Translations under genes and position numbers: made by a program | Assembly (NCBI GenBank): GCA_017640785.1 | Contig: JAEPPZ010000003.1 | Span: forward strand, 239,998 to 303,997 | DNA: 64,000 nucleotides | Origin: Balneola sp. | Lineage (GTDB): Bacteria > Bacteroidota > Rhodothermia > Balneolales > Balneolaceae | Direction: 5' to 3' | In this document: positions 1 through 64,000 of the stretch, piece after piece | How positions within the stretch are numbered: the first letter of the stretch is position 1 | Layout: every line of letters begins with the position of its first letter | The notes under the pieces: model-generated | Database searches by the model: none | Told to the model about the DNA's origin: nothing | Seen by the model: only the letters and a program-made list of their open reading frames with translations

Positions 1-21
1 ATTTTTATTGGTTTATAAGCT

Positions 22-540
22 ATGAGTAAAACTCTTCGATCTGTTTTAATTAGAAGAAGAAAGTCTGAGATGGTAGAGTTTATGAACAATCATCCGGGAT
101 CTTTTGATCAAGCAATAGAGCTGGCTCTTGAAAATGAAGAGAATTTATCATGGAGATCAGCATGGCTTGTTGCCGGGATTATAAATAAAAATGATCCCAG
201 AGTTAGGCCTTTTATTCAAAAAATAATAAATGTACTCCCGGATCGGAATGATGGACACCAAAGAGAGCTTTTGAAAATTCTGCTGAAAATGGATTTAAAT
301 GAAGATTTTGAAAGCCTGCTTTTTGACATTTCAGTAACTATATGGGAACAAGTTCGAAAACAATCGTCTGTTCGCTATTACGCTTTTCAAGGGATGATGA
401 AGGTAGTAGAAAAATATCCCGAATTGAAAAATGAAATTTTATCTCTAACTCAACCTCATTTTGTTAATGCTCTTTCACCGGGAGTTAGGAAAGGTGTTCT
501 CAAAGGTATTAATGAGTTGACATCTCAGAATTTAAGTTAA
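22..540 (+). CDS. HEAT-like helical repeat protein, function unknown
   Basis: A 172-residue cytosolic protein with no signal peptide or membrane segment. It is built of short amphipathic helices with a spacing like HEAT repeats: helices around residues 14-35, 40-55, 60-90 and 115-140, each followed by a charged turn. It is lysine/glutamate rich. I do not recognise a specific family; helical-repeat proteins of this kind usually act in protein or nucleic-acid binding. It converges on gldC, with a long hairpin between the two stops. The ATG at 22 lies close to the window edge, so an upstream operon partner cannot be excluded. Confidence 0.7.
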   Translation: MSKTLRSVLIRRRKSEMVEFMNNHPGSFDQAIELALENEENLSWRSAWLVAGIINKNDPRVRPFIQKIINVLPDRNDGHQRELLKILLKMDLNEDFESLLFDISVTIWEQVRKQSSVRYYAFQGMMKVVEKYPELKNEILSLTQPHFVNALSPGVRKGVLKGINELTSQNLS

Positions 541-564
541 TACAAGTAACATAGTGTTACGGTT

Positions 565-610
565 TTAAGGTGTTATGGTGGCGTAAATTTAGACCACCAT
601 AACACCTTAA
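565..610. repeat. 17-bp perfect inverted repeat between convergent genes
   Basis: The arms are 565-581 and 594-610, perfectly complementary over 17 bp, with a 12-nt loop. They contain the unit GGTGTTA/TAACACC. The hairpin lies between two convergent stops, so it may act as a bidirectional transcription terminator, but there is no clear T-run. A related hairpin with the same TAACACC unit is at 56801-56853, which suggests a dispersed intergenic repeat. Confidence 0.75.
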
Positions 611-622
611 CACTACCGCACC

Positions 623-955
623 TCAGCTCCCTTTAATCTCCATCTTCTCAGCAAAATAATCGCAGAAGTCCATCATGTCTCCTGAAATGCGTTCATCATT
701 TGTAGCACGCTTTAATGTATCCGCCATAGTAACCAGAGTTTGATGAAAAAAGATCTTCATCTCATCTACGGTCATATCTTTCGTCCACAGATCCAACTTT
801 AGAGTATCTTTAGCTTCAGAATCCCAAAGTGAAAGTAGCATTGCTCTGCACTTCGCTTCTCCCATTCCATCCATATCGTCGGCATTCCAAATGATGTTTT
901 CAGGCACGTTATCCTGATCAAGTTCTACTGAAATATTAATGTCTTTCTTCGGCAT
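623..955 (-). CDS. gldC: GldC-like protein (gliding motility family)
   Basis: A 110-residue soluble protein that matches the GldC family, which is typical of Bacteroidota. Visible family features are the central block with WDSEAKDTLKLDLWTKDM at about residues 44-61, then DEMKIFFHQTL, and the C-terminal MMDFCDYFAEKMEIK. Length fits the family. GldC is known as a cytoplasmic accessory of gliding/T9SS in flavobacteria; homologues occur widely in non-gliding members, so motility should not be inferred from it. Here it stands alone rather than beside gldB, and converges on the HEAT-like gene. T9SS-sorted proteins elsewhere in the window fit with a secretion system in this genome. Confidence 0.85.
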   Translation of the reverse strand: MPKKDINISVELDQDNVPENIIWNADDMDGMGEAKCRAMLLSLWDSEAKDTLKLDLWTKDMTVDEMKIFFHQTLVTMADTLKRATNDERISGDMMDFCDYFAEKMEIKGS

Positions 956-1043
956 AAAAAGTGGTTTTGATGTTTACCCAAAGATAAGGGGAATTCACAA
1001 GAGTTCGAGAACTTTTAAAAAAACTGAAAAAATAATTTTGAGA

Positions 1044-1086
1044 AACCAAATGGTTGCGTATATTTATGCAACCAAATGATTGCATA
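1044..1086 (+). promoter_or_regulatory. Duplicated operator-like boxes upstream of arsR
   Basis: Two 17-bp direct repeats at 1044-1060 and 1070-1086 differ at only two positions (AACCAAATGGTTGCGTA and AACCAAATGATTGCATA) and start 26 bp apart, between 2 and 3 helical turns. The first contains the dyad AACC-AAAT-GGTT; a second dyad TGGTTGC/GCAACCA spans 1051-1074. They end 13 bp before the arsR start. ArsR-family repressors bind such dyads over their own promoter, so autoregulation of the arsR-SRPBCC operon is the likely role (inference). Confidence 0.7.
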
Positions 1087-1099
1087 ATCACTGACTTTT

Positions 1100-1426
1100 A
1101 TGAAACGAGATATTTTCCAAGCCATTGCAGATCCAACCAGAAGAGCGATATTGGTTTTAATTGCTACTCAGGCATTAACGCCAAACGCACTTGCTGATCA
1201 ATTTGATATTACCAGACAGGCTGTATCAAAACACATAAAGATCCTTAATGAATGTGAATTGCTGAAACAAGAGAAAGTGGGCAGAGAAATTTACTACGAA
1301 CTTAAAATCGATAAAATGAAAGAAGTTGATCAATGGCTCGAGCAATTCCGAAAGATCTGGGAAAACAGATTCAATCAACTTGATGACTTATTAACTAAAC
1401 TAAAATCAGAAAACGATGAAAGCTAA
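1100..1426 (+). CDS. ArsR-family transcriptional repressor
   Basis: A 108-residue winged-helix protein. The N-terminus [18 protein letters not shown] is the classic ArsR opening, followed by the recognition region [15 protein letters not shown] at about residues 34-48 and the wing VGREIYYEL. No cysteine metal-binding motif is seen in the recognition helix, so this is the non-metal subtype that is commonly paired with SRPBCC/AHSA1 proteins. Its 3' end overlaps the next ATG by 11 bp, so the first four genes are probably one transcript. The operator boxes just upstream suggest autorepression. The ligand is unknown. Confidence 0.9.
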
Positions 1427-1919
1427 TCTTCAATTCGACTTCCTTGCAGACAAGGAAAACAACACACTTACTATAAAACGGGAATTTGCTGCTAACCGAC
1501 AATTAGTTTGGGACTGCTATACCAAAGCTGAACTTCTGAACCAATGGTTTGCCCCAAAGCCTTTCACAACTAAAACCAAATCCATGGATTTTAGTGAAGG
1601 CGGTCATTGGCATTATGCCATGGTGGAACCAAACGGAACGGAATATTGGGGCTACACCGAATATCAGGACATAAACCCCATCGATGATTACCGAACCGTG
1701 GATGCTTTTTCTGATAGTGAAGGCAACATTAATCCCGATCTACCAAAAGCGAAATGGCACGTTCAATTTTCAGAATCGAATGATCATGCTGTGGTAACAA
1801 CTGTAGTTAATTATGAATCTCTAGAAGATCTAGAAACCGTCATAAATATGGGCATGGAAGAAGGTATGATCTCAACTCTTGAGAGGCTGGATGAATTACT
1901 CGAAACCTTAACTAAATAA
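1416..1919 (+). CDS. SRPBCC (AHSA1-like) domain protein, first copy
   Basis: A 167-residue protein of the START/Bet v1-like SRPBCC superfamily, AHSA1 branch. Seen are the opening strand [20 protein letters not shown], then [24 protein letters not shown], and the C-terminal helix [19 protein letters not shown] that closes the cavity. Proteins of this type bind small hydrophobic ligands; those in ArsR operons have no settled biochemical role. It overlaps arsR by 11 bp and is followed after 10 bp by a clear paralogue, so the two look like a tandem duplication. Confidence 0.88.
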
Positions 1920-1929
1920 CTCTAAAATT

Positions 1930-2427
1930 ATGAAACCACAACTTATAAACGACTTCATAGTCGATAAAGAAAATAGTATAGTTAATGTAACCCGTGAATT
2001 TACGGCAAATAAAGATCTGGTTTGGAGAACATGGACAGAACCTGAGCTGCTTGACAAATGGTGGGCTCCAAAACCATGGAGATCCGTAACCAAGAATATG
2101 GAATTCGAAGAAGGCGGAAGACGCTTATATGCAATGGTTGGCCCAAATGGAGAAGAGCATTGGGCTTTTGCAGACTATTCTTCAATCAATCCAAAAGATA
2201 ATTTTTCGTACAGTGACGGATTTTGTGACAGTGAAGGAAATAGAACCGAATCTCTTCCTGATTCCTCCTGGACAGTAAGCTTTAGTGAATCTGATGGAGT
2301 AACAACGGTTTATGTAGAAATCAAACATGAAACTCTGGAAGATCTCGAGAAGATTATTGAAATGGGCTTTAAAGAAGGCTTTACAGCTTGCCTAGAACAG
2401 TTAACTGAATTATTAAATAATGATTAA
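1930..2427 (+). CDS. SRPBCC (AHSA1-like) domain protein, second copy
   Basis: A 165-residue paralogue of the preceding gene, co-linear along its full length: VNVTREFTANKDLVWRTWTE, LLDKWWAPKPWR, GGRRLYAMVGPNG, and the closing helix EMGFKEGFTACLEQLTELL. It keeps the same WAPKP and EEGG landmarks. The cavity residues differ from copy one, which suggests diverged ligand preference rather than simple dosage (inference). It sits 10 bp after copy one and 13 bp before the third member, in the same operon. Confidence 0.88.
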   Translation: MKPQLINDFIVDKENSIVNVTREFTANKDLVWRTWTEPELLDKWWAPKPWRSVTKNMEFEEGGRRLYAMVGPNGEEHWAFADYSSINPKDNFSYSDGFCDSEGNRTESLPDSSWTVSFSESDGVTTVYVEIKHETLEDLEKIIEMGFKEGFTACLEQLTELLNND

Positions 2428-2440
2428 ACATTGACCTGCT

Positions 2441-2866
2441 ATGAAAACAACAATGATAACAATTGATTCAACTATCACCGCAACTCCCGAAAAAGTATGG
2501 AGCCACTGGACCGAGCCGGATCATATCACAAAATGGAATTTTGCCTCCAATGACTGGTGCTGCCCAAGTGCTGAAAATGATCTGGTTGTTGGTGGCAAAT
2601 ACAAAGCTCGAATGGAAGCTAAAGACGGGAGCTTCGGCTTTGATTTTGAAGCTGTCTACGATGAGATCATCAAACAAGAAAAGATTACTTATACCCTTGC
2701 GGACAACAGAAAAGTAACTACTACTTTTGAGAAACTGAATGGCACAACTAAAGTCATTACGGTCTTTGATGCAGAATCCGAAAATCCTATCGAAATGCAA
2801 CGAGACGGCTGGCAGGCTATTCTGAATAATTTTAAGAAGTACGTGGAAAAAAATATCGAATCTTGA
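2441..2866 (+). CDS. SRPBCC domain protein, third operon member
   Basis: A 141-residue SRPBCC protein of a different branch from the two before it: ITIDSTITATPEKVWSHWTE, then HITKWNFASNDWCCPSAEND, GGKYKARMEAKDGS, and the closing helix DGWQAILNNFKKYVEK. The W-N-x-A-x-x-DW-x-C-P signature is typical of the YdhG/AHSA1-like group described as polyketide cyclase-like or activator of Hsp90 ATPase-like; enzymatic activity is not established. It is the last gene of the arsR operon. Its stop codon lies inside an AT-rich inverted repeat that begins at 2863. Confidence 0.88.
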   Translation: MKTTMITIDSTITATPEKVWSHWTEPDHITKWNFASNDWCCPSAENDLVVGGKYKARMEAKDGSFGFDFEAVYDEIIKQEKITYTLADNRKVTTTFEKLNGTTKVITVFDAESENPIEMQRDGWQAILNNFKKYVEKNIES

Positions 2867-3389
2867 ATATTCAATATCGACTGATGAATTTAGGGAGAAC
2901 TTGAATCTGAATTTATTTTATCTCATACTATTAAAGATAAACTGAATACAATTAGAGTATCATCAAAATTAGTGAAAGTATTATGATTCTATTATCAGGA
3001 CCATCAAGTATCGGCGACTTGCTACTAATGCTCATAGTTTGGTCGATTCCTTATATGGTTATTATGTTTCTTATTAACCTAATACCTCCTTATTCTAACT
3101 TCTTAAAAAAGCAATCGAACAGTATAAAAGCTATAATTTACATAGTTAAATATATCTTGTATTGGTTTCTATGTGTACTTTTACTGAATAAATTTTATTA
3201 AATAAGAAAAATAGCTTTATATACAACCTATCGAGCCATTGTGAGATATTTTACTCCTCCTTCTGAATGAGCTGTGACCGAACATAAAACATCGGGCTCC
3301 AAAAAATTACTAAGCTTCTCACATTAGTTCGAATTGACAAAGTCCTGATTCATCATTCAATATTCTTCGGTTCATTATTCAATATTCAA
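2863..3389. repeat. Region bracketed by inverted TTCATNATTCAATATTCAA-type repeats
   Basis: The left arm at 2863-2889, when reverse-complemented, resembles the right arm at 3348-3389. The outermost 17 bases of the first right-arm copy (3348-3364) match at 15 of 17 positions, and a second right-arm copy at 3371-3390 shares ATTCAATATTCAA. The enclosed roughly 460 bp hold one short possible membrane gene and otherwise nothing I can identify. The arms touch the stop codons of the SRPBCC gene and of rluD. It may be a small mobile or repeat element; no target-site duplication was found. Confidence 0.5.
2983..3201 (+). CDS. Small hydrophobic protein, possible membrane protein
   Basis: A 72-residue reading frame with two predicted membrane helices, about residues 10-33 (LLLMLIVWSIPYMVIMFLIN) and 48-69 (IIYIVKYILYWFLCVLLL), joined by a short basic loop containing KKQSNSIK. 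No family is recognised. It is more AT-rich than its neighbours and lies alone inside the inverted-repeat-bracketed interval, with no strong ribosome binding site. It could be a real small membrane protein or chance, since hydrophobic frames arise easily in AT-rich DNA. Confidence 0.4.
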   Translation: MILLSGPSSIGDLLLMLIVWSIPYMVIMFLINLIPPYSNFLKKQSNSIKAIIYIVKYILYWFLCVLLLNKFY

Positions 3390-4397
3390 CTAATACTCCG
3401 CTTTGCAGTGCTCCCTTAGCATATTCAATACATGAGAAAAGTCTTCTGGTAGTTCAGAATCAAAACTAACTTTTTCGCCGGTGGTAGGATGTTCAAACCC
3501 CAAGGTTTTAGCGTGTAATGCTTGCCGGTCTAAGCCTGTGATCAATTTATGGAACATCACTTTTCGGGACCCGGTGTTGGAACCATAACGAACGGAAGTT
3601 CCGCCATAGGTTTTATCCCCAAATACGTTATGTCCAATATGGTTAAAATGAACTCTGATCTGATGTGTTCGACCTGTTTCCAGTTTTACTTCCACTAAAC
3701 TCAGATAATCGAAATATTCCAACACTTTCCAGTGTGTGACGGCATGCTTTCCTTTTCCTTCAGGCAGAACCGTCATTAATTTTCTATCGTGTCTGGAACG
3801 CCCGATGTCTCCTTCGATGGTTCCTTCTTCTTTTGGAGTCCCCCAAACTATTGCCCAATATGTTCGTTCTACATCTTTTTCAGCAAACTTAGCAGAGAGA
3901 TTTGCGAGGGCTTCATCGTTTTTAGCAACTACCAATAATCCACTGGTGTCTTTATCCAGACGATGCACAATTCCCGGGCGAAGATCATTATCCTCATTTT
4001 CGGCTAGTTCGTCTACGTGATACATCAATCCGTTCACCAAGGTCCCCGTCCAGTTGGCATAAGCAGGATGAACCACCATTCCGGCTTCTTTATTCACCAA
4101 AATTATATCGTCGTCTTCGTATACAATATTGATATCCAGCTTTTCAGCAACTGCTTCGGGTGGCGGAGCTTTTGGTAATTCGATAAAGATCTCATCGCCG
4201 GGTAACATTTTATACGATGGTTTCTCTTTTTTCCCGTTTACCTGAACATATCCGTCTTTTATCGCTTCCTGAACTTTAGTTCGAGTAGCATTTTCAACGA
4301 AATTTGTGATATACACATCAAGGCGAATCGATTCTTGTTGACCTTCCGGCACTTTGAATTCGTAAACTGTGGTTTTCTTTTCTTCTTCTCTACTCAC
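3390..4397 (-). CDS. rluD: RluD-family 23S rRNA pseudouridine synthase
   Basis: Isomerises specific uridines of large-subunit rRNA to pseudouridine. The order is an N-terminal S4 RNA-binding domain (about residues 22-85, RLDVYITNFV to PGDEIFIEL) and the catalytic domain with the motif HRLDKDTSG, catalytic Asp148 if translation starts at the GTG chosen here. RTHQIRVHFNHIGH follows. The frame stays open upstream to an ATG at 4538, but that extension is the antisense of the neighbouring small gene and its flanking repeat and has no family similarity. I therefore prefer the GTG at 4397, giving 335 residues, near the usual length. The RluD/RluC choice is by similarity only. Confidence 0.88.
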   Translation of the reverse strand: MSREEEKKTTVYEFKVPEGQQESIRLDVYITNFVENATRTKVQEAIKDGYVQVNGKKEKPSYKMLPGDEIFIELPKAPPPEAVAEKLDINIVYEDDDIILVNKEAGMVVHPAYANWTGTLVNGLMYHVDELAENEDNDLRPGIVHRLDKDTSGLLVVAKNDEALANLSAKFAEKDVERTYWAIVWGTPKEEGTIEGDIGRSRHDRKLMTVLPEGKGKHAVTHWKVLEYFDYLSLVEVKLETGRTHQIRVHFNHIGHNVFGDKTYGGTSVRYGSNTGSRKVMFHKLITGLDRQALHAKTLGFEHPTTGEKVSFDSELPEDFSHVLNMLREHCKAEY

Positions 4398-4445
4398 TTT
4401 ATCTTTTTTTGTAAGGATTATGACTCCAAGCTGTCTAACTATAGA

Positions 4446-4855
4446 GAATTTTAAATTTTTGATTCTAAATTTTGAATTATGCCTAAAGATAACCTTATAC
4501 AGCAGAAAAGTTTTGATTTCTCTTTGATGATAATACAACTCTATATTTCTTTGAAAAAAGAGAAAGAGTTCGTTCTATCTAAACAACTGTTAAGAAGCGG
4601 AACGAGCATTGGAGCGAATATCGAAGAAGCTATTGCTGCGCAATCCAGAAAAGATTTTATTCATAAAATGTCTATTTCATCAAAAGAAGCCAGAGAAACA
4701 GCCTATTGGTTAAAACTTCTTCAAAAAAGTGATTTGACTAATATTGATGTATCTTTATACTTGAATGAAATTGATCAGATAATCAGAATTATTACATCGA
4801 TTATAAAAACGTCACAATCTTCAATTCAGAATTAATAATCCAAAATTCATAATTC
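4446..4855 (+). mobile_element. 410-bp unit: IVS-type gene with 33-bp terminal inverted repeats
   Basis: The segments 4446-4478 and 4823-4855 are inverted copies that match at 27 of 33 positions without gaps. The four-helix-bundle gene starts at the base after the left repeat and ends within the right repeat; recN begins two bases beyond. A gene-less relative of the repeat lies at 33438-33498. This organisation resembles the intervening sequences found in bacterial 23S rRNA genes, which carry the same protein family between paired stems, but here it lies between two protein genes. Mobility is inferred, not shown; no convincing target duplication is seen. Confidence 0.6.
4479..4835 (+). CDS. 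Four-helix bundle protein of the S23 / 23S rRNA intervening-sequence family
   Basis: A 118-residue all-helical protein. It carries the family core LLRSGTSIGANIEEAIAAQS at about residues 38-57, then KDFIHKMSISSKEARETAYWLKLL across residues 59-82 and a C-terminal helix containing IIRIITSIIKTS. This family (TIGR02436-type) occurs inside 23S rRNA intervening sequences in Leptospira, Coxiella and others and is structurally related to the Avd accessory protein of diversity-generating retroelements. Its molecular function is not known. The ATG abuts the left inverted repeat and the stop lies in the right one. No reverse transcriptase or variable repeat is nearby, so an Avd role is unlikely. Confidence 0.88.
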   Translation: MPKDNLIQQKSFDFSLMIIQLYISLKKEKEFVLSKQLLRSGTSIGANIEEAIAAQSRKDFIHKMSISSKEARETAYWLKLLQKSDLTNIDVSLYLNEIDQIIRIITSIIKTSQSSIQN

Positions 4856-4856
4856 A

Positions 4857-6563
4857 ATGATAGAATCATTGCACATAAAAGATTTTGCCTTAATTGACGA
4901 GCTGGAAGTTAGTTTCGGGGAAGGGTTAAATATCCTCACCGGACAAACGGGCGCCGGAAAGTCGATCATTATTGGTGCGTTGAATATGATCTTAGGTGAA
5001 CGAGCTGATACAGAAGTCATCCGTCGCGGAGCTGATAAAGCCATCTCTGAAGCGACTATCAAATATTTTGAAAACAAAACTCTGAAGAACTTACTCACAG
5101 AAAATGAAGTTGAGTTGGCCGATTATCTGATCCTGAGAAGAGAAATTCGTCAAACCGGAAGTCGGGCGTTCATTAATGACACACCTGTCAACATTGGCGT
5201 TCTGAAAGCTGTTGGGGATCAGCTCGTGGATCTGCACGGACAACACGATCATCAACTTTTGTTGAAAGAAGAAAATCACAGAAGTGTGATAGACGGATTT
5301 GGAGAAATTGAACCTGCTTTAAATTCTTATCAGAAAGAGTTTAGCAAGATGAAGTCACTTCAAAAAGAATTGTCTTCGTTGAAGAAGCGAGAATCAGATC
5401 TACAGGAAAAAACGGAACTTTATCGCTTTCAGGTAAATGAATTAGCAAACGCTAAGCTTTCGGTTGAAGAAGAAGAGGAATTGGAAGCCGAAATGAATCT
5501 TTTGGATAACGCTGAATTACTTGATCAAAAAGCAGCTGCAATATCGGAAATGGAAGACAGTGATGACGGGAATATTTCTCAGCTATTAAATCACTTAAAA
5601 TTAAATCTGGAAGATCTTACCAGAATTGAGCCTGAGTTTTCAACATATCTGGAAGAAATAAATGCTGCCCGTGTCAGTATTAATGAAGCTATCCAGTTTG
5701 CAGAACGATATCGAAGTACAATCGAGTTCAACCCAAACAGATTGGAAGAGCTTCGTCAACGCCAAAGTGAGCTGAATCGAATTCAAAAGAAATATCAACG
5801 GGACATTCCGGAGCTGATCAACTACCTGAATGAGATTCAAAGAGAACTGTCAATTGCTGATAACTTTGATCTGGAGATTGAAAAAATTGAACAATCCATT
5901 TCAGATCAACAGATAAAATTAGCTCACGCTGCTAAACAACTTCATGACAAAAGAACGCAGATCGGAGAGCACTTATCCGAACAAATTCAGATCGAGCTCG
6001 CTCAATTAGGCATTCAACATGCGAATTTGAAAGTTTCTGTTCAGTGGTTATTTGCCAATAATGGTTGGGTTGAAATAGATGGTCAAAAAGTAGAATGCAC
6101 CGAATTGGGTTGCGATGATATCCGAATATTCATCTCAACGAATAAAGGCGAAGAACCTAAACCTCTCGCAAAAATTGCATCGGGCGGAGAGATAAGCAGA
6201 GTAATGCTGGCATTGAAATCTATTCTGGCCAAAGAACAAAGTTTACCTGTCATGATATTTGATGAAATCGATACCGGAATCAGCGGCGAAGTTTCCGAGA
6301 AAGTGGGCAGAGCAATGCGGAAATTATCCGATCATTGTCAGATCATTGCCATAACTCACCAACCACAAATTGCCAGCCAGGCACACCATCACTACAAAGT
6401 AGATAAGCAGGAAACCGAAGACAGAACCATTACACGAATACTTTCTCTTTCCAATGAAGAACATATTCGCGAAGTAGCCAGCCTTATGAGTGGTTCTGAG
6501 ATTTCAGAAAATTCTCTTAAAAGCGCCGAAGAATTGATCTCACGGAACACCTTTAAGAACTGA
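4857..6563 (+). CDS. recN: DNA repair protein RecN
   Basis: SMC-like ATPase for double-strand break repair, 568 residues, about the usual length. Seen are Walker A GQTGAGKS at residues 29-36, a long coiled-coil middle (about residues 150-370, rich in ELxxLKKRE-type heptads), the ABC signature IASGGEISRVMLALKS, and Walker B VMIFDEIDTGISG. The ATG follows the right inverted repeat of the IVS-type unit by one base, so its original promoter has been displaced or lies within that unit. The upstream small gene is co-directional and may be co-transcribed. No SOS box is recognisable upstream. Confidence 0.95.
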   Translation: MIESLHIKDFALIDELEVSFGEGLNILTGQTGAGKSIIIGALNMILGERADTEVIRRGADKAISEATIKYFENKTLKNLLTENEVELADYLILRREIRQTGSRAFINDTPVNIGVLKAVGDQLVDLHGQHDHQLLLKEENHRSVIDGFGEIEPALNSYQKEFSKMKSLQKELSSLKKRESDLQEKTELYRFQVNELANAKLSVEEEEELEAEMNLLDNAELLDQKAAAISEMEDSDDGNISQLLNHLKLNLEDLTRIEPEFSTYLEEINAARVSINEAIQFAERYRSTIEFNPNRLEELRQRQSELNRIQKKYQRDIPELINYLNEIQRELSIADNFDLEIEKIEQSISDQQIKLAHAAKQLHDKRTQIGEHLSEQIQIELAQLGIQHANLKVSVQWLFANNGWVEIDGQKVECTELGCDDIRIFISTNKGEEPKPLAKIASGGEISRVMLALKSILAKEQSLPVMIFDEIDTGISGEVSEKVGRAMRKLSDHCQIIAITHQPQIASQAHHHYKVDKQETEDRTITRILSLSNEEHIREVASLMSGSEISENSLKSAEELISRNTFKN

Positions 6564-7232
6564 TTATTTGATCAGTGTCATTTTTCCGGAACCAATAAGG
6601 CTGCTTGATGCATTTGAAATAGATCTGATTCTGTAAAAATAAACCCCACTTGGTTGATCGGAAAGGTTAACAGAGAAATCGTTTTGTCCAACAACAGCTC
6701 TTCCAATCAATGAATTCACTTGTTGCCCGTTCGCATTATAAACAGTGATCTTAAACTCGGAACTTACCGGTGATCGAAACTGAACCACTGTACTAGGGTT
6801 AAATGGATTCGGGTAGTTGCCAAGAAGTTCAAACTTATCAGGATAGTCTGTTTCTGTTTCATTGGATGTTTGAACCTCTTCATGTGCGCCTTCATTGATC
6901 CATTGTTTTATCTTGTCAATCTCATCAGTAGAAAGCTGTCCTCCCTGAGGCATGCGAACTCCAAATTCTGGGTTATCAGAGTCTATTTTGTCCACAAGAG
7001 GGCTTTCCTGAGCGTTGTTTGGAATTACATGCTTACTGTCATATCTGTTGGAAGGACTTGTGCTCGCCATTACAGCAGAATATGAACTTGAATTGAAGCT
7101 ATTCTGACCCGCACTATGACAAGAATTACATTTACCAGTAAAAATTGGTTGAATATCATTGCTGTAATCTATCTGAGCAGTAGCTGAAAAACTTATTAAG
7201 CTAAAACTTAAAACCAGTAACATTCTTTTCAT
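6564..7232 (-). CDS. Secreted cytochrome c-like protein with T9SS sorting domain
   Basis: A 222-residue exported protein. A signal peptide (residues 1-19, ending SATAQ) is followed by a cytochrome c-like domain with one haem motif CNSCH (Cys35, Cys38, His39) and a likely distal Met94 in RMPQGG. Residues 135-222 are a type IX sorting domain with NYPNPFNPSTVVQF and the ending GKMTLIK. The haem domain resembles the short planctomycete-type cytochromes (IQPIFTGKCNSCH). It would be anchored at the cell surface after outer-membrane export. It converges on recN with no spacer at all: the two stop codons are adjacent. The redox partner is unknown. Confidence 0.85.
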   Translation of the reverse strand: MKRMLLVLSFSLISFSATAQIDYSNDIQPIFTGKCNSCHSAGQNSFNSSSYSAVMASTSPSNRYDSKHVIPNNAQESPLVDKIDSDNPEFGVRMPQGGQLSTDEIDKIKQWINEGAHEEVQTSNETETDYPDKFELLGNYPNPFNPSTVVQFRSPVSSEFKITVYNANGQQVNSLIGRAVVGQNDFSVNLSDQPSGVYFYRIRSISNASSSLIGSGKMTLIK

Positions 7233-7273
7233 AAAGCATCACCTTTCAATAATTTAGTTTAATATCAATCTAA

Positions 7274-10111
7274 TTAAATTTTATCAGAAATCAATTGTGT
7301 TATATGCTTTGCTTTAGTTTCAGTTCCGTCAAATATCTGATGTCTGCAAGAGAACCCAGAAGCACATACGCTACTACGGTTATTATCCTCTTTAATTGCA
7401 GGGAATAATCGTTGGCTTCCGATTTCCATAGACACATCAAACTTATCTTTTTCATATCCAAAACTTCCGGCCATTCCACAACATCCGGCATCTAATTCTG
7501 TAACCTTAAACCCAACGTGCTCAAGTATGGTTTTGGATAATCTTTTTTTGGTAAGTGCCTTAGCATGACAATGTTCATGTACAATTACAGAATCTTCAAA
7601 CTTTGATGTAGGCAGTAATTCTATATTTGAAGCCAAAAACTCTTCAAAAGTATAACAGTGTTTAGCTAATTGATGTGCGTCTTTTAAATGCTTTTCATCG
7701 CATAGATCCAGAAATTCATCTTTTACCGTTAGTATCTCGGACGGCTCCAGGCCAATTACCGGAATCTCATTATTTGCGAATTCCTTTAATTCTGAAATGG
7801 CATTATGAGCTATTTTTTTCGCTTCTTTTAAAAAGCCTTTTGATAATTGAGGTCGACCAAGCTCATCGACTTTTGGAACTATAACCTGAAATCCCATTTT
7901 TTCTAGCACAAACACTGCCGATTTGGCGACTTCTGGTTCGTGATAATTTGTAAAGAGATCTACAACCAGCGCTACTTTCTTAGCAGATTCTTTCTTTTTA
8001 TATGATTTCCACCATGATCTGAAGGTTTGATCAGAAAACTCAGGAAGTGTTCTTGATGAAGAAATTCCGGCAATATTTTCCAAAAGTTTCTTAGTTACCC
8101 CAAGTCTCGATATCCAATTTGAAAGCCCCGGAAATAAAGCTGCCAAAGGATATAGTTTTGATGAATTAACAAAGAATTTTTCTCCAACAGTGCTTTTATT
8201 CTGTTGATGCCACCCATTCATAAACTCTGCCTTCATTTTGGCCATATCCACATTAGCAGGACACTCGCTTTTACATGCCTTGCAACTCAGACAAAGGTCC
8301 AGTGCTTCTTTGAGTTCTTTTGATTTAAACTGATCTGGGTTCTCTCCTTCAAAAACTTGCCTGAAAACATTTGCTCTACCTCTGGTACTGTCTCTTTCGT
8401 CATTAGTAGCCATATATGACGGGCACATTGTACCGCCACTTAGTGAAAGTTTTCTGCACACTCCTGCTCCGTTGCAAAGCTCTAAAGCTTCATTTAAACT
8501 CCCTTCTCTTCGCCAATGAAACTCAGTACTCACAGGTTTTGAAAAATAAGCCGGAGAGAATCTTAGATCTTCTTCAATAGGCTTTGCGTCAATTATTTTT
8601 CCGGGGTTGAATATGTAGTTGGGATCCCAGATCTCTTTGACCTGTTTTAGAACCGGCATCATTTCTTTACCAAGAACTTTTTCAATATAAGGTGCTCTTG
8701 CTCTTCCGTCACCATGTTCTCCGGACAACGATCCCCTGAACTCACCAACAAGTTTAGCAATTTCTTCTGCCATGATTTTCATCTTTTCGATGCCTTCGGG
8801 AGTCATTGTGTCTATAATAGGTCGTAGATGCAACTCACCGACAGATGCATGAGCGTAGAATACACATGTGGTTTTGTGCTTATCCAAAAGTTGCTGGAAT
8901 CGATTTACATATTCAGGCAGATCCTTGACCCGGACGGCTGTATCTTCACAAAAAGTTGGTGATCTTGCTTCTTTGCCTAATCCCATTAAAAGACCAAGTC
9001 CGGCTTTTCTCAGATCGAAAACACTTTTCATTTCTGAAGCATCCGAAAGCACAGGAAAAGAATACCCAAGCCCTTTGCTAGTAAGGGATTTTATCAATTG
9101 ATCTATCTTTAGATCAATTTCGGCTTCATCGTTGCCTGTAAATTGTACGACAAGTATACTTTTAGGCTCCTTATCCAGAAAAAATCTGTTTTGTGATTGT
9201 TCCGGATTGGCCTTTGTAGCATTCAGAATAATATCATCTATAAGCTCCACAGCACTAGGATCATATTCTACTGCCTCAATAGTTGCTACCATGGATTCAT
9301 GGATAGTATTGAAATGGGGTATCACTATCTTTTGAATTGATTCTGTTTGAACAAGATTCAGCGTTGCAGATCCTGTCATTGCTAGCGTACCTTCGCTACC
9401 ACAAAGCAACTCACATAAATTAAATGCTCTCCCCCCATCAGTGAAAGGCTCCATTTCGAGCAATTTATCCAGAGCATAGCCGGTATTTCTTCTTATTATT
9501 TCCGGATGCGGATAGTTTTCCTTTATCAGTTCTTTATTTTTTTCAAGCAAAGAAAGCATACCTCGATAGATACTTCCTTCAAGATTCTGAAGCTTTTTCT
9601 TTTCCTCCAGTTCTTTCACGGAAAGTGGTTCAAATCTAGCTACGGTTCCATCGCTTAAAACCACATCCATTGAAAGCACGTGCTCTCTGGTGGTTTTATA
9701 CTTGATGGAAAACGAGCCGGATGAATTATTTCCGATCATTCCACCGATCATGCACCTATTTGTGGTAGAAGTATCAGGACCAAATAACAGATCATGTTTC
9801 CCGACTTCATGATTTAAAACATCCCTGATCACTCCGGGTTCAACAATTGTTCTTTTATTTTCAGTATCAATTTCTACAATCTTTGTCATGAATTTTGAAA
9901 TATCCATGATCACACCTGATCCCGTAGTCTGCCCGGCTAAACTGGTTCCTGCACTCCGGGCAGTTATTGAAAACCGTTCTTTATTAGCTTTCAGAACCAA
10001 TTCCCTGATATCATTAACAGATCTTGGAAACGCAACTCCTTTTGGTGTCTCTTGATACATGGATGCATCCTGAGAGTACAGCATTTTTGTAAGCTTATTA
10101 GAATCTATCAA
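7274..10111 (-). CDS. FAD-linked and 4Fe-4S 2-hydroxyacid dehydrogenase (D-lactate / D-2-hydroxyglutarate type)
   Basis: A 945-residue fusion of a GlcD-like flavoprotein and a GlcF-like iron-sulfur protein. The N-terminal FAD-binding domain (about 20-230) includes ITARSAGTSLAGQTTGSG and VEPGVIRDVLN. The FAD-oxidase C domain (about 270-510) ends with SGEHGDGRARA. Next come iron-sulfur motifs, a split cluster ending GGTMCPS and CLSCKACKSECP, and a C-terminal cysteine-rich domain with AGCCGMAGSFG. The architecture is that of YdiJ-type D-2-hydroxyglutarate dehydrogenases and of some D-lactate dehydrogenases; the sequence does not decide. Because lhgO lies two genes upstream on the same strand, D-2-hydroxyglutarate is a plausible substrate (inference). 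Confidence 0.88.
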   Translation of the reverse strand: MIDSNKLTKMLYSQDASMYQETPKGVAFPRSVNDIRELVLKANKERFSITARSAGTSLAGQTTGSGVIMDISKFMTKIVEIDTENKRTIVEPGVIRDVLNHEVGKHDLLFGPDTSTTNRCMIGGMIGNNSSGSFSIKYKTTREHVLSMDVVLSDGTVARFEPLSVKELEEKKKLQNLEGSIYRGMLSLLEKNKELIKENYPHPEIIRRNTGYALDKLLEMEPFTDGGRAFNLCELLCGSEGTLAMTGSATLNLVQTESIQKIVIPHFNTIHESMVATIEAVEYDPSAVELIDDIILNATKANPEQSQNRFFLDKEPKSILVVQFTGNDEAEIDLKIDQLIKSLTSKGLGYSFPVLSDASEMKSVFDLRKAGLGLLMGLGKEARSPTFCEDTAVRVKDLPEYVNRFQQLLDKHKTTCVFYAHASVGELHLRPIIDTMTPEGIEKMKIMAEEIAKLVGEFRGSLSGEHGDGRARAPYIEKVLGKEMMPVLKQVKEIWDPNYIFNPGKIIDAKPIEEDLRFSPAYFSKPVSTEFHWRREGSLNEALELCNGAGVCRKLSLSGGTMCPSYMATNDERDSTRGRANVFRQVFEGENPDQFKSKELKEALDLCLSCKACKSECPANVDMAKMKAEFMNGWHQQNKSTVGEKFFVNSSKLYPLAALFPGLSNWISRLGVTKKLLENIAGISSSRTLPEFSDQTFRSWWKSYKKKESAKKVALVVDLFTNYHEPEVAKSAVFVLEKMGFQVIVPKVDELGRPQLSKGFLKEAKKIAHNAISELKEFANNEIPVIGLEPSEILTVKDEFLDLCDEKHLKDAHQLAKHCYTFEEFLASNIELLPTSKFEDSVIVHEHCHAKALTKKRLSKTILEHVGFKVTELDAGCCGMAGSFGYEKDKFDVSMEIGSQRLFPAIKEDNNRSSVCASGFSCRHQIFDGTETKAKHITQLISDKI

Positions 10112-10160
10112 GTGGGTCTTCCTTTTTTTGATAAAATTTTGTGTTAATTAATGCAGAAAA

Positions 10161-11090
10161 TCAATTGGAACCTGAAAAATCATTTTCAAATAGGTCGGCT
10201 TTTTCTTTAAAGTAAGTTTCTCCGGTTATTGCAAATAACATATTTAATTGGTCAACATGAATATCATGATAATCAGAATTTAAAAAACGATTCTTTAGAT
10301 CATAACTACTAATGCCACCGGGATTTCTGAAGTCACCGATATAATTCTCAATTGTTGTTACAGAGGCATTGAGCAAATGCAAACTTTCCTCATCTTTAGT
10401 AAGTAAGTAATAATCGTACAACCCATATATAGCATAAATAAACCCATTAAGTACGTGAATGGGTTTCTCAGCCGGATATTCCTCGATCCAGTAATAATTT
10501 TCATTATCTATATAACCGATCCAGTCGTGATCCTGATTTTTAATAAGCTTAAATGTCTCGAAAGTTTGGTGTGCCCATTCTAAATATTTAGACTCATTCG
10601 TCACACCATACATTCTCACAAAAAAAGTCAACATTCTGCCTTGAGCCATTCCTGAATACCAGGGAGTTTGAAACCTATCTTCATGCGAGTATTCAAATTC
10701 AAAATTATAAGGAAATAATAAAATCTGATTATCAGCCCTTGACTCCTCAACTAATCTATCTGCAATACGCTTAGCCAATGTTAAATAGTAAGAATCCTCA
10801 CTTCGTATAAATGCATCAACATATCTTATGCCGTACAGTGATGTAAATACAGGGTTGTAATACATTTCTCCATTTTTAATCTGCACCGGAACGGAGTCCT
10901 GATCAAAATACTCGATCGTAGTAGATATATAATTCTCCCTGATATATGGTTGTTCCAAGTATGGTAACTCCTGATAGGAATACTCAGTCACCTTAACTGA
11001 AGACAGTTCTTTTAGATCTTCTTCAATTTCTGATTTACAGGATAGAACTAAGACACCGATTAACAGTAAAAAAATAACTTTAACATTCAT
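10161..11090 (-). CDS. D-glucuronyl C5-epimerase-like lipoprotein
   Basis: A 309-residue lipoprotein: the signal peptide ends in the lipobox LVLSC (Cys18). The rest matches the C-terminal catalytic domain of D-glucuronyl C5-epimerase: PWYSGMAQGRMLTFFVRMYG, YWIEEYPAEKPIHVLNGFIY, then ISSYDLKNRF. In animals this domain converts glucuronate to iduronate in heparan chains; bacterial homologues are scarcely characterised. As a lipoprotein it would act in the periplasm or at the outer membrane on a polysaccharide. Its neighbours are cytosolic-type 2-hydroxyacid oxidases, so the context does not explain it. A function in surface polysaccharide modification is the cautious reading. Confidence 0.8.
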   Translation of the reverse strand: MNVKVIFLLLIGVLVLSCKSEIEEDLKELSSVKVTEYSYQELPYLEQPYIRENYISTTIEYFDQDSVPVQIKNGEMYYNPVFTSLYGIRYVDAFIRSEDSYYLTLAKRIADRLVEESRADNQILLFPYNFEFEYSHEDRFQTPWYSGMAQGRMLTFFVRMYGVTNESKYLEWAHQTFETFKLIKNQDHDWIGYIDNENYYWIEEYPAEKPIHVLNGFIYAIYGLYDYYLLTKDEESLHLLNASVTTIENYIGDFRNPGGISSYDLKNRFLNSDYHDIHVDQLNMLFAITGETYFKEKADLFENDFSGSN

Positions 11091-11136
11091 TATCGAATAG
11101 CTGTTTTTATATATGTGTGAATCCGGATATTTGTCC

Positions 11137-12348
11137 TTAATGTATAAAACTTTCTTTTACCTTTTTTACTATCTCATCACCTATGGCTAAGCTGGCCGTA
11201 GCAGCCGGACTTGGAGCATTTAAAACATGAATCTGGCGATCAGTTACTTCAAAATAAAAATCGTCTAAGATTTCTCCATCCGATTTTAGAGCCATCGCTC
11301 TTACTCCAGATGGAGCAACTTTAAGATGTTCTTTCTTCACGCTTGGTATCAATTTCTGTAACCCTTTAACAAACGCTGCTTTTGATAAAGATCGATGGTA
11401 TTCATCCATTCCCATCCGCCAATGCTTCTTCGAAAGCTTCCAAAATCCGGAAAAATTCATCATCTCCAATGCTTCTTCCATATCAAAAGAAAGCTTCTTA
11501 TATCCTTCTCTTTTAAATACCGGAACGGCATTCGGTCCACATTCTATTCCCCCATTTGCCATTCTTGTAAAATGAACTCCCAAAAATGGAAAATCCTTGT
11601 GTGGAAGCGGATAGATCAGGTGTTTTACTAAATACTCAGCTTCGGGTTTTAACTCATAATACTCGCCTTTAAACGGGACTATCTGAATTGGAGATTTTAT
11701 TCCTGCCGCTCTGGCTACGTGATCACAATATAAACCCGCGCAATTAATTAGATAGTTAGATCTATAACTGTTCTTTTTGGTGTTTACAGAAAGGAATTCA
11801 TCTTCAGTTTTAATTCGTACTACTTCTTCTCCAAAAGCTATATTCCCACCAAGCCCAATTATTTTCTGTTGAAGTTTCCTGCACATTCCCGCGTAATCAA
11901 CAATACCTGCACAAGGAACTTTGATAGCTCCAACACCACTAACAAATGGTTCAATTTCTGCCAATTCATTTTGGTCGATCTTTTCTAAACCTTCAATTTT
12001 ATTCTCCAGTCCACGCTTGTAAATAGAATCGAGTCTCTCCATTTCTGATTCTTCTGTTGCCACAATTACTTTACCGCATATATCAATAGCTACGTCGTTT
12101 TCTTTACAAAAATCTACCAATTGATGTCGACCATTGATACAGTTTTTAGCTTTGTAGCTTCCCGGTTTGTAATATATACCGGAATGTATCACTCCTGAAT
12201 TTTTCCCGGTTTGGTGAGCAGCTACTTTATCCTCTTTCTCAAGTATTAGTATTTTAGCATCCGGTATTGCTAATGAAAGCTTGTAAGCAGTAGAAAGCCC
12301 TACGATTCCGGCTCCTACTATTGTAAAATCATATGTTGTATTTGACAT
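11137..12348 (-). CDS. lhgO: L-2-hydroxyglutarate oxidase
   Basis: FAD-dependent oxidase of the DAO superfamily that oxidises L-2-hydroxyglutarate to 2-oxoglutarate, feeding electrons to the respiratory chain. 403 residues, normal length. Seen are the dinucleotide motif IVGAGIVGLSTAYKL at residues 10-24, HQTGKNSGVIHSGIYY (the family signature), GVGAIKVPCAGIVDY in the middle, and the C-terminal APSGVRA and HVLNAPSPAATASLAIG. It lies after a terminator-like hairpin that separates it from susD. It is followed on the same strand by the epimerase-like gene (46 bp) and the FAD/Fe-S dehydrogenase. Confidence 0.93.
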   Translation of the reverse strand: MSNTTYDFTIVGAGIVGLSTAYKLSLAIPDAKILILEKEDKVAAHQTGKNSGVIHSGIYYKPGSYKAKNCINGRHQLVDFCKENDVAIDICGKVIVATEESEMERLDSIYKRGLENKIEGLEKIDQNELAEIEPFVSGVGAIKVPCAGIVDYAGMCRKLQQKIIGLGGNIAFGEEVVRIKTEDEFLSVNTKKNSYRSNYLINCAGLYCDHVARAAGIKSPIQIVPFKGEYYELKPEAEYLVKHLIYPLPHKDFPFLGVHFTRMANGGIECGPNAVPVFKREGYKKLSFDMEEALEMMNFSGFWKLSKKHWRMGMDEYHRSLSKAAFVKGLQKLIPSVKKEHLKVAPSGVRAMALKSDGEILDDFYFEVTDRQIHVLNAPSPAATASLAIGDEIVKKVKESFIH

Positions 12349-12369
12349 GCCTGAACTTAAGTACTATTC

Positions 12370-12404
12370 AAAAAAAAAGCCCTCTGAATAGAGAGCTTTT
12401 TAAT
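12370..12404 (-). terminator. Terminator after the susCD operon
   Basis: An A-run, then the stem GCCCTCT-GAAT-AGAGAGC with one mismatched pair, then a T-run (12380-12402). It lies 20 bp downstream of the susD-like stop on the minus strand and upstream of lhgO, so it probably ends susCD transcription. Its symmetrical A/T flanks could work in both directions. Confidence 0.65.
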
Positions 12405-12423
12405 ATTACTACAAACTTCTTAT

Positions 12424-13767
12424 TTAAAGTTCTGATAATGGTCTTGCAATCTTGGAGTAGATCTTACCACCATCTAATGGTAATTCATCCAAACGATCAT
12501 ACCTTCTCATATCGATCCAACGATGGCCACCTTCTAACCAAAGAGAATATCTTCTTTGGAAAAGAACTTCGTCAATAATTGCACTCTGGCTAACACTTAT
12601 AAAGTCTCCAAGTCCCCAAGAATTACGAACAACATTAATGGCATCAACTGCCTCTGCTAAATCGGTTCCTTGGTTTCTTTGAGCAAGAGCTTCTGCGTAT
12701 ATCAACACCAACTCTTCATTTCTAAAGAATGGGAATGGAGCACCCGTATTAGCAAAACGGTTGTCCTGATAGTTCGCAGTTAAACCCTGCAGAACTACCG
12801 GAGTATCACGTAGAAAGAATTTATTATCAACACGCTCGTCGCCTGCTAAAGTATCTGCTATTAACTCCGGATGAACTGTCGGTAGCTGAATAGAAGTTGT
12901 ATTTCTGGTATAAAAGAATGGATTAAAGATGTCAGGTGGATCACCATAAACAAAATATCCTCCTTTATTCATTGCATCAGGATTGGCTGTCAATTCAAAA
13001 AACGGAGCTGCATCTTCAACTGCTGTTACAGCAGCGTCCCAATCCTCTGCATAAATAGCAGCACGAGCAGCTATTGCTCGATTCAGATCCGCCATTGTAG
13101 CCGGTGTATTAAACTCGTCCATTCCACTGGTTAACGTAAAAACGAAGGAGCTTCCGGCTGAATTAAGATCTGATAAACCATCATCCAGTAAATTTCTGAT
13201 TTCCTGGAGCGCCGCATCATAACTCAAAAACTCACCCAGATTGGTTACATCTGCAACATCAAACCGTATTCCATTATCAAACTGAGCATTCAACGGAATC
13301 AAATATTGGAAAGCCTGAATTGTTTTGGCAAATCCCAAGATTCCATTTCTTTCTGCATCTGTAATTACGTCTGTATTTTGAGCAGATTGCATAAGTACAT
13401 TTGCTTGTTTGATGGCACGATATGGAGTTGTGTAAGTTCCGGCAGATCCAAAGAAACTGGGGTCATTCTCTGCATCAGCATCCGCGGCCTGTCCAATCCA
13501 TTGATTGATAAATCGTGGATCTGAAGCGAAGGTTGGATAAATCTCCCGACCAAATGAGCTTAGGATATTTATAGATCCTGTTGATGCTCTGTGTCGTATT
13601 TCGAGTCCGGTTACCAGGTTCTGAAGTTGTGCCTTACTGGCATTATTTAACACCCCTTCTAATGATGAGTTATTAGGATCTTCAATGATATCCGGATCAA
13701 AGAAGTCACACGATGTTATTCCTGCAAAGAGCAGTGCTATAATTAAAAACTTATTAGTTAATTTCAT
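12424..13767 (-). CDS. SusD/RagB-like nutrient-binding lipoprotein
   Basis: A 447-residue outer-membrane lipoprotein; signal peptide with lipobox GITSC (Cys20). It shows SusD-type features: N-terminal helical (TPR-like) region, FFRNEELVLIYAEALAQRN near residue 360, and the C-terminal VLFQRRYSLWLEGGHRWIDMRRY block. It lies 18 bp after the susC-like gene, and the pair would form the usual lid and barrel uptake complex. No glycosidase, lyase or sulfatase gene is linked, so the substrate (glycan, peptide or other) cannot be read from context. Confidence 0.92.
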   Translation of the reverse strand: MKLTNKFLIIALLFAGITSCDFFDPDIIEDPNNSSLEGVLNNASKAQLQNLVTGLEIRHRASTGSINILSSFGREIYPTFASDPRFINQWIGQAADADAENDPSFFGSAGTYTTPYRAIKQANVLMQSAQNTDVITDAERNGILGFAKTIQAFQYLIPLNAQFDNGIRFDVADVTNLGEFLSYDAALQEIRNLLDDGLSDLNSAGSSFVFTLTSGMDEFNTPATMADLNRAIAARAAIYAEDWDAAVTAVEDAAPFFELTANPDAMNKGGYFVYGDPPDIFNPFFYTRNTTSIQLPTVHPELIADTLAGDERVDNKFFLRDTPVVLQGLTANYQDNRFANTGAPFPFFRNEELVLIYAEALAQRNQGTDLAEAVDAINVVRNSWGLGDFISVSQSAIIDEVLFQRRYSLWLEGGHRWIDMRRYDRLDELPLDGGKIYSKIARPLSEL

Positions 13768-13785
13768 TGTAATAATCCTCTATGA

Positions 13786-16782
13786 TTAAAAATCCATTTT
13801 TAGGTGAAAAACAACCTGTCTTGAAGACGGGAACGGCGTTACTTCCACCGAGCTGTTTACAGCTTGCGTACCAAAGACTGAAGTTTCAGGGTCGTAACTT
13901 CTATAGTCAGTAAACATCAATAAATTATTTGCTGATACACCAAGTTTAATTCCGGATACCGAGTTTCCAAAAAGACGATCTATGTTGGTAACCGGCACGG
14001 TGTAATACAAACCTACTTCTCTAAGCTTCAAATATGAAGAGTCTTCTATATAATCGGCAGGAGCGGCACGACTTTGCCCCACAGTAACTCCAGGAGTATC
14101 TGTCGGATCATTCCAGTCAGCAGAAGTACCTCCTAGATCTGTCAGGAATAAAGAAAGGTTGATATTTTCTCCACCTTTCTTCCAATGCCATAAAAAACTG
14201 AAATCAAAGTTTTTATAAATCTTGAATTCATTACTGAAGGACATCTCGAAATCAGGCTGAGAATTTCCATATACAGTAAATAAAGAAGCGCCACTAACTG
14301 CAGGGTTACCAACAATAGTTGTAGGAGAAAACCCTTCCTGTAGTAAGTAACTTCCCAAACTAGCTCCAAAACCACCGGTTACGTATGCCGGTATGTTAAG
14401 CTCCGTAATCTCAGACTCATTTGTCCAGTACAGAATAGAACTATTCCAGTTTAAGTTTTGATTCCTGATCGGATTTAAATTCAATGCCAGTTCAATACCT
14501 TTATTTTCAAGGTTAGCCGCATTTCGGGCAATCACAGAAATACCGGAGGAAGTAGGCACTCTTTCATCAAGAATTAAGTCTTCTACTGTTTTGATATAGT
14601 AGGTAGCTTCCAAAGATACTCTGTTATCATAAACAGAAGCATCTAAACCAAATTCAAGCTCTTGTGCTCGCTCAGGCTGCAAATTAGGATCAATATCTCT
14701 GGTACTAACAAAGGTTCCTAAAAATCCGCCTTGGTTACCCGGAATTAATGCACTGAAAGTTTGCCCGAAATTCGGAAGACCACCGGTTTCACCGTAAGCT
14801 ACTCTTGGCTTTAACTGATTTACAAAATCAGATTCAAAGAAATCAAAGTTTGTAAGGTTAAACGCTACCGATGCTTTAGGGAAGAAATAGTATTCCTCTT
14901 GGTCGGCATTCAATGAAGATCGGTCAAAACGTCCTCCAAATGTACCAATTACTTTATCATCCCAGTTAACTTCCTGCTGTGCAAACCAACTCAGGTCATA
15001 TACTTCTAACTTAGTTTGAGTTATTACCGATTGTATGTTGGCATTTGCGATTGCAGTTTCACCGGAAACAAGCCCCTGACCACGAACAACTTGTCTGTTC
15101 TGTTCCTGATCAAATCGGGAAAATCCTAATTGTGTGTTTAAATTAAAATCACCACTTCCCGTTCCTAAAGTTGTAGCATAGCTCAATACTGCCTGAATAT
15201 TTGTGTTAATATTATCTTCAGCTGTGTGAACTACATCGCCGGGATTTGCGGAACTTCTTTGTGCCTGCAGAAAGGTTGGCATATGCACTAACCCATTATA
15301 GGTTAAGTAATCAAGTCCACCATCTGCTCTTAACGAAAGCACACCTGAACTGTTCTTTAACAGATCTGCATTTACCTGAACTCCTTGTATAAATCGCTGC
15401 ACTTTTTGGTCGTTAGTAGCATTATCTATAAGAGATAATGGATTTTCACTAAAGTATGGATTGTCAGGGTACTCTCCGTTTTCGTTAGCATGCAGTTGTG
15501 CATACGTTGGAATAAAGGAAAGTGCATAACCGATTGAACCACCTGAACCATTTTGGTTACCGGTAAATCCTCTTTGACTATTCGTATAATTGTAACTTGA
15601 TCTACTTGATATCCTAATATCATCGTTTAATCTATGATCCAGGTTCAGTCGAACTGAATTACGTTCAAAGCCTGTTTCTTTGATTATTCCATCTTCACCC
15701 CGGAAACCTCCTGTTAAGAAGAAAGTTGTTTTTTCATTTCCTCCGGAAACGCTAAGATTAGTTTCTGAAATCATTCCGGTCTCACCGTATACTTCTTTTT
15801 CGTAATCGATAATGTTTCCACTACTAACCGCTGCGTTATATGCTGCAACCTGTGCATCAGAAGTAGCATTAACCCCACCATAATAATTGCGAATTTTATC
15901 CTCGTCCCAGGAAGCAACCCCCAGCAAATTAAGAGCACTGCTAAAACCAACATCCTGAGAAAAAGAAACTTTTGTATCTCCGGACTTACCTCTTTTGGTT
16001 GTGATGATAACCACACCGGCATTTGCTCTTTGTCCATAAATAGCCGCAGCAGAAGGTCCTTTTAATACCTCAATGCTTGCAATTTCGTCCGGGTTGATAT
16101 CTGCCAGTCGGTTTGAAGAATTATCCTCCTGACTACTATTCGCACCCGTGGTCAAAAATCTACCGTTGGTGATTACATCATTGTTCACATAAACACCATC
16201 AATAATATATAGTGGTTGAGAAGAACCTGCTCCTAATGTACTAACCCCGCGCATTTGTACACTGATACCTCCACCGGGAGCTCCACTCTGAGAACGAATT
16301 GCAACACCGGGAATCTTTCCCTGAAAGGCTCCATCCAATGTTTGTGGACTTACTCTTTGTGTTAGATCCTCGGCATCAATTTTAGTAATTGAGTTTGCCA
16401 GATTCGATCTCTTAACAGAAGAGGCAAGACCTGTTACCACAAGCTCGTCCAAATTAGCCACATCAGACTTCATTTGAATATCAAGTGTAACTTCTTCTCC
16501 GTTTGAACCTGTAACCTCTATATTTTGAGTTAAATAACCCACAGAAGTTATTCTAAGAGTAGCAGAACCTGAAGGAAGAGTAACCGAGTACATTCCTTCT
16601 AAATTACTTGCTGCTCCATTTCCAGAAGCCTGATCGAATATGGTAACACCGATTAGAGCATCACCTGTTTCTGCATCTGTAATTTTACCTGAAACTGTAT
16701 ACTGAGCCACAACAGATTGCGCTCCAAAAAAGAGCACAAAGAATATTGAACCCAACAAGCTATAGTAACTTTTTGTTTTCAT
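13786..16782 (-). CDS. SusC/RagA-type TonB-linked outer membrane protein
   Basis: A 998-residue outer-membrane transporter. Signal peptide (residues 1-26, ending VVAQ), a carboxypeptidase regulatory-like beta domain (about 28-110, VSGKITDAETGDALIGVTI), the plug domain with QMRGVSTLG and LYIIDGVYVNND, RGxxI-like VVIITTKRGKSG, and a long beta-barrel to the terminal strand RQVVFHLKMDF. This is the standard SusC architecture at a normal length. It is first in the operon with the SusD partner. Upstream is a 170-bp divergent region shared with the TlpA-like gene. Confidence 0.95.
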   Translation of the reverse strand: MKTKSYYSLLGSIFFVLFFGAQSVVAQYTVSGKITDAETGDALIGVTIFDQASGNGAASNLEGMYSVTLPSGSATLRITSVGYLTQNIEVTGSNGEEVTLDIQMKSDVANLDELVVTGLASSVKRSNLANSITKIDAEDLTQRVSPQTLDGAFQGKIPGVAIRSQSGAPGGGISVQMRGVSTLGAGSSQPLYIIDGVYVNNDVITNGRFLTTGANSSQEDNSSNRLADINPDEIASIEVLKGPSAAAIYGQRANAGVVIITTKRGKSGDTKVSFSQDVGFSSALNLLGVASWDEDKIRNYYGGVNATSDAQVAAYNAAVSSGNIIDYEKEVYGETGMISETNLSVSGGNEKTTFFLTGGFRGEDGIIKETGFERNSVRLNLDHRLNDDIRISSRSSYNYTNSQRGFTGNQNGSGGSIGYALSFIPTYAQLHANENGEYPDNPYFSENPLSLIDNATNDQKVQRFIQGVQVNADLLKNSSGVLSLRADGGLDYLTYNGLVHMPTFLQAQRSSANPGDVVHTAEDNINTNIQAVLSYATTLGTGSGDFNLNTQLGFSRFDQEQNRQVVRGQGLVSGETAIANANIQSVITQTKLEVYDLSWFAQQEVNWDDKVIGTFGGRFDRSSLNADQEEYYFFPKASVAFNLTNFDFFESDFVNQLKPRVAYGETGGLPNFGQTFSALIPGNQGGFLGTFVSTRDIDPNLQPERAQELEFGLDASVYDNRVSLEATYYIKTVEDLILDERVPTSSGISVIARNAANLENKGIELALNLNPIRNQNLNWNSSILYWTNESEITELNIPAYVTGGFGASLGSYLLQEGFSPTTIVGNPAVSGASLFTVYGNSQPDFEMSFSNEFKIYKNFDFSFLWHWKKGGENINLSLFLTDLGGTSADWNDPTDTPGVTVGQSRAAPADYIEDSSYLKLREVGLYYTVPVTNIDRLFGNSVSGIKLGVSANNLLMFTDYRSYDPETSVFGTQAVNSSVEVTPFPSSRQVVFHLKMDF

Positions 16783-16986
16783 AAGTCTTCTAATATTTAG
16801 TTAATGGATGTCCTCGATCATTATAATTAAAAAAATCTTAATATTTAAGAAATCTTCCCTATTTCAATTTTCTTCAGACTTTTGTGATCATTCATACTCA
16901 TTTTTATCATATTCGTATTTATTTGTTATAGAACTGTTATCTCATTTGACAGAACTTTGCCTTATCTTTTGTTGTTAAAACCAAAT

Positions 16987-17529
16987 ATGAAAATGACAAA
17001 AAAATACATACTACCCGGACTGCTTTTTATTTCTCTTCTGATATCTTCATGCGGTGAGCCTCGCAAGAATCCGAGAGAGCTAAGTGATGAACAATTAAAA
17101 ATTGGCGAAATTATCTGGAACTCTACTTTTACTGACTTGAATGGAAACGAAGTCTCTGTTCAGGATTATAAAGGAAAAGTTGTTTTGATCGATTTCTGGG
17201 AAACCTGGTGTGGACCTTGCCTGCAAGTTTTTCCGGCTATGGATTCATTAAGAAAAGAATACAAAGATGACTTCGTAGTATTGGCCGTAAACTTACAGGA
17301 CAGTGATACTCCTGAAGAAGTTGAAGCTTTTATGAACAACAAAAATTATGACTTCAACTTTGTTCTTGACAAAAATGAAATCGGACCAAAGGTAATCAGT
17401 TTTGGAATCCCGTTTAAGGTCTTTATAGATCCAAATGGATATCTTATTAAAGCAGAAGTGGGTTCTAATGGAACTGAAGGTGATTATTTGAAAGCCAAGA
17501 CCATAATAGAAGACAATAAACAATCATAG
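16987..17529 (+). CDS. TlpA-like thioredoxin-fold lipoprotein
   Basis: A 180-residue lipoprotein disulfide reductase: the lipobox is ISSC (Cys22), followed by a thioredoxin fold with the active site WCGPC (Cys75 and Cys78), VVLIDFWE before it and the cis-Pro region FGIPFKVFIDPNG. Family members reduce or exchange disulfides in the periplasm, for example in cytochrome c maturation. The frame is open to an ATG at 16957, but the residues from that start would put ten extra amino acids before a good signal peptide, so I start at 16987. It is divergent from susC and 15 bp before ahcY. Confidence 0.88.
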   Translation: MKMTKKYILPGLLFISLLISSCGEPRKNPRELSDEQLKIGEIIWNSTFTDLNGNEVSVQDYKGKVVLIDFWETWCGPCLQVFPAMDSLRKEYKDDFVVLAVNLQDSDTPEEVEAFMNNKNYDFNFVLDKNEIGPKVISFGIPFKVFIDPNGYLIKAEVGSNGTEGDYLKAKTIIEDNKQS

Positions 17530-17544
17530 ATTAGACTATACATT

Positions 17545-18852
17545 ATGCCAGAAGTAAAAGAAAAATTAGCATACAAAGTAAAAGACATTTCTCAAGCCAA
17601 ATACGGGCGACAGGAAATTGAACTTGCTGAAGCTGAAATGCCCGGATTAATGGCTTTGAGAGAAGAGTACAGATCTGAGCAGCCTTTAAAAGGCGCTCGA
17701 ATTGCAGGCTGTCTTCACATGACCATTCAGACCGCTGTACTCATTGAAACGCTTGTTGATCTAGGAGCAGATGTAACGTGGTCATCTTGTAATATTTATT
17801 CCACTCAGGACCACGCCGCTGCAGCTATTGCTAAAGCCGGAGTTCCGGTTTACGCTTGGAAAGGAATGACCGAAGAAGAATTTGACTGGTGTATTGAGCA
17901 GACTTTATTCTTTCCTGATGGTCAGCCTCTCAACATGATTCTGGATGACGGTGGAGATCTTACCAACATGGTATTGGACAGATATCCCGAATTAGTAGAT
18001 GGCATTAACGGAATTTCAGAAGAAACCACCACCGGTGTTCTTCGCTTGATCGAAAGAGAGAGAAAAGGAACACTTACACTTCCTGCAATCAATGTTAATG
18101 ACTCTGTTACCAAATCTAAGTTTGATAACAAGTACGGTTGTAAAGAATCAGCTGTGGATGCAATTCGTAGAGCTACCGATGTTATGATGGCAGGAAAAGT
18201 TGCCGTGGTTGCCGGATATGGTGATGTAGGAAAGGGAACTGCTGCTTCTTTAAGAGGAGCCGGTGCCCGCGTTATCGTAACTGAAATTGATCCGATCTGT
18301 GCACTACAAGCTGCAATGGATGGTTTTGAAGTTAAGACCATGGATGAAGCTGCTAAACGTGCTGACATCGTTGTTACGGCAACCGGAAACAAAGACATTG
18401 TTAAAGGTCGTCACTTTGAAAGCATGAAAGACAAAGTGATCGTTGGTAACATTGGTCATTTCGATAATGAAATTGACGTAGCCTGGTTGAAAGCGAATTC
18501 CGAAGAAGAAAACATCAAACCACAGGTTGATATTTTTACTCTGAAATCAGGAAAGCAAGTAGTACTTCTTTCACAAGGAAGATTGATGAATCTTGGTAAT
18601 GCAACCGGACATCCTTCTTTTGTGATGAGTAACAGTTTTACGAATCAGACGCTGGCTCAGATCGCACTTTGGAACAGACCTGAAGAATTTGAGCCTGGTG
18701 TTCACGTACTGCCTAAATCTTTAGATGAAAAAGTAGCGCGACTGCATCTTTCTAAAATTGGCGTTGAGCTGGAAACACTTACTGAAGAACAAGCTGAATA
18801 TATTGGTGTTCCGATTACTGGACCTTACAAGTCTGATCAGTACAGATATTGA
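17545..18852 (+). CDS. ahcY: Adenosylhomocysteinase
   Basis: Hydrolyses S-adenosylhomocysteine to adenosine and homocysteine, recycling the methyl cycle product; cytosolic, NAD-dependent. 435 residues. Seen are [20 protein letters not shown] near the N-terminus, [16 protein letters not shown], the NAD-binding segment [20 protein letters not shown] near residue 220, [17 protein letters not shown], and the C-terminal [10 protein letters not shown] that closes the active site. It lacks the roughly 40-residue insert seen in some bacterial forms. A strong terminator follows. No SAH riboswitch is recognisable upstream, and the gene may be read from the TlpA-like gene's promoter. Confidence 0.96.
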
Positions 18853-18886
18853 TAGCTTAAAGAACAAATTTCAGGCATCAAATTTC

Positions 18887-18920
18887 AAAGCCTTTCTGTG
18901 TTTCACAGAAAGGCTTTTTT
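18887..18920 (+). terminator. Intrinsic terminator after ahcY
   Basis: A perfect 14-bp stem, 18887-18900 with 18904-18917 (AAAGCCTTTCTGTG and CACAGAAAGGCTTT), a 3-nt loop and a T-run to 18920. It lies between the convergent ahcY and sulfotransferase genes and its A/T flanks should let it serve both. Confidence 0.92.
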
Positions 18921-18931
18921 ATGCTCCGTAA

Positions 18932-19867
18932 TTACTTAACCAGTTTTCTTTTTACTTTTGACGCTATTGGATGCGCCACATCTATAAGAGAAGATTTTAT
19001 TTTTCTGGTGAGAGGAACTTCATAATTAGTTATTTCATAACCAACTTTTTTTATCTCAGCTTCTGCTACACTTTCAACTTCTGCGATATCCGCAATTTTC
19101 ATATTCTTTTTCCATGAATATGCTCTGGATTTCTGAATAGGTTTTCCGATTAGTTCGTGCATGGTCTTGAAATTTTGATCAACTCCTTTTCCTCTCTTTT
19201 CATATTTTTCAACTAAATTTTCTTCGCACTCAATCCCCAACCAATCAAATAATTTATCCAACTCTTTAGTAGGGTTTATAAGCAAGGACTCATATTTCAT
19301 TTCATAATAGTTTATATCTAATTTTCGTCCTTCTAAACCCTTACTTACTTGTTTTTTCCAGATCTTTGCTGCTCCTTTGATCGTAGGTGACCAACCTGCA
19401 CTTTTAATACTTTTAGAAACATCTCTTGGGTCCCTGATTAAATGAATGATTCTGGCATTTGGGAATAGTTCTGAAATCAATGGTATATATGAAGTATAAA
19501 GCGGAGTTTTATCACCCCAATAAACTGCATTATTATTTCTAGCTGTTGCTTCAAATAATTTATGTAAGGCTCCGGTATAATTGGTTGGGGCCACCTCTTC
19601 GAGTTTTTCTTTTAACTGATCTTCATTCATCTCAAATATGTCGATTGCAGTATCTTTCGAAGTTCTTTTAAATGATTTAAGATCAGAAATAAATCTTTCT
19701 CTGTATTCTGCAGTACTAAAATCTCCATAATCTTTTCTTTGTTTATACAAATATGGAATAAAAGCAGATTCTTTCAGTACAAAAATATCCTCACATTGAT
19801 TTATTAATTCGCGAAGTAATGTTGTACCCGACCTTCCACATCCTATTATAAATATCGGAGGCTTCAT
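18932..19867 (-). CDS. Sulfotransferase family protein
   Basis: A 311-residue PAPS-dependent sulfotransferase-fold protein. The 5'-phosphosulfate loop IFIIGCGRSGTTLLREL is at residues 5-21, and the 3'-phosphate site RIIHLIRDPRDVSKSIKSAG follows in the middle. A basic C-terminus ends the protein. Bacterial members of this type (Sulfotransfer_1/3) sulfate carbohydrates, lipids or small molecules; the acceptor here is unknown. It stands alone, convergent with ahcY and before tRNA-Arg. A link to the uronate epimerase-like lipoprotein 8 kb away (sulfated polysaccharide) is only a thought. Confidence 0.85.
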   Translation of the reverse strand: MKPPIFIIGCGRSGTTLLRELINQCEDIFVLKESAFIPYLYKQRKDYGDFSTAEYRERFISDLKSFKRTSKDTAIDIFEMNEDQLKEKLEEVAPTNYTGALHKLFEATARNNNAVYWGDKTPLYTSYIPLISELFPNARIIHLIRDPRDVSKSIKSAGWSPTIKGAAKIWKKQVSKGLEGRKLDINYYEMKYESLLINPTKELDKLFDWLGIECEENLVEKYEKRGKGVDQNFKTMHELIGKPIQKSRAYSWKKNMKIADIAEVESVAEAEIKKVGYEITNYEVPLTRKIKSSLIDVAHPIASKVKRKLVK

Positions 19868-20033
19868 AAAGTACTCTAATCTATTTATGGTTTATAAAAG
19901 CTTAAAATCTCAACTTTCAATTAATTTATTAAAAATACGTATAATTTAATTTATGAGGAAAAACTCAACTTTTATTATGCCATACAATTAATTATTTCTT
20001 ATCTTTAAGGCTCTCAACTAATTTTATTGAAAT

Positions 20034-20107
20034 GCACCCGTAGCTCAACTGGATAGAGTACTTGACTACGAATCAAGCGGTTACAGGTTCGACTCCTGTC
20101 GGGTGTA
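20034..20107 (+). tRNA. tRNA-Arg (anticodon ACG)
   Basis: A 74-nt cloverleaf: acceptor GCACCCG with CGGGTGT, anticodon stem CTTGA/TCAAG around the loop CTACGAA (anticodon ACG), and T-arm ACAGG-TTCGACT-CCTGT. The first acceptor pair is G-U, and CCA is not encoded. ACG would be read as inosine-CG, decoding CGN codons. A TATCTTTA box some 27 bp upstream could be part of a Bacteroidota-type promoter. Confidence 0.95.
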
Positions 20108-20116
20108 CACCTAAAT

Positions 20117-20157
20117 AAGCCCAAAACGCGTCTTCACAGCGCTGAGGGCTTTTTTTA
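20117..20157 (+). terminator. Probable terminator after tRNA-Arg
   Basis: AGCCC (20118-20122) pairs with GGGCT (20046-type position 20146-20150), enclosing a GC-containing loop, followed by a run of seven to eight T. It ends ten bases after the tRNA. The long loop makes the fold less certain than the T-run. Confidence 0.6.
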
Positions 20158-20163
20158 TTATAA

Positions 20164-20877
20164 TTAAATTGCTCTGCTTGTCTTCTTAACCATCCTAAAC
20201 ACTCCCCAAACCATCAGCGACCAAACAATGATGATCGCTTCCAGAACCAGAATATAGACCGGCCATTCAGGAAGCAAGCTGAAGAAAGTAGTTCCGGGTG
20301 GCTTACCCATCACATACAGATAATTGCTGTCCAGAATCAGGTTTAAAAAATAGATCACACCCGCTACCACATTTAAAGCTATAAATGATCTCCCCACATC
20401 TTTCAGTTCCAGATCCCATCCCCAGACGATAGCCGGATACAATCCCAGCAAAACCAATATCAGGTGAACCATCCAATACCGAATGGCATCATAATGAAAT
20501 AATGAGAACTCCACGGAAGGAGTAAAATTGGCTTGTGAAACTCCCAATATGATCCAGAAAAAGATCGCAGCCCAAACGGTTCTGTTTTTGGTTGCATACA
20601 CCCAGATCATGATCATTGGAAGGAAATTACACATGTGCAGAGGAATATCTTTGGTAACATCAAAAACACCTGTGTAGTGATTCAGAGGAATCTTAGCCAA
20701 TTGCAGAACGGTAAGAAACAGAGCGAGAACAAGCAGTATCCTTTGCTGAATTGATTCAGGTTTTTGTTTCAGAAAGCGAATAAACCATACAAAGAAAACT
20801 ACGAATCCAACCAACAAGAACAGGTGCTCAGCTGAATATGAAGAAAATAAATATGTGGTTTCGAAAAATGAATTCAA
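20164..20877 (-). CDS. TIGR02206-family membrane protein (YwaF type)
   Basis: A 237-residue integral membrane protein with about six or seven helices. Its landmarks are LPLH-like DIPLHMCNFLPMIMIWVYAT, HYDAIRYWMVHLILVLLGLY, and LNVVAGVIYFLNLILDSNYL followed by GKPPGTTFFSLLPEWPVYI. This pattern matches the TIGR02206/YwaF family, whose function is not known. It has conserved charged residues within the helices, which suggests a transporter or enzyme rather than a structural role. It stands alone, converging on the tRNA. Confidence 0.85.
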   Translation of the reverse strand: MNSFFETTYLFSSYSAEHLFLLVGFVVFFVWFIRFLKQKPESIQQRILLVLALFLTVLQLAKIPLNHYTGVFDVTKDIPLHMCNFLPMIMIWVYATKNRTVWAAIFFWIILGVSQANFTPSVEFSLFHYDAIRYWMVHLILVLLGLYPAIVWGWDLELKDVGRSFIALNVVAGVIYFLNLILDSNYLYVMGKPPGTTFFSLLPEWPVYILVLEAIIIVWSLMVWGVFRMVKKTSRAI

Positions 20878-21137
20878 TTTGATCTGATGTTATATCAACT
20901 CCGGTTATTGCATTTATTCAATTATTAAAATCTTTCACCTTTATCAATTTTAAAATAACAGAAAAAGTGAATCCCACGAAATATTCAATGATCAAAAAAA
21001 TATTTTTTGTCGGGCTTTAAAACTAGTTGAAATGATCAAAATTCTTCGTACCATTATTTAATGATCAGAATTAAAACAGTCTGATCATGGGTTACGATTT
21101 CGCCAAAACAGGCGGGAGAACATAACCAAAACATCCA
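20878..21137. other. Intergenic region with repeated AATGATCA sites
   Basis: A 260-bp gap between divergent genes. It holds three copies of AATGATCA at 20987, 21031 and 21060, and a further TGATCA at 21082. Their palindromic core suggests protein-binding sites upstream of the small basic gene, but the spacings (44, 29 and about 22 bp) are not helical-turn regular. Nothing else is recognisable. A short frame at 21087-21131 was judged too short to call. Confidence 0.35.
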
Positions 21138-21257
21138 ATGGATAAAGCAATGGCTAATAAATTTAAACAGCCTGCTGTCAACCAAACTAAATCTTCAGCT
21201 AAGAATGCAGCTCCTGCGAAGAAAGTTGGTCAAGCAAAGAAAAGTGGTCGTAAATAA
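21138..21257 (+). CDS. Small basic lysine/alanine-rich protein
   Basis: A 39-residue frame with eleven lysines or arginines, ending in PAKKVGQAKKSGRK. A second ATG at 21150 is an alternative start. A purine-rich GGCGGGAG lies 20 bases upstream, too far for an ideal ribosome site to the first ATG. The frame is followed at once by a clear terminator, and this is the main reason to think it is a transcribed gene. The composition resembles histone H1-like or ribosome-associated tails; binding to nucleic acid is plausible but unproved. No family is recognised. Confidence 0.5.
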   Translation: MDKAMANKFKQPAVNQTKSSAKNAAPAKKVGQAKKSGRK

Positions 21258-21277
21258 TTTAGACTAAATTTTTTACA

Positions 21278-21313
21278 CAAAGCCGGTTCGTAAATAAGAA
21301 TCGGCTTTTTTTT
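21278..21313 (+). terminator. Intrinsic terminator after the small basic gene
   Basis: AGCCGGTTC (21281-21289) pairs with GAATCGGCT (21298-21306), one pair being G-U, with an 8-nt loop and a T-run to 21313. It lies 20 bp after the small gene and before the PaiB-like gene. Confidence 0.88.
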
Positions 21314-21371
21314 GCTCTGAATACATATAGGTAGAAAAATAAATTAAGTAGTATCTTCGCTGAAAAACCAT

Positions 21372-21995
21372 ATGTATACGCCCTCTTCCTTTAAAGAAGA
21401 AAATCCGGATGTACTTTTTGACCTGATCGAAGATCATAATTTTGGAATTATCTTCAGTCAACATAAAGATCAGCCTGAAGCTACTCATCTCCCCTTTTTA
21501 GTACACAGAAAAAAAGGCGAACAAGGAACGTTAATCGCTCATTTTGCGAAGGCAAACAAGCACTGGAAAAAGTTAGATGAGACAAAAGAAGTACTAGTGG
21601 TTTTTCAAGGTCCACACAGCTATATCTCGCCCGCCTGGTATGTAAACCGAGCTGAAGTACCTACCTGGAATTACGCAACTGTTCATGTGTTCGGTAAACC
21701 TAAGATCATCGATGATCCGGCTGAGCTAAACAAAATGGTTAAAGAGCTCACCCATTTTCATGAAGATCAGGAAAACACGGACTGGAAACTTAATGAAGTG
21801 CCCGAAAAGGAATACAATACTGACTTAAAAGCGATTGTAGGATTGGAAATTGAGATCTCAAAAATGGAAGGAAAATTCAAATTTAATCAGAACAAGTCTG
21901 ATAAGGACCAGAAAAGTGTAATTTCTAAGATGGACGATTTAGGAAGGGATGATATAAGCGCAATTATGAAACGAAACCTCGATTCACCTAAATAG
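21372..21995 (+). CDS. PaiB-like FMN-binding protein
   Basis: A 207-residue member of the PaiB / FMN-binding split-barrel family. Seen are MYTPSSFKEENPDVLFDLIE at the start, ATHLPFLVHR, VLVVFQGPHSYISPAWY and PTWNYATVHVFG, which are the standard conserved blocks. Bacillus PaiB was described as a negative regulator of sporulation and protease genes, but the fold is an FMN-binding barrel and many members are probably flavoenzymes or haem-degrading proteins. No PaiA partner is nearby. Its last 8 bases overlap the convergent histidine kinase gene. Confidence 0.9.
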   Translation: MYTPSSFKEENPDVLFDLIEDHNFGIIFSQHKDQPEATHLPFLVHRKKGEQGTLIAHFAKANKHWKKLDETKEVLVVFQGPHSYISPAWYVNRAEVPTWNYATVHVFGKPKIIDDPAELNKMVKELTHFHEDQENTDWKLNEVPEKEYNTDLKAIVGLEIEISKMEGKFKFNQNKSDKDQKSVISKMDDLGRDDISAIMKRNLDSPK

Positions 21996-23817
21996 CTTTA
22001 TTTATTTCGGAAAGCTTTCTTCTGAGTTCAACCGGATTAAAAGGCTTGGTAACGAAATCATTCATTCCCACCGAATACACTTTTTCTTTTACTTCGTTAA
22101 GTGCCGCTGCCGTTAATGCTATTATAGGGACATTCTTTTTCGTTGTATCCTCCAGATTGCGAATAGCAGTTGCAGCTTCATAGCCATCCATTTCAGGCAT
22201 TTCCAGATCCATAAGTATCAAGTCGACCTCATTACTTTTCAATGCTTCTATAGCTTCAATTCCATTGGAAACAATGGTAGCATCAACTTTCCATTTTCTC
22301 AGAAAACTTTGCATTACCTTTTGGTTCACAAGGTTATCTTCTGCGACTATTACCTTTAGCCCTTCTATGTGTTCTTCCTGAATTTCCACTCTACCTGCGT
22401 CTGTATTTTCTTTGTTTTCGGGTTTTCCAAATGTAAGAAGAACAGTAAACTCGCTGCCTTTATCCAATGTGCTTTTGGCAGAAATCGAACCATTCTGTAG
22501 TTCAACTAACTTTTTACTGATGCTTAATCCTAAACCGGTGCCGCCATATAACCTTTTTGTTTTTTTATCAGCTTGCACAAAACTTTCAAATATTGAGTCC
22601 AATCTGGACTCCTCAATCCCAATTCCGGTATCTGAAACCTTAAACTCAACATCTACTTTTTTATTTTTTTCTGCAACACATTGTACAAAAATTTTCACAT
22701 AACCTTCATCGGTAAATTTCAGAGCATTGCTTACTAAATTATTAAGGATCTGTATTAGTTTAGCGGGGTCTCCTGTTAAATACTTCGGGAGGTTTTCACC
22801 TATCTCTGTTATTAATTCAACTTTCTTATTTACTGCGGTAGTTTTAAACGATTCTGATACCGTACTTACCAATTCTTTTAGTTCAAAATCAGTTTGCTCA
22901 AATTCAATTTTCCCGGCATCTATTTTTGAAAAATCAAGAATATCATCAATTAAGCTCAGAAGTGTTTTGGCAGAGAAGTCTACGATATTAATTGACTCAA
23001 GCTGATCTTTTCTGGGATTATCCTCTTTCAAAAAATTTGTCATTCCCAGAATTGCATTCATTGGGGTTCTGATTTCATGACTCATGGTAGCCAGAAAATC
23101 AGATTTAGCTGAGGAGCTTTTCTTTAACTGCTCACTGGTGGATTCCAGTTTTTCGATGTATTCCTCAAGCTCATCCTGTTTAAGGCTTAATTGCCTGTTC
23201 AGTTCTTTCTCTTTCTCTAAAAATTCTCTGGTAATTTGTTCTGCTCTTTCCTTCGATTCTGAAAAGGTATTAAATATGATCCATGTGGTTATAAATGCCG
23301 CAGCTATTACTCCCCATCTTACATAATCAATTGTTTCCGGGCTGAGAGACACTCTGTCTATAGCTATAAAGTCTATAATGAAGTACGAAATCACAGATAT
23401 AAATATGGAAACATTTCTGATCCGGTTCTGTTCGTATTCAAAAAGAAGAATAGATAAACCCATTGCAGGGATCAGGAAATACTGTATCTCTGCTTTCCCG
23501 TCAAAAATTGAGCTGAGAATGATTATTGCAATATCTACATAAAGTATGAGCAGAAATTTAGCAATTGTTTCAAATCCTTGTCTCGAAAGAACCGGAATTA
23601 AACACAACGCAATGATCTCTGATATAAAGAACCACGACACTGACATGGATTTATCAATCGCAAAGATCAGAAAGAAAAGAGCGCAAATAAGTGCGATAGA
23701 ATAAGAAACTACATCAAGTACGGGCAATCTGAATAACCTGCCACTATCGTTCAGATCATCTTTTAAATTACCTGATTGATCAGCAGTTATACCTGTAAGT
23801 GAAAAGTTATTTGCCAT
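21988..23817 (-). CDS. Hybrid histidine kinase with membrane sensor and receiver
   Basis: A 609-residue inner-membrane sensor. About six hydrophobic helices (residues 32-185) with only short loops form the sensor, followed by a coiled coil (185-235). The kinase core has HisKA His247 in FLATMSHEIRTPMNAILG, the N box around Asn360, DTGIG at 396-400 and GTGLGL at 427-432. A C-terminal receiver carries phospho-acceptor Asp537 (ILMDLEMPEMDG) and Lys591. It has no output domain, so a separate Hpt protein or response regulator must take the phosphate. It converges on the PaiB-like gene with an 8-bp overlap; the signal sensed is unknown. Confidence 0.93.
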   Translation of the reverse strand: MANNFSLTGITADQSGNLKDDLNDSGRLFRLPVLDVVSYSIALICALFFLIFAIDKSMSVSWFFISEIIALCLIPVLSRQGFETIAKFLLILYVDIAIIILSSIFDGKAEIQYFLIPAMGLSILLFEYEQNRIRNVSIFISVISYFIIDFIAIDRVSLSPETIDYVRWGVIAAAFITTWIIFNTFSESKERAEQITREFLEKEKELNRQLSLKQDELEEYIEKLESTSEQLKKSSSAKSDFLATMSHEIRTPMNAILGMTNFLKEDNPRKDQLESINIVDFSAKTLLSLIDDILDFSKIDAGKIEFEQTDFELKELVSTVSESFKTTAVNKKVELITEIGENLPKYLTGDPAKLIQILNNLVSNALKFTDEGYVKIFVQCVAEKNKKVDVEFKVSDTGIGIEESRLDSIFESFVQADKKTKRLYGGTGLGLSISKKLVELQNGSISAKSTLDKGSEFTVLLTFGKPENKENTDAGRVEIQEEHIEGLKVIVAEDNLVNQKVMQSFLRKWKVDATIVSNGIEAIEALKSNEVDLILMDLEMPEMDGYEAATAIRNLEDTTKKNVPIIALTAAALNEVKEKVYSVGMNDFVTKPFNPVELRRKLSEINKAI

Positions 23818-23859
23818 ACTTGAAATATTAAACTAAGTACGACAATTATTCTCTATTGG

Positions 23860-24288
23860 TCAAGACGTTTGCAACTTTGATTTGTAAGCCATGGCATAAA
23901 TTTTCATTTGCTTAACCATGGACGCCAATCCGTTAGCTCTTGTGGGCGATAGATGTTGTTGCATACCGATCTTAGAAATGAACTCCGGACTTGTATTTAG
24001 TATAGCTTCAGGTGTTTGACCAGAGTATAATCTCACCACTAAAGAAACCAGACCTTTTGTTATTGCAGCATCGCTGTCTGCTTTAAAAATGAGTTTATTG
24101 CCATCCAGATCAACAGTTAGCCAAACTTGGCTTTGACAGCCTTTAACTAAATTATCATCAACGCGACATTCTTCAGGCAATTCTTCCAACTTTTCGCCGT
24201 GTTTGATGATATATTTATATCGCTCGGTCCAGTCTTCAAATAAACTAAACTCTTTAACTATTCTTTCCTGTACTTCTTGTATATCCAT
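23860..24288 (-). CDS. sufE: SufE-family sulfur acceptor protein
   Basis: A 142-residue protein that accepts persulfide sulfur from the cysteine desulfurase SufS for iron-sulfur cluster assembly. The sulfur-accepting Cys51 is in LVKGCQSQVWL, and the C-terminal half carries SPTRANGLASMVKQMK typical of the family. Length is normal. The rest of the suf operon is not in the window. It lies between the histidine kinase and the PAS protein on the same strand with gaps of about 42 and 52 bp, so co-transcription is possible. Confidence 0.93.
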   Translation of the reverse strand: MDIQEVQERIVKEFSLFEDWTERYKYIIKHGEKLEELPEECRVDDNLVKGCQSQVWLTVDLDGNKLIFKADSDAAITKGLVSLVVRLYSGQTPEAILNTSPEFISKIGMQQHLSPTRANGLASMVKQMKIYAMAYKSKLQTS

Positions 24289-24340
24289 ACCTAAAGGTAA
24301 TGAAAGGAGAGCATTAAATTAACCCTCAGAGCTTTATTTC

Positions 24341-25600
24341 TTAGTCTATTCCTAATTCTAAAAGAGCTACAGATTTTACTGCTTCCACTTTGTTTTCTTT
24401 CTCGTTTACGATAGGCTTAAATGATTGTATCATGGCAATAGTGCCGTCATTTTTCCCGACATACTCACATTTTTCGGAACAACGCTTTCCTCCAAAAGCT
24501 TTGGTCAGACTCTCTCTTATTACATCCGCTGTCTTTTTTGATACTACAGATTCGATTCCCTGATCCAACAAAGTTGCTTGTGAAAGGCCTGTAATATCTT
24601 GGTAGGATTCTGATACATAGCTACAGTAGATCTCTCCATTTTCATCTTTCTTAAACTTCATAACAAACTCGTCATGGTTTTTAAGCAAGTCTTCAATATT
24701 CTCACTTTTTCTCTTTAGTGTTTCGATAACACGGTTTCTCAAAGAGACATTATCAAAGTGAATCCTGATAATTGTATGATCACTACTTACGAATGATTTT
24801 ACATCAGCTTCCAACATCAATTTTTGATCGTCATCACTTTTAAATTCCCAGGTGTAGTTGTCTTCAGAAATTGCTGAAGCATCAAAATCCTGAAAAAGCT
24901 CCTTAACTTCGGCATTGTCTTTTTCAGCTACTAAATCCCAGATCTTGATCTCTTTAAGATCATCCACATCCTGCTTTATAGTTTCCCGAAAAGATTTATT
25001 GCTTGATAGGATGTTACCTTGTGCATCAAGATCAACAAAAGTTCTTTTAGAGTTTTCTTCCAGCTCTTCAAAATCTACCGTAGCATCAAAAAGCACCTTG
25101 CTGGTTTCCTGTCTTTCCGTAATATCTCTCTGATAAGAAACCCAGTGCGTTATCTCGCCTTCTGAATTTGTAAGAGGGTGTATGTCCCACTGATTAATAA
25201 ACTCTGAACCGTCCTTTCTGTAATTTACAGTATGTCCAAAAAATGCTTGCCCATCTATCAACCTTTTTTTCAAACGATCTAAAACATGTCTGTCTGTTTT
25301 TTCTCCCTGTAGAATTCTTGGCGTTTTCCCAATCACTTCTTCTCTGGAATAACCCGTCATTTCCGTGAATCCATCGTTCACATAAACAATGCGCGGCCCG
25401 GGTTCTTCCAAGCTCAATTCTGTTATTAAGATGGAATCGTAATCGTGCTTGGTTGCATTCTCCAGAAGCGATAGATGAGACTTGGTCCTGTCATATTTTT
25501 TCAGGATCTCAGAAAACAAACTCTCCAATTCTGATTCGGATGCTTTGTCTTTACTGCACGATTTTATTATTTCAAGAATTTCAGATTCTCTTATACTCAT
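24341..25600 (-). CDS. Multi-PAS protein, LOV-like domain without the reactive cysteine
   Basis: A 419-residue soluble protein with three PAS-like domains, about residues 50-165, 185-290 and 300-415. The first resembles a LOV domain (GYSREEVIGKTPRILQG, then FGHTVNYRKDGSEFINQW and HWVSYQRDITERQ), but where LOV proteins have GRNCRFLQ it reads GKTPRILQ, so the flavin-adduct cysteine is Pro94. Light sensing through a cysteinyl adduct is therefore unlikely. There is no kinase, cyclase, HTH or phosphodiesterase domain. A signalling adaptor, perhaps for the nearby histidine kinase, is an inference. Confidence 0.85.
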   Translation of the reverse strand: MSIRESEILEIIKSCSKDKASESELESLFSEILKKYDRTKSHLSLLENATKHDYDSILITELSLEEPGPRIVYVNDGFTEMTGYSREEVIGKTPRILQGEKTDRHVLDRLKKRLIDGQAFFGHTVNYRKDGSEFINQWDIHPLTNSEGEITHWVSYQRDITERQETSKVLFDATVDFEELEENSKRTFVDLDAQGNILSSNKSFRETIKQDVDDLKEIKIWDLVAEKDNAEVKELFQDFDASAISEDNYTWEFKSDDDQKLMLEADVKSFVSSDHTIIRIHFDNVSLRNRVIETLKRKSENIEDLLKNHDEFVMKFKKDENGEIYCSYVSESYQDITGLSQATLLDQGIESVVSKKTADVIRESLTKAFGGKRCSEKCEYVGKNDGTIAMIQSFKPIVNEKENKVEAVKSVALLELGID

Positions 25601-25716
25601 TGCGATAGTGTTTATAGAGGGTACATTTAGGTTTATAACTATTCAATAGTTTAAACCATTCCATTAAGGCCCAGAAATTTTTTACTTTATACTACCTTGA
25701 TAGTATATTTAATTCT

Positions 25717-26454
25717 ATGTCAAAGAAACTACTTATTTATTCTCTATTAATCTCTCTTTCAGGATGTTCATTTTTCAAACTAACCGAGAAGCAAAACTAT
25801 AAACCGGAGTTGATCCAAGTAAAAGGTGGCTCTTTTGCATACGGAGATTTTTACGAAGGTAAAAATACAGATGCTATACCTGTTCATCAGGTAATGGTTG
25901 ATGATTTTAAGATCGGTAAATATGAGATTACCTACGAACAGTTTGACTACTTCGCTGAGAAAAGTAAGATCAAAAAACCCAAATCTGATCTGGATAAAAG
26001 GGGAAACCGCGCAGTGACTTACGTTACCTGGGACGAAGCAAAAGCTTTTTGTGAATTTTATGGATACAGATTACCCACTGAAACGGAATGGGAATACGCA
26101 GCCCGTTCAGGCGGAAAGAATCAAGTGGTATCAGGTGCAACAACTCTGGATTCGATTTATGTAGTAGCTCTGACAAAAGATGAAGACCGAAGCGAATCAA
26201 TTGAAGTTGGAACAAAACAACCCAACGATCTGGGTATTTACGACATGAGTGGCAATGTATTTGAGTGGATCGGCGACTACTATCAGTTCTATTCTATGCC
26301 TGAAAGAAAACACAGCTTGGATGAAGATGCTGTTCGTATCATTCGTGGCGGAAGTTATTATGAAAACATGCTCGCCAATCGAACTTACTGGAGAACCGGA
26401 ACTTTAAGAGATGTTCGCTCTGAAGATATAGGCTTCAGGTGCGCCGATGATTAA
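25717..26454 (+). CDS. SUMF1/FGE-fold lipoprotein, not a formylglycine enzyme
   Basis: A 245-residue lipoprotein: signal peptide with lipobox SLSGC (Cys17), then a formylglycine-generating-enzyme (SUMF1) fold. Seen are GKYEITYEQFDYFAEKS, AVTYVTWDEAKAFCEFYGY, RLPTETEWEYAARSGG, DMSGNVFEWIGDYY, IIRGGSY and the end IGFRCADD. The two active-site cysteines of true FGE are absent (the matching region reads ANRTYWRTGTLRD), so it cannot make formylglycine by the known chemistry. Structural lipoproteins of this fold include GldJ/GldK of the type IX system; this one is shorter than both. It may be a surface structural protein. Confidence 0.85.
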   Translation: MSKKLLIYSLLISLSGCSFFKLTEKQNYKPELIQVKGGSFAYGDFYEGKNTDAIPVHQVMVDDFKIGKYEITYEQFDYFAEKSKIKKPKSDLDKRGNRAVTYVTWDEAKAFCEFYGYRLPTETEWEYAARSGGKNQVVSGATTLDSIYVVALTKDEDRSESIEVGTKQPNDLGIYDMSGNVFEWIGDYYQFYSMPERKHSLDEDAVRIIRGGSYYENMLANRTYWRTGTLRDVRSEDIGFRCADD

Positions 26455-26465
26455 TTCATAGAAAT

Positions 26466-26492
26466 AAAAAAGGGAGCCGAAGCTCCCTTTAC
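26466..26492. terminator. Bidirectional terminator
   Basis: AAAGGGAGC (26469-26477), loop CGAA, GCTCCCTTT (26482-26490): a perfect 9-bp stem with A and T flanks, between the convergent SUMF1-like and acyl-CoA dehydrogenase genes. It can serve both strands. Confidence 0.93.
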
Positions 26493-26500
26493 TCACTCAC

Positions 26501-27664
26501 CTATCGAAGTAGCAACTTAGCAATTGTCATAAGTTGCATGTTCGTAGTTCCTTCATAGATCTTTCCGATCTTGGCATCTCTGTAAAATTTCTCAACGGGA
26601 TATTCTTTAACAAATCCATTTCCACCGTAAAGATCCACAGCCATGGATGCTACTCTTTCAGCAACTTCAGATGAATAATATTTTGCCATTGCAGCTTCTT
26701 TCAGGAAAGGCTGTCCGGCCATTTTCATTCTTGCTGCATTATAAACCAGCAAACGAGCTGTTTCAATATCCGTTGCCATGCGTGCTAATTGAAACTGAAC
26801 CCCCTGGAATTCAGCAATAGCTTTACCGAACTGTTTACGTTCCTGTATGTATCCCAAAGCAGCATCAAAAGCTCCCTGAGCTATACCAACCATTTGAGCG
26901 CCAATACCAATTCTTCCTTCGTTTAGCGTTTCGATAGCTACTTTATATCCCTTCCCAACATCACCTAATACATTCTCTTTAGGAACTCTGCAATCTTCTA
27001 ATAATATCTCACAAGTAGAGCTGGCTCGAATTCCCAGTTTATTCTCTTTCTTGGAAACTGAAAAACCTTCAAATCCTCTTTCTACAACAAAAGCTGTGAT
27101 GCCTTTATATCCTGCTTCAGGATTAACATTGGCAAGTACGATAAAAATATCTGCTTCGTTCGCATTCGTGATCCATAGTTTTGCTCCATTCAGAATGTAG
27201 GAATCACCATCTTCTTTGGCTTTACACTTTAACGCAAAAGCATCGCTTCCGGATCCGGCTTCAGATAAGCAATATGCTCCCACTTTTTCTGTTGCAAGCT
27301 GTGGCAAGTACTTTTCTTTCAAAAAATCAGATGCATAGTTTACAAAGGCATTATTTACCAATGTATTTTGAACATCCATAAAAACACCAACAGAACCGTC
27401 CACTTTAGATATCTGCTCTATAGCAACAACAGACATCATAAAAGTACCGCCGCCACCATTATATTTTTCAGGAATATCAATTCCCATTAAACCCATCTCG
27501 AAGAATTCCTTAATAAGACCCGGATCAAGTTTAGCGTTTTCATCCATTTCCTCTACCAAAGGCTTTATTGAGGCTTGGGCAAAATCAGCTGCGGCATCTT
27601 TTAATAATTGCTCGTCTTCTGTTAGAGTAGTTAGGGGCGGTACCAGTTGTTCTGTTGCTTCCAT
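26501..27664 (-). CDS. Acyl-CoA dehydrogenase
   Basis: FAD enzyme that introduces the 2,3 double bond into acyl-CoA esters. 387 residues, standard size. Seen are the FAD/substrate motif YCLSEAGSGSDAFALKCKA, WITNANEADIFIVLANV, the arginine region GIRASSTCEILLEDCRVP, QERKQFGKAIAEFQGVQF, and the ending DLYGGNGFVKEYPVEKFYRD with the catalytic Glu in YEGTTNMQ. The catalytic Glu at this position is that of short-chain (butyryl-type) enzymes. It lies before meaB and the mutase on the same strand with an 80-bp gap, which fits a role in short or branched acyl-CoA catabolism. Confidence 0.95.
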   Translation of the reverse strand: MEATEQLVPPLTTLTEDEQLLKDAAADFAQASIKPLVEEMDENAKLDPGLIKEFFEMGLMGIDIPEKYNGGGGTFMMSVVAIEQISKVDGSVGVFMDVQNTLVNNAFVNYASDFLKEKYLPQLATEKVGAYCLSEAGSGSDAFALKCKAKEDGDSYILNGAKLWITNANEADIFIVLANVNPEAGYKGITAFVVERGFEGFSVSKKENKLGIRASSTCEILLEDCRVPKENVLGDVGKGYKVAIETLNEGRIGIGAQMVGIAQGAFDAALGYIQERKQFGKAIAEFQGVQFQLARMATDIETARLLVYNAARMKMAGQPFLKEAAMAKYYSSEVAERVASMAVDLYGGNGFVKEYPVEKFYRDAKIGKIYEGTTNMQLMTIAKLLLR

Positions 27665-27742
27665 TAAAAATATTCTGCTTTTGAAGGTTGTAAGATTTTA
27701 AATATACGAATTGTAAGCGCTTTTCTGCTACTGTTTTTGTGT

Positions 27743-28714
27743 TTATCTGCTAATTTCTGAGCTCAAAAAATCATAGGCAGCTTTAACGGGAGTTATTTCT
27801 CCTTTTTTAATTTGTTCAACAAGCTCTGCTGCTTTTTCCTTATTTGTTTCTGATCCCCAGAGTCTCCTTAACACTTCATCTTCTACTAATCGTTTAAACC
27901 AATTTAGCTCCTGCTCTTTTCTTTGAGCTTCAAAAATTCCTTTCTCTTTTAATGCAGAAATAAATCCTTGTATTTTCTCCCAAGCTTCATCAATTCTTTT
28001 CTTTTTGATGGAGCTGACGGTCAAAAATTCCACTCCAATTCCATCGTACTTTGGAGTCAGTAAATGAAATGCGTTTTGATATTCCGTAACTGCATTTTTC
28101 GCCATCTTCTCCTGATCACCATCTGCTTTGTTGATCACAAGTATATCAATGATCTCCATGATTCCTCTTTTGATTCCTTGTAGTGAATCTCCGGCTCCGG
28201 GCAACATCAACACTAAGAAACAATCCACCATGGAAGCTACTTCAAATTCACTTTGCCCAACCCCGACGGTTTCTACCAGAATCACATCATATCCGGCGGC
28301 TTCACACAGCATCATGGACTCTCGAGTTCGTTTTGCAACACCGCCTAATGTCCCTGAGGTTGGCGAAGGACGAATAAAGGCTTCATCCTTTGAGGATAGC
28401 GTCTCCATCCTGGTTTTATCACCCAAAATACTTCCGCCCGTTGCGGGGCTACTTGGATCTACAGCCAATACCGCAACTTTCAAACCCTCTTCGATCAACA
28501 GATTTCCAAGCGCTTCTATAAATGTACTTTTTCCAACTCCGGGAACTCCTGAAATACCAACACGAATGGTTTCTTTAGACGATCTTACTTTACTGATCAG
28601 CTCCTGAGCAGTTTGTTGATCTGCCTCCCGGTTACTTTCAACCAGAGTGATGGCTTTGGCTAAATGTCGCCGTTTTCCTTCCTGAACCCCTTTTGCAAGT
28701 TCGTCAATGGTCAT
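27743..28714 (-). CDS. meaB: MeaB-type GTPase, methylmalonyl-CoA mutase chaperone
   Basis: A 323-residue G3E GTPase that protects and reloads the B12 enzyme methylmalonyl-CoA mutase. Seen are the P-loop [35 protein letters not shown] (switch region typical of MeaB/ArgK), [18 protein letters not shown] and the nucleotide motif NKADGDQ. Its start overlaps the end of the mutase gene by 4 bp, the usual MeaB arrangement, so the two are translationally coupled. Confidence 0.96.
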
Positions 28715-30855
28715 GCTTTTTGGGCTCTGATTTCATCAATTACTTTTGAAGCAGCTTTCGGAATGTTCGTACCAGGACCAAAAATTGCAGAAACACCGGC
28801 TTCATAAAGAAAATCATAATCCTGAACAGGAATTACACCACCGGCTACAATGATAATATCTCCGGCTTCTTCTTTTTTGAGGATTTTTACCAGATCCGGA
28901 ATTAAGGTTTTGTGTCCGGCTGCCAGAGTGGATACACCGATCACATGTACATCATTTTCGATGGCTTGCTTAGCGGCTTCATCGGGAGTTGAGAATAACG
29001 GACCTACATCCACATCAAAACCCATGTCTGCAAATGCGGTTGCAACTACTTTGGCTCCACGATCATGCCCGTCCTGACCCATTTTCACTACTAAAATTCT
29101 TGGTCGGCGACCTTCTTCTTCAGAAAATGCATCGATCTTTGACTTTATTTCCTGATATCCTTTATCCGATTTATACACGCTTTCGTACACTCCCTTTATG
29201 GTTTGGTTGGTGGCGGTATGTCTTCCCCAGGCCTGCTCAAGTGCTGTAGAAATTTCCCCAACTGTGGCTCTTTTTCGCGTTGCTTCCACAGCAAGATCCA
29301 GAATATTTCCTTCTCCTGATCTAGCCGCTTCGGTAATTGCCAACAAGGCTTCTTTGGTTGCTACCTTATCGCGCTTAGCTTTGATCTCATCGATCAGATC
29401 AACTTGCCCATCCCGAACTCCGGTGTTGTCGATATCTAAAATATCCACCGGATCTTCTTTTTCGTTTACATACTTATTCACACCAACTATGGTGATGTCG
29501 CCCTTATCAATTCCGGCTTGTTTAATGGCCGCGGCTTCTTCGATCTTTTGTTTTGGATAGCCTTCTTCAATAGCTTTTGCCATTCCACCCATTTCCATCA
29601 CTTCATTGATAATAGTCTTGGCTTTTTCTTTCAGATCATGAGTCATGGATTCTATAGCATACGAACCTCCGAGCGGGTCAACGGTATGCGTGATATCCGT
29701 TTCTTCCTGAATGATGGTCTGGGTATTTCTGGCAATTCTGGATGATGTTTCTGTCGGCAAAGAAATTGCTTCATCGTAACTGTTGGTATGCAAAGATTGA
29801 GTTCCGCCAAGAACTGCAGCCATGGCTTCGATGGTAGTTCTTACCACATTGTTCAATGGATCCTGAGCAGTTAATGACCAGCCTGATGTTTGGCAATGTG
29901 TTCTCAGCATCAATGATTTTTGATTCTTTGGCTCAAAGTGCTCTTTCATCAATTCTGCCCAAAGTGTTCTGGCAGCTCTGAGCTTGCTAACCTCCATAAG
30001 AAAGTTCATTCCGATCGCAAAAAAGAAAGATAATCGCGGAGCAAAAGCATCTACATCTAAACCACTTTCCACCGCCGTTTTAACATATTCCAAACCATCA
30101 GCTAAAGTAAAAGCCAATTCAAGAGCTGAATCTGCTCCGGCTTCCTGCATATGATATCCGGAAATGGAGATCGAATTAAAGCGAGGCATTTTTTCGCTGG
30201 TATATTCGATGATATCCGAAACCAATCGCATGGATTCCTGTGGTGGATAGATATAAGTATTGCGAACCATAAACTCTTTCAGAATGTCGTTCTGAATCGT
30301 TCCGCTTAATTGCTCGGTAGAAACTCCTTGTTCTTCTGCTGCAACTATGTACGCTGCCATGATCGGAATCACTGCTCCATTCATTGTCATGGAAACGGAC
30401 ATTTTGTCCAAGGGAATTCCGTCGAACAAAATCTTCATGTCTTCTACCGAATCGATAGCAACTCCGGCTTTACCAACGTCACCAACTACCCGTGGATGGT
30501 CAGAATCATAGCCCCGATGCGTTGCAAGGTCAAAAGCCACACTAAGCCCCTTTTGTCCTTTTTCGAGCGCCTGACGATAGAATTTATTCGATTCTTCTGC
30601 AGTTGAAAATCCGGCGTATTGACGAATCGTCCATGGTCGCTGAGTGTACATACTTGAATAAGGACCGCGCGTAAAAGGAAACTCTCCCGGATATCCCGGA
30701 TCGACATTTCTGTTCGAAACATCTTCTGAATCGTACAATGCCTGAATTTCAAAACCCTCAGGGCTTTGTCGGTTCAAAGATTCTGCTTTATCACCTTTTA
30801 AAAGCTTTTCTACACCTTTCTTCCAATTTTCTTTACCGGAACTATTATCTGACAT
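28711..30855 (-). CDS. scpA: Methylmalonyl-CoA mutase
   Basis: Adenosylcobalamin enzyme that interconverts methylmalonyl-CoA and succinyl-CoA. 714 residues, the full single-chain form with a catalytic barrel (about 1-550; [56 protein letters not shown]) and a C-terminal B12-binding domain (about 580-714; [20 protein letters not shown], the base-off His in DGHDRG). This suggests a homodimer rather than the alpha/beta form. With MeaB and the acyl-CoA dehydrogenase it points to propionate or branched-chain amino-acid degradation. No cobalamin riboswitch is recognisable in the 150 bp upstream. Confidence 0.97.
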
Positions 30856-31005
30856 GGAGTTAGTTTTTTATGGAAACTTCTATCTCCCTAAATGTACGAC
30901 TTTGAGAGAAGATTTTTAAGAATGAAAAATTATTAATCAGGAATGAATCATTCCTAATTTAAATATTATTCATACTTTATATAGTAAAGCTTATATTCGG
31001 AGATT

Positions 31006-31596
31006 ATGACCAATAGAATACTATTCTTACTTCTTTTATTTATTCTGAGTTGTGATAAGCCTGACACTTCACTTTCAGATGAAATTGAAGCCTTTTTATC
31101 TGATAATATGCCCGGGTACCAACTCATGCCTGAGAATTTTTCGAATCCGGAAATAGGAAACAGGATACCTGAATTTGAAGGAGCTATATCAAAAAGAAAA
31201 CCTTCAGGTCATAAACACATAGTAAAATTTGACTTCAATCGAGATGGAATCGATGATTACACAGCTTACGTCTTTACAGAAAACCTTACCAAAACTACTG
31301 ATGAATACAAATATTATGAGTCAAAACAGATTTTAATTTATGGAGATCAATCTGGTTTCAGTACTGATATAGTAGAATTTGGCGGAAATGAAATAGGCTA
31401 CCGAGAGAAGTATACTCATATCATTGATAGTGATTTTTGGGTAATAGAATCCGGTAATTACACCTTATCCGGAGCTAATGATACAACACTTATTATCCCA
31501 AATAATACATTGATAGGATTTGATGAGACTAGTTGTACAATTTTAATTTGGCTTGATAATAGAAATTATGAATTTCTCAGACTTAAAAATGAATAG
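31006..31596 (+). CDS. Lipoprotein of unknown function
   Basis: A 196-residue lipoprotein: signal peptide with lipobox FILSC (Cys16). The mature part has a calcium-loop-like segment FDFNRDGIDDYTAYVF at about residues 80-95, similar to the FG-GAP/VCBS-type repeats, followed by a beta-rich region and no cysteines except near the C-terminus. I do not recognise the family. It is divergent from the mutase gene and converges on cdaA with 190 bp of plain intergenic sequence after it, in which I see nothing identifiable. Confidence 0.75.
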   Translation: MTNRILFLLLLFILSCDKPDTSLSDEIEAFLSDNMPGYQLMPENFSNPEIGNRIPEFEGAISKRKPSGHKHIVKFDFNRDGIDDYTAYVFTENLTKTTDEYKYYESKQILIYGDQSGFSTDIVEFGGNEIGYREKYTHIIDSDFWVIESGNYTLSGANDTTLIIPNNTLIGFDETSCTILIWLDNRNYEFLRLKNE

Positions 31597-31784
31597 CTAA
31601 CCTTCTTATGACAGATCGGATTCTTTTAAGCTGATTAAAGACATACTGGTATTCAATTATTACTTTTTCAAAAAAATCGCAGTACTTGAAGGGTCTGCTT
31701 GCTTAAATTTTATAACTAAAAATATGCTGTCTATACAAGTAGGATATTTACGTCCATAAATAAAAATAAGTGAGTGATCAAAAA

Positions 31785-32600
31785 TCACTTCAAATTCATC
31801 TCTGTCTGGGAAGTACCAAAACTCATATCGGAATCAAATTCACCTTTGCCGAAGGTTTCTTCCATTTCGGCACGGAGTTTTTGAATAGTTAATCCACTTT
31901 TAAGCGTCCCGTTTCTGGCAAGAGAAACACGCCCTGTTTCTTCAGAGACGATCAATACTAATACATTATTGGTTTCACTAATACCAACCGCTGCACGGTG
32001 ACGTGTACCAAAAGACTGAGCAATATTCGGGTTTTGTGAGATAGGCAAATAACAACTTGCAGCTACAATTCTATTGCTCCTGATCACTACCGCACCATCA
32101 TGGAGTGGAGTGTCTTTTTGAAAAATTGTGGTAAGTAACTCTGCTTTTACAGCAGAATCAATTTTTACCCCGGCGTCTACCAAGTCTTGTAGCGAAGAAG
32201 AACGGGCAAACACGATCAGTGCTCCGGTTCTGTCTTTGGCCATTTTTTTTGTGGCATCGATCACTTCATCTATCATTTCATTTGATCCCGTTCTGGTAAA
32301 GAAGCGATCGAAGCTGGTGTTATTACCAATTCTGTATAAAAGCTTTCTGATTTCCGGTTGGAAAAGAATGAACACCGCCAGAATACCAACATCCAGAATA
32401 CTTTTGAGAATGAAATTGATCGTTTCAAAACCCAGTAAACGAATTATAAAATTGATCAAGATCACAAAAAAGATCCCGATGGTAGCCTGAATTGCAAAAG
32501 TCCCTTTGATCCATCGATACAGATATACCAGAACCCCTGCAATAATGAGGGTTTCGATGAAATCCTTTATTCCGAATTCTAAAAATCCGATGGGAAACAA
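31785..32600 (-). CDS. cdaA: Diadenylate cyclase CdaA
   Basis: Membrane-bound enzyme that makes cyclic di-AMP from two ATP. 271 residues: three N-terminal membrane helices (about residues 8-75), then the DAC catalytic domain with DTPLHDGAVVIRSN (the DGA motif) and SFGTRHRAAVGISE (the RHR motif). Cyclic di-AMP controls potassium and osmolyte balance in other bacteria. It sits 12 bp after folP on the same strand, an arrangement seen often in Bacteroidota, so the two are probably one transcript. Confidence 0.96.
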   Translation of the reverse strand: MFPIGFLEFGIKDFIETLIIAGVLVYLYRWIKGTFAIQATIGIFFVILINFIIRLLGFETINFILKSILDVGILAVFILFQPEIRKLLYRIGNNTSFDRFFTRTGSNEMIDEVIDATKKMAKDRTGALIVFARSSSLQDLVDAGVKIDSAVKAELLTTIFQKDTPLHDGAVVIRSNRIVAASCYLPISQNPNIAQSFGTRHRAAVGISETNNVLVLIVSEETGRVSLARNGTLKSGLTIQKLRAEMEETFGKGEFDSDMSFGTSQTEMNLK

Positions 32601-32612
32601 TGTAGTGGCCGT

Positions 32613-33395
32613 CTAGCGTTGTGATTGAATTGCTTGGAATATACGTAATGAATCGGAAGCTTCCTTAACATCATGCACACGAAGTATTTTTACTCCTTTC
32701 ATGAGTGCATCATAGTGAACTGAAACCGTTCCGATCAATCGATCATCAGCAGGTCTCTCATCCAGAATTTTTCCGATCATCGATTTTCGTGATGCTCCAA
32801 TTAACACAGGAACGCCAATTTTTGTGAATTTATCAAGGTGGGCGAGTAATTTTAAATTGTGCTCCTGAGTTTTGCCAAAGCCAATACCCGGATCGATAAT
32901 TATGTTCTGCACTCCTTTTGACCGTGCAAAAGCGATCTTTTTTTCAAAAAACTGAAGTAAATCTTCTATAACATTATCGTATTTTGGAGCATCCTGCATT
33001 GTTTTTGGATCTCCCTGAGAATGCATTATCACATAGGCTGCGTCATGTTCAGCTGCAAGTTCTGCCATAGCAGGAGACTTCTGTAAACCGCTTACGTCAT
33101 TTATTATACCGGCACCAACTTTCAGTGCTTGTTCAGCTACTTTGAACTTAGTTGTGTCAATAGAATAAATAAGCTCAGGGAATGTCTGAACAGCTTTTTC
33201 AAGAACAGGAATAACACGATCCATTTCTTCCTGTTCAGAAACCGGATCCGAGCCCGGACGGGTAGACTCTCCACCAATATCAATGATAGAAGCCCCATCT
33301 CTGCGCATGATATGTATTCTGTCGAGTGCGCGCTCTACATGGATATACTTACCACCATCACTGAATGAATCAGGAGTAGCATTTATGATCCCCAT
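32613..33395 (-). CDS. folP: Dihydropteroate synthase, 5' end possibly altered by a repeat
   Basis: Folate-pathway enzyme joining p-aminobenzoate to dihydropterin pyrophosphate. Seen are MGIINATPDSFSDGGKY, DIGGESTRPGS, INDVSGLQ, IIDPGIGFGKTQEHN, and LIGASRKSMIG. The ATG at 33395 is the conserved internal Met; homologues have 15-25 more residues before it. Upstream, the frame continues as coding-looking sequence (ISIPDFSTPQI before MGIIN), with no standard start codon, to a stop at 33441-33443 that lies in the arm of a hairpin repeat. The enzyme may therefore start at a rare codon such as ATT 33437 or be slightly truncated. Confidence 0.93.
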   Translation of the reverse strand: MGIINATPDSFSDGGKYIHVERALDRIHIMRRDGASIIDIGGESTRPGSDPVSEQEEMDRVIPVLEKAVQTFPELIYSIDTTKFKVAEQALKVGAGIINDVSGLQKSPAMAELAAEHDAAYVIMHSQGDPKTMQDAPKYDNVIEDLLQFFEKKIAFARSKGVQNIIIDPGIGFGKTQEHNLKLLAHLDKFTKIGVPVLIGASRKSMIGKILDERPADDRLIGTVSVHYDALMKGVKILRVHDVKEASDSLRIFQAIQSQR

Positions 33396-33437
33396 TATTT
33401 GGGGAGTGGAAAAATCTGGTATTGAGATAGTTTTAAT

Positions 33438-33498
33438 TAATTATGAATTTTAAATTATGAGTTCTGAATTCATCATTCAAAACTCATAATTCATAATT
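33438..33498. repeat. Gene-less hairpin copy of the IVS-unit terminal repeat
   Basis: A 61-bp hairpin: the left arm 33438-33470 and right arm 33474-33498 pair at 21 of 25 aligned positions, with a 3-nt loop. The reverse complement of the left arm matches the right terminal repeat of the S23/IVS unit (4823-4855) at 28 of 33 positions without a gap. It lies immediately after the ferredoxin stop codon and supplies the in-frame stop upstream of folP. It looks like a non-autonomous relative of that unit. Confidence 0.75.
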
Positions 33499-33500
33499 TC

Positions 33501-33836
33501 TTACCACTCTTCCTGTAGCTCACTTAATTTATCTTCTTTGGTTGCCCATTCATCTGCATCAGGAAGTGCATCTTGAGTTTCATTGATTACTCTGTCTTCC
33601 CACTGTTCAGCAAGACGTTCATTCAACTCAATATAATGTTCCCACTTTTCCGGCACTTCATCATCCGGATAAATAGCTTCTACCGGACATTCAGAAACAC
33701 ATGCATCACAATCAATGCACTCGTTTGGATCGATAGTAAGAAAATTAGGTCCTTCCCGAAAAGCGTCTACAGGGCAAACAGCAGCGCAATTAGTATATTT
33801 ACATTGAACACAAGGTTCAGTTACAATGTAGGGCAT
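33501..33836 (-). CDS. fdxA: 7Fe-type ferredoxin FdxA
   Basis: A 111-residue electron carrier with eight cysteines in two clusters: Cys9, Cys12, Cys17 and Cys21, then Cys40, Cys43, Cys46 and Cys50. The arrangement CVQCKYTNCAAVCP followed by CIDCDACVSECP is the 7Fe (3Fe-4S plus 4Fe-4S) type with the usual acidic C-terminal extension. Electron partner unknown. It is separated from folP only by the hairpin repeat; the hairpin sits directly after its stop, so it may double as its transcript end. Confidence 0.93.
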   Translation of the reverse strand: MPYIVTEPCVQCKYTNCAAVCPVDAFREGPNFLTIDPNECIDCDACVSECPVEAIYPDDEVPEKWEHYIELNERLAEQWEDRVINETQDALPDADEWATKEDKLSELQEEW

Positions 33837-33905
33837 TTTGTTATTTTTGTATTTTCATTAGATGATTCGGAATATCTCAGGCTGAAGCATTAGATGCAAT
33901 TCAAA

Positions 33906-35105
33906 TTATTTAAGTATCTCACTAACAGCATCAAAATTTCCATCATTTGGAGCCGGTTCAATATTCAATATTTTTGCCATAACTTCATAAAGATGAATGT
34001 TTTCGAAGCGACCTAATTTTACTTCTTCATTAAATGCAGGTCCATAGGCTACAAAAATTGCATCCATTTTAGGATTTGCATTGTCAAAACCGTGCGCGCC
34101 ACCACTTGGGTAATCACTACCCCTTGATTCAAAAAACTGCTTTGTATTTATCGTGTAACCTTCATCAGCAACCATAAGAATTTCAGGAACTCTGCTGTTA
34201 TTTTTTAAATGATAACGGTCCGGAATATCTTCCTTAAGATATACTTTGAAATTTTCTTCGTTCTTTTTCAAACTTTCAAAAACCTCTTGCTCTCCTTCTC
34301 CTTCCACATTAAACATGAGTGCAGGTGAATACGCTATGATCTCAATTTTATTCACGTCGATGAAGTCATCCAAAGTAACTTTTTTTGATGGAGACACTTC
34401 GATCATCCCGTGATCTGAAACGATCATTAAATTAATAGACTCGTTGCTTTCCAGCTTTTCCATTAAATATCCAACTAACTCATCAGCCTGTTCAATAGCT
34501 TCAATTACTTCTTCTGAATCCGGTCCGTAGCGGTGTCCCTGGCTGTCAACAAAACTAAAATAGAGCGTTCCAAATTCTACAGGATCCTGCTCCCGAGTCA
34601 TCCATTTAAGTACGGTATCAATTCTGGCTTCGTTAGGAATACTTCCATCATAACTTTTCCAGTGACTCGGTCTCATGTTTTGAATGGGAGCTTCGGATCC
34701 AATCCAGAACATTGTTCCTGCTTTTTTACCTGCTTTTTCTACGGTATTCCAAATCGGTTCACCCAAATACCAATCCGGATTTTCAACTGCTTCTCTGTTT
34801 CCCATTGAATACCTGGCATCCATTTCAGGATCGTACATATTGTTACCGATCAATCCATTATTCTCCGGATATAACCCCGTGGCTATAGCATAGTGATTTG
34901 GAAAGGTTTTCGTTGGGAAGATCGGAATCAGACCCTCTGCAGTTACACCATTTTTGATCAGGCGGTCGAAATTTGGTGTTTCTGTTTTCGTTAAATAATC
35001 TGCCCGAAATCCGTCAAAGGAGATTAGTAATAACTGTGGTTGCTCTTTTTCAGGTGAACAACCAAATAGAAGTAAAACCGAAAGTGCTAATAGAAAATTT
35101 TTCAT
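33906..35105 (-). CDS. Ectonucleotide pyrophosphatase/phosphodiesterase-type lipoprotein
   Basis: A 399-residue lipoprotein (lipobox LLFGC, Cys16) of the alkaline phosphatase superfamily, NPP branch. Metal and nucleophile blocks are LLLISFDGFRADY (first Asp), IFPTKTFPNHYAIATGLYP (the Thr nucleophile), MIVSDHGMIEVSP (Asp-His pair) and GGAHGFDNANPKMDAIFVAYGPAF (final His). Such enzymes cleave nucleotides or phosphodiesters outside the cytoplasm. The frame extends to an ATG at 35129, but the start at 35105 gives a proper signal peptide. It follows the beta-propeller lipoprotein by a short gap and may be the last gene of the surface cluster. Confidence 0.92.
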   Translation of the reverse strand: MKNFLLALSVLLLFGCSPEKEQPQLLLISFDGFRADYLTKTETPNFDRLIKNGVTAEGLIPIFPTKTFPNHYAIATGLYPENNGLIGNNMYDPEMDARYSMGNREAVENPDWYLGEPIWNTVEKAGKKAGTMFWIGSEAPIQNMRPSHWKSYDGSIPNEARIDTVLKWMTREQDPVEFGTLYFSFVDSQGHRYGPDSEEVIEAIEQADELVGYLMEKLESNESINLMIVSDHGMIEVSPSKKVTLDDFIDVNKIEIIAYSPALMFNVEGEGEQEVFESLKKNEENFKVYLKEDIPDRYHLKNNSRVPEILMVADEGYTINTKQFFESRGSDYPSGGAHGFDNANPKMDAIFVAYGPAFNEEVKLGRFENIHLYEVMAKILNIEPAPNDGNFDAVSEILK

Positions 35106-35142
35106 TGTTTTTGAATGAAAGAAGATCAACTTAAGTGATAGA

Positions 35143-36432
35143 TTATTCGAAATCGGTCGTTAGTTTAAATCGTGCGATTCTGTTATTCCCTGTATCTGCT
35201 ACATATACGATAGTTCTGTAGTAAGCAACTCCACTTGGATTCATAAACTGCTTTGGACCTGCACCTTCGCCACCAAATGAAACAACTATTTTCTTGCTGT
35301 CTGCATCAGCTCCTACCGGAGGATTAACTCCTTCCTGTCCGTTAGATTGAAATTGATAAAGCGAGTCAGTTTCAGAATCAACAACAAAAATAAATGCATC
35401 GTCATCACCGGAAAATGCTATATCAGTAGGCATTTGAAATTTTCCGGGTTCATATAAAAACCCATTTGCCTGAGAAGTGTCCTGAGCAAGAAGTGACGAA
35501 TTTTGTTCAAATATTAGCCCATCAGTCGTTTCCACAGCATTTATCCAAAGCACTCTGAAATCAATATTTTGTGCCTGCGATGCCTGAGCAATCAAAAAGC
35601 TGCGATCGTCAGTTAACCGATCTCTTTGAGGCGGTGTTACAAATGAAGCTATAGAACTTAAACGAACAGCACTTCTAAGTGAAGGATTAGTTGGATTCAA
35701 CGTAGTGATCTGACGAACATTTGTCATTTTATTTGTAGGAACGCCGTTTTCTTCAATTCTCGCGAACTCAAGAACTGTATTATCAGGCGCTGCGATTTGA
35801 TTGGTATTATTCTGGGGACCTCTTCGGGATATGTAAACAGAATTATCAGCTAAAATTGTTAAGCCTGTAATTTCTACGTTTTCATAATTATTTGATGATC
35901 CTTTATTCAGTCTGGCATTTTGCGCTGCCGAAGTACTTAAGCTGGCATCGTCAAAAGGAAAAATGAGTGTATCAACAAATTGAATATCCCCTGCCCCATT
36001 CATGTTCTTGATCTTAAACACCGCAGGAAGATTGAACGTAGTTGGTGTTCCGTTTTTGTCAATCGTTGTATCAATTCGTGCTGAAACATAAACGTTCAAT
36101 AAACGATCCTGAGTTACCGCATTAGCTCCTTGCAATTGTATAGTCCTTCTTGGTGAAAGATCCGCTCTGTCAAGCAAATGAACTCCTTCATTATCTGTCA
36201 CATACACAAAAGTATCAAAACCGATATGCACGTCATTTGGCGCATCAAACTCTCCCCAGAAAGGAAGTACGGGAGCATAGCCATCAACATTTTCAAGACG
36301 TGGATCTATTTTACCTTCGTCGAAAATTTCTTCATTTGTTTCGTCATTCTTGGAACCAAAGATACTGTCACAACCTACTCCTGCAACAACAAAAAGTGCT
36401 AATAAAAATCCTAATTTCTTCATTGCTCTCAT
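35143..36432 (-). CDS. NHL-type beta-propeller lipoprotein
   Basis: A 429-residue secreted lipoprotein. The signal peptide contains the lipobox VAGVGC (Cys21 from this ATG; a second ATG at 36423 is possible). The mature protein is beta-rich and has propeller-like repeats; the last is recognisably NHL: GGEGAGPKQFMNPSGVAYYR, then VYVADTGNNRIARFKL. DVHIGFDTFVYVTDNEGVHL and KFQMPTDIAFSGDDDAFIFV are earlier blades. Its start overlaps the PorV-like gene by 4 bp (ATGA), so it is translationally coupled to it. The ligand or partner is unknown; propellers often serve as protein-binding surfaces. Confidence 0.85.
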   Translation of the reverse strand: MRAMKKLGFLLALFVVAGVGCDSIFGSKNDETNEEIFDEGKIDPRLENVDGYAPVLPFWGEFDAPNDVHIGFDTFVYVTDNEGVHLLDRADLSPRRTIQLQGANAVTQDRLLNVYVSARIDTTIDKNGTPTTFNLPAVFKIKNMNGAGDIQFVDTLIFPFDDASLSTSAAQNARLNKGSSNNYENVEITGLTILADNSVYISRRGPQNNTNQIAAPDNTVLEFARIEENGVPTNKMTNVRQITTLNPTNPSLRSAVRLSSIASFVTPPQRDRLTDDRSFLIAQASQAQNIDFRVLWINAVETTDGLIFEQNSSLLAQDTSQANGFLYEPGKFQMPTDIAFSGDDDAFIFVVDSETDSLYQFQSNGQEGVNPPVGADADSKKIVVSFGGEGAGPKQFMNPSGVAYYRTIVYVADTGNNRIARFKLTTDFE

Positions 36433-37430
36433 AAACTAAATCCTAACGAAATTCTGTGTATTGTTCCTAAACGATCAAAATTAGTAAAGCCATAATCTGC
36501 TTTAAGTGTTTTCCCTGAAAAAGGCACTTTAATCCCTGCTCCAAAACTTGGGAGAATTCTTTCTTCATTTCCAAATTCATACCCGGCTCTGAAAAAGAAC
36601 TGATCCATAAAACTATATTCACCACCAATATTCAGTTCTTCTGAATTATCACTTGGGTTATTGATCTGAGCTGTTACTACAAGTTTGTTCTGTTCTGTTT
36701 CGTATAGATCGTAAGCAGCGGCAATAATAAATCGTGTAGGCAATGAAAGTTCACTTTCAGGTTCCTGTGTAACTTCTCCATCTGGCGATGAATTTGTTAC
36801 TTCTCCATCAGGAGATGCTTCAAAACCGAAATTATTAACGCTCACACCAAATCTCAATCCTGTATCACCAACGTCGTATGAAAAACCAAAATCAATGGCC
36901 CCTGTTTGATACGTTATATCATAGAAATTCAGATAATAGTATCTGAGGGTTATCCCGTAACTAAAAAGATCCGTGATCTTGTGAGAGCCTGTTAGTCCTG
37001 CTGAAAGGTGATGAGTTCTGAAAGTACGTCCATCGCCAAACGGTTGTGTTTCAGTTGTTACTTTCTGATCTCCTGAAGTGAAATACTGAACCGAACCACC
37101 AATAGCGAAATCATTGTATTTATGGATATAGCTGAAATACTGTTGGCTGGTTTCAACTAAATAAGAGGTGTGGGAAAGGTTTGCAAACGAAGTACCTATC
37201 TTTGAAGCCATTGCCGGGTTCCAGTACAAGCTGGATCCATCTGTAGCATCAGCCATGTTGGAATTTCCCATTCCTGCACTTCTTGCATCCACTGTAATTT
37301 TCGTGAACTGAAAGCCTTCAGTTCCCGATCGGTCATCTCCATAGGATGTTTGACCAAATGTTTGCGCACCGGGATATAAGATCAATCCGGCTATAAAAAA
37401 CGAAATAAGTTTAGAGTAATTTTTCATCAA
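36429..37430 (-). CDS. PorV/PorQ-like outer membrane beta-barrel
   Basis: A 333-residue outer-membrane barrel. Signal peptide about 1-26, then the family landmark DARSAGMGNSNMADATDG followed by YWNPAMASK near residues 50-80 and alternating beta strands to the terminal FDRLGTIHRISLGFSL. The PorV family (with PorQ/LptO) serves the type IX secretion system as a shuttle for cargo proteins. Many genomes carry several PorV-like paralogues; whether this is the true PorV is not decided here. It overlaps its neighbours by 4 bp on both sides, between the TonB receptor and the propeller lipoprotein. Confidence 0.88.
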   Translation of the reverse strand: MMKNYSKLISFFIAGLILYPGAQTFGQTSYGDDRSGTEGFQFTKITVDARSAGMGNSNMADATDGSSLYWNPAMASKIGTSFANLSHTSYLVETSQQYFSYIHKYNDFAIGGSVQYFTSGDQKVTTETQPFGDGRTFRTHHLSAGLTGSHKITDLFSYGITLRYYYLNFYDITYQTGAIDFGFSYDVGDTGLRFGVSVNNFGFEASPDGEVTNSSPDGEVTQEPESELSLPTRFIIAAAYDLYETEQNKLVVTAQINNPSDNSEELNIGGEYSFMDQFFFRAGYEFGNEERILPSFGAGIKVPFSGKTLKADYGFTNFDRLGTIHRISLGFSL

Positions 37431-40381
37431 AAGTTGATTGAAAGGCCAAAGACAATATGTCTTTGTTGTAAAAAGTTTGCTGGGTTTTCGTAGCGTGGTA
37501 ATCCGTTGTCTGTTGGATCTAAATATCTTGGATCACGTACACTATTTGGCACATCGTATGATCTGTCATCACGTAGTGCTACTAATTCGGACTGGTCACT
37601 TGGGTAGGTTTTATAACCTTCACCTGTTACCGGGTTTATTACAACCGCGCTTTTGTTATTCAGGAAGTTTGAAATCTCAAGGAAGGTTGAAATTCGGGTT
37701 TCTCCGATTGTGAACCATTTCTGCAGATTGAAATCCATATAAAACCAGGCCGGACCAACTTCACTATATCTTTGCGCGGGGTCATCAACCTGCTCATAAA
37801 TTGGTCTCCAGTTTTCTTCTCCGCTTATAGGGTTTCTTTCGGTACCAACTCTTTCATAAGGAGTATACCGTGCTCCGCTTCTCCATACCGCGGAAAGAAA
37901 TATCTGAAAGTTATTTAACACAGGACTGTCTAATATTCCTTTTTCTCTTGCATGAGTAAAAGTAACGTTTCCTTTTATGTCAAAAGGTCTATCCCAGGCA
38001 AGAGGGGTCTCAATATTATTTCCAATGTTCTGGCTTCCGGAAATTCCACTCAGATTATCATCATTGGTAGAACTCAACCCTTCTGCACGGCTATAGGTTA
38101 CTGAAACCTGCCCTCTTAAAAGATCCATATATCTCTTCAGATAAGAGATTTCAACACCACGAGATCTTGCATAATCTCCATTTATTCTGAATGCCTTGGT
38201 AACAGGTCTGCCGTCAACATCATTTACCCGGATACTTTGTGAAGTAACAAAATCGTATTTATCTCTCCAGAATGCAGAAATATTCAATGCATCATTTGAT
38301 GTGATCTGATTTCTAAGACCGATCTCATACGAGATGTCCACTTCTCTGTTAAGATTTGGATTTCCTAAACTTGGGAGATCAGACTGATCCTGAAAGAATG
38401 GATCTAAACCTGCATATACAAAACTCGGGTGAGGGATTCTCGCTGAATGCCCGTAGTTAAAGAACAATACCTGATTCTCTCTTACAGGGAAAGACACATT
38501 AATTTTAGGTAAGAATATAAATTTATATCTCAGGCCAAGTATTTCTTTACTGTCTTTCTGATATTCTTCTGCAACGAATGTTGGGATCGTTGAAAATACA
38601 TCAGGATCAAGCGCTTCTTCCACTCGTTCATCAACATATCTTCCGGGAGCCCAATATTCGAATCTACCACCAATATTCGCAATCAATCCGTTGTAACGAA
38701 TTTTATCCGTAATAAATAACGCTCCTCTTTTTGGCTTTACTCTCCAGGCATCAAAATTTTCTCCGACTCTGAAAGTCTCGGAAACCGTATTGTCATCTAT
38801 TCTGATTGGAGCTCCTATCCAGGGGCGGGTAATGTCAATCCACTGATAATCATTGAATTTTGACTCAAAACCTATTACCAACTGATTATCTTGTCCACCA
38901 AATAACTTAGTGTAACTCGATCTTACTGTAATTTCTTCAGCAAAATGATCATGCCACAGCGTTGCAATTCCACCGTTGTTAAAATATCCGGGGCCTGCTA
39001 ATATATAAGTGAAATCATCTGTTCCTTCAAATTCATCGCCCGGAAAAGTCACAATACTTTCAGGGTCAAACTCACCATCTACAATATCAGGTCTCCAATT
39101 TCTACCATTAGCATCTGCTCTCAGTTGAGTAAATAATCTACTTACCTGAACTTCATAAAAAGAAGAAGTCGAAAGTGTTTGAGTCCATTTTAAATATGAT
39201 AGGTTTGAATCATGCGTATATGTATTGGCATTGTCCAAAAACCCATTCGAAAATGCAAACTGGAAACCGGGCTGAACCTGAGTGTCAGCACCTGTAATTT
39301 GAAGCATTCTGGTGTTTTGATTGATCGTAAGAGATCGCTGATAAGCCGCCTGCAACCTCACTCCGGGTTTTATGTTGTAGGTAAGTTTCATCATACCATT
39401 CCAGCGATTTCCCTGGCGGGGTGACCAAAAATCAGAACCTACGATAGAAGACTGGATCTGATCGGCTGATAATTTGGTATATCCATCTTCTAAGGCAACT
39501 TGAGCTGTAGCATAAAAAGTGATTTTTCCAGGCAGATCAAGTCCCAGCTTTGGTAATATTTTCTCCGCAAGAATTCCGGGTCCACCAATGCTTAATTCGT
39601 AAACATCCTGGAAATAATTAGCTTGATGGTCCATTACGTTGGAACCGAAATTATCTCTTTTGTGTGAAAAACTTCCTTCGTAATTATCTCCACCGTTTCT
39701 GGTTTTTACGGAAACTACACCTGAAGTAACATCTCCGTATTCAGCTCCAACACCTCCGGTTATTACTTCAATATTACTGAATGAATTTGCTCCAAGATCA
39801 AGACCGAAGCCTGTTCCGGCTAAAGGATCCTGAGCTGAAACGCCGTCAACTACATATCCGGTTTCATAAGCACGTCCACCTTTAATGTATAAACCTGTTG
39901 GATCTTTAATTACACCGGATTGCAACGAAACTGCATCCTCTACCTTTCTTACAGGAGCTGCTTCAATATCTTTTCTTGAAATAGTTGAAGAAGTGGTTGA
40001 TTTCTCTACATCAAATATAGGACGCTCTCCGATTACAACTATTTCTTCTCCGGAAGTCAAAACTTTAGGCTTTAATTTGTAATTAAGCTCCGTAGTCTCC
40101 CCTGCTTCAACTTTGATTCCTGTTAAAAGTACTGTTTCGAACCCGATGTATGTGATTCTTACAGAATATTCTCCCGGGCGAATCTTATCAATTTCATAAT
40201 CTCCATCAATACCGGTAGCTGTACCAAAGCTAGTTCCTGTAATAAGTACCGTTGCGCCAATTAAGGTTTCTCCGGTTTCAGCATCGGTAATTATTCCTTT
40301 AATTCCACCGGTTTGTGCAAAAGCAGTAGAACTTGTAAGTATTATAAATAAGGCTATAAATAAACTTTGTATTCTTTTCAT
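37427..40381 (-). CDS. TonB-dependent receptor with N-terminal regulatory-like domain
   Basis: A 984-residue outer-membrane receptor. Signal peptide (1-22, ending AFAQ), a carboxypeptidase-D-like beta domain (about 24-105: IKGIITDAETGETLIGATVL), the plug (RKDIEAAPVRKVEDAVSLQ, IKGGRAYETGYVVDGVSAQDP, SGVVSVKTRNGGD), then a barrel ending LQQRHIVFGLSINF. It lacks the SusC plug signature and has no SusD partner, so it is a separate receptor type. It starts 4 bp after the FN3-like lipoprotein and overlaps the PorV-like gene, suggesting a joint complex. Substrate unknown. Confidence 0.93.
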   Translation of the reverse strand: MKRIQSLFIALFIILTSSTAFAQTGGIKGIITDAETGETLIGATVLITGTSFGTATGIDGDYEIDKIRPGEYSVRITYIGFETVLLTGIKVEAGETTELNYKLKPKVLTSGEEIVVIGERPIFDVEKSTTSSTISRKDIEAAPVRKVEDAVSLQSGVIKDPTGLYIKGGRAYETGYVVDGVSAQDPLAGTGFGLDLGANSFSNIEVITGGVGAEYGDVTSGVVSVKTRNGGDNYEGSFSHKRDNFGSNVMDHQANYFQDVYELSIGGPGILAEKILPKLGLDLPGKITFYATAQVALEDGYTKLSADQIQSSIVGSDFWSPRQGNRWNGMMKLTYNIKPGVRLQAAYQRSLTINQNTRMLQITGADTQVQPGFQFAFSNGFLDNANTYTHDSNLSYLKWTQTLSTSSFYEVQVSRLFTQLRADANGRNWRPDIVDGEFDPESIVTFPGDEFEGTDDFTYILAGPGYFNNGGIATLWHDHFAEEITVRSSYTKLFGGQDNQLVIGFESKFNDYQWIDITRPWIGAPIRIDDNTVSETFRVGENFDAWRVKPKRGALFITDKIRYNGLIANIGGRFEYWAPGRYVDERVEEALDPDVFSTIPTFVAEEYQKDSKEILGLRYKFIFLPKINVSFPVRENQVLFFNYGHSARIPHPSFVYAGLDPFFQDQSDLPSLGNPNLNREVDISYEIGLRNQITSNDALNISAFWRDKYDFVTSQSIRVNDVDGRPVTKAFRINGDYARSRGVEISYLKRYMDLLRGQVSVTYSRAEGLSSTNDDNLSGISGSQNIGNNIETPLAWDRPFDIKGNVTFTHAREKGILDSPVLNNFQIFLSAVWRSGARYTPYERVGTERNPISGEENWRPIYEQVDDPAQRYSEVGPAWFYMDFNLQKWFTIGETRISTFLEISNFLNNKSAVVINPVTGEGYKTYPSDQSELVALRDDRSYDVPNSVRDPRYLDPTDNGLPRYENPANFLQQRHIVFGLSINF

Positions 40382-40385
40382 AATT

Positions 40386-41894
40386 CTATTGTTTAAAGCC
40401 CAAGCGATCTATAACAACTTCTTGAATCATATCGCTGATATTGTTGTTGCCGTTTAGATTTGACAAATCAAGGCTAAAGTAAATAAGGTTGCCTTCAGCA
40501 TTTTCAATAGTAACAAACTGATAACCATTATAAGGACGAACACCACCTGTAGCTGTTCTTCTAACAAAATTAGCCTGATATAAACTTTTACTGCCATTTA
40601 CTCCTTTTAGAGGAAACACCCCACTTAAAGCAAAGGAACCTGATTCGACTTTTAAAGTATTCGATATTGACACATCTGTTGGGGTTACTAAAGAATCTTC
40701 CAATATCAGAAATTGCCCTGTTTGAATTGAATCCACTGGTAAAAAGTTAAAAACGGGATCTCCTCTATCTAAATTCTTCATCGGAATATTTACAAACGAA
40801 GTTCCACCGTTATCAAAAAATTCATCTAATATTTCCTGAGCGTATGTGATATTTCTATCCAGGTCATTTGATATCCAGTATACATGATCCCATTTAGAAA
40901 GTGTCTTTATTAAAGTCGGGTCAATTACTGTAGGAAATGCGCTGGAAAGAGCTACTTTATCCTGAGAAACTTCTCCATCATTTATTATCCAAATATCCGG
41001 TGAAATTCCGTTTTGTTGTAATAAATCTAAGTGAAATTGTTGCCTGCTTGATGAGCTTGGCCCTGAGAAATCATTTAAGAACAAAGTATTGGATGTTTGC
41101 TCTTTTATATACCAAGACAAAGAATCTATTTCACTAGCCGAGCCTGCGGCATCTACTGCTCTTACATAAAATGTGTTTCGGGCTCCTACATTAACAGGAA
41201 TTGTTAAATTTTCTCCATTTATTTGCAGTGTAGAATAACTTCTTCCCAGAAAAACCTGAGCATCGCGGGTTCCAGCTGTAGTATTATCCACTTCAAGAGA
41301 GATAAACAGTTGGCCATCATCATCTTCTGTAAAAGGGATTTCAGTCCATCCATTAACTGTATCATTAATGGCGATTTCTGTGCTTTCAAGATTTAAAAGA
41401 CCGTCAGGATCACTGAAACTCCATCCAAAACTTGAAACCGAAAATAATGTATCAGGTGGTGATTGATTAGAATTGATCGATACCTGAGGTGTAGAATTCA
41501 CTATTGGATATACCAATGATGCTCCTACCGGATCTGCCAGTCCTTTATCATCAACCGCTCTTACCTTGAATAAAACATCATCTGTTTGTTGACCGGAAGT
41601 AATTGGGAGAATAAAAACGCTATCTGTTTTAGTGGTAAAAGTGAAATTACCTTCTGATGTATCATTGATAGCGTATTCAAAACCTGCAACGAATCCATCA
41701 GGATCATTACCGAACCAAGAAATGTGAATTTGGCTGGACAAACGAAAATCACTTCCGCGATTTATCCTTTCTACAGTCAAATTTGTTGAAGGTGGTTGGT
41801 TTTCTGCAAGTTCTCCACTTATAGTGTCTCCACATCCGTTTATATAAAAGGACGTTAAAAATAAAGTGAGAATTAAAAGTACGTGTGTTTTCAA
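40386..41894 (-). CDS. Fibronectin-III-like surface lipoprotein
   Basis: A 502-residue lipoprotein (lipobox YINGC, Cys21). It begins with beta domains resembling fibronectin III-type modules: SSQIHISWFGNDPDGFVAGF, then a related SVSSFGWSFSDPDGLLNLES, separated by about 100 residues, and a domain with VDAAGSASEIDSLSWYI. The last 200 residues form a different, mixed alpha/beta domain (NPFG-free, RDPVFNF-type), reminiscent of a ThuA/GATase-like fold only loosely. No function is recognised. It is followed after 4 bp by the TonB receptor gene and is likely to be a partner of it. A terminator-like hairpin lies just upstream. Confidence 0.78.
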   Translation of the reverse strand: MKTHVLLILTLFLTSFYINGCGDTISGELAENQPPSTNLTVERINRGSDFRLSSQIHISWFGNDPDGFVAGFEYAINDTSEGNFTFTTKTDSVFILPITSGQQTDDVLFKVRAVDDKGLADPVGASLVYPIVNSTPQVSINSNQSPPDTLFSVSSFGWSFSDPDGLLNLESTEIAINDTVNGWTEIPFTEDDDGQLFISLEVDNTTAGTRDAQVFLGRSYSTLQINGENLTIPVNVGARNTFYVRAVDAAGSASEIDSLSWYIKEQTSNTLFLNDFSGPSSSSRQQFHLDLLQQNGISPDIWIINDGEVSQDKVALSSAFPTVIDPTLIKTLSKWDHVYWISNDLDRNITYAQEILDEFFDNGGTSFVNIPMKNLDRGDPVFNFLPVDSIQTGQFLILEDSLVTPTDVSISNTLKVESGSFALSGVFPLKGVNGSKSLYQANFVRRTATGGVRPYNGYQFVTIENAEGNLIYFSLDLSNLNGNNNISDMIQEVVIDRLGFKQ

Positions 41895-41907
41895 GAGATA
41901 AATTATT

Positions 41908-41943
41908 AAAAAAGAAAGGAGCCACCTTAAACAAGGCAGCTCC
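41908..41943 (-). terminator. Terminator inside the surface gene cluster
   Basis: On the minus strand GGAGC(tg)CCTT, a 4-nt loop, AAGG(tg)GCTCC, then a T-rich run; plus-strand arms are 41918-41928 and 41933-41943. It follows the 895-residue sorted protein and precedes the FN3-like lipoprotein, splitting the cluster into two transcription units or attenuating the second. Confidence 0.75.
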
Positions 41944-41957
41944 GTTTCAAAATATAC

Positions 41958-44645
41958 TTATTTGATCAATAGCATTTTCTTAGTGCTAGTGAATGAACCT
42001 GCCTGAATTCTATAAATGTACATTCCACTTGATAGATTACTTGCATCAAATGGTACTACATGGAATCCGGAAGTCATTTTTTCGTTGATCAATGTGTTTA
42101 CTTTTTGTCCCAACATGTTATAAATAGTAAGTGTCACATCTGCCGTTTTAGGTAGTGCGAATTTAATATTTGTTGTTGGGTTAAAAGGGTTCGGATAGTT
42201 TTGCTCTAAAGCAAAAGTGTTAGGTGTTCCTTCTTCAAAATCGTTTGAAGTAAGCAATCCTCTTTCCAAAGTAACAACTCTGAACATTGCTGAAAAGTCA
42301 TCAAAAAATGACGTTCTAACTTGCAGAGTATCTGAACCATCAGATACTACTACAGTCCATAAGAAATCAGCTGACTGTCCAACATCTAGTCCCTGAGCAA
42401 CGAGTGCTGCATCGATTGCTTCAAAAGTTGGAGATGAAGCATTCACAGTACCATCAGAATTCGATTCAAGATCTAAAAGAACTGAGGTAGTGTCGTTGCT
42501 ATAAAGTCTCCACCCATAAGTTACATCGTCTCCATCGTAATCTGTCGTTGAGTTCCATGTAAACTCAATGGTCTCCGTATCAACTACAATATTTGCGCTG
42601 TCAGCAGGTCCGGTTAAAGAGAAGTCTAATAATGGTTTGAATGAGTTATTATCATCAGTAATTAGATCTGCGGCAGTTCTAGGGTGGAATTTAGGAGCTC
42701 CGAAAGAAGCAGCAACCACAGCATAAGCATCCATAGTTTTGCCTTCTCGTACTGACTCGTTATAATCTCCTCTTGCCTGAGTGTTACCTACAACAGTTGA
42801 CCTGATATCTTCATTAAAGATGGCGCCATTTGAAGAATCAGCATCAGTGTTCTGCATAGTATACTCACCAAAAGAACCTCTTGCAGTAAGTTGAACATCT
42901 TCGAACTTAACAAGCATGCCTTCATAGTTTTCAAGCTCTCCACCATTTTGCAGAGCCTGAACTGTATCAGTACTTATCACAGGTATTACCTGATCGAGAT
43001 CATTACCTGAAGAATTAACAGTAAATTCAAGATTTACAAGCTGAGTTAAAGTTAAAGAGTTACTTGCAACTTCAGCTTCAGCAACTTCAGCAGATGTTAC
43101 TGTAATAGAATCTCCTTTAACTAATGCTTGTGTTGCAGAAGTTCTTTCTAAGAAAATTCCACTCCAAGCGGCCGCTGCTTCCTGAAGAATAATTACTCCA
43201 TCAGAATTATCAGAAACAATAATTCCTGAGATATCAACAGGTAATTGACCTGCACCTTCAAGTGGGCTTGCGCCTGCTTTTCCATCAGCTGTTGTTTGAA
43301 TCACAGCAATAGAATTGATTGGCTCATCCTGTACAAAGAAACCATAGTTTCCGGAAATAGGATCTCTACCGGTTAAACCTTCGCTGTCAGTAGCTTCAAA
43401 ATAAAATGAAACGGGACTGAAGTTATCGAAAGTAGGCAATGTATATTCATAAGTACTACCAGTTGAATTTGTCATTGCAGCAGTTATAGTAGTGTCTCCA
43501 TCTGAGTACACGATATTTGCAGATGTAACAGTAGAAGCGCCATCAGCAGTAATATCAACGCTCACAGTAACAGCATCAGATGAGGTTACAGTAGAGTCAG
43601 ATAGAGCAGCATTACTGAAACTTGGAGGAAGACCTACAACTATAACATCACTTGGCCAATTTAGAGTTTCACCATTACAAAGTTCTCCATCCACACATCT
43701 TAGTGGCTCTCCTGAGTCATCATCGGTTGTCCAAAGCACACCATCTTCAAACGGACTCATGCTCCATGAAATTTGGTTTGCAGGAACCGTTCCATCAGGA
43801 TCATCACCTTGGAGATTTAAGAAACCACTTACATTTACAACAGCGCCCGCCACAGGTGGCTCAAAGTTGCCATCAGATCCATCTTCAAGACCCGGCAATC
43901 TTCTGTAATTCCAACCCGGCAAATATCCTAAGCCTCTGTCATTTCTAAAACGAAGAGAGATATCATACATGTAAATTCTTGAACCATTTTGATTTAATGC
44001 CCAATCAACTCTGCTTCCAACCGAAATATTACTTACTGTCGCTCCTGTTATTTTTGCATAAGCGTTGTTGTACTTTTGATAGCTCTCAATGTCCATCTGA
44101 AAAGTGCCATCGCCATTTGCAGTAACAAGCTCATCTACAGTTACTTCCCACGGTTCTAGCAATTCAGCATATTGCGGAAAGTTAATAGATGTAGTTCCTT
44201 GGAGAGAAGCTTCATCAGCTGTCATTTGAACCGTTGAGTTAAAGAATGTCATACGTCCTACAAAAGTAACTACATCACCTCTCTGGAAACCCTCTAGTAT
44301 TTCGTAATCACTCTCTACAATTTGAATCGACATTCCTGCTCTACCCTGAGTTACAGCAGCAGTATCAGTAATGAAAACATGTATTCTTCCAATGTCATCA
44401 ATTTCGCCATCGCTGTTAGTATCATTAGGTGTTGCATTACCTGATGTTTTCGGGTTTGAAACTATTACACCGGTATAAGTTACAGTAACACCGTTTAAAG
44501 GGTGTGCTTGTAAAGCATTCTGAGAATACTCCGTAAGTCCATCGTACGTGTTTAGCTCTCTTACAGAAACTGTGTCTTGAGCTTGCGCGAACACCGGCAA
44601 GACTACTAACATAGCAACTGCAAAAAATTGTATCAGTTTTTTCAT
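41958..44645 (-). CDS. T9SS-sorted multidomain surface protein
   Basis: An 895-residue exported protein. Signal peptide (1-22, ending FAQAQ), then at least two OB-fold-like modules that begin VTYTGVIVSNPKTSG (about 50-200) and VDISGIIVSDNSDGVIIL (about 470-640), similar to DUF5689/OB modules found in secreted nuclease-associated proteins, separated by beta-sandwich modules. The C-terminal 80 residues are a sorting domain with LEQNYPNPFNPTTNIKFALP and end KKMLLIK. No nuclease motif is visible in it. It starts 11 bp after the 700-residue protein, and a terminator follows. Confidence 0.85.
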   Translation of the reverse strand: MKKLIQFFAVAMLVVLPVFAQAQDTVSVRELNTYDGLTEYSQNALQAHPLNGVTVTYTGVIVSNPKTSGNATPNDTNSDGEIDDIGRIHVFITDTAAVTQGRAGMSIQIVESDYEILEGFQRGDVVTFVGRMTFFNSTVQMTADEASLQGTTSINFPQYAELLEPWEVTVDELVTANGDGTFQMDIESYQKYNNAYAKITGATVSNISVGSRVDWALNQNGSRIYMYDISLRFRNDRGLGYLPGWNYRRLPGLEDGSDGNFEPPVAGAVVNVSGFLNLQGDDPDGTVPANQISWSMSPFEDGVLWTTDDDSGEPLRCVDGELCNGETLNWPSDVIVVGLPPSFSNAALSDSTVTSSDAVTVSVDITADGASTVTSANIVYSDGDTTITAAMTNSTGSTYEYTLPTFDNFSPVSFYFEATDSEGLTGRDPISGNYGFFVQDEPINSIAVIQTTADGKAGASPLEGAGQLPVDISGIIVSDNSDGVIILQEAAAAWSGIFLERTSATQALVKGDSITVTSAEVAEAEVASNSLTLTQLVNLEFTVNSSGNDLDQVIPVISTDTVQALQNGGELENYEGMLVKFEDVQLTARGSFGEYTMQNTDADSSNGAIFNEDIRSTVVGNTQARGDYNESVREGKTMDAYAVVAASFGAPKFHPRTAADLITDDNNSFKPLLDFSLTGPADSANIVVDTETIEFTWNSTTDYDGDDVTYGWRLYSNDTTSVLLDLESNSDGTVNASSPTFEAIDAALVAQGLDVGQSADFLWTVVVSDGSDTLQVRTSFFDDFSAMFRVVTLERGLLTSNDFEEGTPNTFALEQNYPNPFNPTTNIKFALPKTADVTLTIYNMLGQKVNTLINEKMTSGFHVVPFDASNLSSGMYIYRIQAGSFTSTKKMLLIK

Positions 44646-44656
44646 AGTAATAAGTA

Positions 44657-46759
44657 TTATTTGATTATTGTAAGTTTTCCTTTTTCTATTTCTCCAGTAG
44701 TTAAATCTTTAACGGTAAATAGATATAAACCCGTTGTTAAGATTTGGTTTGCTTCACTTTGCAGATCCCATGCATGCTCACCACCGGGAAGCACCCTTGG
44801 GTCGTCACTAAAATCATCAAACCAGGAAACATCTCCATTGTATGTTTCAGAATCGTGATCTAATTCTGCAACTATATCTCCTGCTATGGTATAAATTCTT
44901 ATTTCTGCTTTTGATGGAAGATTATAAAAGTAAAGTTTGCGGTCTCCTTCATTTGGTCCGTCCCATGCTGCATTTACCTTGTAAGGATTTGGATAAACCC
45001 CCACTTCAAACCCGTCATCACCAAAATTTTCATTGACGGGTGTTCCGGGAAATACACGAACCGCATTCGAATTTGTACTTGTTTCTAAACTTTCAACTCC
45101 AAACTCGGAATCTCCTCTGTCAAAAGCAGTCACAGATACCTGATATTGCCAACCACTTAATAAGTTAGTCAGGTCGTAGCGATAGTAATATTCAACTGTA
45201 TCTCCCTCAAAAGTAACCGGTTCATCAAGCTCAACCTCATTAAAGCCCACATCAAAACCAATGTTGTTGTTCGGCTTATCAAATTCTCTGATCAATCTTG
45301 CATTCGGATTTATATCCTGCCCCAGGTCTGAACTGTAAACACGATATCCCTCAAAATCCATTTCGCCGGATACTCGATCCACAGACTCTTCGGCCGTTTT
45401 GTCCCAATAAATAGAAACCTTCCCTGCTTCTAGTACAATTTTTGTCTTCGGATTATCAGGTGGGGTTGGAAACAGATATCGGGTTAATTCACCATTTCCA
45501 TCTGTATCTTCACCAGGATCAAGAACACCATTCTTGTTTTTATCTTCCCCTCTGAATACACTGTTTGCAGAGTTAATAGTACTCACCATATTAACTCTGG
45601 AATCTTCAGTATCAATAGACTTGCCTGCTTGGCCCTGAAATTGATCCGGTTTCAAAGCTGCGCTAAATACAAAGTATACTGTAATCGTTTCACCCGGCTC
45701 AACCTGAGGAAAAGGCCCCATGGAAATAAATGAAATATAATTTCCGTTACCACTTTGCCCATCTTCCCTAAGAGCTTGCTCATTATCTTTATATGGAAAT
45801 TTTTGAGCCATTCTATTATAACGATCGCCATCATTTGAAGGAGCTGTAAAATCTCCGGCTCCGGCACTAAATAACCAATAGCTTGGTCCCAGATCCGGTA
45901 CATTAAAACCAGTTTCAGTAAACTTCCCATTCAATGTGTCGGGATTGTCAGGGTGGAAAAAAGAATCTCTGTACTCCGCACCAACTATAGAAACAGCACC
46001 GTATGTATTAATGCTTGGGTCGTCGGGCGAACCTGCATCAAAAGCATACATGGTATTTAGTGAATCCATAAAACCAACGCCGTTCTTATTGAAAAAGGCT
46101 CCTCCGGTTTCTGTAGTACTGTTTACATTGCGCACTACCAAATCGGCATACATTCCAACATAAACACTATCCCAAGTCTCAGGAAGTGCATGGATATCAC
46201 TATTGTTCGTAATATCGTATTTCAGAATGGTAAAGTTTTCTGTAAAAGGGAAACCCCAGTTGTAGCTCTCTAATTTCACATCTGTGAACAGCGGATTATC
46301 ATGTCCCGTGATCTCAGTTCCATTCACACTTCTTCTACGATCTGTAAAACTAGCCAATATATCACGCTCACTTACCGCAGAAACAGAAAAGAATTCGTTA
46401 TCAGGATCTGAACTCCTGCGGGTAATAACCGTTTCGGAAGTAAATTCAAAACCCCGTGCCCCTCTGGAATATCCTGCAGGATTCGTTACTGAAGATGAAG
46501 ATAATCTGATCTGTCCTCCTACATCGGCTCCTATCCAGATTCCTGCCTCGAACAAATGTTCTGTTCCCGTAGATTTAGGAAAGCGCATACTTGATCCACT
46601 TTCAGGGTTATTTCGGACATCAGGCTTACCTAATGTTCCGAAATTTGTAATTGACAAACCTATGATTCCGGCGTCCGTCTCGGCTCTTTCAAATGGTACT
46701 TGTGCGCTTACACACAATGGAATCATGAATACTAACAGGAGTAGGATTAACTTCTTCAA
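44657..46759 (-). CDS. Large T9SS-sorted surface protein with calcium loop
   Basis: A 700-residue exported protein. Signal peptide (1-19, ending CVSAQ), an all-beta N-terminal part (RLSSSSVTNPAGYSRG region), an EF-hand/dockerin-like calcium loop DKNKNGVLDPGEDTDGNGE near residue 405, a fibronectin-like region with KVSIYWDKTAEESVDRVS and YQVSVTAFDRGDSEFG, and a C-terminal sorting domain beginning VGVYPNPYKVNAAW and ending IEKGKLTIIK. It is probably the first gene of the minus-strand surface cluster. Function unknown; proteins of this build are common in Balneolota and Ignavibacteria. Confidence 0.83.
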   Translation of the reverse strand: MKKLILLLLVFMIPLCVSAQVPFERAETDAGIIGLSITNFGTLGKPDVRNNPESGSSMRFPKSTGTEHLFEAGIWIGADVGGQIRLSSSSVTNPAGYSRGARGFEFTSETVITRRSSDPDNEFFSVSAVSERDILASFTDRRRSVNGTEITGHDNPLFTDVKLESYNWGFPFTENFTILKYDITNNSDIHALPETWDSVYVGMYADLVVRNVNSTTETGGAFFNKNGVGFMDSLNTMYAFDAGSPDDPSINTYGAVSIVGAEYRDSFFHPDNPDTLNGKFTETGFNVPDLGPSYWLFSAGAGDFTAPSNDGDRYNRMAQKFPYKDNEQALREDGQSGNGNYISFISMGPFPQVEPGETITVYFVFSAALKPDQFQGQAGKSIDTEDSRVNMVSTINSANSVFRGEDKNKNGVLDPGEDTDGNGELTRYLFPTPPDNPKTKIVLEAGKVSIYWDKTAEESVDRVSGEMDFEGYRVYSSDLGQDINPNARLIREFDKPNNNIGFDVGFNEVELDEPVTFEGDTVEYYYRYDLTNLLSGWQYQVSVTAFDRGDSEFGVESLETSTNSNAVRVFPGTPVNENFGDDGFEVGVYPNPYKVNAAWDGPNEGDRKLYFYNLPSKAEIRIYTIAGDIVAELDHDSETYNGDVSWFDDFSDDPRVLPGGEHAWDLQSEANQILTTGLYLFTVKDLTTGEIEKGKLTIIK

Positions 46760-46804
46760 ATAACGATAAATTGCTAACGATTATAATGAGCACAATTATA
46801 AGAA

Positions 46805-46831
46805 AATTCTAGCTTAAACGAAGTTAGAATT
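46805..46831 (-). terminator. Probable terminator after the glycosyltransferase pair
   Basis: On the minus strand AATTCTAACTT, a 5-nt loop, AAGCTAGAATT with one mismatch, then TTCTT; plus-strand arms 46805-46815 and 46821-46831. It lies downstream of the glycosyltransferase pair and upstream of the surface cluster. Weakly T-rich, so only probable. Confidence 0.5.
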
Positions 46832-46859
46832 GAAGGTTTTACAGTTTGATAACACGTTA

Positions 46860-47549
46860 TTAAACTTGTTTAGAGTAAAAATCTGCCATAACCTTTTGGC
46901 TCACTCCTAAATAGTAAAAAATTACGATAATTGTAAATATCAGCTGAAGTTTTAAAACCCCTACTTTCTTATACTTGCGGGAAGAAGTTACAACCGCATT
47001 ATTCATAATCTTAAATTTCCCCTCTTTTTTCAGGTCAACTACGATCTGCTGATCTTCCATCACTTTTAAACTTTGGTCAAAACCACCAACTTTATCGAAT
47101 GCTTTTCTTGATACAAAAAGACTTTGGTCTCCGAATCTGAATAGATCATTATCGAACTTAGTAAACCAGGCATATAACTTTAGTAATGGAAGTTCCGGCT
47201 CAAAAGCCAAACGATAACAACCGGCTATATAACCTTCATTAATGCTTTTTAAAATATCCTTAATAAAGTTTTTCGGAGGCAATGAATCTGCATGTAAAAA
47301 GTATAATATATCACCTGAGCTTTTTTCCACACCATAGTTCATTTGTGAAGCTCTTCCTTTTATCGGGGATACATATATTTTATGGCCAAATTCTTTACAG
47401 ATTTCTACAGTCTTATCTGTACTTCCTCCATCTATAAAGATCAATTCAGCTTTTTCACCTGAAATGTGTTTCTGCAGGTTTGAAATAAATTTTTTCAAGC
47501 CCGCTTCTTCATTAAAAACCGGAACTATAATGCTGATCATTTTAATCAA
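46860..47549 (-). CDS. TIGR04283-family glycosyltransferase (family 2 fold)
   Basis: A 229-residue GT-A family 2 glycosyltransferase: ISIIVPVFNEEAGLKKFI at the start, AELIFIDGGSTDKTVEIC, ILYFLHADSLPP (the DxD-like HAD), GDQSLFVSRKAFDKVGGF and VMEDQQIVVDLKK. One hydrophobic segment near the C-terminus may anchor it. It matches the TIGR04283 type, named after a proposed arsenosugar pathway. No arsM or other arsenic gene is in the window, so that name need not describe its job here. It overlaps the preceding gene by 8 bp. Confidence 0.9.
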   Translation of the reverse strand: MIKMISIIVPVFNEEAGLKKFISNLQKHISGEKAELIFIDGGSTDKTVEICKEFGHKIYVSPIKGRASQMNYGVEKSSGDILYFLHADSLPPKNFIKDILKSINEGYIAGCYRLAFEPELPLLKLYAWFTKFDNDLFRFGDQSLFVSRKAFDKVGGFDQSLKVMEDQQIVVDLKKEGKFKIMNNAVVTSSRKYKKVGVLKLQLIFTIIVIFYYLGVSQKVMADFYSKQV

Positions 47550-48141
47550 GATTAGCTAAATACTCATTCCAGTCATGTTCATTGTCAATATCATTCAGCA
47601 CCTTAAGCTTAGCAAGTTTGATAGCATTTTCCTGAGCCCTTAATTCTGTCTGCTCCATAACCCTTTCTGTACTCCAGTCAATACCTTCCAAAACTTCAGG
47701 CTTATACGAACTCATTCCAATTAAATAATACCCTCCATCTTCGGATGGACCAAAAACAACATCGTTATCATCCAGCTTAGCAAAAGCTTCTTCCATAATT
47801 TTGCTTGTTAAAGTTGGGCAATCACTTCCGATCAACACCACTTTATTGCAGCCATTTATGAAAGAATCCTCAAATGCGTGTTTCATTTTTTCTCCCAGAT
47901 CACCATCAATCTGGATTTTTTTAGAAAATATTTCCTCCTCCCAAATGTCATCTTTACCAATATCCCATGCATACCGTACTTCTTTATTCGCTTCCACCTT
48001 TAAAACTTCTCTCTTTGTGATTTCCAGCAATCTCAAATAAACATCCAGCGCCTCCTTGTCTCCAATTGTTTTGGCCAAACGTGTTTTCACTTTTCCCGGA
48101 ACTGCATTTTTTACAAATACGACGATTTTCTTGTTTTTCAC
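47542..48141 (-). CDS. TIGR04282-family glycosyltransferase (DUF2064)
   Basis: A 199-residue nucleotidyl/glycosyl-transferase-fold protein: IVVFVKNAVPGKVKTRLAK at the N-terminus, VVLIGSDCPTLTSKIMEEAF in the middle, then VVFGPSEDGGYYLIGM and the C-terminal VLNDIDNEHDWNEYL. This is the DUF2064 / TIGR04282 type, commonly paired with TIGR04283 as here. It has the GSDCP acid motif for metal-nucleotide binding. The pair overlap by 8 bp and lie divergent from the small outer-membrane protein. Their sugar and acceptor are unknown. Confidence 0.9.
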   Translation of the reverse strand: MKNKKIVVFVKNAVPGKVKTRLAKTIGDKEALDVYLRLLEITKREVLKVEANKEVRYAWDIGKDDIWEEEIFSKKIQIDGDLGEKMKHAFEDSFINGCNKVVLIGSDCPTLTSKIMEEAFAKLDDNDVVFGPSEDGGYYLIGMSSYKPEVLEGIDWSTERVMEQTELRAQENAIKLAKLKVLNDIDNEHDWNEYLANLD

Positions 48142-48224
48142 TAGTATTAGTTGTTGTTAATAATTGGAACTAAAATCTTAAATATATCCTTTAACTCTTT
48201 GAATACGAACTAACTAACCAAAAA

Positions 48225-48695
48225 ATGAAAACAATCAAAAAATCGTTTCTTTTAATTTTCACCTTAGCCTTTACAGGCCTTTTCACAATCGATTCTACTG
48301 CTCAAAATACCAATGCAGGAAAAACCGGACTCGGTGTGATGATCGGTGAACCAACCGGAATTACACTTAAATCATGGACTAGTCAAAATACTGCATTTGA
48401 TGTAGGTTTGGCATGGTCGCTATCAGGAAATGATGATATTTACGTGCATGCTGATCATCAATGGCATAAGCCTCTTGAAGTTGAAAAAGGTAATTTAGCT
48501 TTCTTTTATGGTATAGGTGCTCGCGCAATATTTTCAAACGATACTTTTTTTGGAGCACGGATACCTCTCGGTTTGTCATATTTGGCACCTGAGGCTCCCT
48601 TAGAATTCTATCTGGAAGTTGCTCCGGTTATCAATTTGATCCCGGATACAGATGGCGATGCTGATGGAGGAATTGGTATCAGATACTACTTCTAA
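48225..48695 (+). CDS. Small secreted outer membrane beta-barrel-like protein
   Basis: A 156-residue exported protein: signal peptide (1-26, ending STAQ), then GKTGLGVMIGEPTGITLKSW and strands such as AFDVGLAWSLSGNDDIYVHADH, the pattern of small 8-strand outer-membrane barrels, ending GGIGIRYYF with the aromatic terminal residue expected for BAM insertion. The closest resemblance is to short barrel proteins of unknown role in Bacteroidota. It stands alone between the glycosyltransferase pair (divergent) and the MBL gene (convergent). Confidence 0.75.
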   Translation: MKTIKKSFLLIFTLAFTGLFTIDSTAQNTNAGKTGLGVMIGEPTGITLKSWTSQNTAFDVGLAWSLSGNDDIYVHADHQWHKPLEVEKGNLAFFYGIGARAIFSNDTFFGARIPLGLSYLAPEAPLEFYLEVAPVINLIPDTDGDADGGIGIRYYF

Positions 48696-48715
48696 GAATC
48701 ACCATTTAATGATAT

Positions 48716-49579
48716 TTAGTTGGGCAGGTATATTTCCTGCCCTTCTTGTATCACGGTAGCTTCTACATATGAAGTACCTTTGATACTCGCAATTTTAGAA
48801 TTTATCCTATCCAGAGTATCATCACTATGATCCGGATCATGGTGTGATAAACACAGTCTTTTTATCCCGAGATCCTTTGTCAGTTCAATAACTGTTTCCC
48901 AGTTCGAATGTCCCCAACCCAAACGCTCCAAATGTTGTTCTTTGGTAAATTGTGCATCATGTATTAAAACATTAGCTCCTTTCACAAAATCCCGGAACTC
49001 ATCTACAAATGCTTTGTTATCAGAATCTATATCAACAGGAAGTTCGTTATCCGGAGCAAAAACAATAACAGATTTTCCAATATTAAATTTAAAAATTGCC
49101 GTTGGCACAGTATGATTAGCCCACATAAACTCAACGGTATACTCGGTGAAACTCAGTTTATCTTTTTCGAAAGTGATACAATCAAGTTCTGACTCGAGCA
49201 TATCAATAGAAACAGGAAAAAAAGTATTCGACAGATGTCCCTGAAGAATTTCTTTACATCCTATTCCATCCTGAGGAGGCATGTACACTTCAAAACGGTT
49301 TCTGGGATCGTAGAATGGCTTAAAAAAAGGAAATCCCTGAAGATGATCCCAATGAGGATGAGTAATAAATACACGTCCCATCAAGCTATTTCCGTTAGAG
49401 TCTAATTCATTACCAAGATTTCTAAAGCCCGTACCACAATCGGCTATAAGCAACTCACTCATTCCCGGAATTGATATCTGAATACAAGAGGTGTTACCAC
49501 CATACCTCATATTTTCAGGGTTAGCGCATGGCGTTGAACCTCTTACTCCCCAAAGTTTTATTTTGATGTTGCTTTCCAA
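48716..49579 (-). CDS. MBL-fold metallo-hydrolase
   Basis: A 287-residue metallo-beta-lactamase-fold hydrolase. It has the opening IKLWGVRGSTPCANPENMRY typical of a group often called MBL fold metallo-hydrolases/phosphodiesterase-like, the metal motif THPHWDHLQGF (two-His plus Asp-His), HDAQFTKEQH and CLSHHDPDHSDDTLDRI. No signal peptide. Substrate not determined; members include cyclic-nucleotide phosphodiesterases and proteins fused to receivers. A GC hairpin at 48722-48742 within its 3' end may terminate the convergent upstream gene. Confidence 0.9.
   Translation of the reverse strand: MESNIKIKLWGVRGSTPCANPENMRYGGNTSCIQISIPGMSELLIADCGTGFRNLGNELDSNGNSLMGRVFITHPHWDHLQGFPFFKPFYDPRNRFEVYMPPQDGIGCKEILQGHLSNTFFPVSIDMLESELDCITFEKDKLSFTEYTVEFMWANHTVPTAIFKFNIGKSVIVFAPDNELPVDIDSDNKAFVDEFRDFVKGANVLIHDAQFTKEQHLERLGWGHSNWETVIELTKDLGIKRLCLSHHDPDHSDDTLDRINSKIASIKGTSYVEATVIQEGQEIYLPN
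48722..48742 (+). terminator. Possible terminator after the small beta-barrel gene
   Basis: GGGCAGG (48722-48728) pairs with CCTGCCC (48736-48742), followed by TTCTTGT. It lies 26 bp after the small barrel-protein stop but inside the 3' end of the convergent MBL gene, so it could be coding coincidence. Confidence 0.4.
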
Positions 49580-49643
49580 ATATCAACGCATTGTTAAATG
49601 TAATAATAAGTAAATCTAACTATCACTGCCAAATAAATCCTAT

Positions 49644-51623
49644 TTATTCTTCCTCTTCGTCTGAACTCATTAGATCTCTTAGAGTTCTATTAATTTCAGA
49701 TATCCTTTGTTTCTTTGTATCCAACTTTTCTCCAACTTTATCGATCTTTTCCTGCAACTCATCTCTGAGTTTATTCCCTTTATTCGTTGGTTTAAAGTAT
49801 GTTTTAGCTTCCTCGTACTGAATACTTTCTGATTCTAGTTTTGAAACATCTTTCTGGATAGCACTTTTTTCTTTGCGAAGCTTTATTACCTGCTTTCTGT
49901 CTGCAGGCTCTACTCCTTCTGAGGCTAATTCTCTTTCCATTCCCAGATCAGAACCACTGGATCTGAATCGTTCATAGATCACATCGCAAGCTTCCCTGTA
50001 TTGTTTCCATATCTTATTCTTGGATTTAATAGGGACATAGCCGGCATTCTTAAAATCTTCCTGCAGTTTCTTGGCTTCTTCAACAGCTTTTACGGGATCT
50101 TCATGAGACCCTAGTTCATTTAGCTTGCTTAGAATTTCTTTTTTCTTTTCAAGGTTTTCCTTCTCTTCTCCACGGCGATCTTTAAAGTGATCTCTTCGTC
50201 GCTCATAGAACACATCCATTGCGGCCTTGAATTTCTTCCAGATCTTTGAAGATTTCTTTCTTTGAACCGGACCTATCTTCTTCCATTGATCCATCAGGCT
50301 TTGCATCTTCTGATGGCCTTTATCAAAATCTTCAGTGTTCTGAATTTCCTCAGCTTGTTCTATTAACTGGAGCTTTTTGTCGTAGTTTTTTTCTTCCTGT
50401 TCTCTGAGAACATCAATGTTTTCAGATTTCTTTTCATTGAAAGCGTCGGTTGCAGATTTAAACTTATCCCACAACTCATTTTCATCTTTTTGTGGAAGAT
50501 TACCTGCTTTCTTCCACGCATTATGAAGTTTGTTGACCTTACGCGCCGCTTTTGCAATATTTTCGTTGTCAACCAAAGCCTCTGCTTCGGCAATCAGTTT
50601 TTTCTTCTTTTTTAAAGACTTCTCGATCTTTTCCCGATAGGCTTTATCATTCTTGAAACGAAGTTGGTTGAAGGCTTCTTCAGCAGCATTGAACCGGTCC
50701 CAGACCATTTGATTCTTTTCATTGGGTACTCTGCCGATTTTTCTCCACTGACTGTGAAGATCGTCGAATTCTTTTGTTAAAGCCTTAAAATCAGCTTTTG
50801 AATCATCACTACGTTTATTCAAGGCTTCCATTTTATCCAGTAGAAGAAGCTTCAAAGTCAGGTTATCTTCTTCTTTCTCAAGCTTTTTTACCAAACGATC
50901 TACTTTGTGGCTGTCAAATTCTTTCATGAATGAATCGAATCTTTCATTCAAAGCGTCGATTTCATCTCTTGGGATTTGCGTAATTCTGTCCCAACTATTT
51001 TTTATTTGAGAAACCTCTTTTGTGGCTGTCCACTTTTCTTCATTAACAATATCAGCAAACTGCTTTAAAAGCTCTTTCTTTTTCTTCAGATTTTCTTCTC
51101 TCTTCCGGTTCAGCTCTTCATAGTGAGCTTTTTTCCGTTCTTCAAAATCTGATCTTAGCTCGTCAAATTCTTTTAGCAGTGCTTTTGATTCCTCATCAGG
51201 TTCAGGTCCTTCCCCAATATGCAAAGAAAGGTTTGAGAATTCATTTGAGATCAATCCCCAATCTTTAGTTTCCAGAACTTCCTTGATCTTACTTAAGATC
51301 TTCGAGTAATATTCCTTAGAATTATCATCGGCATCAGAATCAGAGGCTTCGGTTTCAGCTTCTTCTTCGTTAGCGGAAATTGACTCATTCTCACTTTCTG
51401 CAACTTCTTCTACTTCATCCTTTTCTTCTGATGAAGGCTCTTCCTTCTCTGCGGCGTCCTCATCTTCTTGTTCTGAAGAAACCGGTTCCTCAACCTTTTC
51501 TTCCTCTTTTGCTTCAGGAGCTTCGCTTTTCTCCTCAGCTGTACTTTCTTCGTTTGTTACTTCAGGATTCTCTGGTGAATCTTTTGTGTCTTTGTCTGTA
51601 TTTTTATCTTGCTCCAGGTTCAT
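49644..51623 (-). CDS. DUF349-repeat protein with long acidic N-terminus
   Basis: A 659-residue cytosolic protein. Residues 1-110 are a low-complexity acidic tract rich in Glu, Asp and Ser; the rest is about five DUF349 repeats, each with a W-x-x-I/A-G-x-V/L-P motif (for example RKIGRVPNEKN, KKAGNLPQKDEN, KKIGPVQRKKSS) on long charged helices. The C-terminus is coiled coil with a DEEEE end. DUF349 proteins (such as Mycobacterium and Bacteroides homologues) have been connected to colony or surface phenotypes, but the mechanism is unknown. I start at 51623: AAGGAAGGT lies 8 bases before it, a strong ribosome site absent before the ATG at 51653. Confidence 0.88.
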   Translation of the reverse strand: MNLEQDKNTDKDTKDSPENPEVTNEESTAEEKSEAPEAKEEEKVEEPVSSEQEDEDAAEKEEPSSEEKDEVEEVAESENESISANEEEAETEASDSDADDNSKEYYSKILSKIKEVLETKDWGLISNEFSNLSLHIGEGPEPDEESKALLKEFDELRSDFEERKKAHYEELNRKREENLKKKKELLKQFADIVNEEKWTATKEVSQIKNSWDRITQIPRDEIDALNERFDSFMKEFDSHKVDRLVKKLEKEEDNLTLKLLLLDKMEALNKRSDDSKADFKALTKEFDDLHSQWRKIGRVPNEKNQMVWDRFNAAEEAFNQLRFKNDKAYREKIEKSLKKKKKLIAEAEALVDNENIAKAARKVNKLHNAWKKAGNLPQKDENELWDKFKSATDAFNEKKSENIDVLREQEEKNYDKKLQLIEQAEEIQNTEDFDKGHQKMQSLMDQWKKIGPVQRKKSSKIWKKFKAAMDVFYERRRDHFKDRRGEEKENLEKKKEILSKLNELGSHEDPVKAVEEAKKLQEDFKNAGYVPIKSKNKIWKQYREACDVIYERFRSSGSDLGMERELASEGVEPADRKQVIKLRKEKSAIQKDVSKLESESIQYEEAKTYFKPTNKGNKLRDELQEKIDKVGEKLDTKKQRISEINRTLRDLMSSDEEEE

Positions 51624-51736
51624 AATAGCAACCTTCCTTTCCACTTGGTTCATTGATTCGGCTCATGCCTGCATTATATATAAGTTGAATAAGATAGTAT
51701 TTATAAACTTTTTTTTATAATCAGTTTTCTGATATA

Positions 51737-51768
51737 AAAAAAGCCGATTTGTAGAATCGGCTTTTAAC
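51737..51768 (-). terminator. Intrinsic terminator after mscS
   Basis: AGCCGATT (plus 51742-51749) pairs with AATCGGCT (51755-51762) with a 5-nt loop, flanked by A and T runs. On the minus strand it ends the mechanosensitive channel gene that stops at 51787. Confidence 0.85.
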
Positions 51769-51786
51769 TTTTTTTCTTAAAACTAT

Positions 51787-52605
51787 TTAATCAGCTTTAT
51801 GAAGATGTACATCTGTTTGTGGGAAAGGAATGCTAAGACCTTCTTTATCAAATGTCTTATACACTTCTTCATTCATTCTAAAAAATACTGCCCAATAATC
51901 CGGCGCGTTTACCCAGGCACGTACCGCGAAATTAACTGAACTGTCACCAAGTTCTTTTACAGCAAAGAAAGGTTCCGGATCTTTTAGAATCCTTTCATCA
52001 GCGTCAATTAATCTTTTTAATACTTCGTATGCCTTATCCACATCATCGCCATAACCAATTCCGAATGTCCAATCTACACGACGGGTTGGCTGTGTAGAAT
52101 AATTCGTCATTGAGCTTGTAGCAAGAGGTCCGTTAGGAATAATAATCGTCTTATTATCCGGTGTTGTTAGAATAGTTACAAAAATCTGTATTTCTTTAAC
52201 TGTTCCGGAGTGTCCTTGAGCCTCTATGAAATCACCTACTTTCATTGGTTTGAAGAACAAGATCATAACCCCGCCGGCAAAATTTTGAAGTGTTCCTGAA
52301 AGCGCTAAACCTACAGCCAATCCGGCTGCTCCGAGTATTGCAATAAAGGAAGTCATTTCTACACCAAGCATTCCTAATGCTGTGATGTATACCATAATTT
52401 TAAGTGTAATGGTTACTAAGGTTCTCAAAAACCCCTGAAGTGATGGGTCTACGTTGCTTTTATTAAGCACTTTTTTTACGAAACTGCCTATTATCTTTAC
52501 TACCCAAAGCCCAAGTACTAATACTGCAATAGCTTTTAATAAATTTGGGCCGTATGAATAGGCAAAATCTAAGAATACATCTGTGCTGAACTCAAAATCT
52601 TCCAT
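51787..52605 (-). CDS. MscS-family mechanosensitive ion channel
   Basis: A 272-residue small-type MscS channel. Three membrane helices (about residues 18-40, 60-85 and 90-115), with the pore-lining TM3 AILGAAGLAVGLALSGTLQNFAGGVM (Gly/Ala-rich). The conserved beta domain follows (KVGDFIEAQGHSGTVKEI) and a vestibule domain to the C-terminus. Length is like E. coli MscS. It protects from hypoosmotic shock. Near CsbD and the CdaA gene 20 kb away, it fits an osmotic-stress theme only loosely. Confidence 0.95.
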   Translation of the reverse strand: MEDFEFSTDVFLDFAYSYGPNLLKAIAVLVLGLWVVKIIGSFVKKVLNKSNVDPSLQGFLRTLVTITLKIMVYITALGMLGVEMTSFIAILGAAGLAVGLALSGTLQNFAGGVMILFFKPMKVGDFIEAQGHSGTVKEIQIFVTILTTPDNKTIIIPNGPLATSSMTNYSTQPTRRVDWTFGIGYGDDVDKAYEVLKRLIDADERILKDPEPFFAVKELGDSSVNFAVRAWVNAPDYWAVFFRMNEEVYKTFDKEGLSIPFPQTDVHLHKAD

Positions 52606-52690
52606 GTCAATATTTCTTAATAGTTAGTGATAGTTACTTATGGAAAAGCATTTTAATATGTCAGCCATTCCTTTACTCTAAAATTTAGAG

Positions 52691-52723
52691 ATAAAAAAAA
52701 AAGGAAGCCTGTTATAACTTCCT
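52691..52723 (-). terminator. Intrinsic terminator after csbD-like gene
   Basis: On the minus strand AGGAAG, a loop, CTTCCT and a run of nine or more T. Plus-strand arms are 52702-52707 and 52718-52723 with A-run 52692-52700. Lies 24 bp after the CsbD-like stop. Confidence 0.85.
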
Positions 52724-52746
52724 AATATTATTAAATGCAAATGATT

Positions 52747-52932
52747 TTACAGTGAAGCGATTATCTGCTTAACTTCATCTTTTGATTTGCCAAGCTTCTC
52801 TTGTAATCTACCATAAAGCTCGTCTTCTTTTCCTTCCTGAAACGTCAGATCGTCGTCTGTAAGCTCCGAGTATTTTTGCTTTAATTTACCTTTAACCTGG
52901 TTCCAATTTCCTTCGATCGTTAAGTCATTCAT
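52747..52932 (-). CDS. CsbD-like stress protein
   Basis: A 61-residue hydrophilic protein: GNWNQVKGKLKQKYSELTDD near the N-terminus followed by a charged helix, the standard CsbD-like pattern. Family members are induced by general stress in Bacillus; their function is not defined. It stands as a single gene with its own terminator, between MscS and the uncharacterised 115-residue protein. Confidence 0.92.
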   Translation of the reverse strand: MNDLTIEGNWNQVKGKLKQKYSELTDDDLTFQEGKEDELYGRLQEKLGKSKDEVKQIIASL

Positions 52933-53018
52933 AATAATTAGCTTTGTTTATTATTTCTGCTACTATTATAACTCTCAAAGGAAGGAAAATGTTCCGATTT
53001 AGTTCCGAAAAGCCTGTT

Positions 53019-53366
53019 TTACTCCAGATCGTAAACTTCTTTCAAGATAGCTTTCGCGTTAGCATCTTTTCCTTGCATTGCACGATGCTGAAGGTTAGTA
53101 ATGATCTCAGGAGTAGCTCTTTCGTAAGCTTCTTCTTTAGCTTCTTTTTCATTAGGCATTCGGATCAGATCGTAGATATCATCAGCGCGAACCACACTAT
53201 AGATGTTATCACTGTTAAAAGCATGTGATCTTTTCTCTTCATATTCCTTAAACACTCTGGAGAAATCGGTGCTGTCTTCAGCTCTGGTTAAGACCTCAAC
53301 ATCTTCAGCACCTTCTGCGCTTAATGGAGTTTTACATAGAAAAAAATAGTTTTGCTGAAAATTCAT
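53019..53366 (-). CDS. Uncharacterised 115-residue protein
   Basis: A soluble 115-residue reading frame without signal peptide or membrane segment. The C-terminal two thirds (KEYEEKRSHAFNSDNIYSVV, RADDIYDLIRMPNEKEAKEE) are alpha-helical and acidic. No family is recognised. It is read on the minus strand with gaps of about 85 bp on both sides, between csbD-like and sixA. Codon use looks ordinary and no obvious overlap exists, so it is likely real. Its first 20 residues are less typical, and an internal start is possible. Confidence 0.6.
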   Translation of the reverse strand: MNFQQNYFFLCKTPLSAEGAEDVEVLTRAEDSTDFSRVFKEYEEKRSHAFNSDNIYSVVRADDIYDLIRMPNEKEAKEEAYERATPEIITNLQHRAMQGKDANAKAILKEVYDLE

Positions 53367-53453
53367 TCTTTAATAATTCTTGAATTGTAGATTGGTTATC
53401 GTTTTTGAATATAAACAAAGTGCATATAAATGTTTAGCAAGTTCGTGCGTATA

Positions 53454-53963
53454 TCAGATTTCTTTCAGCACTTTGGGAATCATCATCCACTCCAGCTCAC
53501 ATCCTCCCCATTGTACCTTATCCCAACTAGCTGCATATGAATTAACACAGACTAAAGCAGCAGTAGGCATGCGAATACCGGCAGACCGTTCAGATCCGAT
53601 CAAAGCGCCGGCTGTATCTTCCATTTTAGGATTGTGTCCGACAATCATTACTCGCTCAACTTCTTCATCGGTTGATTGGATGGCTTTCAGATAATCTCTC
53701 ATACTTCCGTAATACAAATCACTGTTCCATGTGATTATACTTTCATCTTCTATCATTCCTTCTACAGCAAGCTGAGAAGTTTCTTTAGCTCTTTGTGCGG
53801 TCGATGAGATGATAATATCCGGAGTTCTTCCTGTCTTTTTTAGAAACTTTCCCATTCTCGGTGCATCTTTTAAACCCCTTTTGGCTAACGGTCTGTCAAA
53901 GTCGTCGAGTCCGGGGTGATCCCAACTAGATTTTGCATGCCTAAGTAATAGTATCTGTTTCAT
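53454..53963 (-). CDS. sixA: SixA-type histidine phosphatase
   Basis: A 169-residue phosphoglycerate-mutase-fold phosphatase. The catalytic His9 is in LLLRHAKSSWDHPG and the second catalytic block is VMIVGHNPKMEDTAGALIG; it also has ADRP-like DFDRPLAKRGLKDAPRMG. SixA dephosphorylates histidine on phosphotransfer proteins such as the ArcB Hpt domain. A hybrid kinase lacking an Hpt domain exists in this window, but any link is speculation. It begins 4 bp after the MATE gene, suggesting co-transcription. Confidence 0.93.
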   Translation of the reverse strand: MKQILLLRHAKSSWDHPGLDDFDRPLAKRGLKDAPRMGKFLKKTGRTPDIIISSTAQRAKETSQLAVEGMIEDESIITWNSDLYYGSMRDYLKAIQSTDEEVERVMIVGHNPKMEDTAGALIGSERSAGIRMPTAALVCVNSYAASWDKVQWGGCELEWMMIPKVLKEI

Positions 53964-53967
53964 GAGC

Positions 53968-55278
53968 TCATTGTTTATGTTGAAATTTTAAGAACAACTC
54001 CTTTTTTGCAAATAATGTTAACGTAACTCCTCTTATAACCATAAAAGATGTCATTGCGATCCATAAAGCATGATTCCCCGCAAAAGGTTTCACTAAATAA
54101 TATACAGGAACGAAAAATATGATCGTAGCAATCAGCATTGAATTTCGCATTGCACCCGTTGAAGTTGCTCCGATGTATACTCCATCCCAAATAAAACAAA
54201 TGCTATTGATCAATGGAGCAATAATTAACCAAATGGCTACTATCATAGCGGTTTCAATGACCAATGGTTTGTCTGTGAAAATGGACAACAACTCGCGATC
54301 AAATACAGCATAAAATAATGTCCCCACAACACCAAATCCCAATCCCCATGCCATACATGTCCAGATAGCTTTCCTCATTTTTTTGAAATCCATAGCTCCC
54401 ACATATTTTCCTACCAAGCTTTCTGCGGCATATGCAAATCCATCAACTGCATAAGCACTTATATACCAAAGTTGAAGTAATATCGTATTCGCAGCCAGCC
54501 ATATATCTCCCATTTCTGCTGAAGATGCAGTAAAAAAGCCATATGAAAAAATAAGACACAAGGTTCTGATAAAAATATCCCTATTCACGCTGAAGAATTT
54601 TTTCAATTCTTCAAGTTCTATAAGATCGCTCCATGAAACTTTAAGTTTTACTTTATTATATGTGCTCATGTATAGAACTATCGCAAGCACAACTGCTAAA
54701 TAACTGGAAAGCAAGCTTCCCCATGCAACGCCGTCAACATTCATTCCAAAATAGAACACAAACGTCAGGTTCAATGCAATATTCAGGATGTTCAGAAATA
54801 TGGTTATGATCATCGGGTATCGTGCATTTTGCATTCCCAGAAACCATCCATTTATAGCGAAAAGACTTAAAGTAGCCGGTGCCGAAAACACTCTGATCTT
54901 GTAGTAAATACGAGTGTATTCTTCTACTTCCGGGGTAGCATCTATTACCCATAATGAAAATTCAATTAAAGGATACTGCAATATTAGTATGGCGGCCGAT
55001 CCTGTCAGCGCTACCAAAAGTACTCTTATCAGAATTACTTTCGTCCTGTGAATGTTTTCTGCACCGTACGCTTGAGCGACCAAACCGGTAGTTCCCATTC
55101 TCAAAAAACCGAATCCCCAAAAAATAAAATCGAAGATTATACTACCAACGGCTATCGCTCCCAGATAATAAACATGTTCTAAATGTCCAATTACTGCTGT
55201 ATCTACTGCTCCCAGCAAGGGCACGGAAATATTGCTGATAATATTAGGTATGGCTAGTTGAAGTACTCTTTTATTCAA
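53968..55278 (-). CDS. MATE-family efflux transporter (DinF type)
   Basis: A 436-residue integral membrane transporter with about twelve helices. It carries the MATE landmarks LAIPNIISNISVPLLGAVDT at the start, FGFLRMGTTGLVAQAYGAEN, and the symmetric second half AAESLVGKYVGAMDFKKMRK. The N-terminal half resembles DinF/NorM-type exporters that use a proton or sodium gradient to export cationic drugs or metabolites. It precedes sixA by 4 bp. No regulator is adjacent. The 170-bp upstream gap shows AT-rich DNA without clear sites. Confidence 0.93.
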   Translation of the reverse strand: MNKRVLQLAIPNIISNISVPLLGAVDTAVIGHLEHVYYLGAIAVGSIIFDFIFWGFGFLRMGTTGLVAQAYGAENIHRTKVILIRVLLVALTGSAAILILQYPLIEFSLWVIDATPEVEEYTRIYYKIRVFSAPATLSLFAINGWFLGMQNARYPMIITIFLNILNIALNLTFVFYFGMNVDGVAWGSLLSSYLAVVLAIVLYMSTYNKVKLKVSWSDLIELEELKKFFSVNRDIFIRTLCLIFSYGFFTASSAEMGDIWLAANTILLQLWYISAYAVDGFAYAAESLVGKYVGAMDFKKMRKAIWTCMAWGLGFGVVGTLFYAVFDRELLSIFTDKPLVIETAMIVAIWLIIAPLINSICFIWDGVYIGATSTGAMRNSMLIATIIFFVPVYYLVKPFAGNHALWIAMTSFMVIRGVTLTLFAKKELFLKFQHKQ

Positions 55279-55449
55279 ATGATTTTTGTTTTTTTACGTA
55301 ATAAAAACACCTTTAATGCAAAGCAGACATTACTTAATTACAGATTTACATTTACATCAATTACAACGGTTGCATATATATAGGTGCGAATGTATTTTTA
55401 CCCTCTCAAAGTTCCAAAATTCTTTACAATTAACTGACTTTTATTTCAA

Positions 55450-55926
55450 ATGAATATTGATACACGCAATAAAGTTTTAAGCATCGTTTTAGGGATCGTA
55501 ATTTTAGCCCTTTCCTGGTTGCTATATGATTCAATCGTTACACCATACCAAGAAGTTCTTGAGCGTGAGGCTATGACTGAGCGTGTTCGCTATCATATGA
55601 ACACTGTTAAAGACGTTCTTATTCAATATGATGTACGTTACGGAAAGTATCCACCTGCTGAAGGAGGACTCGATTCTGTAGTTCAATTTGTTCAAACAGA
55701 TTCTGCACTGATTTCAATTTCTGATAGCTTGCTTTCTTATAAAGGGGAGCCAATTCCTGCAGGTCAACTGATTTACTCACCAAGAGATCAACAACGTTTT
55801 ATCTATTCTGTAAATGACACTATTCGTCCTCCTTTGTATTTGCTTGAAGATCCAAGTGAAGATTATGACGATGAAATAGGTAGTTTATCCAGAACCACAA
55901 TGAGAAACGCTCCTAGCTGGAATTAA
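55450..55926 (+). CDS. Membrane-anchored protein of unknown function
   Basis: A 158-residue protein with one N-terminal membrane helix (about residues 9-27, VLSIVLGIVILALSWLLYD) and the remainder in the periplasm. The sequence YDVRYGKYPPAEGGLDSVVQ near residue 60 and the overall layout are reminiscent of pseudopilins (GspG-like), but the prepilin-peptidase cleavage motif is not present. No assignment. Its stop overlaps the start of the DUF3822 gene by one base, so the two are co-translated and probably act together. Confidence 0.7.
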   Translation: MNIDTRNKVLSIVLGIVILALSWLLYDSIVTPYQEVLEREAMTERVRYHMNTVKDVLIQYDVRYGKYPPAEGGLDSVVQFVQTDSALISISDSLLSYKGEPIPAGQLIYSPRDQQRFIYSVNDTIRPPLYLLEDPSEDYDDEIGSLSRTTMRNAPSWN

Positions 55927-56786
55927 TGAGCGAATCCACCTCCAATTTAGGTGTTTGTTTTTTTGCTGATCGTCTTTTTTATGCTCTCAACGATCCGCAG
56001 AACAGCAAACACCTTTTTCGTATAGGCTCATTTGACTTTAATTTTGATGTAAATCGAGCCATTACTACACGAAATGAAGAGTACTTTCCTATCCTCCAGA
56101 CAACTTTTGAGCGCATTTTCAAAGAGAATAGTATTCAATCTGTTCGCGCGCTAACACATCCCGGAGAAGAATGCTGGACAGCACTTCCCAAAGTTGTGTA
56201 CGATAATGCCGACGAACGAGAAGATCATCTTTCAATTTTAATGAAAGGTATTGATCGCGAAGATGTAGAACCTACATGGCACGGATTGAGCAAGTCTTCC
56301 TTTAAGTTTCTTTGCCTGAGAAGAAGAGCAGTTATGCAGGGGTTCAATGACCTCACTGAAAGAATTGCAATTACTGATTTTGCCAGCGATTTTGAGATTG
56401 CACAGAAATGGTCAGCTTTTCAAAAACCCGGCGGTTCGTTTCTGATGGTAGGCTGTCACAAAAACGTATTAACAGTGACTTCTTTTATGTTAGGAAAATT
56501 CAGAGCAGCAACTTACTTCCAGTTCGATCAAATTTCTGATGCCCCTTACCATTGGTTACAGCAAGCTACTAATTCTTCCTGGATGAATGGTTTACATGAA
56601 AACATATTTTTATTCGGACACCATACTCATGAAACTGAACAAACACTTCAAAGTTTCTGGGACCCATCTTCTGAAATTACACACTTGAATTCTTTAGAGT
56701 CTATCGGCGTTGAAGCAGAAGAAGAAACTTACGGATTTGATCTGGCAGCAGCTTTTCCGGCTATTCTGTTGAGCCTGGATTTCTGA
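55926..56786 (+). CDS. DUF3822-family protein
   Basis: A 286-residue soluble protein of the DUF3822 type, which is conserved in Bacteroidota next to rsmD and coaD. It has a helix/strand pattern with LGVCFFADRLFYALNDPQ at the start and ILFGHHTHETEQTLQSFWD-like FLFGHHTHETEQTLQSFW near the C-terminus. The function of DUF3822 is not known. It sits immediately after the membrane-anchored gene and before rsmD, from which a palindrome at 56801 separates it. The gene order is the usual one for the phylum. Confidence 0.85.
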   Translation: MSESTSNLGVCFFADRLFYALNDPQNSKHLFRIGSFDFNFDVNRAITTRNEEYFPILQTTFERIFKENSIQSVRALTHPGEECWTALPKVVYDNADEREDHLSILMKGIDREDVEPTWHGLSKSSFKFLCLRRRAVMQGFNDLTERIAITDFASDFEIAQKWSAFQKPGGSFLMVGCHKNVLTVTSFMLGKFRAATYFQFDQISDAPYHWLQQATNSSWMNGLHENIFLFGHHTHETEQTLQSFWDPSSEITHLNSLESIGVEAEEETYGFDLAAAFPAILLSLDF

Positions 56787-56800
56787 CCTTACAAAAACCA

Positions 56801-56853
56801 AACTATAACACCATCACACTATAACACTTCTTTAGTGTGATGGTGTTATAGTT
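56801..56853. repeat. 21-bp perfect inverted repeat before rsmD
   Basis: Arms at 56801-56821 and 56833-56853 are perfectly complementary over 21 bp with an 11-nt loop. They contain the TAACACC/GGTGTTA unit also seen in the hairpin at 565-610. It lies between DUF3822 and rsmD. The absence of a T-run argues against a simple terminator, though partial attenuation is possible. Confidence 0.8.
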
Positions 56854-56883
56854 GTTTCCTTATATTTACTCAAAAATTACTTC

Positions 56884-57435
56884 ATGCGAATAATTACCGG
56901 AAAACTTAAAGGACGCCGATTTTCAATTCCAAAAGGACTGGATGTACGTCCAACTACCGATCGAACCAAAGAAAGCATCTTTAACAAGATCGTAGCTTAC
57001 AAATATCTGGAAAACTCTGTGATACTGGATCTTTTTGGCGGTTCAGGGAATCTGGGATTTGAAGCAATTTCCCGCGGAGCCAAGCAGGTTACTTTCGTCG
57101 ATATTAAACCGGAGAATATTAAACTGATTGAAAAAGTAGCTACTGATTTCGAGATCGAAAAGAATATCAGAACCGTGGTTTCGGATGTTCAGCAGTTTTT
57201 AGAAAACAGAACTATGAGTTACGATTTTATTTTCTGCGACCCTCCTTACTGGTATGAATGGATGGATGAGATGATCGCAGAAATTATTGATAATGATTGG
57301 CTGAATGAAGATGGATGGTTTATTCTGGAACATGATAAATATCATAATTACGAAAAGCATCCCCATCATTTCTTCAGCAAAGCTTACGGAAGAACAACCG
57401 TTAGTATTTTTGAAAAGCATCCGGTAGAGAAATGA
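56884..57435 (+). CDS. rsmD: 16S rRNA (guanine-966) N2-methyltransferase RsmD
   Basis: Methylates G966 of 16S rRNA in the assembled 30S subunit. 183 residues. Seen are RIITGKLKGRRFSIPKGLDV at the N-terminus with RPTTDRTKESIFN, the SAM-binding ILDLFGGSGNLGFEAISRGA, and the catalytic DPPY motif in IFCDPPYWYEW. Standard family order and length. It overlaps the next gene by 4 bp and is in the usual rsmD-coaD neighbourhood, here interrupted by a secreted protein gene. Confidence 0.95.
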   Translation: MRIITGKLKGRRFSIPKGLDVRPTTDRTKESIFNKIVAYKYLENSVILDLFGGSGNLGFEAISRGAKQVTFVDIKPENIKLIEKVATDFEIEKNIRTVVSDVQQFLENRTMSYDFIFCDPPYWYEWMDEMIAEIIDNDWLNEDGWFILEHDKYHNYEKHPHHFFSKAYGRTTVSIFEKHPVEK

Positions 57436-58196
57436 GATTTCTTATTACTATTAACTTCATTTTATTCGCTTCAATGAGTTTGATAGCTCAAAATGATGAA
57501 ATGACGTTGTTAGTTAACAGGATAGATCTTGATAGAAACAATATCGAAAAGAGAGAATATGAAGCTTTTGTTAAAATAAATGATGAATTCTATCCTGGAA
57601 GCTTTTACTTCAAAGGAACAACCTTTTCCACACCATATTCGCCCTGTTATTGCTGGAAACTTTTTCTTGAAGATTCTACTCTTATAGAAATCTCTCTTAC
57701 AGATGATAAAGGAAGTAAAGTCATTAATAAATATACAGAAACTCTACAACCGGGAGCATATAAAATAGAAGTAGATAATCTTTTGCCAATTGAAAAATCA
57801 TCGTTCTTTTATCTGCAAGTTAAATCAAAATATAAGACCTCAACAATTCAATTTTATGTTTGGGGTCCAGCAGGATTAGCTCCAATAGATGCTTTCATTG
57901 TTAAAAATCTTGAAACATCTACTATTTTGAGCGATTCACTTTCGTTACAAACGACAATTAATAAGAAATCTAAAACTCACTTTGATGGTTGGCTATTAAA
58001 TGTGCCTTCTTTTAGGCCTGTTGTATTTCAACTTTTTTCAGAAAATGACACTCTCTCAGAATCCTATCAATCAATGGCTCTTCATTCAGGTTTGTATGAG
58101 GTTTTATTAGACTCTTCAGTAACTTCCGGTAAATATCGTTTGGTAATAGAAAGTTATGATGCTAAACTTGAAGAAGTATTTACATTAATCAGGTAA
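57432..58196 (+). CDS. Secreted protein of unknown function
   Basis: A 254-residue exported protein with a signal peptide (1-19, ending SLIAQ) and no lipobox. The mature part is beta-rich with blocks KGTTFSTPYSPCYCWKLFLE, GAYKIEVDNLLPIEKSSFFY and SGKYRLVIESYDAKLEEVF, which are compatible with two beta-sandwich domains. One short Cys pair (CYC) near residue 74 may bind metal or form a disulfide. No family is recognised. Its ATG overlaps rsmD by 4 bp and its end is 9 bp before coaD, so it is part of the same operon even though a secreted protein there is unexpected. Confidence 0.75.
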   Translation: MRFLITINFILFASMSLIAQNDEMTLLVNRIDLDRNNIEKREYEAFVKINDEFYPGSFYFKGTTFSTPYSPCYCWKLFLEDSTLIEISLTDDKGSKVINKYTETLQPGAYKIEVDNLLPIEKSSFFYLQVKSKYKTSTIQFYVWGPAGLAPIDAFIVKNLETSTILSDSLSLQTTINKKSKTHFDGWLLNVPSFRPVVFQLFSENDTLSESYQSMALHSGLYEVLLDSSVTSGKYRLVIESYDAKLEEVFTLIR

Positions 58197-58205
58197 ATCA
58201 ATCCC

Positions 58206-58697
58206 ATGAAACACATTGCCTTATATCCCGGTTCTTTTGATCCCATCACATTCGGACATCTAGATATTTTAGAACGTGCCACCAATCTTTTTGATAAGGT
58301 TTTGGTTACTGTAGCTGTAAATCACCGAAAGAATGCGATTTTTTCAGGAGATGAAAGAGTGGAACTCATCAAAGAGTGTCTGAAGGGAAAAGAATGGGCA
58401 AAAAATGTGGAAGTAGATCAGTTTACAGGGTTGCTTGTAAATCACGCCAAGAAAGTAAAAGCGAATACACTTATCCGAGGCGTTCGACAAATTTCTGACT
58501 TTGAATACGAATTCCGAATGGCGCTTACCAACAAAAGGTTAGCCCCGGAAGTAGACACCGTATTTCTAATGCCCGATGAACATTTTACTTTCATTTCGGC
58601 CTCGCTGGTAAAAGAAGTCGCCCACTGGAATGGAGATCTTTCATCCTTTGTGCCCGAACGTGTTGCAAAAGCTCTGCTAGAGAAATTGAATAAATAG
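58206..58697 (+). CDS. coaD: Pantetheine-phosphate adenylyltransferase
   Basis: Fourth step of coenzyme A synthesis: joins ATP and 4'-phosphopantetheine to dephospho-CoA. 163 residues. Seen are the nucleotidyltransferase motif ALYPGSFDPITFGHLDI (TFGH), then LIRGVRQISDFEYEFRMAL, and the C-terminal FISASLVKEVAHWNGDLSSF. Standard family length. It is the last gene of the cluster; a near-palindrome at 58710-58733 follows and may end the transcript. Confidence 0.97.
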   Translation: MKHIALYPGSFDPITFGHLDILERATNLFDKVLVTVAVNHRKNAIFSGDERVELIKECLKGKEWAKNVEVDQFTGLLVNHAKKVKANTLIRGVRQISDFEYEFRMALTNKRLAPEVDTVFLMPDEHFTFISASLVKEVAHWNGDLSSFVPERVAKALLEKLNK

Positions 58698-58709
58698 TTA
58701 TGTCTTGTT

Positions 58710-58733
58710 AAGCAGAACCTTAAGGATCTGCTT
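58710..58733 (+). terminator. Hairpin after coaD, weak terminator candidate
   Basis: AAGCAGA (58710-58716) and TCTGCTT (58727-58733) flank the palindrome CCTTAAGG (58718-58725). The stem would be about 7 bp plus the inner palindrome. No T-run follows, so termination is only possible rather than likely. Confidence 0.4.
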
Positions 58734-58870
58734 GCTTAACCCTCTCATATTCATCTTGTTGTTATTTCGTATTTGAAGTTTGTTTTTTGTTCTTGAAATA
58801 TTGTTTCCCTTTTATCTAACTATTTGGGATTTTCCGCCTGCACAAAAATTACACTCCAATCATCCCAAGT

Positions 58871-60064
58871 ATGATATCCAACAGGGCACAAAACCTTCAG
58901 CCATCAGAAACTTTAAAGATTACCGGAAAAGCCAAAGAACTAAAAAGACAGGGTAAGTCTGTAGTTTCCCTCAGCGCCGGAGAACCTGACTTCAAAACTC
59001 CGCGACACATTTGCGATGCAGCTATAAAAGCAATTAATGATGGATTTCACGGATATACGATGAATACCGGAACTCCGGAATTACGTGAAGCTATCGTTGC
59101 AAAATTGAAAAGAGATAATGGTTTAGATTACGATCCGTCACAGATTATCTGCTCAAATGGTGCGAAACAATCGGTTGGTTTTGGTTTATTGGCTATCGTA
59201 AACAAAGGAGATGAAGTAATTATTCCTGCTCCGTTCTGGGTTTCTTATCCTGAAATGGTTCGTTTGGCAGAAGGAGAATCTGTGCTTGTAAGAACTTCTT
59301 TTGAAAATGACTTTAAGCTTACGCCACAACAACTTGAAGATTCTATTACGGATAAAACGAAAGCAATCATTCTATGCTCGCCTTCAAATCCTACAGGCGC
59401 TTGCTACTCCAAAGAAGAACTGGAAGGTTTGGCAAACGTACTTCGTAATTACCCTGAAATTTATATTGTTTCGGACGAGATCTATGAGTACATCGTTTTT
59501 GACGGCGATCATGTCAGTATTTTAAATGTAGCCCCGGATCTTAAAGATCGTGTGTTATTAGTGAACGGGTTTTCCAAAGGGTTTGCAATGACTGGCTGGA
59601 GATTGGGCTACCTTGCCGCAAGTAATGAAGTTGTAAGCGCTGTGTCCAAGATTCAAAGTCAGGAAACTTCTGCACCTTCTTCCATATCTCAAAAAGCAGC
59701 AGAAGCAGCATATAATGGCTCGTTAGATGAAGTAATGGCCATGCGTGATCAGTTTAAAAAGCGTCGCGATTTCATGGTTGATGCCCTGAATGCTATTGAA
59801 GGAGTAAGTTGTTTCTCGCCCGGTGGAGCTTTTTATGTATTTCCTGATATCTCTCATTATCTGAATTCTGAAAAACCGGACGGAAGTAAGATTGAAACCT
59901 CAACAGAACTTTGTATGTACTTGCTGGAAGAATTCGGATTAGCTCTGGTTCCGGGAGATGCTTTTGGCGAACCGAACGGATTGAGAATGAGTTACGCAGC
60001 ATCGATGAATGATCTTGAAGATGCGATGGAGAGATTTAGAAAGGGATTGGCGAGTTTGGGGTAA
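58871..60064 (+). CDS. Aspartate aminotransferase-like PLP enzyme (class I)
   Basis: A 397-residue fold-type I aminotransferase, most like aspartate aminotransferase. PLP-binding Lys236 is in VNGFSKGFAMTGWRLGY; earlier landmarks are VSLSAGEPDFKTPRHICDAA, SNGAKQSVGFGLLAIVN, CSPSNPTGACYSKEEL and VSDEIYEYIVF, and the substrate-carboxylate Arg is in NGLRMSYAAS. This class includes aspC and related enzymes with overlapping specificities. It stands alone after coaD, preceded by a 173-bp region where I see no defined site. Confidence 0.93.
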   Translation: MISNRAQNLQPSETLKITGKAKELKRQGKSVVSLSAGEPDFKTPRHICDAAIKAINDGFHGYTMNTGTPELREAIVAKLKRDNGLDYDPSQIICSNGAKQSVGFGLLAIVNKGDEVIIPAPFWVSYPEMVRLAEGESVLVRTSFENDFKLTPQQLEDSITDKTKAIILCSPSNPTGACYSKEELEGLANVLRNYPEIYIVSDEIYEYIVFDGDHVSILNVAPDLKDRVLLVNGFSKGFAMTGWRLGYLAASNEVVSAVSKIQSQETSAPSSISQKAAEAAYNGSLDEVMAMRDQFKKRRDFMVDALNAIEGVSCFSPGGAFYVFPDISHYLNSEKPDGSKIETSTELCMYLLEEFGLALVPGDAFGEPNGLRMSYAASMNDLEDAMERFRKGLASLG

Positions 60065-60082
60065 TAGATAATCCAATAAAAT

Positions 60083-60170
60083 TTGAAACAGAATTATCAA
60101 GATTTCTGGATTTACAGAATTTAGTTCCCTTAATTGTACTAATTCTTTAATTCTATAAATTCTGCTTCAA
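60083..60170. repeat. Intergenic inverted repeat
   Basis: TTGAAACAGAATT (60083-60095) and its reverse complement AATTCTGCTTCAA (60158-60170) match at 12 of 13 positions. Between them are further AATTC-type tracts that could pair more weakly. The element fills the gap between the aminotransferase and AlkD-like genes. No coding sequence inside. Confidence 0.5.
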
Positions 60171-60180
60171 CCACCTTTGT

Positions 60181-60957
60181 ATGCCCTACAAACCTCTTAA
60201 ACTTTGGTTCGATAAAGAACTTGCAGAACAGCTTTCGGAAAAACTGATTTCTGTTAGATCTGATTTTAACTCAACTTCTTTCATCAAAAAAGTAGCTACA
60301 GGTGTTGATGGACTGGAACTTAAAGACAGAGTCGAGTTAATAGCCGATGAACTAAACAACCATTTGGAAGATGATTACCCGAAACAAGTTGAAGTTTTGC
60401 TTCAAATAATTGGGCCGGAAAACGATGAAGAAACCGGAATGTTCAAAGAATATTACTGGATGATGCCCATTGCAAAATTTGTAGAAAAGTATGGGTTAGA
60501 TCACTTTGATATTTCCATGAGAGCTATAGAAGAGATCACCAAGAGAAATACCGGTGAATACGCCATTCGCCCTTTTATTGAAAAATATCCGGAACAAACA
60601 ATGGCAAGAATGAGAATCTGGTCGTTGGATTCCAATAAACACATCCGAAGGTTATCAAGTGAAGGCGGTCGGCCGAGATTGCCCTGGGCCACCAAACTTC
60701 AAATGTTTATAGATGACCCAAATCCATTATTTCCTATTCTGGAAAACCTTGAAGATGATCCTTCTAAATACGTTCAGAAATCTGTAGCTAACTGCCTGAA
60801 TGATATTTTGAAAGACAATCCTGAAGTTGCCAAAAAGATTATCGAAAAATGGAGTATAGATGCTACAAAAGATAGAATATGGATCATCAAACACGCACTC
60901 AGAAATCTTCGGAAAAAGAATGATGAATGGGCTTTAAGCTTGATAAATAATTTCTGA
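60181..60957 (+). CDS. AlkD-like DNA alkylation repair protein (HEAT repeats)
   Basis: A 258-residue all-helical protein of the AlkD/AlkC glycosylase family, which removes 3-methyladenine and 7-methylguanine by capturing DNA on a HEAT-repeat surface. The family core is visible in YYWMMPIAKFVEKYGLDHFD and MARMRIWSLDSNKHIRRLSS followed by EGGRPRLPW, where the Trp-Asp-Arg positions match the active-site region. No signal peptide. It is separate from the toxin-antitoxin pair by about 40 bp. Assignment as an active glycosylase is by similarity. Confidence 0.87.
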   Translation: MPYKPLKLWFDKELAEQLSEKLISVRSDFNSTSFIKKVATGVDGLELKDRVELIADELNNHLEDDYPKQVEVLLQIIGPENDEETGMFKEYYWMMPIAKFVEKYGLDHFDISMRAIEEITKRNTGEYAIRPFIEKYPEQTMARMRIWSLDSNKHIRRLSSEGGRPRLPWATKLQMFIDDPNPLFPILENLEDDPSKYVQKSVANCLNDILKDNPEVAKKIIEKWSIDATKDRIWIIKHALRNLRKKNDEWALSLINNF

Positions 60958-60999
60958 TCAATTTTTGTAAGTAATATTACGATTATTGATATTGTAGTT

Positions 61000-61221
61000 A
61001 TGGACTCTTATAAAAAAATAATCAAAATCGATTCTTCTAAGAGATTTGGAAAACCTTGTATCCGAGATACACGAATTTCAGTTTACGATGTTTTAGCTTG
61101 GTTAGCCAAGGATATGTCGAAAGAAAAAATTATAGAGGATTTTCCGGAGCTTACAGAAGAGGATATCAAGGCATGCCTTTCTTTTGCTGCCGATCGAGAA
61201 CATAATATTCGAGTTGCTTAA
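61000..61221 (+). CDS. DUF433-type antitoxin (probable)
   Basis: A 73-residue DUF433 protein: KRFGKPCIRDTRISVYDVLA, then EKIIEDFPELTEEDIKACLS, a winged-helix-like fold. DUF433 proteins are the antitoxins of pairs in which the toxin is a DUF5615 PIN-like protein. Its stop codon overlaps the next ATG by one base, and the order antitoxin then toxin is the usual one. Role as an antitoxin is inferred from the partner. Confidence 0.88.
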   Translation: MDSYKKIIKIDSSKRFGKPCIRDTRISVYDVLAWLAKDMSKEKIIEDFPELTEEDIKACLSFAADREHNIRVA

Positions 61222-61550
61222 TGAAGCTACTCCTGGATCAGAATATTTCCTATAGAGTAGCAAAAAATTTTGAGCATCCGGACCTGCAATTTGTTCACGT
61301 TAATGAAGTAAGATTGCAAAATAAGCCTGACCTTGAAATATGGGAATTTGCAAAAAGAAACGACTTTACTATTGTCACATTTGATGGTGATTTTTATGAA
61401 CTGCAAACACTTAATGGATTCCCTCCGAAAATAATATGGTTGAGATTTGGTAATACAACTAGAGACCAACTTAGTACCATTTTAAAAATTCATATTGACA
61501 CCATAAAAAGCTTTATAAAATCTGAAATAGGTTGTCTTGAACTATATTAA
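61221..61550 (+). CDS. DUF5615 PIN-like toxin (probable)
   Basis: A 109-residue PIN-fold-like protein of the DUF5615 type. Acidic residues that could form the nuclease centre are Asp6 (LLLDQNISYRVAKN), then Asp45-51 region (NKPDLEIWEFAKRNDFTIVT) and Asp59 (FDGDFYEL). Such proteins are thought to be ribonuclease toxins paired with DUF433. It is translationally coupled to the upstream antitoxin gene and is the second half of a small type II toxin-antitoxin module that may have been acquired horizontally. Confidence 0.85.
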   Translation: MKLLLDQNISYRVAKNFEHPDLQFVHVNEVRLQNKPDLEIWEFAKRNDFTIVTFDGDFYELQTLNGFPPKIIWLRFGNTTRDQLSTILKIHIDTIKSFIKSEIGCLELY

Positions 61551-61560
61551 CTAAAAACTC

Positions 61561-61923
61561 ATGGAACTAGCAGCTAAAATACTCATCGGATTTGTAGCAT
61601 TTCTACACCTTTATTTTCTGTGGCTGGAAATGTTTGCATGGACAACCCGTGCAAAGAAAGTATTCACGGGATTTTCACCTGATTTCTTCGACAAAACTAA
61701 AAACATGGCCGCCAATCAAGGGCTTTATAATGGGTTTCTTGCAGCCGGTCTAATTTGGTCCTTTTTTATAGAAAACCCTTATTGGTGGTTCAATGTGGGC
61801 TTATTTTTTCTGAGCTGTGTAGCAGTCGCAGGAATCTTTGGAGCTGCAACAGTCAGCAAAAAGATCTTTTTTGTGCAAGGATTACCTGCACTTATCGGAA
61901 TTCTTTTACTAATATTTGTTTGA
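61561..61923 (+). CDS. DUF1304-family membrane protein
   Basis: A 120-residue protein with four membrane helices: about residues 4-24, 52-70, 76-96 and 100-119. Motifs are HLYFLWLEMFAWTTRAKKVF and NQGLYNGFLAAGLIWSFF, typical of DUF1304 (YqjF-like) proteins, whose function is not known. It lies 10 bp after the toxin gene and 48 bp before the DUF1835 gene. Confidence 0.9.
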   Translation: MELAAKILIGFVAFLHLYFLWLEMFAWTTRAKKVFTGFSPDFFDKTKNMAANQGLYNGFLAAGLIWSFFIENPYWWFNVGLFFLSCVAVAGIFGAATVSKKIFFVQGLPALIGILLLIFV

Positions 61924-61971
61924 GCTATGAGCAGAAATCGCTTCATTTTTCTTAAAAACTTATAAACAGAT

Positions 61972-62721
61972 ATGAAAGAATTCCACATTCTTAATGGCGA
62001 TGCTTTAAAAGAGCAATTTCCTGACTCTTTTAATGGCGAGTTAATCGTAACCAGAGAGTGTTTGGTGGACGGAGATGTATCTGCCGATTCTTTGGATCGT
62101 CTATTTGAGCTAAGAGCGGAATATTTAAGTAATACCTACGATTCAGAAATTGATTTCTACCATCAAGAAGTAATCCCCGAATTCAACAAAATTATTTCAT
62201 TACCTGAACATTCAGTTATCTACCTTTGGTTTGAAGATGACCTCTTTTGTCAGGTGAATTTATGGTTTGTCTCTCATTTGATTCAAAATTTCACAACCCT
62301 TTCCCAAGTCTTTCTTGTTCGCCCACATACCGATATTCAGTATGGTTTCGGCGGTTTAAACTCTGATGGTTTAGAAAACGCTTTTAAATCAAAAATCCGG
62401 TTATCTGTTGACGATGTGAAGCTTTTCTCTTCTCTTTGGGAGTTATATCAGGGTCAAAACCATACGAAAATTTTAGAACTCGCCGTGAAACACTCTGAAA
62501 GATTTCCTTTCTTGGTAGACGCAGCAAAAGCGAACCTCGAACGGTTTCCGAGTGACGGTTTACCGGGAAGACCGGTACAAACACTTCTGGACATCATGAA
62601 AGAAACAGGTTCTGATGAATTTGGTCCTGTTTTCCGGGAGTTTCATAAAAGAGAAAGTATATACGGCTTTGGAGATCTTCAGGTAAAGCGATTGTTTGAC
62701 GAATTGAGAAATAGTAACTAA
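61972..62721 (+). CDS. DUF1835 domain protein
   Basis: A 249-residue soluble protein. The opening FHILNGDALKEQFPDSFNGE followed by LIVTRECLVDGDVSADSLD is the DUF1835 pattern, an alpha/beta domain of unknown function. The acidic, aromatic middle (PEHSVIYLWFEDDLFCQVN) and the FGxGD-like region are family landmarks. Co-directional with DUF1304 and the regulator. No activity is known. Confidence 0.85.
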   Translation: MKEFHILNGDALKEQFPDSFNGELIVTRECLVDGDVSADSLDRLFELRAEYLSNTYDSEIDFYHQEVIPEFNKIISLPEHSVIYLWFEDDLFCQVNLWFVSHLIQNFTTLSQVFLVRPHTDIQYGFGGLNSDGLENAFKSKIRLSVDDVKLFSSLWELYQGQNHTKILELAVKHSERFPFLVDAAKANLERFPSDGLPGRPVQTLLDIMKETGSDEFGPVFREFHKRESIYGFGDLQVKRLFDELRNSN

Positions 62722-62763
62722 AGAAATCTTTCTTTCAGTGTAATTCTGATTATTTTCTCCCCT

Positions 62764-63333
62764 ATGAAAAGAACACAAGCTTATACCGATGCCTTAGATC
62801 AATTTGTTCAGCTTTGGGGAGACATGGCTTCCGCTTGGGGCATCAATAAAACGATGTCGCAAATTCACGCACTGCTCTATGCTGAATCACATCCACTGGA
62901 TACCGACTCTATCATGGATAAGCTTGATATAAGTCGTGGAAATGCCAATATGAATCTGCATAGATTGGTGGAATGGGAGTTGATCCATAAAGTTCAAAAA
63001 TCCGGAACACGCAAAGATTTTTACACTGCTGAAACCGATGTCTGGAAAATAGTATCTACAATTATACGGGAACGGCAACAAAAGGAAATCGAGCCCATCA
63101 GAGCTGAATTGAAAGAGTGTATCGCTACGTTGGAATCTGGCGGGTTAAATGATGAAGAAAGCAAAGCCTTCAAACAACGGATCGAAAATTATAATGAGTT
63201 TCTGGAAATGTTTGAACGATTTACCGGAGCCCTTCTCCCATACATCAATAAAAAGAATCTCGGCTTTTTGAAACAGCTCATAAAATTAGTGGAAGTAAAA
63301 GAATCATTGATAGGAAAAAAGTCTGATGACTAA
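62764..63333 (+). CDS. GbsR/MarR-type transcriptional regulator
   Basis: A 189-residue winged-helix regulator of the GbsR type: WGDMASAWGINKTMSQIHAL at the start, HPLDTDSIMDKLDISRGNAN (recognition helix), and a helical C-terminal dimerisation part. GbsR members regulate glycine betaine and other osmoprotectant genes in Bacillus, but the target here cannot be read. It overlaps the yraN start by 8 bp. A coupled expression of regulator and yraN is likely. Confidence 0.85.
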   Translation: MKRTQAYTDALDQFVQLWGDMASAWGINKTMSQIHALLYAESHPLDTDSIMDKLDISRGNANMNLHRLVEWELIHKVQKSGTRKDFYTAETDVWKIVSTIIRERQQKEIEPIRAELKECIATLESGGLNDEESKAFKQRIENYNEFLEMFERFTGALLPYINKKNLGFLKQLIKLVEVKESLIGKKSDD

Positions 63334-63691
63334 AAAAACTACCCGTGAAATTGGAAATGAAGGCGAGGAACTGGCTTGTGCTTATCTGGAAAGCAAGGGC
63401 TGGAGAATTCTGGAAAGAAATTATTTTTTCGAAAAGTCAGAAGTTGATATTATCGCTTATGATGACACCGCTATTGTGTTTATCGAGGTAAAGCTACGAT
63501 CTTCCGATAAATATGGCAGGCCTGAAGAATATGTCTCTGAAGTAAAAGTGGAACACGTTTTTAAAGCTGCAGAAGCCTGGATGTATGAACGAAAAATGGA
63601 CGGCTCTCCCATGCGTTTTGATGTAATCGGCATTCTACAGAAAAAAAATGAAGCTCCCGAATTTAACCATATTCAGGATGCGTTTCGATAG
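63326..63691 (+). CDS. yraN: YraN family (UPF0102) endonuclease-like protein
   Basis: A 121-residue restriction-endonuclease-fold protein: GNEGEELACAYLESKGWRIL, KSEVDIIAYDDTAIVFIEVKLRS (the D-ExK-type core), and RPEEYVSEVKVEH. The family is found widely, often beside rnhB or rplS, and its activity is undetermined. Its start overlaps the GbsR-type gene by 8 bp. Confidence 0.93.
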   Translation: MTKKTTREIGNEGEELACAYLESKGWRILERNYFFEKSEVDIIAYDDTAIVFIEVKLRSSDKYGRPEEYVSEVKVEHVFKAAEAWMYERKMDGSPMRFDVIGILQKKNEAPEFNHIQDAFR

Positions 63692-63725
63692 TTGGAAATG
63701 TAGCTTCGAATATTGATTTTCCACT

Positions 63726-64000
63726 ATGCAAACAACCCTGACCTTTTTTGAATATGTGCGAAGCATCATTACGATGATCGTATTCATGTTAATTCTGCTA
63801 CTGGTTTCTATACTGGTAACTATTATTGTTCTTCTTACAATTGGAAAGGCTACCAACTGGATCGTTAAAACCTTTCCAAAATATATGGGGAAACCAATCT
63901 TCTTTTTACTTGGAATAGATTATCAGCTTAACGATTTAAGAAAAGATACTTCCAAACCTGTAATTTTTATTTTCAACCACTGCTCAACCCTTGACATACC
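63726..64000 (+). CDS. plsC: 1-acyl-sn-glycerol-3-phosphate acyltransferase (5' part)
   Basis: The 5' part of a PlsC-like acyltransferase gene, cut by the window end. The ATG at 63726 is read through to the end of the window without a stop, giving about 91 residues. An N-terminal membrane segment (residues 18-45, MIVFMLILLLVSILVTIIV) is followed by the start of the catalytic domain, IFNHCSTLDIP, which fits the HxxxxD box (NHxSxxD). It lies 35 bp after yraN. The assignment rests on the single motif and the hydrophobic N-terminus. Confidence 0.8.
   Translation, partial: MQTTLTFFEYVRSIITMIVFMLILLLVSILVTIIVLLTIGKATNWIVKTFPKYMGKPIFFLLGIDYQLNDLRKDTSKPVIFIFNHCSTLDI

Follow-up and report, generated by a model that had tools for sequence, protein, structure and literature searches.

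A bare heptad hairpin beside folP points to a little-known class of IVP-linked hairpin elements that replace one another

Related genomes carry quite different hairpins at one and the same spot, which suggests that these hairpins are elements of a scarcely known class and take each other's place. The DNA analysed, here called the window, is a 64,000-nt stretch (C12:239998-303997) of a 3.39-Mb genome in 18 contigs (G000), which was compared with the genus mates G001-G007. It contains a bare hairpin at 33438-33498 that, on balance, appears to be a gene-less member of a class of hairpin elements linked to IVP genes, this reading including the binding and exchange steps proposed below. Most of the IVP genes tested lie between inverted arms, and gene-less hairpins with the words of these arms occur dispersed in gaps between genes. 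As judged by sequence comparison, the place of a hairpin is kept from species to species, but what stands there is often an unrelated hairpin, and a promoter-like motif is common to part of the IVP genes, to genes of three other families, and to ssb, yifB/comM, radC, an integrase gene and, in one species, recA.

Table 1 Positions of the features of the window
Feature	Position	Strand	Remark
Bare hairpin with GGTGTTATGG word	562..613	.	Word also around IVP copy L007 (by eye)
Promoter-like motif TGTAAGGATT..GTCTAACT	4410..4440	+	Ahead of the IVP unit; 2/18 mismatches to the consensus
Left arm of IVP unit	4446..4478	+	
IVP gene, four helix bundle protein (TIGR02436 / PF05635)	4479..4835	+	Solved relative 2rld
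Right arm of IVP unit	4823..4855	+	Extends over the 3' end of the IVP gene and stops 1 nt short of the recN ATG
folP-like gene	32613..33395	-	Downstream of the hairpin; name consistent with the ORF
Bare hairpin under study	33429..33508	.	Core arms 33446-33469 / 33475-33498
Heptads AATTATG AATTTTA AATTATG AGTTCTG	from 33439		In the hairpin under study
Ferredoxin-type gene (ORF reading)	33501..33836	-	Stop codon adjoins the hairpin
Second bare hairpin, GGTGTTAT word	56801..56853	.	Detector and comparison
Imperfect gene-less hairpin	60082..60172	.	Below the detector threshold; found by comparison

The sequence-only reading had described the hairpin as two arms with no gene between them and a loop of 3 nt. 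The two arms and the lack of a gene were borne out, but the best ungapped arms (the core arms of Table 1), which are 88% complementary, leave a loop of 5 nt. In the left arm, identity was 0.69 at a lag of 7 nt and 0.79 at a lag of 14 nt. The minus-strand RNA fold of the hairpin reached -24.4 kcal/mol, where shuffled sequences averaged -8.6 (z -6.5) and none of 200 was as stable. A hairpin detector returned five hairpins in the window at a score of at least 14 and none in five dinucleotide shuffles. At a score of at least 13 it returned 29 hairpins in 400 kb of other G000 stretches against 2 in three shuffles, where the 29 include some ordinary hairpins of terminator type and about half of the stretches had been picked for an IVP gene or a pattern match. 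A 33-mer search with shuffled controls, which the same reading had proposed as a check, gave 14 matches with up to 8 mismatches in 464 kb of G000, the query and its kin in the window counted; five shuffled genomes gave 0, 0, 1, 0 and 0 matches, and five shuffled queries gave none. The 464 kb comprised the window and 20 stretches, about half of them picked for an IVP gene or a match to the 21-mer search, so that the density of matches is not a genome-wide one. The 21-mer search of the whole genome, with up to 3 mismatches, gave 14 matches at about 10 separate places, the hairpin and the IVP arm both among them, and 1 match with the reversed control. A chance palindrome in AT-rich intergenic DNA would fit the AT-rich, low-complexity arms, but it is ruled out by the shuffled folds (0/200), the shuffled searches (0-1 matches) and the resemblance to kin described below, and its probability is practically negligible. 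The Rfam scan of the window returned only a tRNA at gathering score and no family for the hairpin.

The reverse complement of 33438-33470 matches the right arm of the window's IVP unit (4823-4855) at 28 of 33 positions, as first reported. When the hairpin was compared with the significant arms from 69 gene-bearing units, this unit again came out closest (L008, z 7.8, equalled in 0 of 50 shuffles). Both repeats had been said to touch the start region of a flanking gene; this holds for the right arm of the IVP unit, which adjoins the start of recN, but the hairpin adjoins the stop codon of the ferredoxin-type gene and not the start of folP. The proposed pair of an autonomous element and a MITE-like relative stood in part: the hairpin and the ends of the IVP unit are repeats of one class, and gene-bearing and gene-less forms recur in G000, with a GxxExxY unit in both states at one site. 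However, the genome holds 14 PF05635 (IVP) genes with many words rather than one unit, the IVP protein matched no nuclease or transposase family of NCBIfam, and neither an empty site nor a target duplication was seen for the hairpin, since other hairpins occupy its spot in the relatives. One autonomous element plus one MITE is too small a picture. The three G000 IVP genes tested encode TIGR02436 four helix bundle proteins, and by eye nearly every copy is surrounded by inverted arms whose word differs each time (AATTATGAATT, TTAGCTGTTAGC, GGTGTTATGG, AAAGTGAAAAGTG and CAGGAGTTCAGAATT among them).

A model in which the IVP unit of the window was the single parent of the hairpin is unproven. An IVP gene precedes recN in seven of the eight genus genomes, with a different word in some, and the unit is therefore old and need not be the hairpin's direct parent. 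In G002 and G006 another IVP with another word stands before recN, beside a right arm nearly or fully identical to that of G000. IVP genes are absent at several orthologous sites (L006 in G003 and G005; L003 in G001, G002 and G006; L011 in G006; L008 in G007). At one locus, G000:C14:220758-226839 (L114), four IVP genes lie within 6 kb, each set between host genes and carrying a word of its own. Comparison of the L011 locus with the gene-free allele in G006 (L120) suggested by eye that the right arm is now N-terminal coding sequence of the downstream gene.

Arms significant beyond the 99% shuffle level were found at 25 of 40 IVP loci of the genus, against about 10% of mismatched flanks; arms were not significant at the other 15, nor at 13/30 GIY-YIG, 13/25 PF13366 and 21/30 Y1 loci. 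With the window's IVP as query, 80 loci were obtained from named genomes, 76 with enough flank and 4 of the same genus. These came mostly from Bacteroidota, and also from Ignavibacteria, Peregrinibacteria, Armatimonadetes, Syntrophomonadaceae and a deltaproteobacterium. Arms reached p < 0.05 in 66 of the 76 and beat all 100 shuffles in 50. Median arm alignments were 20.5 for own flanks, 15.5 for mismatched flanks and 11.0 for shuffles, a control that is not clean because the words are common to these loci, so that mismatched flanks also align well. For relatives within the phylum, p < 0.05 was reached in 19 of 27 loci with full flanks for the L007 type and in 21 of 26 for the L001 type. The proteins are common: among 394 genomes sampled from the phylum, 227 contained relatives of one IVP query and 249 contained relatives of another.

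Significant IVP arms are made up of degenerate 7-nt repeats. Over 116 significant arms, identity was 0.595 at lag 7 and 0.584 at lag 14, compared with 0.33, 0.37 and 0.31 at lags 6, 8 and 13 and about 0.27-0.29 at the rest. In an overlapping set sorted by family, the 7-nt period occurred only in IVP arms (0.54, 63 arms); GxxExxY arms had a weaker 9-nt period (0.42, 11 arms), and no such period was found in GIY-YIG (20 arms) or Y1 arms (10 arms). The word tracks the IVP protein subfamily (Mantel r 0.553 over 95 representatives, 0 of 2000 permutations). After correction for the base composition of the individual arm, the similarity of words was 0.41 for proteins less than 40% identical, and 0.45, 0.63, 0.68 and 0.78 at 40-50%, 50-60%, 60-70% and 70-85% identity. 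Between Balneolaceae and outside loci it was 0.628 for 417 pairs with at least 50% identity against 0.412 for 1538 pairs below 40% (0 of 2000 permutations). In these comparisons the protein groups are clustered, since the loci were drawn from three protein queries and the genus set. From this co-variation we infer that the IVP protein reads the heptad word.

The same co-variation would be expected if IVP were an RNA-binding regulator, with bare heptad hairpins as regulatory sites in UTRs and word switching as rewiring between paralogues; one IVP tested (L001) also matches, below cut-off, the model of the DGR accessory protein Avd. A regulon, however, does not explain why the same gaps also hold hairpins of nuclease-linked families or why unrelated hairpins are nested, and we regard this explanation as improbable.

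The gene-bearing and gene-less states can be compared directly at the imperfect hairpin near the end of the window, whose arms recur in G001, G002, G004 and G006 at this site around a unit with a GxxExxY (PF13366) gene. By eye, the gene in these four genomes sits after a complete hairpin and has a third arm behind it, so that the two states would be accounted for by a loss or gain between the repeated copies of the arm. This pair of alleles belongs to the GxxExxY family and not to the IVP family of the hairpin under study. The GGTGTTAT word of the second bare hairpin is also found in G001, G004 and G006, with a diverged form in G002. As separate observations, a GxxExxY (PF13366) domain runs in frame into a RecQ-helicase-like part at L358 (G000:C1:72245, and also in G001, G002 and G004), giving an open frame of 883-896 aa behind the shared motif, the helicase being a reading of the sequence. 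Beside a GIY-YIG gene, L217 holds tandem copies of a hairpin of about 150 nt, TGTCATTTCGA...GAGAAATCTAAAG.

MITEs are short and non-coding and have inverted repeats in common with a gene-bearing unit. The hairpin is such a non-coding copy sharing inverted ends with the IVP unit of the window, and its 21-mer matches are dispersed. The would-be parent, however, encodes a four helix bundle protein and not a transposase. No live mobility, empty site or target duplication was seen for the hairpin, target duplications having been looked for by eye; the four close relatives all carry another hairpin in the gap, so that no empty allele is available for comparison. An ordinary MITE moved in trans by an unrelated transposase, with the IVP gene as a passenger, would account for the dispersed inverted-repeat copies, and Y1 transposase genes exist in the genus. 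Yet the significant Y1 arms are different and non-heptad, no target duplication was seen, and a word that co-varies with the IVP protein is unexpected for a passenger, all of which makes this origin very improbable.

The hairpin lies between co-directional minus-strand genes, 3' of the stop of the ferredoxin-type gene (fdx) and 5' of folP. In this gap, hairpins that directly follow the fdx stop were detected in five genomes, and three unrelated words occur among them: AATTATG in G000, GGTTAATGGTTATT in G002 and G004, and GTCATTCCGAACTTG...CAAGTTCAGGATGAC in G001 and G006. All four close relatives thus have an unrelated hairpin there, while the flanks are 84-95% identical among the five genomes. 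In G003 (TTATTGGTTGATAG), G005 and G007 weaker stems were seen by eye.

A systematic run over 225 G000 gaps yielded 76 with comparable orthologous gaps, 11 with a G000 hairpin and 65 without. Swaps were found in 6 of the 11 hairpin gaps, and a hairpin was gained in 1 of the 65 hairpin-free gaps. Counted as species pairs, the orthologue had the same hairpin in 23, a different one in 11 and none in 6 where G000 has a hairpin; where it has none, 154 pairs had none and 1 had gained one (1/155). Another detectable hairpin was thus present in 11 of the 17 orthologous pairs that lack the G000 hairpin. The contrast between hairpin gaps and hairpin-free gaps gave a Fisher p of 2e-12 on pairs, which within a gap are not independent, and of 1.4e-5 on gaps; the swap count is of 11 gaps, from stretches partly chosen around IVP genes. 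By eye, the six pairs scored as having none consist of four sub-threshold or nested hairpins, one diverged relative and one near-empty site. In the L114 gap a GIY-YIG-type hairpin is nested, by eye, in the loop of a heptad hairpin in two species. Simple descent of the alleles along one species tree was rejected, as the sharing patterns conflict between sites: the groups are {G000},{G002,G004},{G001,G006} at folP, {G000,G001},{G002,G004,G006} at L099:6545 and {G000,G002},{G004,G006},{G001} at L101:6778. The conflict may reflect recombination or incomplete sorting.

Such turnover could also arise if the fdx-folP gap merely needs some stem-loop, as an mRNA 3'-end protector or processing site, whose sequence is free to change without any special mobility. 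The position right after a stop codon between co-directional genes, the stem-loops retained there by the relatives and the strong RNA fold agree with such a need. Against it, the stems of sister species consist of wholly unrelated words between flanks that are 84-95% identical and do not differ by compensated substitutions, and the words recur elsewhere and match gene-bearing units. The site is not terminator-like, there being no intrinsic terminator (a G+C-containing stem followed by a T run) in 33350-33560, which leaves other 3'-end roles unaffected. We consider this explanation unlikely.

A promoter-like motif, TGTAAGGA-N(14-20)-TCTTACT, has 18 copies in G000 and 97 in the eight genomes together, against 1 match for the reversed control. 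Although spacers of 14-20 nt were permitted, all 97 sites have a spacer of 15 nt (30 sites) or 16 nt (67 sites). Forty-seven of the 97 lie within 300 nt upstream, on the same strand, of genes of four unrelated and often hairpin-bracketed families, where 0.12 were expected: 18 are at IVP, 19 at GIY-YIG, 6 at Y1 and 4 at PF13366 (GxxExxY) genes. None lies upstream of the four families on the opposite strand. Among the other 50 sites, of which 49 were inspected, NCBIfam matches above cut-off identified one target each of ssb, yifB (comM being a label given by reading), radC, an integron integrase and, in G005, RecA. Below cut-off were a further REP-type Y1 gene, DUF559 genes and a ComEC-like protein; the remaining targets were a TPR protein, GIY-YIG remnants, contig ends and genes of no assigned family. 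At the 40 IVP loci of the genus, the motif with up to 2 of 18 mismatches was found upstream in sense in 13, the window's IVP included, and never antisense or downstream; the other 27 had at least 6 mismatches. Counting against the preferred reading, the exact motif accompanies only 18 of 83 IVP matches, and 6 of the 14 G000 IVP genes have it at up to 2 mismatches.

A LexA/SOS operator was rejected as the meaning of TGTAAGGA because the Balneolaeota LexA motif given in the published account (PMC7739468) is TTACACATATTTTWTACATA and because the 15/16-nt spacer is more promoter- than operator-like. With this mismatch and the DNA-processing targets, the motif may be the promoter of an alternative-sigma regulon for DNA uptake or single-stranded DNA, the sigma factor being putative and the function read from gene content alone. 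The copies at contig ends (L365, L402, L409, L410) are identical or almost identical to the one at the GIY-YIG unit in L364, a pattern that recent multi-copy elements would give; in some the gene is cut off. DUF559-type genes stand directly behind the motif at L359 (G000:C2:124910), L420, L432 and L435; that at L359 lies, by eye, between CCCCTTCGAAGGGG-type palindromes and is perhaps a member of a fifth hairpin-gene family. The TPR protein is conserved after the motif in five genomes (L374, L407, L422, L429, L438), and its anti-sigma-like N-terminus and single transmembrane stretch, as read from the sequence, make it a possible regulator of the regulon.

On the reading preferred here, the element proteins would be made while single-stranded DNA is processed. 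The arms of the hairpins would fold on single-stranded DNA, and IVP oligomers would bind their own heptad arms when these are single-stranded and extruded. IVP could then help its own hairpin to enter or convert an existing hairpin dock, and existing hairpins would be the sites at which, in the course of transformation or recombination, elements come in, drop out or take each other's place. Loss of the gene between repeated copies of an arm may give rise to gene-less forms, which would persist through recognition in trans. The hairpin under study probably moves in this manner, with single-stranded DNA during transformation or recombination. A wider picture is possible, and is offered tentatively: IVP, GIY-YIG, GxxExxY, Y1 and perhaps DUF559 genes would form a community of mobile elements of a new kind, each with its own hairpin grammar (7-nt words for IVP, read by a 7-nt recognition code, and words of about 9 nt for GxxExxY), which compete for hairpin docks and are co-switched with genes for single-stranded DNA and transformation, hairpins homing onto hairpins at DNA uptake. 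The intervening sequences (IVSs) of 23S rRNA would be its rRNA-borne members.

Cyanobacterial STRR repeats are heptamers, and a 2008 paper reportedly described very small mobile repeats in cyanobacteria. Intergenic direct repeats of the heptamer TAACTGA are described in Beggiatoaceae, Cyanobacteria and Bacteroidetes (PMC4679880); they resemble the arms here, as far as that account goes, in their 7-nt unit, intergenic position and patchy spread across phyla, whereas the repeats found here vary in sequence from unit to unit, form palindromes and go with IVP genes. The resemblance no more than hints at a link between such repeats and the IVP heptads. REP/REPIN-RAYT systems (PMC3116915, PMC3733652) are, like the units here, dispersed intergenic palindromes with a dedicated protein gene; the partner in this case is a four-helix-bundle protein instead of a Y1 transposase, the arms are heptad, and replacement is site for site. 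RAYT/REPIN was also rejected as the mobiliser of the hairpin: Y1 genes are present, but the arms of the significant Y1 units are of another kind and lack the 7-nt period, and the hairpin's best match is an IVP unit.

The S23/IVP intervening sequences in the 23S rRNA of Coxiella and others have been called a selfish element, of unclear function and origin, in one account (PMC4990558). By that description they share with the units here the protein family, a gene between complementary ends that form a long stem, and a sporadic distribution at few fixed sites. Gene-bearing units have this arrangement at the 25 genus loci with significant arms, while the hairpin under study is gene-free and lies between protein genes, not in rRNA. 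The system here differs also in its 14 genes with different words, its heptad arms and its gene-less relatives. IVP and GIY-YIG insertions, two of the same protein families, are reported in rRNA genes of CPR bacteria, mostly at the top or base of rRNA stem-loops (PMC11270868), and heptad arms are not mentioned in the available text of that source. The hairpin thus resembles REPIN/RAYT systems and rRNA IVSs in its working, but defining features of MITEs, REPINs and rRNA IVSs are absent or left open, excision by RNase III being one of those of rRNA IVSs. A search of the open-licence literature found no paper on a link between IVP and heptads or on hairpin replacement, a result that does not establish novelty. 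Since the heptad word goes with the protein and is also found in hairpins that lack a gene, the IVS/S23 question would become open to a direct binding test. Hairpin replacement, with a motif common to four families and DNA-processing genes, would suggest a shared lifestyle of many small Bacteroidota palindromes.

The ferredoxin-type gene has matches in all eight genus genomes. The hairpin lies about 43-50 nt upstream of the annotated ATG of folP. The conserved FolP strand seems to begin 5' of that ATG, and conserved folP coding probably starts upstream of it. In G000 no ATG, GTG or TTG occurs from the upstream in-frame stop to the annotated ATG (33395-33440), and G003, G005 and G007 have an upstream start codon.
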